Below are positions 1 through 34,392 of a stretch of 34,392 nt of DNA, one piece after another. Location: contig WELB01000018.1 of assembly GCA_009602725.1 (NCBI GenBank), forward strand, positions 516,768-551,159, given 5' to 3'. The stretch is from Spirogloea muscicola. Its lineage: Eukaryota > Streptophyta > Zygnematophyceae > Spirogloeales > Spirogloeaceae. The notes below the pieces were generated by a model that saw only the letters and a program-made list of their open reading frames with translations, did not search any database and had not been told where the DNA came from. The stretch's first letter is position 1. Each line of letters starts with the position of its first letter. The translations under genes were made by a program, and so were the position numbers.

Positions 1-99
1 AGTCGACATGGCCCCCGTCAGCACGGCTCCCCCCGCTCTGTGGCACCTCCGGCCCTCCTAGTATAGGGCGTCTTTTCATGTAGCCACATTCTTTGCGCT

Positions 100-371
100 G
101 CATTCTTTGCACTTTCTGCATTTTCTGCCTGAACAATGTAATGGCTTGAATTGGCCTCGCTTTAATTTCATGCGCACCGCGCGCCTTCTCCCTTCAGCGG
201 TCCATGGCCCACGCTCTGCATCTGCGTGCTGGCCGTGCTCTCCTGTCGATGGCCCGTGCGTTGCACCTTCGTGCCGGCCGGGCTCTTGCTGCTGCCTCTG
301 GCTCTGGCCAGGGGACCCACTTTCAGGACCTTAGCCTCTCTGATTTGCGGCTGCTTAGCAGGGGTTACTGA
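100..371 (+). mobile_element. 5'-truncated non-LTR retrotransposon 3' fragment (C-terminal coding end)
   Basis: This fragment decodes to the terminal coding module that recurs across the window: a segment like RSMARALHLRAGRALAAASG, then SLSDLRLLSRGY and a stop at 369-371. The module is preceded by another recurring segment (CTGAACAATGTAATGGCTTG at about 128-147, then a motif reading TTTCATGCGCACCGCGCGCC). The ALHLRAGRAL unit is present twice in tandem (about 200-235 and 250-285), a local duplication. No intact ORF exists. The repeat of the same end at many places is the evidence for a mobile origin; the family is inferred from the longer copy at 1826-2520. Confidence 0.7.
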
Positions 372-490
372 GTGATTTGCAGCTGCTTTCTTTCTTCGTG
401 TGCTTTGTTTTCTTAGCGCTTCCTCTGGCCCCCCTTCTCGTACTTTGTTCATTCTCTTTTGGGCTGGCTTTTCCAGCCCCTATCCTCAAT
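372..490 (+). repeat. Retroelement 3' UTR unit with hairpin (type alpha)
   Basis: Directly downstream of the RGY-stop end lies a pyrimidine-rich stretch followed by GGGCTGGCTTTTCCAGCCCC. This holds a perfect 7-bp stem (GGGCTGG/CCAGCCC, 461-479) with a 5-nt loop, then ATGGGCGAGCCC. The same sequence recurs on the + strand at 2830-2890 and 19965-20015 and on the - strand at 25425-25500, so this is a dispersed unit and not unique sequence. Confidence 0.75.
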
Positions 491-593
491 GGGCGAGCCC
501 TTCTATCTCGCTGCGGCCTCCGGCTTTCGTCGGGGGGATAGCTTTCCGGCAGCTAGTCTGTCGGATCTGCGGCTCCTCACTCGTAAGTACTGA
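490..593 (+). mobile_element. Retroelement C-terminal end fragment
   Basis: The fragment translates as LAAASGFRRGDSFPAASLSD followed by LRLLTRKY and a stop at 591-593. It is the last ~33 codons of the recurring C-terminal module and has been fused to the hairpin unit upstream of it, so it represents a second, more severely truncated copy. It is non-coding today. Confidence 0.65.
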
Positions 594-1185
594 GTGATCC
601 ACCCTCCCCCTGATCTGACATAGCATCTTCCGACCCCTTTGTAGCTGCTACACGCTTGTAGGCCCCTCCGAACCTTTGTCAATTCTTTTGGGCTGGCTTT
701 TCGCAGCCCTTGCCCCCATTGGGAGTGCCACTTCTTCTTTGGGAAGCCACTTCTCTCTTTGGGCTGGCCTCTCTTGGGCTGCTTCTCTATGGGCGAGCAA
801 TTTCCCATAGCCATTGCCTTACATTGGAAGTATCGTTTTTGTTCGGACCGTGCCCAATTCCCTTGAGGCTGGGTTTTCACAGCCCTCGCCCCCTTCAATG
901 GAGCTATTGCTTTCTCCTAAGGTCGACAGACTCTTCCAGCAGAGGGCGATGGCTGTGGCTGGCCAGCCCAGGAAAAGAATTTAACACATTCCGAAGTGGC
1001 CAGAAAAGCGCTAAGAAACAGCTCTTTCAATTTACGGCAATGGCTGTGAATAGAAGAAGAAGCGGCTCTCCAAATGGGGGCAAGGGCTGTGAAATGCCAG
1101 CCCGAAAAGAATTGACAAAGGTTCGAAAGGGCCAAATGATGGAGGCCTAGAAACGCTATGTCAGGAAGGGTGTAGGATGGACCAC
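594..1185. repeat. Mosaic of retroelement 3' UTR units on both strands
   Basis: No gene is seen. The + strand carries type-beta units: CTTTTGGGCTGGCTTTTCGC followed by AGCCC (hairpin 690-709, 6-bp stem GGGCTG/CAGCCC, 8-nt loop) and a related one at about 868-890. The - strand carries another copy (hairpin 1084-1103, with CCCGAAAAGAATTGAC beside it). Flanking motifs such as TTGGGAGTGCCACTT are shared between copies. This is nested or rearranged repeat debris. Confidence 0.6.
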
Positions 1186-1445
1186 TCAGTAGCTACGGGT
1201 GAGGAGCTTCAAATCCGACAAACCAGCTGCCGGAAAAGTATCCCCCTGAGGAAAGCCAGAGGCTGCAGCGAGAGCACGGCCAGCACGCAGATGCAAGGCG
1301 TGGGCCATGGACCGCTGGAGGGAGATTGACAGACGCATGCGGCAGACCTGGGCCCACGAGCCAGCGGCGTTGAAGTCAGCTGGCTCACCTTGCCTGCAGG
1401 ACACAGCGCGCCGCGCAAGCCTGGCTAGCAGGTCGAGCCACTAAG
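1186..1445 (-). mobile_element. Inverted retroelement C-terminal fragment
   Basis: Read on the minus strand the fragment gives FNAAGSWAQVCRMRLSISLQ, then RSMAHALHLRAGRALAAASG, GFPQGDTFPAAGLSDLKLLT and RSY-stop (stop 1186-1188). It is the same module as its neighbours but in the opposite orientation. Its 5' end near 1445 abuts the 5' end of the next fragment, making a head-to-head pair. One frame break lies near its 5' end. Confidence 0.7.
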
Positions 1446-1772
1446 ACCCAAGAGCCCCGTGCAGACAAGTTCTTCCCGTTGGCCATAGACACCCATGGGG
1501 CGCTGGGCGCTCGGTGGCTCGAGCTGCTCACCCAGCTCGCCCGCCACACCATCGCCCGTCGCTTCCATGGGGAGCCTATAGACTTCCCTGCAGCAGGGTC
1601 GCTGGCGCAATTGTATCGCATGCGCCTGGCCGTCTCGCTGCAGCGGTCGATGGCCCGTGCGCTGCACCTTCGTGCCGGCCGGGCTCTTGCTGCTGCCTCT
1701 GGCTCTGGCCAGGGGACCCACTTTCAGGACCCTAGCCTCTCTGATTTGCGGCTGCTTAGCAGGGGTTACTGA
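1446..1772 (+). mobile_element. Retroelement C-terminal fragment, best-preserved module
   Basis: The open frame 1479-1772 encodes the whole recurring module: AIDTHGALGARWLELLTQLA, a basic stretch, FPAAGSLAQLYRMRLAVSLQ, RSMARALHLRAGRALAAASG, then DPSLSDLRLLSRGY and a stop. This is the C-terminal tail of a non-LTR retrotransposon ORF, because the same tail follows the endonuclease-like domain in the copy at 1826-2520. The reading frame is intact for about 97 codons but starts mid-protein, so it is a 5'-truncated copy and not a gene. Confidence 0.75.
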
Positions 1773-1825
1773 GTGATTTGCAGCTGCTTTCTTTCTTTGT
1801 GTGCTTTGTTTTCGTAGCACTTACC

Positions 1826-2520
1826 ATGCCCGATGAGGTCTTCCGGACGGCGGTGCAGCGGCTCTTGGGACTCCTCCCTCCCTGCCTCGTGGGTGTCACA
1901 CAGTGCGAGTGCGGCGCCCGGCACGCCGGCCCTGCGGAGCTGGCTGCGCACATGCTCCGTTGCGCACACGGGGGCGAGCGGACCGCTTCCCATGATCTTC
2001 TGCGCGATGGTATGCAGGGGGTGTTCATCGAGGCGGGCTTCAAGGTGGCGGTGGAAAACTTCTCAGTAATGCCAATCCAGCGGGGCGCGGACGGCCTGCC
2101 CCACACCCGACGCGCCGACCTGGTCGCTATCCCGCCCGGCGACGGCTCCCGCATCATCGCCGACGTCGTGACAACAGACTGCTTCGACTCCGGCAACCCC
2201 ACCAGGTCGGCGTCGCTTGCAGGGCATGCGGTAGGCCTGGCGGCCCGGGGAAAAGAGCGCAAACACGCTGACCACCCGGTTGGCGACGAGTTCGCGGCCT
2301 TGGCGATCGACGTCCACGGGGCGTTCGGCAGCCGCTGGCCGGATCTCCTCCAGCGGCTTGCCCGTCAGGCTATTGACCGGAGGTCGGGTCTGCCCGGGGC
2401 GCTGCCCGCTTCAACGCCGCCGGATCGCCCTCCCAAGTCTTTCGGATGCGCCTGGCAGTATCGTTCCAACGTTCCCTTGCCCTCGCAGTCCACACGCGCG
2501 CAGGGCGCGCTCTGGCTCTT
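1826..2520 (+). mobile_element. Non-LTR retrotransposon fragment: zinc knuckle plus restriction-like endonuclease domain
   Basis: Translation from 1826 begins MPDEVFRTAVQRLLGLLPPC, matching the start of the C-terminal region of many LINE polyproteins. It then shows a Cys-Cys-His-Cys knuckle (C-x-C-x12-H-x3-C, about 1909-1968), SHD (about 1988-1996) and RADL followed 14 residues later by ADVVT, then a lysine-containing helix (ARGKERK). These fit the CCHC, R/KHD and K/RPD-x12-14-D/E signatures of the restriction-like endonuclease of R2-type and Dualen/RandI-type elements, with Pro replaced by Ala. The shared tail (AIDVHGAFGSRWPDLLQRLA) follows; a frameshift near 2395-2415 splits it from FNAAGSPSQVFRMRLAVSFQ. 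No reverse transcriptase is present, so the copy is 5'-truncated and dead. The upstream 50 bases equal the 3' UTR start of the preceding copy. Confidence 0.72.
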
Positions 2521-2905
2521 TGGACATTGTCCATTCTTTTTGGGCTGGCTTTGCCAGCCCCTCGTTCTCTATGGGCGAGCCTTCTTCTGGCCGCCGCCTC
2601 CGGGTCTCGGGTCTTGTGCTTGTTTTTCTTAGCCTTCCCCTGGCTCCCTTCTCGTACTTTGTCCATTCTTTTTTGGGCTGGCTGTTCCAGCCCCTATCCT
2701 CAATGGGCGAGCTCTTTCTTCTTTGGCATCTCTTCCTTTGGCTTTGGACATTGTCCATTCCTTTTGGGCTGGCTTTGCCAGCCCCTCTTCTCTATGGGCG
2801 AGCCCTTCCTCTGGCCCCCCTTCTCGTACTTTGTTCATTCTTTTTTTGGGCTGGCTTTTCCAGCCCCTATCCTCAATGGGCGAGCCCTTCTCCTTCTCCC
2901 GTGCA
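2521..2905 (+). repeat. Tandem array of four hairpin-bearing 3' UTR units
   Basis: Four copies of the alpha unit lie in a row with hairpins at 2542-2560, 2675-2693, 2766-2784 and 2848-2866. Each is preceded by CATTCTTTT-like sequence and followed by ATGGGCGAGC. The stem GGGCTGG/CCAGCCC is the same in all, while loops read CTTTG, CTGTT, CTTTG and CTTTT. A remnant of the C-terminal module (GCCGCCTCCGGGTCTCGGG, 2592-2610) sits between the first two. No gene is seen. Confidence 0.75.
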
Positions 2906-3200
2906 CATCTACGGCCAGGGGTACGAACTCGTCTCCAGCCGGGTGGTCTGCATACTTCAGCTGTCAATGGTTAGGTACACGGCGACTCAAGTGGCCGTTG
3001 GTGCTCAATATCTCCTGTCGAGCCCGAAAAGAAATGACGGGATCCGGGCTGCTTTTCCTTGAGAAAGTGGCTCTCCCAAAGAAGGCTAGGGCTGTGAACA
3101 GCCAGCCCGAAAAGAATTGGAAAACCAGGGTCCGAAGAAGCCGAAATGCGCTGATAGGCCAGCATCTAAGCAAGGACCATGTAGGATAATGACATGGTAA
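2906..3200 (-). repeat. Retroelement-derived debris, minus orientation
   Basis: A minus-strand beta hairpin lies at 3089-3108 (stem GGGCTG/CAGCCC), flanked by CCCGAAAAGAATTGG as in the copy at 1084-1120. The rest of the stretch shows no recognisable coding motif. It is treated as repeat debris. Confidence 0.5.
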
Positions 3201-3540
3201 CCTCAGCCTCAACCTTAATCCTCGAGCTTGCAACCGGGGGTGAGTGCCAACCTCGTCGTCGGCCCCTGGGTCCGCGGGACCGCAGGAGCGGCGCTCAGCA
3301 GGCTATCGGGACCCGGGCTGGCCAGTCCGGGCCAGGGCCTCCCGGCCCCGCCGCCACCTGGCTGCGGCGCGGATGCGATTTTTGCCGTCGGATGCGCACG
3401 GCGGGACGGCTGTGGGCGGCCCCTGCAGAACCACGTGGCGACCCCTGGCCTGCTTGCGCGCACAAGAGGCCGCAAGCGGCCAGCTCTCTGTGGTAGCCAG
3501 GTGCTTGGGGGGAACCCCGTGGTGTATAGGTAGCCGCGGC
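3201..3540. other. GC-rich stretch without recognisable gene
   Basis: Several short overlapping frames are open on both strands, as expected from high GC content, but none shows a family motif or consistent splice structure. I see nothing specific here. Confidence 0.4.
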
Positions 3541-3562
3541 TGTGGTGGGGGCGGCGGCGGCG

Positions 3563-3935
3563 ACCGAGGGAGAGAGAGAGAGAGAGAGAGGGAGTGGGAG
3601 AGGGAGAGAGAGAGAGATGGCGGGGCCGGGGAGGGGGGTTGAGAACGAGGAGGATAGCGAGAGAGAGAGAGAGAGAGAGATAGAGGTAGGGAGGTAGAGA
3701 GAGAGGGAGACTCATAGAGAGAGGGGCTGGGGGAAGAAGAGAAGAAGAGAAGGGGAGGGAAACAGCTCTGCCCGATGTAAGGCAGTGGCTGTGATAGGGG
3801 GAGAGAGAGGGGGGGGGGGAGGGGAGGGGAGGAAGGAAGTGGGGAGGAGGGGTGGGCAAGGACGGAGGGCGAGTGTGAAGAGGGGACATTTGAGGAGGGG
3901 AATCGAGGAGAAGGGGGAGAGGGGTTTGTTTGGGT
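3563..3935 (+). repeat. Polypurine tract with (GA)n microsatellites, upstream of the histidine kinase
   Basis: About 370 nt of the + strand are overwhelmingly A and G: (GA)n runs near 3570-3590, 3605-3617 and 3657-3680, then G-rich blocks (for example a run of about ten G near 3810-3820). Short interruptions occur near 3617-3650 and 3766-3800. Such polypurine/polypyrimidine mirror tracts can form triplex or G-quadruplex structures. It ends about 420 nt before the kinase start codon, so a promoter role is possible but inferred. Confidence 0.85.
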
Positions 3936-4358
3936 ACCTTCCTGTGGGACCAGATCGAGCAGGAAGGCTGCAGGAGGTGCAACGCAGGTGTCCGGCCGGT
4001 GAAGGCCAGGCACCGGAATAGGCCTGGCTCGTGCTCGTCACGCTGCCAGTACTGCTGCCGCAACGGCGCTGGAGGCCGTGTGCCGCTTTTGGGTGGGAGT
4101 TGACGACGGCGCTCTCGGACTACGCCGCTTGAGGCCTTCGCGTGCAGCCGTGATGGGTGAGCGGGGCGGCAGAGCAGGTGGTGTGAGGAATGGCGGCAGC
4201 AGTGCTCGGACGCCCCCCTGAGAGCCTCAGCCTTGGAAGCCCGAGCTTGTGGCCTTTGCGGATCCGCCATGGCCGACTCTGGGCGCCCAGGCTGGGAGCC
4301 GAGGCCCGATCTCAGATAGCAGCAGCAGGCCACATGCTCTGACGGGCGCGGACCAGCC
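3936..4358 (+). promoter_or_regulatory. Probable promoter/5' leader of the MASE1 histidine kinase gene
   Basis: This interval lies between the polypurine tract and the first kinase ATG. It is GC-rich, has no recognisable domain in any frame, and holds no clear TATA box. The assignment as leader rests on position only. Confidence 0.35.
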
Positions 4359-7300
4359 ATGGAGATTGGCAACGAGGCCAGAAAGGGGCCCGACGGTGTC
4401 GATGGCGGGCCGAACGTGGATGCAGAGGTGCTGTCGTCCCGGCGGAGCTGCTGGGCGCGCCAGGGCTGGGTGTTGGACGACTCCCCGTGGGCTGCGCCAA
4501 GCTGGGTGCGCTTTGGCGGCCTCAACGTGGCGCTCGCCATCGTCATTGTGCTTACTGGTAAGTCCTTTCGACCAGTCAGAAGCCCGCCGCTCCTGCCAGC
4601 GAGCGCATTGGCCCCTGCCTAACCAAGTCTGCACCTTCGAGTCCGACGGCAGTGCCACAGCATAAGTACTGCCATGCTGTTGGTGCTGACTCTGCGGCAG
4701 ATTTCCCGAGCTCAGTCCCTACACCTATTGCTATCCCCAAGTGCAGGCCGCCTTGCGTTCCTGGCGCAGCGCGGGGACCAGCCGGTGACGCTGTGGGCGC
4801 CCTCCGGCTTTACCCTGGCCGCCTTCATGCTCCTTGGTATGTGCCTGGCCCAGCACTTCCTCCTATTGCCGCCATTGCCAATGTGCTCCAGAAGTGTTGA
4901 TGAGACGGAGAAGTAATAGACAGGTGTGAAGAGCCGGCTGATCAGAGTGCGCTGCGTGCACCAAGAGCAGGCTATGGGCTGCTACCTGGTGTCGTGGTGG
5001 GCATTATGACAATCACCATTTGGTGGACGCACACCCCTCCACGGCACTCAGCGCTGGGCGGCACCATCGCCAGCTGCCTGGCGGTCACCCTGGGCAGCGC
5101 AATCGAGGTCAATTGCTGCGCTGAACGAGCTTGTTAGAGACTCTCACTCTGACAATGTCGTACTCAGAGCACGCAGGTGTCGTCGCTGACTAATCACTCT
5201 GATGTGGACATCGCAACTACTTCGTCATCATTGCAGGCCACTTTGGCACTGGCACTCCTGCGGCGCTGGAACAAGGGGCCACCTTTTCGCAGGTATTGCT
5301 ACAATGTGTTGCTGCCTCTGGTGTGGGCCCATGCCTCTTCTCTGCGGATTGCAAGGGATGCTGAGCCATCAAGCATATCTCTCTTTCATGATTGCCAGCG
5401 TCACGTGGGCGTTCCGATTCTTCGTAATATCTGCCATCGCAACCGTTGTCGGGGCTGCGATTTCTGTTACAGTCGTGGAGGCAGTATTGACGCCCATCAC
5501 TGTGCACACTTGGCTCGAGGTGACGACTTTCAATGCCGCAACCTTGGCTCTCACTCAGGCATTCACAAATAAATCCAATCTTACCAGCGTTGTTAGCCCT
5601 GTTCTGGTTATTCATTCTTTTGGTGTAGTCAGTGAAGGCGAGTGAAGATCTCAGCCTTAGGGTGTGTGGCATGACTGCCGACCTTTTGACGAGGGCGTGC
5701 ATATCGACATCCTTCTGGAAGCTCAGGACGCCAAGAGAATTCTCAAAGGGATTTCTTGTACATTGTAGTAGACAGTTAGGTAATACATGCATGTACACAT
5801 TTGTGTTTCTCAGTTCCTGCTGGCATGGTGGTGGAGCGAGCTGGCTGGCATCTTCGTACTCACGCCCTGCATCCTATTTTGGTGCATCTCACCTTACTCC
5901 AAGGACTGGAGGCCCTGCCCAGGTGCCATGCTGAGAAGGCCCCACATGCCCTCTATCGCCAGTGTTTGAGTATCAAGTCACTGCAATCTAGGTGCTATTG
6001 CTGTTGCAGCATAGATAGGACCAGAAGCAAACTCAGGTGGGATCTACATTCTGACCAGCTCCGGCTCCTACATGACGCAGGGTGGTGGTGGAAGGCCCTG
6101 GAGGCAGCTGCAGTGCTTGCGCTCCTTTTCATCCTCACCTTCTTCGTGTTTGGCGGCCTTGTCGGCGGGGCAGTCCCAGCTGCGGAGCGCCGGCCATACC
6201 TCATCCTCCCTGTCCTCATCTGGATCTCGTTCCGCTTCGACCAGCGAATCTCCACGTCCGCCAGCGTGCTCATGAGCGTCATCGCTGTCTTTGGCTCCGT
6301 CAAACTGCCCAATGGGACCTTCGCGTACATGAGCATCTTTGAGCGGGGTCTGCAAGTACAGGTCCGTAGGCATTCGGCCAACTGATTGCTCTGCTGCAAG
6401 CTGTTGCGCCATCTATCCTGACATTTCCACTTACATGAAGGTTTGATGTGGTTCTGCAGCTATTCTGCTTAATTATCAGCGGCATGGTAATTCTAATCAG
6501 TGGTGCCATTCGGGAAAAGGACGCGCTGACAGAGGAGCTGTGGAAGGCCACACTGCATTTGCAGCACAGCAAGAAGGAAGCTGAGGCCGCCAACAAGGCC
6601 AAGTCCGAGTTCCTTGCAAACATGAGCCACGAAATCAGGTCCAGAGATTCCCATTGGCTGCCTGGGTCGTGTGTTCATCTCCTGTGACTCGATAGTTGTG
6701 AATTATCACACTTCGCATGTCCATGCATCATCATGGACCAATATGCAGCAGCATTACTGGCTTAGATGATATTGACTGGCAGGAGGTGCTGGCATGCAGG
6801 ACGCCCATACATGGCATCCTGGGCTCGGCAGCACTGGCGCTGGACACAGTGCTGAGCAAGGAGCAGCGGGAGTATCTGGAAACAGTTCGCCACTCAGCTA
6901 CATGCCTCTGCAGCATTGTGGATGACATCCTGGACGTGAGCAAGATTGAGGCTGGGAAGCTACAATTCGAGTGCGTCCCATTCAGGTGAGTCATTGGAAT
7001 GCTTCCCCCAGTCTGCAGATGCGATGGAGCTCGAGCCTCTCCGGGTCCTTCTGTCGCTGAGCCCATGTTTGCTGGTCATTGAATGTGATTTGACGGTCCT
7101 TGTATGCACCTTGATCGGCAGCCTCACGGAGATGCTGGGCACGACAACCAAAGCGCTGCAGGCGCGGGCGGCGCAGAAGGGTTTGGCAATCAAGTGGTCA
7201 CTGAGCACCAGCCTGATTGCAGCCAGCGGCAGTAGTGATGGCCCGACCCTCATAGGCGATCCCAACCGCCTGCGCCAGTGCCTGCTCAACCTCATTAGCA

Positions 7301-9745
7301 ATGCCATCAAGTTCACAGCCAAGGGCGAGATCACGCTATCTGTCGAGCTGGGGGACGAGGCCGGCGTGACTGAAGGCGGCAATGCAAGTCATGGCTTGGT
7401 GCAACGGCAACGCCACGGTGGCAGGCACCGCCGCAGCTCGTCGCGGAGCAGTGCCGACTTTCTGGTGAGCTCATGGCCTACGTGGTAGTCAGACTAACAA
7501 ACAGGATACAGCAGACAACGCTTCAGCAGAGTCCCCATCCAATGCGCTCAGCAGTATTTCGGATGCTATGACAGGTGCTCCTCAACACTTGCCGAAAGGG
7601 CTTTCCTGTGGACGCCAAGTCTGCCAGGGCGCGAGCGATGCAGATTGACAGTAACAGCGGTGAGCACAGCGGCGGTGAGGAGTCGCCGTCAATGGAGGCC
7701 ATGAGCTTCTGGCGTGGTGCGCTGAGGCCGTCGCTGGACCTGCCCGGCTGGCTGTGTGCCAACTCGGTGGCGGCATCCACAGAGAGGGGCCGACGCGCGA
7801 GGCGGATGTCGGAGTCAGCAGTCATGGGTACGAGGCAAACTGAGAGCTCTGCCAGCAGCGGCAGGCCCATGGCCCGTGCAGCCAACAGGCTACAGCCCAA
7901 TGTTCATCCTGTACCGCCCGCCACGCCGCGCGACATCTTCGGCCAGCCCGCCAGCCTGAGCAAGAAGCTGCCGGCATCACCAGGGCACGTGGCTATTGAT
8001 GTGGTCGGCAGCGGCGAAGGCTGCGAGGAGGCTGACGGCACGGCTAGCGCTGCCATCGATGTCGGGCAGGATGATGGCCAGGAGATGCATATCAGGTTCT
8101 CTGTGGCAGACACTGGCATCGGCATCCCGCAGGAGCAGATGGAGCGCATCTTCACAGCGTTCACACAGGCGGACTCATCTACTTCGCGGCTCTATGGCGG
8201 CACCGGCCTCGGCCTCACCATCACCTCCAGGTATGCAGCAGATCTTACCAGCTACATTCCGGGAGGCTGCCACATCTGTCTGGCAATTGGTCCAAGCGCA
8301 GACAGCTGATCGGCCCAGCACGCTGTCGTGCCTCTTGGGCAGCCTTCCTGCTATGAGCAAGCTATTAGTAAGGGTCGTTCATGGTGTTACATTCGTGTTC
8401 GTGATATGGTGGTGGTCGTGGTCGTGGCTCCTGACAATGCAGGCTGGTGAGCATGATGGGCGGCCACATTTGGGTGCACAGCGAGGTTGGCAAGGGCAGC
8501 ACTTTCTACTTCACAGCACGCCTCCGACGCGCGTCAGCTGACGAGAATGCGAAGCGACAGCCCCTCTCCATGTCAATTCCGCTGGATGTGTCCTTCTTAT
8601 CGCCGCTGATGCGCACCGCGTCCAACACCTCGACTTCGTCTACACCACGCTCCAAGGACTGCAGCACTGGCTGCGCTGGTGGCGGCCGACCATCAGTGGG
8701 TTGCTGCCAGGACGCCGAGGCCGGCCATGGCTCCCGAGATCAAAGCCTGGGCGCAGCCTGCTCTGCATGCCAAGGCGTGAGCCCCAGCGCGTCGCGGCCG
8801 CCCACCGGCGCTGATGCTGCCGTCTCCTGTCAACCGAAGCCGCCGGGCCTCTCCTTGCACGGGACCAGTGGCACACCGAATGTGCCGCTGGCCATTGCCA
8901 GCAACACCAAAGAGCTGCCGCCGACAGCATCAGGCAGGAGGCTGTCCATCCTGGTCGCCGATGACAACGTCGTGAACCAGCGGGTGGCCTGCAGGTGCGT
9001 GCTGTCTTCACGCGGCGCTGGCTGGCTGTCATAACTTGCCGCCGGACCTCGTCGGCTGCCACTGACAGTGCTGCTCGGGGTGCGGCGCACGCTTACATCG
9101 CCAGGCAGCTGCAGAAATGCGGGCACCAGGTGGCGGTTGTGGGCGACGGGCAGCAGGTGCTGGACGTGCTGCGCGGGGGCCGCGAGCGGCACCAGCAATT
9201 CGACGTCATCCTCATGGACATACAGGTGGGACGGCATGGACAGCTTCGAGACCAGCGTCTAGGCTTCCATCGACCATGGCGGCGTCGACGTCTCCAGGAC
9301 TAACGCCCCTTTTGCTTCTGGCAATGGCGGCGATTATGCAGATGCCAGTGCTGGACGGCCTGCAGGCGACGGCGCGCATCCGGGAGCGCGAGGCGGTGCA
9401 GCCGGCGGGAGGCCGGCGCGTGTGCATCATCGGCCTCACCGCGCACGCCATGCAGGCCTACCACGACAAGTGCCTCGAGGTGAAGGGCGTCTGACCAGCG
9501 GCAGCGCCAGTGGCGACGGCCGTCGGGGGCTGATCCTCGCCGCTGATCAGGCTCTGCATGGAGACTGTGGCGCTCAACGCATGGCTGGCTCTGGCGTGCA
9601 GGCGGGCATGGACGGGTACGCCAGCAAGCCGTTCCAGATCGAGGCGCTGCTGGCGACGATCGAGAACACGCTGGCGCGCCTGGCGTCGAGCGACGCCGTC
9701 GCCAAGGGCAAGGAGCCGCCCGCCGCGACGGCCGCACCGTCATGA
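4359..9745 (+). CDS. MASE1-domain hybrid sensor histidine kinase (15 exons)
   Basis: Exons 4359-4557, 4747-4836, 4971-5107, 5237-5292, 5399-5519, 5814-5922, 6081-6355, 6460-6638, 6800-6985, 7122-7464, 7575-8230, 8443-8994, 9105-9225, 9342-9479, 9602-9745 join in phase to 1101 residues. Residues ~55-345 are a multi-pass membrane region with MASE1 hallmarks: [36 protein letters not shown] and [15 protein letters not shown]. The kinase core follows: phospho-acceptor H386 in [11 protein letters not shown]-box around N511 ([12 protein letters not shown]), G1 at D744 (ADTGIGIP) and G2 GGTGLGL. The receiver has acidic pair D957/D958, phospho-acceptor D1006 (ILMDI), T1041 and K1063, all as expected. 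It probably autophosphorylates on His at a cell membrane and passes phosphate to its own Asp; the MASE1 ligand is unknown. Oddities: a long Ser/Arg/Gly-rich insertion between N and G1 boxes. The start ATG is the first in frame; splice edges of exons 10-11 are the least certain. Confidence 0.88.
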
Positions 9746-9919
9746 CCGCCTCGGCGGCGGCGGCGGCTGCGGCGGCGGCGCTGCCGGCTTCGCTGCCGTC
9801 GCCGGGAGGCCGTCCCCGGCGGCTCCCGAGCGGCGTCGCCGGCTTCTCGTGGCGGCGGCAGCTCCTCCGCGAGCACGGCGCGTTCTGCGCCGCGAGTCCC
9901 GCCGCAAGTCCCCGACGGC
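9746..9919 (+). other. GC-rich 3' flank of the kinase gene with GGC triplets
   Basis: Just after the stop codon lies a CGG/GGC triplet-rich stretch (about 9752-9785). Open frames continue on both strands because of GC content, but the receiver domain is already complete at the stop, so this is read as 3' UTR. No green-algal TGTAA polyadenylation motif was seen here. Confidence 0.4.
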
Positions 9920-9972
9920 CTAAACCCTGAACCCCCATATACCCTAAACCTAAAACCCTAATCCCTAAACTT
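9920..9972 (-). repeat. Interstitial degenerate telomere-like tract
   Basis: The + strand reads CCTAAACCCTGAACCCCC, then ACCCTAAACC, AAACCCTAATC and CCTAAAC, about six imperfect CCCTAAA units (TTTAGGG on the minus strand), the plant and chlorophyte telomere repeat. A second small patch on the opposite strand is GGGTTTAGGTTGGGTTT at about 10176-10192. Confidence 0.8.
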
Positions 9973-10024
9973 GGCAGCGGATTCCCTTGGGGGCTGGCCG
10001 CCCTCTGCTGGAAGAGTCTTGTCT

Positions 10025-10145
10025 CTCCTCTCTTCTCACAGCCGATTCTTTCATATCAGCAGCCGCTTTCTTCTCTTCTCACAGCCCTCGCCTCCTCTCA
10101 CAGCCGCTTCCTGATCTCACAGCCTCATTCTCACAGCCATTTCCT
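10025..10145 (+). repeat. Short-motif repeat TCTCACAGCC
   Basis: The decamer TCTCACAGCC or close variants occurs about six times in 110 nt. Part of it (CAGCCGATTCTTTCATATCA, 10039-10058, plus GCAGCCGCTTTCTT) is also found at 25576-25617 in the leader of the TRM112 gene, so this is a dispersed repeat. The CACAGCC core also matches the 3' arm of the beta hairpins. Confidence 0.65.
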
Positions 10146-10199
10146 CTACATTGCAAGCGCTGTACTTCTCATGGTGGGGTTTAGGTTGGGTTTCAGCTC

Positions 10200-10620
10200 C
10201 CTTCTTCTGTCAGAGCCGGTCGCGCTTTTGGCCGCAGCCTCCTGCTTAGACAGGGCTTATTACACACGCCACTTCTCTGGCTTAGACAGGTGACTGGCTA
10301 CCCGGAGACTAATGTCTCTGACCTGCGGCTGCTCAACAGGGGATATCGAGCGCCAGTCACCACTTGAGTCACCGTGTGCTTTCACGCTTTTCTGCAGCCT
10401 CTGGCTTTCGTCAAGGGGACTGCTTTCCCGGCAGCTAGTCTTTCTGAATTGTGGCTGCTACCTGTAGGTTACCAAGTGCTTATTGTACATGGGTACTTGC
10501 CTAACTGTTATGTGTTTTAGCGGACCTTGTCAGTCTTTCTTCACTCTGGCATTTCACACCCTCGCCCCCTTTGAAAGGGCTCACTTCCTTCTCTGGCCCT
10601 TGCTAGAGTTATTCATTCTT
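10200..10620 (+). mobile_element. Degenerate retroelement C-terminal remnants
   Basis: Two decayed ends can be recognised: CTGACCTGCGGCTGCTCAAC then AGGGGATATCG (about 10320-10350, the DLRLLNRGY end) and GCCTCTGGCTTTCGTCAAGG through GGTTACCAAG (10397-10480, the ASGFRQG...GY end, stop lost). No intact frame remains. Confidence 0.55.
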
Positions 10621-10679
10621 TTCTGAACTGACCAATCACAACCATCGCCCTGTACTGGAAAAGTCTTATCTTTCTATCA

Positions 10680-10858
10680 GAGAAATGACTCTCATTGCCC
10701 AGGTATATCGCATGCGCCCTGTCAGTATCGCTGCAGCTGACAATGGCACATGCGGAGCATCTGCCTGTCGCGCTTTGGCTGTGGACATGGGACCTGCTAC
10801 CCGGAGACTAGTTCCTCTGACCTGCGGCTGCTCAACAGGATGTATTGAGCAGCCAGTT
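10680..10858 (+). mobile_element. Degenerate retroelement C-terminal remnant
   Basis: The stretch GTATATCGCATGCGCCCTGT resembles the YRMRLAVSLQ segment, and CTGACCTGCGGCTGCTCAAC with AGGATGTATTGA resembles the DLRLLNRGY-stop end (10818-10849). Frameshifts separate the two. No function is expected. Confidence 0.5.
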
Positions 10859-10974
10859 ACATCCATTGCCCTCTACTGGAAGAGTCTTTCTTTCGAAGCT
10901 GCGGCTTCGCTCTCGGAGATGAAGGCTTGCACCGATTACCCCCCAGATAAGATGAGACGGCTCGCTTAAATGAA

Positions 10975-11365
10975 ACAGCTCTTCCAATGTAAGGCAGTGG
11001 CTGTGAGAGGCCAGCCCCAAGTAGGAACAAGGACGTGGTCTCTTGATCACTTTAGGACACGGTCTGAATGGAATCTGGAAGGAGAGGACCGCAATCTCCT
11101 ATCTCCACATTTATAGAAGTCCTCGCTATTGATGCCTGCTCCTAGCGACCACTGTGGACGACCATACCAGCCGCATCCCCGCACAGAAGAAGAAAATGTG
11201 GCACTCCCAATAGGGGCAAGGGCTGTGAAAAGCCATCCCGAAAGAAATTGACATAGATTCGAAGGGGCCAGATAGAGAGAAGGCGCGCGGGGCGCATGAA
11301 TTGAAAGGGAGGCCAATTCAAGCCAATACATTGTTCAGGCAGAGTCGAGTGCAGAAAGGGGCCAG
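10975..11365 (-). repeat. Minus-strand retroelement 3' UTR units with hairpins
   Basis: Minus-strand hairpins lie at 10999-11017 (GGCTG/CAGCC) and 11220-11239 (one stem mismatch), with CCCGAAAGAAATTGAC beside the second as in other copies. The block ends with a minus-strand copy of CTGCCTGAACAATGTATTGG and its downstream GCATGAA-containing motif (11283-11345). Confidence 0.6.
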
Positions 11366-11582
11366 ATACGGAGGGCTCTGCCGGCACGAAGGTGCAGCGC
11401 GCGGGCCATAGACCTCTGCAGCGAGACGGCCAGGCGCATACGGTACACTTGCGTCAGCGACCCGGCTGCAGGAAAGTCCACCGGCTCCACATGGAAGCGA
11501 CGGGCGATGGCGTGGCGGGCGAGCTGGTTGAGCAGCTCGAGCCACCCAGCGCCCCATGGGTGTCAATTGCCAACGGGAAGGC
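11366..11582 (-). mobile_element. Inverted retroelement C-terminal fragment
   Basis: On the minus strand the segments AIDTHGALG, a Trp/Leu-rich stretch, FPAAGSLTQVYRMRLAVSLQ and RSMARALHLRAG can be read, with frameshifts. The 5' end (CCCGTTGGCAATTGACACCC on the minus strand) matches the 5' end of the copy at 1468-1490, so the two copies share a truncation zone. The last ~35 codons of the module are missing. Confidence 0.65.
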
Positions 11583-11870
11583 CACTTCTTCTTGCCCCTT
11601 AGTCGCTGCTAAGCGTTCTTGGCCCCTTCGAACCTTTGTCAATTCCCTTTTCGGGCTGGCTTTTCACAGCCCTTGCCCCCTTGGGAGTGCCACTTCTTCT
11701 TTCACAGCCCTTGCGCCCCTTGGGAGTGCCACTTCTTTTATTTCATACGCACCGCGCACCTCCTCTCTTCTGGGCTGGCTTTGCTGGCCCCCCCTTCTCT
11801 ATGGGCGAGCACTTTCTTCTCTTCGGAATTGTATGTGCTCACCTGTGGGTACTATGTACTGTTACCTTTG
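11583..11870 (+). repeat. Plus-strand hairpin units (beta, partial beta, alpha-like)
   Basis: A beta hairpin lies at 11653-11672 (GGGCTG/CAGCCC) followed by TTGGGAGTGCCACTTCTTCT, a partial second copy at 11700-11735, and an alpha-like hairpin at 11772-11790 (GGGCTGGC/GCTGGCCC, kept only through G-T pairs). No gene is seen. Confidence 0.65.
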
Positions 11871-11874
11871 CCAC

Positions 11875-12070
11875 CTTAGCATAGGGCTTCGCTTCATGTA
11901 GCCCCATTTTGTGCACCAATCTTTTGCGTAAACAATGTATTGGTTTGAATTCGGCCAGGCCACCCATTCATTCCATGCGCACCGGCACGCCTTCTTCTCC
12001 TCACTTTAGGTCTCCGTATTATGTAGCCTTGTTTAGTTTGCACTAGGCTCTGCCTGAACACTGTTTTGGC
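11875..12070 (+). repeat. Two copies of the TTCATGTAGCC...AACAATGTATTGG segment
   Basis: GGGCTTCGCTTCATGTAGCC (11885-11904) and a shortened second version (about 12013-12060) match segments at 72-160 and 28015-28120. This segment sits near retroelement fragments throughout the window and is probably part of the element's 3' UTR or a companion short element. Confidence 0.55.
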
Positions 12071-12071
12071 T

Positions 12072-12355
12072 TTGGGGCCTTCGGCGCAAAGTGGCTCGAC
12101 TTGCTTCACCGCCTTGCGCAGCAGGCCGCGGCCCGCCGCCACGGGCAGCAGGGCGAGCAGCCCGGCTTCAATGTCGCCGGGTCCCTCGCGCAGGTCTTCC
12201 GCATGCGGTTGGCCGTCTCGCTTCAGCGGTCCCTTGCGTTCGCAGTCCACTTGCGCGCAGGCCGAGCTTTGGCGGCGGCCTCCGGCTTCTGTCAGGGCGA
12301 CGTCTTTCCCCCGGCTAGCTACTTCGACTTGCATCTCCTGACTAGAGGTTACTGA
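12072..12355 (+). mobile_element. Retroelement C-terminal fragment with nearly intact frame
   Basis: The module can be read through to the end: FGAKWLDLLHRLAQQ (with a frame change near 12100), FNVAGSLAQVFRMRLAVSLQ, RSLAFAVHLRAGRALAAASG, FCQGDVFPPASYFDLHLLTR and GY-stop at 12353-12355. The 84-codon frame from 12101 is open but begins mid-protein, so it is a truncated copy. It ends with the same RGY-stop as the other copies. Confidence 0.7.
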
Positions 12356-12570
12356 GCGTCCTCTGGCTGTTGTCTTCGTCCTAGTCGAAAGGCTTGGACT
12401 GTAGTGTAGTTCTTTAGCACCTCTTTCGTTGGCTTGGGATATTGTCCATTCTTTTTGGGCTGGCTTTGCCAGCCACTCTTCTCTATGGGCGAGCACTTCT
12501 CTGTTGGCTTGGATTGGCCTCCCTTTCATTTCATGCGCTCCGCGCGCTTTCTCTTCCCGATACTTGGTAG
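12356..12570 (+). repeat. Retroelement 3' UTR units
   Basis: A hairpin GGGCTGGCTTTGCCAGCC lies at 12457-12474, followed by CTATGGGCGAGC and a copy of the TTGGCCTCCCTTTCATTTCA motif (12513-12532) with GCGCTCCGCGCGC. No gene is seen. Confidence 0.65.
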
Positions 12571-13080
12571 CCAGCGCTGCCTCAACCGGTCACACTTGAT
12601 CTTATCTGAGCGTCGCCCCGGCCGCCGCGCGCCGCGCGCGGCGTGCGCGCCGGCGGCGGCGCCGTGATTACTGCCCGCGCAGGCCAGCGCGCCCAGCGCG
12701 CCGTGAGCCCATTGATCGCCCTGCGGGCTGCGCGAACACCGAAGCGCCCGGCTTGCTGCCCGTTGTCGCTGCGAGGCTGCCGGCCGTGGCCCAGGCCCTC
12801 GGGAGGTGGCTGTGATGCGAGCACTGAAGTGGGCGCCGTGGCCGCCGCCTCCTCTAAGGCGAGCGGCCCAGCATGGGCTCAGCGTTCCGGCGGCGGCCTG
12901 GTCTCTCTCAGCTCTCCTTCGCTGTGCATGGGGCCGCCGCTGCCGGGGCGCAGTGACTGAGACCCATTGCCCTTACTCTCCTTACTCAGCTGAGCTCTCC
13001 CCGCCTTCGCCCCGGCTGTTGGCCTCGTCTGTGATCCGAGGCAGCAAGCTGGCGCGAGGAAAATGAGGAAACGTGACAGG
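12571..13080. other. GC-rich block without assignable gene
   Basis: The stretch has very high GC content with CGCGCGCC-type palindromes near 12620-12660. Long frames are open on both strands, as expected by composition. No motif, splice structure or homology could be recognised, so no gene is called. Confidence 0.4.
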
Positions 13081-13423
13081 TACTGCTGAGAGGCAGCAGC
13101 CCTCTGACGAATGCCAATCATGTCGTCTGATTCCTCGCCACTCCCCGCATTGGGCCCATGGGCGCTAATTGAGCGTCTTCCCTCAAGACTTTTGCTGCTT
13201 GGGGTGAACAAATACAAAGGGACGCTGCCATAGCTGTAGGACCTTGCACTTTGCTCACCAACACCTTCCTGCTTAAACACAACAGCAAGATGTAGCCTTT
13301 ACAACAGTTACTGTTCTCATTGAGGTCAGACCAGGGGATCACCCATCACGAATTGTTGCACAGTAAAACGAGACGCGCTTTGATTTATGTCCAATAACAT
13401 ACTCGGGCTGTGCTGCAATGCCT
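13081..13423 (-). other. Probable 3' UTR of the galacturonokinase gene
   Basis: This is the minus-strand sequence just downstream of the galacturonokinase stop. On the minus strand TGTTGTAAAGG occurs near 13300; TGTAA is the usual green-algal polyadenylation motif, which would give a 3' UTR of about 110-140 nt. The rest looks non-coding. Confidence 0.45.
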
Positions 13424-16400
13424 TCATTGGAGGATCCTTGCCCCGTCCGCCGACTGGCAGGCGACCACGCAAGGCAGCCCCTTTAGGTTCTTGACAAGGT
13501 CTGGCTGCAGCGCAGTATATTCCTCCTGGACAAAGGCGGCACAGGCTGCTGCACTCTCTCGCTCGCATAGGGCGATGCAGCATCCACGGAAACCAGCTCC
13601 ATTGAAGCGCGCTCCCAGGACGCCGGGTGCTCGGAGGAGGATCGATCGCAAGTCCACCAGGGGTGCACAGCCTGGGAGACCAGGTTAAGCAAAGAATTGG
13701 CACCTTCCCTTACAGCTGCGACTGCGAAGTCATGGTTCTATCCGAATTGAGGGACATCCTCCAATGGCTAAGGCAGCCATGCAGCCGCAGCCACAGCCGC
13801 AGCCACAGCACAGCTAGCCACAACTGCCAACTTGACTTTGATATACCGCATTCGTAATTGTCGATGGAACTCTGGCCGGATAGTGACATCAGCCTGCCAA
13901 ACGCTCTCATGTCACCTGTCTCCCAAGCTTCTACCCCTGCAAGCAACAACTTGCGGATTGGAAGGGAGCATCATCAACATTGAACCTGAGATCGAGAAAG
14001 AACACCGAGCTGTCAAGCAGCTGATGAGAGAGTATACGAAGACTCAGAAGGCTGGGCCTCCCTTTGTGTGATGAGAGCCGAAGACGTGTGCCGACTGCCC
14101 CACGCACCTTGATGTACTCGGGCTGCTTCAGTAAAGAAATGCTTGGCCCGGCGCCCAGGACCTCCGTCCAGTAAATTCTGAAATATTTACATCCTTTGCG
14201 ATCTCAGCATCAAGTGGCCTACTGGTCATTGCACGTGTCCTCATGCTTTGTATGATGGCATATGGCATTTTCCAGGATTTTAGCCCTCACCTTGAATGTG
14301 CTGTACTCCTCATGGCTGACTGAAAGAGGAGCAAGCACGGCGTATATGATCAGCATCTATCTGACACAGTGGCAGCTAAATAATCGTATAGTGAGGCTGA
14401 TGTCCCCAGCCTGTTCTACTGCGAGGCGCCAGCAGTAGGAGAGCATTACCATGACAAAGTTGAGCATCCACGCTTTGCTTCCCTGCAGCTCTGCATGAGA
14501 GGGCCAGATACTTGTCAGGCAAGTTATACTCATGATGCCTTCGAGCCATAACAACAAGCTGCTACAAGTACAGCTGTCCAAGTGCTCTTAATCTACCTAC
14601 CTGACACCCAATAAAAGCTTGCGGACTACATGACTGCAAGGGCAGAACAATGGCGCCACATCTTCTTAATGTGATCAAAGTTCACTTGAGGACTCCATCA
14701 TACCTGAGTAAAATTTGGGCAGCTTCTTGACACTCCTCAACTCTTCGATTGTAGCCTGAAGTGCTGGTAAGAGCTTGTTGAAGGCCTGAGAAAGCAAGAA
14801 GGAAGATGTAGGTGCTCTCCCACTCGCCATTCTCTGGGCTGGTACTGTAGATTTCTGCTGGCTGACAGTCCTTGGATTTCTGGTCGTGATTGCCATATAA
14901 TGGACTTGTACAGCTGCTATGTTCAGGAGGTGGCTCACAGCCTTGCAGAACTCTCACGCTTGCATGGCTTTGATGCCAAAGAGCTCCAGGCATCACCAGC
15001 CGGTGAGATCTGTCCTGCAAATACAAGCACGCATATGTTAGCTGGTCTAGGCAGTGCACACGGTAGAGCTACTTTGTCAAGCAGGGCACATAGGCTATTG
15101 AGTATGTGCCACTTATTTTAGATGGCCAAGCTCTTACAGAATACAGTGGCACAAATGGTGCAGATAATGCAAGCAGGTGGTCAACTTACTCTGCAATTCA
15201 TCAAAGTCAACAGGCTGTTCCTTGATAACATGATCGCAGATTGGTCCAGAATTCCATTTTTCAGGCCCAAAAAGTCATTCTCAATCAACCTTCACAGATT
15301 CATTAATGAGAAGATTTAGCTTTTATCTTGCACATCTTACTGGTTCGACAGTGAGATGAGCTCGACTGAAAAGAGCATCAAATGGGCCGAGCATAGCGTA
15401 GTCATTGACAGTGAAAGAACTCATGCAATGTACTGATCACATTTGGATGTCAGCACCAAGACTGACAACCATGCAGGGACTGACTGGCTACCAGGACTGC
15501 TATGTTGCACCAGAGGCGTAGCTGGTGCATTGGTAGCTGATGCAGTGTCCTTGTTGGATAGGAGATACCTGTCGAGTTCAATATTCTCAGAAGCGCTTAT
15601 ATTCAGGCAATTAGCTTCTTCAAGGGCCAAAAGGCAGGCCAGCCCCACCTGATTGTGCATCAAGAATGCAATCAAGGAATCTGCCTGGCCAGTGAGATTT
15701 GACTATTTGACTTGCAAAGGGGCTTGCTTGCAGACTGCAAGGCACCGTCAGCTATGTGCCTTCGCTTAACGATTGAAATTACAGCCACCTCAGGACCTAA
15801 CAAGTCATAGTGAGACAAAGATATTGCATCAGAGTTACCACTCACCGCCGCTGACGAGCTGAGACCTGAACTTGCAAATGCTGCTGAACCTTCAAGCACT
15901 CCAACAATACCCTGCACACCATTAGGGCACAGCTTAGCTTGATTGATCAGTATGGGGTTGACAGCAACCTGCACAACTAGAGGTTTAGCCTAGAACCTGA
16001 ACAGTGAACATATTTGTGCATGCTTCATGTGGCATGGTGATCACAGTGAAGCAAGGCCCCGCAGGTCGCTGTTCTCTGGCTCTGGCTCAGAGAACAGGTC
16101 TTGACCTGTGTCAGGGTGTGCTTCCTTCTCTTGAGCGCATATGTGGCACCTCGAGCGAACTTGCCCCACTGCTCGTCCTCCAATGCTGGTAGGGCCTTGA
16201 CATCATCAGAGATGCTGCACGATGTGCAACCACTGGCAGTCAGATTCTCCCAAGCTTGTGCAGGAGGTCTCATATCCTCCTTTTGCTTCTTATATCCTCC
16301 TTTATGATTGTTCTTACACAGCTCAACACATCTGGAAGGGGTACTTGCAGTAACCTGAACTTGACGTCGCCTGCAAATTGCCGCGACCGCAAGTGGACCT

Positions 16401-17404
16401 GTCAGCAAAGAACTTCAGCGCCATCCTTGCAGCTGATAGTGAATTCTGCAAACTCCAAGCCGAAGGTACTGCAAACTCCTGACCTCTTAGCCTGTAAAGC
16501 CCCACAGCATGCTACAATTGACAGCTACACTGATCATAAGTCCCTTCCGTTTACTGAAAGGGTGGCAGGTGGCACCAGATGAAAGAAGTATGCAAACCCT
16601 GACCTGGGAGCCTGCTGAGGGGGTGAAAGCCAATAGAACACCACAATTGAGGGCCAAAGCTGTTACAGGTCCCCCCTGGTTGGAGGACGAAGGTGGCATT
16701 GAGAACTGAACTCATAAGTAGGACAATCCTGAATAAGCAACCTCAGAGTACATGGAGCAATCAGTATCAGCATCACATAGCAGAGATTTCCTGGCAAAGG
16801 CAGCAGTAGCTGCTTAGAATATTCTGATGAGGATATAAGGACCAATCATTGAAAATGACGATCCCATATGGCTCTCACTCTGAGTGAGTGAGGCGTTCGA
16901 AAAGCTTTGAGGCATTCGAACAGGTGGCTGCGACAAGCACACTTTTATTGACAGAGAGCAATGAAGTAAGCGCGTCGATGATCAACCTGGTGATCAATGT
17001 GCGCTCCGAGCGGGCAGATACGGTACGGCGAGGCAACAACTTGCACGTGTTTTCGGTCTAAGCTGGCCATGTGTGCTGCATCTCCCACCAAGGTGTCCAC
17101 CTGGCAAAGTAATGCAGTAATGAGGACAACTCTCCCTATGGAAGCACACAAGGCAAAGCATTTTGTTACCAAGTCCAAAGGCTCCAGTAAACTCAAGCAA
17201 GTAAGAGTACGCACTGCATATTGACTATCAAATTGGTAAAGCGTTCTGCCTCTTGCTGGCAGAGTGCTGCGCTATGCTCACAAACAGTGTGGAACGTGCC
17301 ACCCCCTTGGATTACCAGCGGCGCACCTGATCAGGTGTTGGCCATGAGGCAGCCGTGGTGGCTGGAGCAGCTGCCACCACCTGGCCGACGGCAGAGGGGA
17401 CCAT
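13424..17404 (-). CDS. Galacturonokinase, GHMP kinase family (14 exons)
   Basis: Minus-strand exons 17404-17327, 17100-16987, 16675-16604, 16478-16399, 16268-16106, 15911-15846, 15648-15569, 15289-15190, 14861-14704, 14490-14450, 14319-14291, 14177-14108, 13936-13847, 13671-13424 close in phase to 462 residues. The enzyme phosphorylates D-galacturonate at C1, the first step of its salvage toward UDP-galacturonate. GHMP motif 1 is SPYRICPLGAHIDHQ (50-64), which in this family replaces the galactokinase GEHTDY form. Motif 2 is SSGLSSSAAV (183-192), the likely catalytic Asp is D233 in LKNGILDQ, and motif 3 is GARFNGAGFRGCC (400-412). Segments such as FLLAFSGLQQAL, GYNRRVEECQEAA and GQSSIDNYECG match plant galacturonokinases (about 420 residues), so this is preferred over galactokinase. 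The edges of exons 4 and 5 are least certain: exon 4 has a second in-frame acceptor 30 nt later, and the exon 5 acceptor lacks a pyrimidine tract. A decayed copy of exon 3 lies in intron 3. Probably cytosolic; no signal peptide. Confidence 0.87.
16484..16551 (-). pseudogene. Decayed tandem duplicate of galacturonokinase exon 3
   Basis: About 125 nt downstream of exon 3 (GGPVTALALNCGVLLAFTP), intron 3 contains GLMISVAVNCSMLWGFTG followed by an in-frame stop. An AG lies just before it, and the downstream sequence (AGGTCAGGAGTTTGCA) parallels the real donor region (AGGTCAGGGTTTGCA). Both copies align along their length, so this is an exon duplication. Inclusion would stop translation. Confidence 0.7.
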
Positions 17405-17760
17405 GAAGCAGAGGTCACGCCGTCCTGACCAGCGGCCAAACCAGGCCGAGACCTGGCCCCGTCGACCTCCTGGCACGAGTCGTAGCCTTCAAGGCCTCGC
17501 ATGCCGAGCTAGGCGCGCGCGCGCCTCCCTGCCGGTGCCTGCCGCCCCGTCGCGGCAAGCAGCGGGGCTGCGGAGCGGAAGGCCGTGTCTCGAGCTCCAC
17601 TTCCGTCGCCCGAAGACAGCACACCTTCCACTTGTCCTCTACTGTAGTCGAACGGCAGGCCGCCTCTTCGTTGTCAACGGCGGGTGCGATCAGTGGGCTA
17701 CCAGTGGGCCACCAAAGTGCAAACATTTCACGCTCGGCATACTGTCCTAGTAGCATTAAG
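17405..17760. other. Upstream region of the galacturonokinase gene
   Basis: This GC-rich stretch is the likely promoter and 5' UTR of the minus-strand galacturonokinase gene. A minus-strand frame is open at 17415-17756 but ends just upstream of the start codon and shows no family similarity. No core promoter element stands out. Confidence 0.35.
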
Positions 17761-18087
17761 AAGCATTTTCTGAGCAGATTTACTTTGAAGATTGTCTCTC
17801 ATAAGGGAAAGTGGCACTGCCAGTGGGTCCTACAAGAGAGAGAAGGCGGTGCGCATGAAAGGAGAGGGAGGTCAAAGCAAGCCAGTACACTGTGTGTATT
17901 GACAAGGAGGATAAAGTAAGAGGGGTTAAGGTAGCAAAACAAGGGCGTATTGGGGTTGGAAAAAAGTGAGCTCTTCTAAGGCGGGCGAGGGCTGTTAATG
18001 GCCAGCCCAGAAAGAATGAACAAGGTCCATAGGGCCGAAAGGCGCCAGGCTCCCACAGCTGTGCAAGAGACTATAGCGAATGGGAGC
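17761..18087 (-). repeat. Minus-strand retroelement 3' UTR debris
   Basis: A hairpin lies at 17989-18008 (GGGCTG/CAGCCC on the minus strand, loop GCCATTAA), with CCAGCCCAGAAAGAATGAAC beside it. A copy of the GCATGAAAGGAGAGGGAGGT motif lies at 17852-17871. No gene is seen. Confidence 0.6.
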
Positions 18088-18235
18088 TTAGTAACCCCGA
18101 GTCAGCAGCCGCAAGTCGGAGTAACTTGCAGCTGGAAAAGGGGCACCTCGATGAGACCCGGAAGCAGCAGCCATTGCTTGGCCTGCCCGCAAGTGCACTG
18201 CTTGGGCCACGGACCTTGGAAGCACCCGTTGGTAG
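18088..18235 (-). mobile_element. Inverted retroelement C-terminal fragment
   Basis: The minus strand reads RSVAQAVHLRAGQAMAAASG, SHRGAPFPAASYSDLRLLTR and GY-stop (18088-18090). It is the last ~48 codons of the recurring module with the frame intact. Upstream on the minus strand (18236-18360) the frame stays open but loses similarity. Confidence 0.68.
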
Positions 18236-18530
18236 GGGACACTCTCTTTACCTCGGCACAAGAAAGTAAGCTCTTCCTGAGGGGGCGAGTTGAAGAAGTG
18301 AGCTGTGCTAACGCCCGATCTGCCAGCGCAGCCAACTGTTGGGGGGATCGGGGGCAACTCTGACCATCGCTACCGCGCACGGCTTGGGGGCCGTGACAAG
18401 CCGGCAAAAGAGAGAAGGCGCGCTGTGCGCATGAATATAAGGGAGGCCAATTCGAGCCAAAACATTGTTCAGGCAGAAACTAAGGCAAAGCAGTAAAGGC
18501 CAAATAAGTAAAATGAGCCCTATGCTAATG
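18236..18530 (-). repeat. Retroelement-flanking debris
   Basis: The only recognisable part is a minus-strand copy of TTCTGCCTGAACAATGTTTT with its GCATGAATATAAGGGAGGCC neighbour (about 18425-18480 on the + strand). The rest is unassigned. Confidence 0.5.
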
Positions 18531-18539
18531 TGGCTAAGG

Positions 18540-18760
18540 TGACAGTGTGACGTTTGTACCCACGGGTGAGCACCGACAAGCTTGGGGAGCCGGAGCGCAG
18601 CCACGGAAGTGGGTGGCCTGACTTAGAGCGCGCCCAGCACGCTGATGAATAACCAGAGCTTGCGAGCGATGCAAGTTAAGCGGAAGCCGCATTTTGCAAA
18701 AGAGAGTGGCTTTGCCAAAGAGGGCGAGGGCTCTGAAAAGCCAGCCCAGAATGAAATTGA
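18540..18760 (-). mobile_element. Inverted retroelement fragment, subfamily B, with hairpin upstream
   Basis: The minus strand reads MRLPLNLHRSQALVIHQRAG then RALSQATHFRG, followed by a frameshift and GCTCACCCGTGGGTAC, equivalent to the LTRGY end. HQRAGRAL in place of HLRAGRAL marks a second subfamily, shared with the copies at 19123 and 28380. A minus-strand hairpin GGGCTGGCTTTTCAGAGCCC lies at 18728-18747. Confidence 0.62.
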
Positions 18761-19085
18761 CAAGGTCCGAAAGGGACCGAAAAGTGCTGAAGGACATAAG
18801 CAAGTGAGTATGATGTTCACTTCAACCTCTTCAGCTACCTAGTAGCCGCAAGTCAGAAAGACTTGTCGGAAATGAGAGAGACTCTTCCAGTAGAGGGCGC
18901 GATGCTTAATATTGGCCAGCCAACAAGGAATGAACAAACTTTGAAGGGGCCAGAAAAGCGATAAAGCACACAGCGACTCCAAGTGGCAATGGAAAAATCA
19001 GCTCATCCAACTTACAGCATTGGCTGTGTTAGAGAATGAGAGAAGGCGCGCAATGCGCATGAAATTGAAAGGGAGGCCAATTCTA
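18761..19085 (-). repeat. Retroelement debris between two subfamily-B fragments
   Basis: The stretch contains ATTGGCCAGCCAACAAGGAATGAAC-like sequence (about 18910-18935) and a minus-strand copy of the CATGAAATTGAAAGGGAGGC motif (19058-19077). No gene is seen. Confidence 0.5.
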
Positions 19086-19119
19086 GCCTGACAAGTGTCC
19101 TGGTAACGGGGTAATGAGC

Positions 19120-19290
19120 TGGCTAAAGGGGGCACTAATATCCTCGTTGAGCACATACATATCTGACAAGCTAAGCTGAGGAGCCAGACCACCACCACGG
19201 AAGCCACAAGCCTGGCCTAATGCACGCCCAGCACGCTGGTGTATCGCGAGTGCCTGGGAGCGCTGTAGAATCAATGATAGCCGCATTCTA
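19120..19290 (-). mobile_element. Inverted retroelement C-terminal fragment, subfamily B
   Basis: The minus strand reads MRLSLILQRSQALAIHQRAG, RALGQACGFRGGGLAPQLSL and SDMYVL, then NED in place of the RGY-stop end. It is closely similar to the + strand copy at 28380-28669, whose end reads SDMHVLTRGY. Confidence 0.65.
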
Positions 19291-19317
19291 TAGCAGGCAA
19301 CAATGGCTTGCAGGACG

Positions 19318-19560
19318 TTAAAATGAAGAGTTGTGAGAGGCTGTGAGAGGCTGTGAGAAGAAGAGTTGTGAGATGCCAGCCCAAAAGCAAGCGCGGCAAG
19401 ATTGACTGGTGGCTGGGAGAAGCCAGCCCAAAGGAATGGACACTGGCCAAGTGGCCACTGGGTTTTCAGTATGCACTCTTGAGAGAAAGCGCGGCCAGAT
19501 TGACTGGGGGGCTGGGAGAGGCCAGCCCAAAGTAATGGACAAGGTCTGAAGAAGCCGGAG
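19318..19560 (-). repeat. Direct repeat of a hairpin-bearing unit, ~97-nt period
   Basis: GCGCGGCAAGATTGACTGGT (19393) and GCGCGGCCAGATTGACTGGG (19489) start two ~55-nt copies that both continue into CTGGGAGA(A/G)(G)CCAGCCCAAAG. A third, partial copy starts near 19757. Just upstream GAGGCTGTGAGAGGCTGTGA is a short tandem repeat (19336-19355). Confidence 0.7.
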
Positions 19561-19770
19561 TGCTAAGGACTAAGACGTCAGCAGCGAGACTCTCAGTGAC
19601 CTCTAGTCAGGAGATGCAGATCTGAATAGCTAGCTCTTGAATTGCTGGCTTTTCCAGCCCCTCTTCTCTATGGGCGAGCCCTTTCTTCTATCCTCAATAG
19701 GCGAGCACTTTCTTCTTGAGCAGCCAGGTCAGAGAAGCTAGTCAACGGGTAGAGAAAGCGCGGCCAGATT
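19561..19770 (+). repeat. Retroelement 3' UTR unit
   Basis: TGCTGGCTTTTCCAGCCCCT (19643-19662) followed by CTATGGGCGAGCC is an alpha unit with a shortened stem. Another TAGGCGAGCACTTTCTTCTT follows at 19698. No gene is seen. Confidence 0.6.
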
Positions 19771-19794
19771 GACTGGTGGCTGGTAGGGGGTCCC

Positions 19795-20095
19795 CTATCC
19801 TGCCTCTGGCTCTGTCCAGGGGACCCACTTCCAGGACCCTAGCCTCTCTGATTTGCGGCTGCTTAGCAGGGGTTACTGAGTAATTTGTAGCTGCTTTCTT
19901 TCTTTGTGTGCTTTGGTTTCTTAGCGCTTCCTCTGGCTTCCTCTGGCCCCCTTCTCGTCCTTTGTTCATTCTTTTTTGGGCTGGCTTGTCCAGCCCCTAT
20001 CCTCAATGGGCGAGCCCTTTCTCCTATCTGTAGCCGTCCGGTATTCGGGCATCAGTTAGTGACCTCTATGTGCTGACTCGTGGTTACTGAGCGGG
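19795..20095 (+). mobile_element. Two retroelement ends with a hairpin unit between
   Basis: The first end reads ASGSVQGTHFQDPSLSDLRL then LSRGY-stop (stop 19877-19879) and closely matches the ends at 371 and 1772. The alpha unit with hairpin 19978-19996 (loop CTTGT) follows. A second, shorter end reads SVSDLYVLTRGY-stop at about 20053-20091. Confidence 0.68.
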
Positions 20096-20109
20096 TCAGC
20101 TTAGCAGCA

Positions 20110-21191
20110 GGGTGACATACATTTGTCAATGTGCTTACCTTTGTACTTGGCCACACATGGCCCTCCATCTCTCAATACAGTCTCCTCATGTAGCCAGAAG
20201 CTGCAGCTATAGCGCGACCGGCACGCAGATGCCGGGAGAGCATTCCCCTTGTCGGAAAGCCGGAGGCAAAAAAAGGTCAAAAAGCCCAGGAGCGAGCGTC
20301 CCAGGAAGGACGTCGGAAGGCGCGGACAGAGCCGTTCGGCCGACACGTTCCGCCACCGAGGCGCCTTTGGCCCGGGCTCGCGTCCCAGTGACGGCGGTAC
20401 CACCATCTGGCGACGGTAAAACAGGCTCCCGAAGGCGTCGGTTCCCACAGTCCGCCGGCGGTCGCCATCGCCGCCCCCGCTGCCCGGGTCGCCGGCCCCG
20501 CACCCCCGCCGCGGCGGCGCTCGCCTGGCCTCCCCCCTCCATGGATGAACCTGGCTGGCCTTCACAGCCGCTCGCTTGACATTAGGAGCCCCTCGTCTCC
20601 TTCCCCATCGCCGTCGCCCCGCCGTCGCCGGCCTGGACCTGCGCTTCCGCGGGCGCCCGCAGCGGCCCCTGCGCCGTGGCGCAGTGGGCCCGGGATGGAG
20701 GCCAGCTGCGGCGAGCAAGGCGGAATTGGCGGCGGACGTGCCGCGGCTTCTGGCTCTGGCTCAGTGCTGACCTTGGCGGCGCGGTCCCTCCACGGCCAGG
20801 TCCCGGCGGGCCACGCTAGGCGCCGCCACTTAGCACCATGAGCTCCAAGGCCAGCGCGGGCCGTCGGCGGCAGTGGCGGCGGCGTCCTCGGCGGCTCCTG
20901 CGGCCCGCCGGGGAGTCGCGGGCTCGGCCGTGAGCCGGAGCCGTCGGCCACGCTGGCGACCGCGGCGGCCGCCCGCACTGGCGCCACAAGGCGGCGCCCG
21001 TCGGAGCTCGTGGCGGCGCCTTCGACACCTTCTTCTTCCTCCGCCGCGGCGGCGATCCTTTGGGCAGCGGCAGTGGCTCCCCGGCGGCGCAGGCGCTGGA
21101 CAGCCTCGGAGCCACCAGCTCGCCATCGCCGCGCCACGGAGGCGCCGCCGGCGCAGCGATCTCGCCGACACGGGCCGGCAAAGGTGACGCC
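20110..21191 (+). other. GC-rich leader/promoter region of the O-fucosyltransferase gene
   Basis: Between the retroelement end and the O-fucosyltransferase ATG lies about 1.1 kb of increasingly GC-rich sequence with long open frames on both strands. No domain or splice-consistent exon could be recognised. It most likely contains the promoter and 5' UTR; a small unrecognised gene cannot be excluded. Confidence 0.4.
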
Positions 21192-24100
21192 ATGTTCGAG
21201 ACGCCCGAGTTCAAGCGGCAGGCGCGGCGGGCGGCTGGCAGGGCCCGGGAGCAGGGCCTCCTGCGCGCCGCCGTGCAGGCCGCCGCGTCAGGGGCTGCGC
21301 TCGTGGGCAAGCGGCGGAGCCTGCGGGGCGCCGCCTTCTGCGGCCTCGCGGCGCTCCTGGGCGCCCTGCTCGTCGCCAAGGTCGCGTTCGGCCTGCTGTC
21401 GTGGGCCAGCTCCGATGCCAAGGTCTGTGACCGCCGCTCCTCTTGCTGCAGGCATCGATTGATGGGTGACGCAATTGAATAAGCTTTGCATGCATTCCAG
21501 ATTGGCGCTTGGCGGCGCTCTCTTGTGGGTGCACAATAAGCTGCAGAAGCTGCACAACCTGCAGCTGCATTACAAGCATGTAGCTGCAGAGCGGCTGAGA
21601 TTGGCTCGCTTGCTCGGGTCTCCATTGCCAGGCGGATAGCTCCTTCGGAGGCGGTAATCGCCATGGCCGACCGGAAGACGGCGAGCTGCATGTCTTGAGG
21701 CCTGGGGACGAGCAGCTGGAGGGCGCCCTGGGTTTGGTCAAGCGGGCCCCCCTCTCACTGCGAGCCCAGGTATCGTGGAGCTCCGGGCGTGCAATCTAGC
21801 AGCAGAGTCCAGCAACAGATATGTGCATGTTGTGCGCCAGCCTTATCGGTGTACGTGCAAGCCTTAACGGCAAAATGACCTTGACTATCCAAGGCAGGTG
21901 CAGATGGTACTTTTATGTCCACTTGTCACGATCCTGGCCAGCTGAAGTCCTGAGTGAAGTATACATTGCCATTATGCAATACATTGATGACTTGCCGGTT
22001 GCAGGCCAGAATGCTGACAAAAGTCTCACTGTGTCCCCGCTCCGGCTCCTGGTAGCAGTCTGCTGTGGAGGCCACGCTGTGGGCCAAGTCGCCCAAAGCG
22101 GCGAGCTACCGTCAGTGCATTGAGCTTGCAAAGGGCTCCGCAGGTGAGCTGCTGCCAGCCAGGGCCTTTGGTCATGTATGGTAGCCTCCACCATCCATCA
22201 CATTACCAGTGACAAGCAGGAGACTGGTCATTCATGAGTGGAAGTGGTCCTGTGTCTGTCATGCTTGGGCTCTCACAACTATTTGAGTGAAATCAGTGCT
22301 GAGTGCTTGCTAAAGACAGTCTTATTGTAATTCATCATGCTGCCAAGCGTAGCTGTCTTGGCTCCATTTTGAATGGCCTGCTAAGAAGTAGAAGTGGGTC
22401 GTCAGCTTCTGCTTTGCTGCAATGAGCTAACAGCAAAGCCCCCTACTCAGGCTTGGTGGTGACATTGGAGCAATTCAGACCTGAGTCATCTGCTTTGTGC
22501 TTGGCTGTGGTTGCAGTGCCCAATCCTGATACAACCAGTGGGTATTTGATGGTCACCGCCAACGGCGGCCTCAACCAAATGCGTGCTGCCGTGAGTCTCT
22601 CGTACACCCCACAGTGTGTAGCTCACATGCTGACTGATTACATGAGCAAACACTCAAGTGTTGGAATAGGATCAATGGCTTATTGGCTGGAGCACACTCG
22701 CAGATCTGTGACATGGTCGCTGTGGCCCGCCTCATGAATGCAACGCTGGTGCTGCCTCTTCTTGACCACACATCCTTTTGGAGTGACCCAAGGTAAGGAT
22801 CAAGGTCTTGTTCTCTTTTAGATGCACGGTTTCCTCTCTCGTGCTTTGCTTGAGCTTACACTTGGTGTGCAGCCCCCTTTAAGTGAGCATCATGCTGTGC
22901 AAAATTTGCTTGCAGTGTGTTCGAGGACATCTTTGATGTCGACCACTTTATGGAGGTCTTGAAGGATGACGTCACGGTTGTCAGCGCGCTGCCGCCCGAG
23001 CTGGATGTCAAGCCAGTCGAGAAACAGCCCGTGTCTTGGTCCAAGGTGACACCTCCGCCTAGATGCAGTTATACGAAGTGCCAAGTGTCATAGCAACAGG
23101 CAATGTGGGCTTACATTGCTCATTCGACATGAAATGTGTGTTAAAGATCTGCAGGATATGACCTGTGGCAGATTGTTCACTCTTATGAAACTTTTAGGAT
23201 TGCGGGTGCCTGTTTGCAACCTCAATCTCTCTCAACCTGGTACCGTGGCCAGGGTTCTTACTACAAGGGCGAGATGCTGAAGCTCATGAAGCGGCACCAA
23301 GTCATCCACTTCCAACTTACTGATGGGCGCCTGGCCAACAATCACCTGCCCGACCAGATCCAGAAGCTCCGTTGCCGCGCCAACTACCGGGCGCTGAAGT
23401 ACACGGCGGAGATTGAGGCAGTTGCTGAAGCGCTTGTCCAACTACTCAAACAGCACGGGCCTTACATTGCACTCCACCTCCGGTCAGTCTTGATTGTGCC
23501 TACTTACTGCAGCAACAATGTTATCTATGGCTTCTGTGTGGCATCCTGGAAACCTTCAAGTGACTGATGTCCTGGAGCACTGATCTACCAGATACGAGAA
23601 GGATATGCTGGCCTTCACCGGCTGCACCCATGGTCTTTCAGATCGGGAAGCGGAGGAACTGAGAGTGATGAGGGTGGAGAATGATAGGTGGGAATATGCC
23701 TCTCTTGCTGGGAAGTCTTCTTTCATCACTAGCTTATGCACTCTCTTTTGCACTAGCTCTTGCCTGCACAGTGTATTGGCTTGATCTGGCCTCCCTTTCA
23801 TGTCATGCGCACCTCGCGCCTTCTTGACTTCATCAGGATTCATTAGCTGGGCATCTTAAACCATTGTTGTGAATTTAGATGCTAATGAATTTACCCCTTG
23901 ACACCAATTGAGTGGCAGGTGGAAGGAGAAAGACATTGACCCGAAGGTGAAGCGTGCTGCTGGTGAGTGCCTGCTGACGCCATACGAGACCGCCAAGCTC
24001 CTGGAGGCGCTGGGGTTCCCCAACACCACCACAGTGTACATAGCAGCCGGGGAGATCTTTGGACACGGTAGCCTGGAGGCAAGCCCCGTGACTGCTGCCT

Positions 24101-24841
24101 TCGTCCAATCAATATGTCTGGTGGTCAACCTCATGGCTACTTGACAGCTGAGTCGTTTCTGTTGGTTTGTCCTTATTGCATCACCCTTTCCCTTCACTTT
24201 ACCTAAGGTTTCCTTCTTGTAAGTCAGATTTCTATAATTCCTCCTCCTTCCTCCTTTCCTCCTGCAGGCCTTTCGATCCAGGTTTCCCAATACGTTCACA
24301 CACGAGACACTGGCTACAGAGGCCGAGCTAGCTCCATTGCGCCCCTACCAGAACCGTATGGCTGCAGTGGATTACAGTGTGGCGCTAGAGAGTGATGTTT
24401 TTGTCTACACATACGAGGGCAACATGGCCAAGGCTGTGCAGGGCCACCGACGCTTCGAGGGCCACCGCAAGACAATCATTCCTGACAGGTGGGTCTTATA
24501 TAAGTGAGGTTTTAGGAACAGTTTCCTGAATCACTATCAAGATGGATTGCTGACTCTTGTGATACTTACTTGGTCGTTCATGCAGGCAGGGGCTAGTAAA
24601 GTTGGTTGATGAGATGGAGGCAGGCATAATTACCTGGGAACATTTCCGCCGCTATGTTCAGAAACTGCACAAGAAGCGGGACGGCGCACCGCGGCACCGA
24701 CTTGCAGGCAGCAACCCGAAGCTAGAAGAGAGCTTCTTTGCGAACCCTTACCCAGGTTGCATCTGCTATGACGCCAGCCTGAAGATCCGCCGTCTTGGCA
24801 AGCAGCCCAAGCCAGATCAAGTAGTCACGGCCTCAACATGA
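21192..24841 (+). CDS. Plant-type GDP-fucose protein O-fucosyltransferase (11 exons)
   Basis: Exons 21192-21422, 21632-21769, 22056-22143, 22517-22590, 22704-22792, 22916-23045, 23253-23482, 23592-23687, 23919-24078, 24268-24488, 24586-24841 join in phase to 570 residues. Residues 46-70 ([20 protein letters not shown]) are a single hydrophobic anchor after a basic N-terminus, as in Golgi type II enzymes. The catalytic domain shows NGGLNQMR (168-175), [22 protein letters not shown], a GPYIALHLR stretch ending at R327, [15 protein letters not shown] (399-407), [16 protein letters not shown] and [11 protein letters not shown], the order typical of the plant O-fucosyltransferase family, which transfers fucose from GDP-fucose to proteins or glycans. 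The acceptor is unknown. Intron 9 must use a GC donor (CTGGAG|GCAAGC) to keep phase. Exon 3 has two in-frame acceptors 3 nt apart. Intron 8 contains a retroelement scrap. The ATG is the first in frame that yields the membrane anchor. Confidence 0.9.
23755..23825 (+). repeat. Retroelement scrap inside O-fucosyltransferase intron 8
   Basis: GTGTATTGGCTTGATCTGGC, then CTCCCTTTCATGTCATGCGC and ACCTCGCGCC match the segment seen at 128-190, 11940-11990 and 28720-28755. It lies wholly within the intron between 23687 and 23919. Confidence 0.65.
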
Positions 24842-25150
24842 TGATATTTTGCAGGGGTGGGACTTGAGCCTCTCATCAACCTGCCATTTTTTGGTAAATT
24901 CATCTCCTCCTCTGATTTTTCTGATGCATAGATTGCGTCGAGGACCAGTGCCATGTACTTTAAATCCCACTAAGTGATTTGTCGCAGTTGCTGCTGCGCT
25001 GTATGGTGCCCGTAGGATGCTGCCCTGTGGGCTGTTTGGGCTCCTACTGCGAGATCTCGAAGTAAGGAAGCTTACAAAGTCCCAGAAGTGACAACCTTCA
25101 CTTACTACAGACCCGCATACATAGAGGAATATACACTTAATTACCCCCTA
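24842..25150 (+). other. 3' flank of the O-fucosyltransferase gene
   Basis: This AT-richer stretch holds the probable 3' UTR. No TGTAA motif was found in it, and no other gene is seen. Confidence 0.35.
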
Positions 25151-25154
25151 GATC

Positions 25155-25560
25155 CTAAAGCCCTCGCCCCTTCCTCCAAAGGGAAGAAGGGGAAGAAGGG
25201 GCAAGGGCTGTGACAAGTGAGGAAGAAAAGACGCTTCAGTAAAGTGGCGGTGGCTGTGAGAGGCCAGCCCAGAAAGAAGAATGAAAAGATTGCGAAGGTG
25301 CCAGAGAAAGTTCGAATGCACACAGTGAAGTACCCACGAAGCACTCAGTAACCCCTCCTGAGCAGCCGCAGCCGCCCTGTGTGAGAAGAAAGGGCTCGCC
25401 CATGAGGGCTTGTGAGAGAAGGGCTCGCCCATTGAGGATAGGGGCTGGAAAAGCCAGCCCAAAAAAGAATGAACAAAGTACGAGAAGGGGGGCCAGAGGA
25501 AGCGCTAAGAAAACAAAGCACACAAAGAAAGAAAGCAGCTGTGAGGGCTTGCTTGTCACA
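25155..25560 (-). mobile_element. Inverted retroelement end with 3' UTR hairpin units
   Basis: Minus-strand order is: a copy of the pyrimidine-rich 3' UTR start (CTTTCTTTCTTTGTGTGCTT, about 25515-25534), alpha hairpin (25442-25460) with CTATCCTCAATGGGCGAGCC, a RLRLLRRGY-stop end near 25346-25372, then a beta-like hairpin (25252-25270). The order of the pieces is the same as at 330-500 but permuted, so several truncated copies are joined. Confidence 0.65.
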
Positions 25561-25738
25561 GCGCTTACAGCTCAGCCGATTCCCAGCCGATTCTTTCATA
25601 TCAGCAGCCGCTTTCTTTCAGACTGCCTTCTCTTCTGGCTACATCCCAACGTCTGGCGAGCTTGTCACGGAGCAACTTGTGAAAGAGGCAAGCAGCCGCG
25701 AAGCGGGAGGCACGCCGGTGCCCGACCGCCGCCGCCCG
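25561..25738 (+). promoter_or_regulatory. Promoter/leader of the TRM112 gene with a dispersed repeat
   Basis: CAGCCGATTCTTTCATATCA followed by GCAGCCGCTTTCTT (25576-25617 with its flank) duplicates the sequence at 10039-10073. Only about 180 nt separate the retroelement from the CGG tract, so the TRM112 promoter must be short or overlap the repeat. Confidence 0.45.

Positions 25739-25783
<45 letters not shown>
25739..25783 (+). repeat. (GGC)n tract directly before the TRM112 start codon
   Basis: About 14 uninterrupted GGC units end 1-2 nt before the GAG ATG of the TRM112 start. It is a CGG-type repeat in a 5' leader; read in the start codon's frame the tract would be poly-Ala if translation began upstream. 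Confidence 0.9.
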
Positions 25784-25784
<1 letters not shown>

Positions 25785-27145
25785 AGATGAGGCTCCTGAC
25801 GCACAACATGCTGACGTGCAACGCGCGCGGCGTGACCAAGGGCTTCCCGCTGCGCATCGAGGCGGCGCGGCTGGAGGCGCGCGACGCCGACTTCAACCCC
25901 GCCTTCCTGCGCCACATGTACCCCAAGCTGGACTGGAAGGCCTTTCACGACGCCGCCGTCTCGGTATGACTCCATGGCTCTCGCAGCTCCGCCAACTCCA
26001 GACGGTGCCGCCTGCTTGGCGAGCTGCCCGGACCAGCCTCCTTTGCGAGCTCTCACAGTAGCTGGAGGATCTGGACCTCCGGTGATCGAGCATCTGCGTA
26101 GCCTTTTGCTACTGCGCTACCTCTGCAGCAGCGCCTCGTTTGCGTCTGGCTGCCTGGGTTATGCGAAGCCCAGGTGGTACCTCATAGGGGTTTAAGTATT
26201 GGTGGGGCGGCTTAGCCTTGCAAGCAGCACAAGTCGCCTGCCATAGACGTATGCCAGCGGCGCTCATCATGTCCCTCGACAAAGCCCGTGCTCAGTCCTC
26301 CCATCCCTTCCCTCCTGTTGCCGAACTCTCAAGTTGCAGAAAGTAGCAAACCCACAATGCACAAGTGCCTTGAGATGCCAGCGGCGCTCATCGAGTCCCC
26401 CAACAGAGCTAGTCAAGCTCTGCCTTTCACTATCCCCCCCCCTTTCCCCCTCCCTTCTCTCTGGTCGCCGCTACCTCAGTTGCAGAAAGTAGCAAGCGCA
26501 CGAGGGCCGAGGCCCAGGCTCTCCCTGCTTCTGAGCTTGGTCGTTTGGAGTGGCGGGTGCTAAGCTGCAGGCCACCCATCAGCTCACGACTCTCTGTCAT
26601 CTCACTTGATACTTCACCTACGCACAAGTCCGCGTGCTTGCTTTCCCTGAGCTGCCTCTCTTCCTTCAACATTTCTCGTGTGCTGCTCCTGTGCAGCTCG
26701 GGCTGGAGGGGCTCCCGGAGCAGGTGGAGCCGGCCATGCTAGAGGACGAGACATTCCTGCGCACTTTCCACCACGCGCTGCTGGAGGTGAGCAGTGTCAC
26801 GTGGCCACACTGCTGACTGAAATATCAATCTATGACCCCTGATTCAAACAGGCACATTCACGGTCTGGAGGGGCTGTCATACACTCTAGCTTGGCATGCG
26901 CCTACTTGAGTTGAAAGACTACACAATTCATGCCACGCCGTCTATGCCTTTTGCTGGTCAAAGTCATCTTCAGCCACATCTTCAGTGTGTGAACTTGTCA
27001 CAGAAGGTTCTCTCTTCACATTACAGTGACAATCTGTTCTCAGGTGCACTTAGAAGAAGGCGTGTTGATATGCCCGGAGACTGGACGAAGATTTCCAGTC
27101 AGCAAAGGCATTCCTAATATGCTGCTTAATGAGGACGAGGTTTGA
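25784..27145 (+). CDS. TRM112: TRM112 homologue, methyltransferase activator subunit (3 exons)
   Basis: Exons 25784-25963, 26697-26786 and 27044-27145 join at phase 0 to 123 residues, the usual length of this family. It begins [16 protein letters not shown] and continues with [57 protein letters not shown] and [12 protein letters not shown], which is the TRM112 signature from end to end. TRM112 is a small partner that stabilises and activates several SAM-dependent methyltransferases acting on tRNA, rRNA and translation release factor, in cytosol and nucleus. The ATG is the one right after the GGC tract; upstream in-frame codons are open but are not needed by the family. Intron 1 (733 nt) contains a tandem duplication. 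The only oddity is the repeat-laden leader. Confidence 0.95.
26248..26500 (+). repeat. Diverged ~126-nt tandem duplication in TRM112 intron 1
   Basis: TGCCAGCGGCGCTCATCATG at 26251 recurs as TGCCAGCGGCGCTCATCGAG at 26377, and AGTTGCAGAAAGTAGCA at 26332 recurs at 26478. The intervening sequences align with changes, so one unit was duplicated within the intron. Confidence 0.7.
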
Positions 27146-27870
27146 CAGACTATTCAGGACGACCCAGTGAAAGAGACGGGAAGCATTGTCAACCTTTTTG
27201 TTCCACGCCAGTATGTTCGCTGGTGTGCCCTCACTCAGAAACTTTGAAACACCCTTACATTGCTCAATGACCTAAAGTGGAGCTTGCATTTACAAGCAAC
27301 TGCAGTGCCTAGTTTCGCAGCTTCGGGCAACTCCTCAGAGGGCCCTTCTGCAGGCCCCTTAGGCAGCACCTTGCAGTTCCACTCCATCTTGTAGAGTCTG
27401 TAGCTAGTCACCTGGTTAGGAAGTGAGGCGTTGTATATGGCGTCTCTGTCTGATTGGACACATTTGTGCACTATTGAAGCTCTTGGCACCTGGGTAATAT
27501 CCAGAAGCCCAATGCTCGAGGAGTTTCCTGTGGTACACCACATGCACAAACGTGATAATTGATGAGAGAGAGAGAGAGTGCCTGCTATGCATTCAGGCGA
27601 GAAGCCTTCTGGCGCAGAGGGCAAGCATGTCAAGGAACGATAAGAAACACATGTAGCTGCCTCAGCCAATGAAGAGAGAGAGCAGCTTCTATGAAGAGTA
27701 AACTATTGCTGACTACTGCACTAGACTCGTCAAGGAATGGTCCACATGCATGTGCTACTACTTCATTTGTTTGGGCCTCGGCATGCATACCAGTACGAGT
27801 GTTACCTTGTAAGTCTTGCTTCTTTGCTCTTGCTATTATTACAGGAGTGCAAAGGAGTGCTTTCATCATC
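27146..27870. other. Intergenic/3' flank of TRM112, no supported gene
   Basis: The stretch contains a short (GA)n run (27565-27578). A 144-codon minus-strand frame (27235-27669) begins with a non-ATG codon and has no recognisable similarity. I see no supported gene. Confidence 0.4.
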
Positions 27871-27879
27871 AGCAGACCC

Positions 27880-28125
27880 CAAATCAGACTTCACCGGTGT
27901 TCGACCTCCACAATCCGATGATGTGGCAGTGCGGCAGCATTGGATAGTTAATGATTGGGATGTGCTCATCCGTGGTTATTAACGTCACACTGTCATCTTA
28001 GCAACCTTAGCACAGGGCTTCGTTTCATGTAGCCCCAGTTCTTGCGCTAGTTTTTTGCCCGAACAACGGATTTGTTTGAAGTGGCCACCGTTTCATTCCA
28101 TGAGCACCCGTGCGCCTTCCTCACC
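27880..28125 (+). mobile_element. Retroelement end plus 3' UTR segment
   Basis: The frame ends WDVLIRGY-stop (27958-27981), the recurring terminus. It is followed by GGGCTTCGTTTCATGTAGCC (28015-28034), the segment also seen at 11885 and 66-85, and CCCGAACAACGGATTTGTTT. Upstream coding similarity is too decayed to follow. Confidence 0.6.
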
Positions 28126-28189
28126 TCTGAAAATCTGGAAGCACCTGCCAGGCTTTTACAGCCGCTCTTGTAACACACACATGGAATCA

Positions 28190-28262
28190 AGCAGCTACAA
28201 AACACTCAGTAACCCCTGCCAAGCAGCCGCAGGTCGGAGAAACTGGGACCTTGTACCAGTAC
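28190..28262 (-). mobile_element. Small inverted retroelement terminus
   Basis: The minus strand reads CTCCGACCTGCGGCTGCTTG, then GCAGGGGTTACTGAG, the SDLRLLGRGY-stop end, followed by a decayed copy of the 3' UTR start (TTTTGTAGCTGCTTG). Confidence 0.55.
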
Positions 28263-28369
28263 CAGCAGCCACACACTTACCTGCACACTCACCTCGCTGC
28301 ATCGGGCTGGCCTCTTACAGCCGCTCTGTTAATATCAGCAGCCTACCTTTTGATTCACCACTTCTTCCC

Positions 28370-28672
28370 ATGCGCCATGGACATATACGGCGGCTGTGGA
28401 ACGAAGTGGTCTGCCCTCCTCCATCGCCTGGCACTGCATGTTGATGCCCGCCGACGTAGTCGGGCGGGTAGCTTAGGCCATCCTAGCGTCCCGCAAGCCA
28501 TCATTGCATGCTTTGGGATGAGGCTATCATTGAGTCTGCAGCGCTCCCAAGCACTCGCGATTCACCAGCGTGCTGGTCGTGCATTAGCCCAGACTAATTG
28601 CTTCCGTGGTGGTGGTTTGGCTCCTCAGTATAGCTTGTCAGATATGCATGTGCTTACTCGGGGATATCAGTG
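28370..28672 (+). mobile_element. Retroelement C-terminal fragment, subfamily B, stop codon lost
   Basis: One open frame gives MDIYGGCGTKWSALLHRLAL, a basic stretch, GMRLSLSLQRSQALAIHQRA, GRALAQTNCFRGGGLAPQYS and LSDMHVLTRGYQ. It spans the whole recurring module (compare AIDTHGALGARWLELL at 1479), but the terminal stop has become a Gln codon. About 97 codons remain in frame although the copy is truncated. Confidence 0.72.
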
Positions 28673-28902
28673 TCCCCCTAAGCCAGCTCAGTACACAATA
28701 ACCAGGACATTTGTAAGGCTAGAATTGGCCTCCCTTTCAATTTCATGCGCACCGCGAGCACGAAGCCCGCAGTGGCGTGGCCTGCAGGCGAGCCGCGCGC
28801 GCCGTCGGCTGCCGCCATCGCCCGGCGTGCCTCCGCCAGAAGGCCTGCCCGCTGCCGACGACCGTGTGCTGCTTGTGGGCGTTCAGCGGTGCCGCCGTTA
28901 AA
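28673..28902 (+). other. Upstream region of the F-box-like gene
   Basis: The first part carries a retroelement scrap (ATTGGCCTCCCTTTCAATTT, 28724-28743, then CATGCGCACCGCG). After about 28755 the sequence turns GC-rich up to the start codon. The abrupt change marks the border between repeat and gene leader. Confidence 0.45.
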
Positions 28903-31900
28903 ATGGCCGCGCGCTCGAGGCGGCCTCCGGCGGGCCATCCCTTGCGCGCCGCCGAGGAGCCGCCGCCGCCGGGCGCAGAGCTCAGTGGCGGCTCGCGACG
29001 GGGGCCTCGGCTTCCGCAGCGCCCACTTGGCGTGCCTTCTAAGGGCCTCGCCAAAGCGTCGTCGCCAGAGCCGGATGGGGCGGTGGCGTGCACGCAGCAC
29101 CCCGTCGCGTTGCAGCTCTGCTTGGTCCGCCTCCAGTCGGCGTACGACCTGGCGGCCACCGCCGGCGTCTGCCGCGCGTGGCGCGACGTGCTGCGGGACG
29201 ACGCCACTTGGAGCGTCGTGCTGCACAAGTGGTGGCCGGGCACAGGCAAGCACTGCTAAGCCGAGCTCGGGCCCCATGGTTGAGGTGCTTCGAGCTCAGA
29301 CGCTGCATCTCCAGTGCTCGGCTTCCCACTGGGGATGTGAAGTCTGTGATCTTCCGAGCCTGCCATGCCTCCTTGACTGTGGGCGTGGCCTTCTGGGCAC
29401 ACCTCACGCCGCCAGCCTTGGAGAGCGGGAGCAGCAGAGCCGCGTTCATCACAAGGTACCAGCAGGGCCGCGCCAGGATGCAGGAGGCTCGGCTGGCCCA
29501 GCTGGAGCAGTCTGTCACACTTGCAGCCTTTGGTGAGCCGGGGGCCGCGCACTACAGCTTGCATAGCAGCTGCCTCTCGAGAACACTAGCAATACCTTAA
29601 CGCAGGCCTTTGTTGATAGAGTCGCAAACTGCTATGCAGGTTCCATGTTGTATTTGACACGGGTCCCACTAACCTTGCCTCTTCCCTTCCTCGTCGGCCT
29701 ACATATTCAGTTCTGCATGTTGACCCAGGTCTGGTGTTGCCCTCGACAGGCAACAGGGGGCCGCTCATTAATGTGGAGGCCGCCGCCAATAATGCTCGCA
29801 AGCTGGGCCTGCGGTTTGAGGTTCACTTGCATAAGTGGAGGCAGCCCGTGTCCTCACCCCAGCAGTCACACGCAAGAGCACTCCTTCCAGCCTCTGCCGT
29901 GACCATCTTTCCCACATCTGTGTCGCTCCGCCTTCCTCCAGCCAGGCTCAGTGCCAACTTCACACTGAGGGGTCTTGCATCTCTTGAAGTTGTAGTCGTC
30001 AGCCCGGTGCTGATGGCGACAGAGGTCCTTATGAAGGTCAATGGGGAATCCATTGCCCAAGGCTTGCAGCCGAGTTGGCCAGACGCTCCTGGCAAGGCCC
30101 CTCTGAATTTCAGCTTTGCAAGGTTGTGGGAATACTCCTGTGGAACCATTGGCATCGATACCTCTAGCCCCTGCATGACCGGAGAAAGAGAAGCGGAGGG
30201 CGAAAGTAATAGTCAAGGGCGCGACTGGACAGACAACAGCATGGAGGATGACTTGTGGGCTCCGTCATCGTATCAGACGATGGGGCAAACAGGAGCACTG
30301 CGGGGCAGCATAGTCTTAGGCACCCTGCCGGAGAAGGATGCTGCCAGCAAAACATTGAGTGAGCAGGTGACAGGCTGGGATCCTGCTAAGAGGCCATCAA
30401 GGTTTCTGCTAGGCTGGATGCAAGTGGCATATATCTGTGTAGTCAAGTGCTTCTTCACAGTTGCTGCAGCTATGCTGATAATCTCTTTCACATGGCTTCA
30501 TTGATAAACCCTGGTATAAGAACGAAATATGTGACCCGCACCAGTACACTGATGACGTCAAGATCTTATATCCCCCAGATTGTTCTGCTGGTGGTCAACC
30601 TCAACTTGGAGCACATTGTACAAGTTCTAAGGGCGGGGTCCAGCGTACGGAGGAGGCTGGCTCCTTGCCCCAATGCTTCCATTCGATCCTGCTTAATTGT
30701 ATGTCCCCACACCTGCTGTTCTCTGTCCAGATATACCTCAGCACACTTGGCATCTTTGAAGTGAGGCCTCAGCATGTATGATGGTGGTCAGTGACAGCAC
30801 TTACATGAGACACAGGAAGTGAGAAAAGCAAGACTTGAAACGTGAACATTAAGGACTGCTCCTCCACTGTGCCATCTCGTCAAAGCTGAGGACTGAAGTT
30901 GGCTCCTACTCAGACCGTACACCTCCGGACTTTCAGCCAGATTTGGTGGCTTGGCTTCCACAAGTTGGTCAGATTGATGAGCCTTCTTACTTGAATGATT
31001 CTTAAGACCTTGAGCCCACAATTCCAAATTTGGCCTGAATCTTCTGTGTGCTCGTGAGATTGCAGCACTGCTGTCATTGTTCTGTTCGTGATAGTGGGTC
31101 ATGCCCTCTGAGAGACGATATTATATTTTGGTCATGACAATACTCCATGCCCTCTGAAAGACCTTGTTCATAAGATGAAGGGCTCGCTGCCAGTGATGTT
31201 AGGACGTCATGAAGTTTACTAGAGATGCAAGATGTAGCGACTTCTGATTTACATACAATATTGGTTGTATATGCTTGCAGGAGTCAAAGGCCAAGTGCTC
31301 ACAGGTACTCCCTAGCTCTCTAGACTGCTTACATTTAGCTCACAATCTGCTTCATGAATTGTTGCTCAGGAAGCTGCCTTCTTTGCTGAAGCTGATATTG
31401 TGTAGTCTAAGTCGAAGGCTGCACTTTGCTCTCAAGCTGATCATGTGTCATCTCAGTCATACTCAATCGTCATACATATTTCCACGCCTTGCTGGTGCTT
31501 GTGTCATGGCACACTCAACAGCGTACAGCAACTGAGCTAAATACACCTCCTTTCGACCAGCCTCTATGCCAGATCCTCATAGTGTCTGAGTTTTACGATG
31601 CTGCTGTACCTACTTGGACTTTGGCAGGTCAAGGAAGGCACTCTCAAATTACCCTGGCGGACAGAGGTTTTCTCTGGAGCAATCATAGGGGGGTGTATTA
31701 TCGACTGTATCATCTGGGACGTCTCTGGGCGAATTGCCTGGTCCTGTAGTCAGCCAGTGCGCATTCACCTATGCGAAGCCCCTATCGTACCATGCGCAAT
31801 GCTCCATGCCTTTTCAGTAGAACAGGTGGGTGCATGTCAATCTCTCTCTCTCTGCTTGTGTACCTCATTTATGATCACAACAGCCATTGTATACTTAATT

Positions 31901-32215
31901 AGCAACTCGTTTTAGTACATGTTTGTTGCTCTCCGTTGTCACTGACTCACTTCATGACACGTCTTTCTCTGCTTGTACACACACTCTGTCTTAGTCAGAG
32001 TACTCTGCTTAGGTCATTCAGAGTACTCTGCTTATGTCATGTGTCAGGCGCCCCTAAAAGGACGGGAAGAAGTGATGCAGCCGGCCTGGTGCTCTGTGGA
32101 GGATCCTCTTGCAGATGTTAGCGTCACAGTAGAGTTTCCAGTGCTCGAGGCTGACTTTCCTGAGTTCCTCACACAAATGCAGCCAGTCACTCATCTCAAA
32201 CAGCTTCAAAATTGA
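28903..32215 (+). CDS. F-box-like protein with uncharacterised C-terminal region (7 exons proposed)
   Basis: Proposed exons 28903-29245, 29416-29532, 29729-30423, 30579-30698, 31281-31304, 31628-31825, 32048-32215 close in phase to 554 residues. Residues ~66-112 (SAYDLAATAGVCRAWRDVLR then DDATWSVVLHKWWP) match the second half of an F-box: Leu-rich helix, VCRxWR and D-x3-W. Such proteins recruit substrates to SCF ubiquitin ligases through SKP1. The next exon encodes a charged helix (AAFITRYQQGRARMQEARLA). The remainder (for example LGLRFEVHLHKWRQPV, FSGAIIGGCIIDCIIWDVSG, DVSVTVEFPVLEADFPEF) looks beta-rich and I do not recognise it. Intron 1 fits only with a GC donor (GGCACAG|GCAAGC). The ATG (TTAAAATGGC) lies after the repeat border. 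Exons 1-3 and the last two are fairly well supported; the 120-nt exon and the 24-nt microexon rest on phase alone, and the two ends could belong to separate genes. Confidence 0.55.
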
Positions 32216-32689
32216 TGATGATTCGCTGAGTACGGGCTTGGAAGGATGAGTAGGTCAGGCACACAACATCGGCAATATGCTTTTGCTAAGGTTACATAGT
32301 CAAGGTGGGCAGTCCTTTGCACCAATATTGCAACGTCTTGGCAACACAATGAGGTGGATAATGCATAACCGGCCTTAGTTCCAGATCCTTGTTGGTCACT
32401 CCGCATGCATCCTACAAGCTTGTGTTCACTTGTGTGAGAACACTTACCAGAAAGTATTTGTCAACCACAAAGACCTCTCATCCTTGCAGGATCGCATGCA
32501 AGCAGCAATTCCGCACCTCAATGTACGAGCCTTATAAGAGGTTCCAACTTGCCTGTTTTGGCAACACAGGCCTGTTGTGCTTGGAGGTGCACTTGATGAA
32601 GTACGACCCTTGAACACGTGATGAATATGAGAATGCCAAAGACAAATTGCTGAAAGCGTAGGGCAGGCAGCCCTATCTATAAGGCAGGC
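32216..32689. other. Intergenic region between convergent genes
   Basis: The F-box-like gene (+) ends at 32215 and DAD1 (-) ends at 32690, so both 3' UTRs must lie here. On the minus strand TGTAACC occurs near 32288, a candidate polyadenylation motif for DAD1. No other gene is seen. Confidence 0.4.
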
Positions 32690-34233
32690 TCAACCAATGA
32701 AGTTGATAACAACAAAGAAGAGCACCAAATTGCACAACACATAGTCGGCAAAGGCCTGCTCCGGTGCCAAGTCCTGCACATCAAAGAATGCGCTGATTTG
32801 ATATATGCGAAACTCGATGCTCATGCCTCTTTTGCATATGACCAATTAGTGATGAGGATGACAAGGACATCTTGATGCGTGAGCTTAACACCTGCCTAAA
32901 AGGAGAGCTTAATGAGGTCCGTTGGTCAGTAGTTTCAGCTTGACAATGAAATGTTTCCAGGATTCAGAACATGTGCAAATTGATTCCAAAAGAAAGGCAA
33001 GTCCTTTCCTAAGTTGCATGGCAAAAGCCCTGAACCCTAAAACCTTAAACCCTAACACCCTGCGCTACTTAAATTGCAGCGGAAATGCGGAGCAACATGC
33101 ATACCTTGAACTCCTTATTCTCCTTGTTGACCTGCATCCGTAGGCACACTGCCAGAGACAGGGCAGGAGAGGGGGAGAGGAGGCCAGTAACTTCGCAGTC
33201 CAGGATGATTCTTTAGAACTTGCCAGGAAGCATTGGAGTGGTCTTGCAAACCGAAACTTCATACCGTACTGTCCCTCAACTTAATTATGTGAGTGCCACA
33301 AATTAAGCCGGCAAGTTGAGAGTCACAAACTGAAAGCCTGCACCAAAAGCTGACCCTGCTGACCAGATCCAGCTTATAGCAAGCCCCGCCCCCGCTTTTA
33401 CCAGGCAGGGCAACTGGCATGCTCAGCATACTGAGCACAAGCTAGGGCTCCTGCATGACAGGTTTTTGAGGCAATAGGTGTTGGAATGCAGTAGCTACCT
33501 GCCAAAACGCCAGTTCCTATGCAGCAGAAGATGCCGGCCAGAAACGAGTTGAATGGGAAGGAGCCAACCAGCGCCATGTACACAAACTGCAAACAAGGTT
33601 TGCAGGTCCCATGATCCTGTCAGCATTCATTCGCTTTCGCCAGCGATCTGACGGACACCACATCCTGTCTCCTAAAGCTGTTCTGAAGTGCAAGCGGCTG
33701 CAGGTGCTACTATAGAGAAACAGCAACTACAGGGGAGGTGCCATGAGCCCCTAGTCTGCCAAAGGGCGTAGCAGGAGGGCAGGCAGGCCCCAATGCCGGC
33801 TTCTCGAGGCCACGCCGGCGCTGACCTGCACCAGCGCCGTGGAGAGGGCGTACGCGAGGAACAGGTCCAGCATCTGCAGTCGCCAATGGAGACTAGCTAG
33901 GGTTCAGCACTGGCCAGGGCCTTAAGGGGGGGCCCGTCAAAATGCAGCCGGCAGGCGCTGCCCTCCACATGGCTGTGGCAAGAGGCGCCCGCCGTTGTGC
34001 GCTCCTGCAGCTAAGACAAGTGCCGTGCTGCGTGCCGAAGACGGCAACTCAAGGCTATCCGCGACCGATGGGATGACAAGCAAAGGCAACGCCGGTCGCG
34101 CAGCGGGGCCGGGCCATGCCAGGCGGGGCACACCAAATGGCAACGCGAGAGCCACCTTGAGCTTCACGGGCGTCTTGCGGTACTCGGCGCGGAAGGTGGT
34201 GACGACCGCCCGGAAGTCGTCCGCCACGCCCAT
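32690..34233 (-). CDS. DAD1: DAD1, oligosaccharyltransferase subunit (5 exons)
   Basis: Minus-strand exons 34233-34156, 33873-33826, 33586-33499, 33148-33105 and 32773-32690 join in phase to 113 residues, the family's usual size. The chain starts MGVADDFRAVVTTFRAEYRK, then MLDLFLAYALSTALVQ, FVYMALVGSFPFNSFLAGIF, VCLRMQVNKENKEFK and DLAPEQAFADYVLCNLVLFF, ending in VVINFIG. This is the DAD1/Ost2 signature throughout. DAD1 is a small three-helix membrane subunit of the oligosaccharyltransferase complex that N-glycosylates proteins in the endoplasmic reticulum. The Met of MGVADD is chosen because it fits the family; the frame is open further upstream (MCAGRARAALAG...). Intron 4 carries a telomere-like patch, and a CGG-type repeat lies ~110 nt upstream of the start. 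Confidence 0.95.
33025..33062 (+). repeat. Degenerate telomere-like tract in DAD1 intron 4
   Basis: The + strand reads AAAGCCCTGAACCCTAAAAC followed by CTTAAACCCTAACACCC, about four to five imperfect CCCTAAA units. It lies between exon 4 (ends 33105) and exon 5 (starts 32773) of the minus-strand DAD1 gene. Confidence 0.75.
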
Positions 34234-34334
34234 GGCGGCGGCAGCCGGCAGAGCCGGGGCGCCGGCAAGCGCCGCCCGGGCTCGTCCCGCACACAACCTT
34301 CTTCGCCTGGTGGACCTCAGGCGCGTAGCCTGAC

Positions 34335-34348
34335 CTCCTCCTTCTCCT

Positions 34349-34392
<44 letters not shown>
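34335..34392 (-). repeat. (GCC)n tract upstream of DAD1, running off the window
   Basis: At least 16 GCC triplets (GGC on the DAD1 strand) follow a CTCCTTCTCCTCC stretch. The tract lies ~110 nt upstream of the DAD1 start codon, probably in its leader, and continues past the window edge. Confidence 0.9.

Follow-up and report, generated by a model that had tools for sequence, protein, structure and literature searches.

The locus described here raises the question whether MASE1, a sensor domain presented as bacterial in the excerpts available of two papers (PMC6510439, PMC3718329), as the first-pass annotation had also stated, serves a hybrid histidine kinase encoded by a eukaryotic gene, and what such a kinase would sense. 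The gene occupies positions 4359-9745 on the + strand of the window (the whole stretch of DNA analysed, 34,392 nucleotides), exactly where it had been placed before. Its model, spliced by hand, comprises 15 exons running from ATG at 4359 to TGA at 9745 and separated by 14 introns of 98-294 bases, all GT-AG and phase-consistent; the frame is closed upstream of the ATG by an in-frame TAG at 4317-4319. The exons and the parts of the protein that they encode are the following:

Exon 1, 4359..4557, + strand: hydrophilic N-terminal tail (~48 residues), then most of MASE1 helix 1.
Exon 2, 4747..4836, + strand: [19 protein letters not shown]; MASE1 helix 2 (W83, P85, G87); no Pfam match alone.
Exon 3, 4971..5107, + strand: MASE1 helix 3 and the greater part of 4, with the GSAIE motif (S139, E142); no Pfam match alone.
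Exon 4, 5237..5292, + strand: end of MASE1 helix 4; chosen frame not top in the codon test.
Exon 5, 5399..5519, + strand: MASE1 helices 5, 6 and the beginning of 7; no MASE1 match alone.
Exon 6, 5814..5922, + strand: [18 protein letters not shown]; MASE1 helix 7 (E210, usually D); alone matches MASE1 at 0.027.
Exon 7, 6081..6361, + strand: MASE1 helices 8, 9 and the beginning of 10 (W285, R289); alone matches MASE1 at 5e-5.
Exon 8, 6460..6638, + strand: remainder of MASE1 helix 10, linker, and HisKA start with H388; alone a weak HisKA match, 0.053.
Exon 9, 6800..6985, + strand: remainder of HisKA; alone matches HisKA at 2.4e-11.
Exon 10, 7122..7464, + strand: HATPase_c start, including the N box (N513), and the first part of a low-complexity insert; alone matches HATPase_c at 5.5e-6.
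Exon 11, 7575..8230, + strand: second part of the insert, followed by the G1 (D746) and G2 boxes; alone matches HATPase_c at 7.9e-12.
Exon 12, 8443..8994, + strand: HATPase_c end, linker, and receiver start (D959/D960).
Exon 13, 9105..9225, + strand: receiver, with the phospho-acceptor D1008.
Exon 14, 9342..9479, + strand: receiver, with T1043.
Exon 15, 9602..9745, + strand: receiver K1065, C terminus and TGA stop.

A leave-one-out codon test ranked the chosen frame first in every exon but exon 4 (14 of 15), and certain intron frames scored level with exons (up to 0.32); the test thus backs the exon frames without settling them. TGTAA, the usual green-algal polyadenylation signal, is absent from the + strand between the stop codon and position 10988, which leaves the 3' end of the gene unconfirmed.

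The spliced reading frame codes for 1,103 residues, and four Pfam families match it above their cut-offs, the same four that had been expected of the translation: MASE1 (residues 58-345, profile positions 5-292 of 299, 82.4 bits where the cut-off is 29.8, 4e-23), HisKA (residues 378-443), HATPase_c (in two stretches, the best at 727-814), and Response_reg (residues 955-1076). The domain order is MASE1 - HisKA - HATPase_c - receiver, and MASE1 leads through a linker into HisKA with no domain recognised by Pfam in between. The earlier translation counted 1101 residues and named H386, N511, D744, D957/D958, D1006, T1041, and K1063 as key positions; all of these residues are present, the length and the numbering being corrected by two to H388, N513, D746, D959/D960, D1008, T1043, and K1065, and with the N, G1, and G2 boxes the kinase and receiver set is complete. 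Both the kinase and the receiver match solved histidine-kinase domains. The gene model, domains, and key residues shown by computation make up the intron-rich, MASE1-bearing hybrid histidine kinase that the first-pass annotation had proposed, and so many introns mark the gene as eukaryotic. HATPase_c is interrupted by a low-complexity insert of ~180-190 residues. The codon test finds little coding signal in it, with scores of -0.002 in frame and of -0.164 and -0.251 in the other two frames, so that splicing and ATPase-domain activity across it are predictions. Another linker, of ~140 residues, precedes the receiver.

MASE1 consists of ten membrane helices, according to an excerpt of PMC6510439, and all ten helices of a modelled bacterial relative (L060) map by alignment onto residues ~50-350 of the protein. 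When 53 bacterial members are taken as the reference, 17 of 27 near-invariant MASE1 positions are kept and ten are changed (63, 84, 89, 108, 112, 139, 183, 209, 210, and 310), with N112T, N139S, and D210E as the polar changes. The sensor is a divergent MASE1. Residues 57-356 also match the sensor region of the kinase EspC at 3.4e-21, far under the full-length cut-off of that NCBIfam model. Compared with solved structures, the MASE1 sequence gave nothing convincing, with one match at 0.085.

The sensor and the kinase very likely lie on one transcript, since exon 8, as aligned, bridges the last MASE1 helix and HisKA: it begins at residue 332 and carries the HisKA start, while the MASE1 match ends at residue 345. 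Exon 8 alone has no MASE1 match, and its assignment to the last helix depends on the spliced alignment. In a single-exon Pfam scan, which covered MASE1 exons 2, 3, and 5-8, exons 2, 3, 5, and 8 gave no MASE1 match, and unspliced exons 7 (5e-5) and 6 (0.027) did, both under the cut-off score. As exon 7 matches alone, the MASE1 assignment is in part independent of splicing.

The gene is likely to be a nuclear gene, probably green-algal, coding for a membrane-bound MASE1 hybrid histidine kinase that senses a small molecule and feeds a His-Asp phosphorelay; the membrane topology, the phosphorelay, ligand binding, and the partners are what we infer. The most likely sensing step would be the binding of a small molecule by MASE1 within the membrane, given that bacterial MASE1 may, in its front half, resemble the S components of ECF transporters. 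Since there is no recognised domain between MASE1 and HisKA, a change in the sensor should move the HisKA helix, which would switch the autophosphorylation of H388. Phosphate would then pass from H388 to D1008 of the receiver, on to a separate HPt protein, and finally to a response regulator, as in other eukaryotic hybrid kinases. The excerpts covered of the MASE1 literature name no ligand.

The likeness to S components of ECF vitamin transporters is a new lead, drawn from models and profiles of bacterial MASE1. For two bacterial MASE1 models, Foldseek gave alignments to RibU with a TM of 0.62-0.67 by target and to BioY with one of 0.56; at E-values of 0.6-1.7 these matches ranked below spurious rows. 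The Pfam profile of the QueT S component matches 4 of 53 MASE1 domains, all under the family cut-off, the best at 2e-5 over positions 2-136 of 141; in a profile-profile comparison the 53 MASE1 domains and four QueT proteins are collinear over 173 columns, at a weak P of 0.022 and a probability of 2%. The window protein itself matches neither QueT nor another S-component family in Pfam at E up to 1. It may be that Pfam already places MASE1 and the S components in one clan. No link between MASE1 and S components, QueT, or energy-coupling factor was found in the excerpts returned by a literature search. A rather doubtful extension of the lead is that MASE1 is an S component turned receptor after the loss of transport, through which a green alga would detect a vitamin-like compound or another small molecule by way of a His-Asp phosphorelay, the pocket having been remodelled by N112T, N139S, and D210E. 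A transporter-like fold would give a concrete, testable hint at the ligands of MASE1, one that, if true, would extend to bacterial MASE1 proteins.

Possible, if unlikely, is that MASE1 here chiefly anchors the protein in the membrane and provides a platform on which other proteins dock, instead of being a ligand receptor, the signal arriving through a partner protein. In E. coli DgcE the MASE1 region is required for activity and turnover and interacts with the GTPase RdcA, as an excerpt of PMC6510439 reports, and the change of ten of the 27 near-invariant positions, three of them polar, would suit such a role. Against it, ten mapped helices and 17 kept positions would exceed what a plain anchor needs.

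The origin of the gene was approached through bacterial relatives. MASE1 is widespread in bacteria, and some algal MASE1 proteins may be present in protein databases; one survey reportedly covers eukaryotic histidine kinases. The literature search returned no MASE1 histidine kinase reported from algae, Chlamydomonas included, and, in the excerpts of the matches listed, none from a eukaryote. Bacterial MASE1 matches covering most of the domain reach 33-34% identity at best. A MASE1 match was found in 46 of 396 genomes of one phylum (that of G006), where identity across most of the domain stays at or below 34% and one 135-residue fragment reaches 36%, and in 8 of 9 genomes reached through loci (best 33%); a closer bacterial donor is thereby ruled out in the genomes searched. 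A viral origin was rejected as well: phages gave no MASE1 match at E 0.01, and none of 16 pattern stretches in viral contigs was confirmed. The tree has 60 rows, namely 55 bacterial loci, the window protein, and four plasmid loci. Cyanobacterial coverage is slight, with one plasmid diguanylate cyclase (L003) in the first alignment and not in the tree. Of 80 bacterial loci, 55 were used, the others being 24 from Bradyrhizobium and the alphaproteobacterial bin L071; L058 and L083 are further left out of alignments A3 and A4, which comprise 53 sequences. In this tree the window protein lies on the longest end branch (2.16 against a median of 0.52) and has no supported neighbour or placement.

Eukaryotic domain shuffling, in which a MASE1 gene was fused to a resident eukaryotic hybrid kinase, is a tentative possibility. 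The 18 solved matches of the receiver include SLN1, CKI1, and 'histidine kinase 5', which we take to be eukaryotic, but also RcsC, RpfC, and DivK, presumably bacterial, and among bacterial plasmids one receiver reaches 112 bits and 49%. Judged by identity to bacterial matches, the sensor has diverged further than the kinase and receiver, as a fusion would predict, although sensors often outpace kinases in evolution. Very unlikely is that the alga recently acquired an entire MASE1 hybrid kinase by horizontal transfer from a bacterium. It would account for the identical domain order in 4 of 10 bacterial relatives scanned, which were hand-picked from the 55 and are mostly short proteins with little space for extra domains, and for the ~44-50% identity of the kinase and receiver to bacterial hybrid kinases among the 15 matches listed in each of two plasmid searches, in one of which a single further record of 4,711 lies in the 60-80% band; the 14 introns, the low MASE1 identity, and the long, unplaced branch speak against it. 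An old transfer or inheritance is possible, in line with the acquisition or retention that the first-pass annotation had offered as alternatives. An artefact, be it bacterial contamination or two genes joined wrongly, is extremely improbable even for a hand-spliced model supported by sequence alone, as seven GT-AG introns with matching phases cut MASE1 itself (which rules out contamination), exon 8 spans the junction, and two eukaryotic-looking genes lie downstream.

These two genes, one TRM112-like and the other coding for an O-fucosyltransferase (O-FucT), point to a eukaryote. In 20 other open frames of the window Pfam found O-FucT and, below its threshold, an F-box match, with no further credible family, and no tRNAs or Rfam families were found in its 34,392 nucleotides.

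The likely MASE1 hybrid kinase of a green alga may be compared with four kinds of known systems. Closest in architecture are bacterial PAS-free MASE1 hybrid kinases (acidobacterial L060, Chloroflexi L039, Bradyrhizobium L025, and Acetobacteraceae L061), where the order from MASE1 through HisKA and HATPase_c to Response_reg is likewise unbroken by further Pfam domains; their open frames are of 653-739 aa and free of introns, whereas the window protein has 1,103 aa, 14 introns, the low-complexity ATPase insert, the ~140-residue pre-receiver linker, and altered polar residues. E. coli DgcE and Salmonella YfgF, in which MASE1 interacts with RdcA and answers redox conditions, respectively, according to excerpts of PMC6510439 and PMC3718329, share the N-terminal MASE1 with the window protein, but their remaining domains are c-di-GMP enzymes. 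Relative to the ECF S components RibU, BioY, and QueT, MASE1, with its ten helices, is a longer domain that also carries a signalling output, and the likeness is seen in bacterial relatives, with weak statistics. Plant and algal hybrid kinases, such as the CHASE cytokinin receptors, LOV-HK, and the PAS-containing PHK kinases, feed HPt proteins and response regulators, as excerpts of PMC10338860 and PMC6137987 describe, and the same output would be expected of the window protein. They differ from it in the sensor, which is here MASE1, the Pfam scan at E up to 1 having returned five families and no CHASE, PAS, LOV, GAF, or phytochrome domain among them; a eukaryotic MASE1 on a hybrid kinase would add to the sensor types known from algal phosphorelays.

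The kinase gene comprises 15 exons on the + strand, running from the ATG at 4359 to the TGA at 9745, as obtained by splicing the window by hand at GT-AG sites. Its introns are 98–294 bases long, the reading phases are consistent at every join, and an in-frame TAG at 4317–4319 ends the reading frame on the upstream side. A leave-one-out codon test ranks the chosen frame first in 14 of the 15 exons, exon 4 being the exception, and single frames of some of the introns also reach up to 0.32. The spliced product has 1,103 residues and contains all the key residues listed in the first-pass annotation, each shifted by +2 positions. Degenerate CCCTAAA-type telomere-like repeats are located at ca. 9920–9972, just 3' of the gene.

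The domains matched in Pfam are the four anticipated in that annotation, whose reading of the gene we judge correct and the gene real:

Residues 58–345, MASE1 (4e-23)
Residues 378–443, HisKA (1.7e-19)
Residues 727–814, HATPase_c (1e-28; matched in two stretches, of which this is the better)
Residues 955–1076, Response_reg (2.9e-22)

HATPase_c is split between its N box and G1 box by ca. 180–190 low-complexity residues (7340–8100), across which the coding signal in the codon test is weak. As a control for a MASE1 match arising from hand splicing, ten unspliced exons (2, 3, and 5–12) were scanned singly; MASE1 was matched by exon 7 (5e-5) and exon 6 (0.027), and by none of exons 2, 3, 5, or 8.

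The first-pass annotation had considered that exons 1–7 might belong to a separate transcript. Exon 8 (6460–6638, residues 332–390) bridges both parts, coding first for a hydrophobic helix, aligned with the final helix of MASE1, then for a linker, and then for HisKA past H388. Such bridging falls short of proof, but because it joins the last MASE1 helix to HisKA with no intron in between, the sensor and the kinase are very likely encoded by one transcript. Scanned alone, exon 8 gives a weak HisKA match and nothing more, and its failure to match MASE1 slightly raises the still very small probability that an assembly or gene-model artefact is mistaken for a real gene.

Three further features lie at least 13 kb downstream of the kinase gene:

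23145–23564, exon coding for part of a GDP-fucose protein O-fucosyltransferase (6.7e-21)
25787–25966, initial exon of a gene for a TRM112-like methyltransferase subunit (solved TRM112-like chains match at 9.1e-14 at best)
29128–29214, weak F-box-like match (2.6e-4, below the curated cut-off)

Judged from sequence, these features and the introns point to eukaryotic DNA. The G+C content, the shortness of the introns, and the CCCTAAA-type repeats suggest that the host is a green alga.

By alignment, all ten MASE1 helices map onto the protein, which retains 17 of the 27 positions invariant or almost so across 53 bacterial MASE1 members. The ten altered positions are:

Y to I63, P to A84, A to T89, A to I108, N to T112
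N to S139, G to S183, G to S209, D to E210, T to S310

That polar residues within the membrane region are among those altered suggests a different ligand or, alternatively, a docking role for the domain. The MASE1 sensor would switch the kinase, with a phosphorelay downstream; a ligand step at the sensor is hypothetical.

The front half of MASE1 may itself resemble the S components of ECF transporters. Two bacterial MASE1 domains, L060 and L008, were modelled from 53-row alignments with mean pLDDT of 93.6 and 94.7, respectively, and neither model matched solved structures at E 0.001 or better. TM-scores were below 0.25 both ways for all but five of the matches listed (the best 50 of 396 for L060 and 50 of 374 for L008). 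The five, ranked 26th to 42nd by E-value, are all S components: RibU (5kbw chains A and B, and 5kc0; TM 0.62–0.67 by target, probability 0.96–0.98, E 0.6–0.9) and 5edl (TM 0.45, probability 0.75) for L060, and BioY (4dve; TM 0.56, probability 0.80, E 1.7) for L008. The QueT Pfam profile, which we take to represent an S-component family, matches four of the 53 bacterial domains and one locus outside the alignment, in every case below the 33.7-bit cut-off:

L023, 2e-5 (profile positions 2–136 of 141, 25.4 bits)
L069, 0.0035
L019, 0.0036
L020, 0.0085
L083 (outside the alignment), 0.0029

A profile comparison of MASE1 with four QueT proteins was weak, though collinear across 173 columns. The models and profile matches of these bacterial relatives provide a suggestive lead, which, if true, bears on the entire MASE1 family. 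Among 251 genomes from the phylum of genome G008, four carry QueT-family proteins (L096–L099), and by eye an EcfT-like frame adjoins L097.

A recent transfer from a bacterium is unlikely. The prokaryote genome scan confirmed 195 MASE1 loci, 80 of them retained, with a best segment of 34% over part of the domain; identity is at most 33% in nine of these genomes, and matches in 46 of 396 genomes of one phylum reach 33–34% at best over most of the domain. Plasmids yielded a single weak match (25.7%), and phages and viral contigs none. In a 60-row MASE1 tree, the protein forms the longest end branch (2.16 vs. a median of 0.52) and has no supported neighbour. The kinase and receiver are ca. 44–50% identical to bacterial hybrid kinases among the matches listed, and match solved domains from bacterial and eukaryotic kinases alike, and therefore give no verdict on origin.

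Among the papers listed in a literature search of partial coverage, none dealt with a eukaryotic MASE1. The gene is best filed as that of a eukaryotic hybrid histidine kinase whose MASE1 sensor is divergent. Of ten hand-picked bacterial relatives, four have the identical domain order, four lack the receiver, and one each has GAF or PAS in between. In the parts of the literature consulted, MASE1 is described from bacteria (PMC6510439; PMC3718329), and the plant and green-algal kinases named are of the CHASE, PAS, and LOV types (PMC6137987; PMC10338860).
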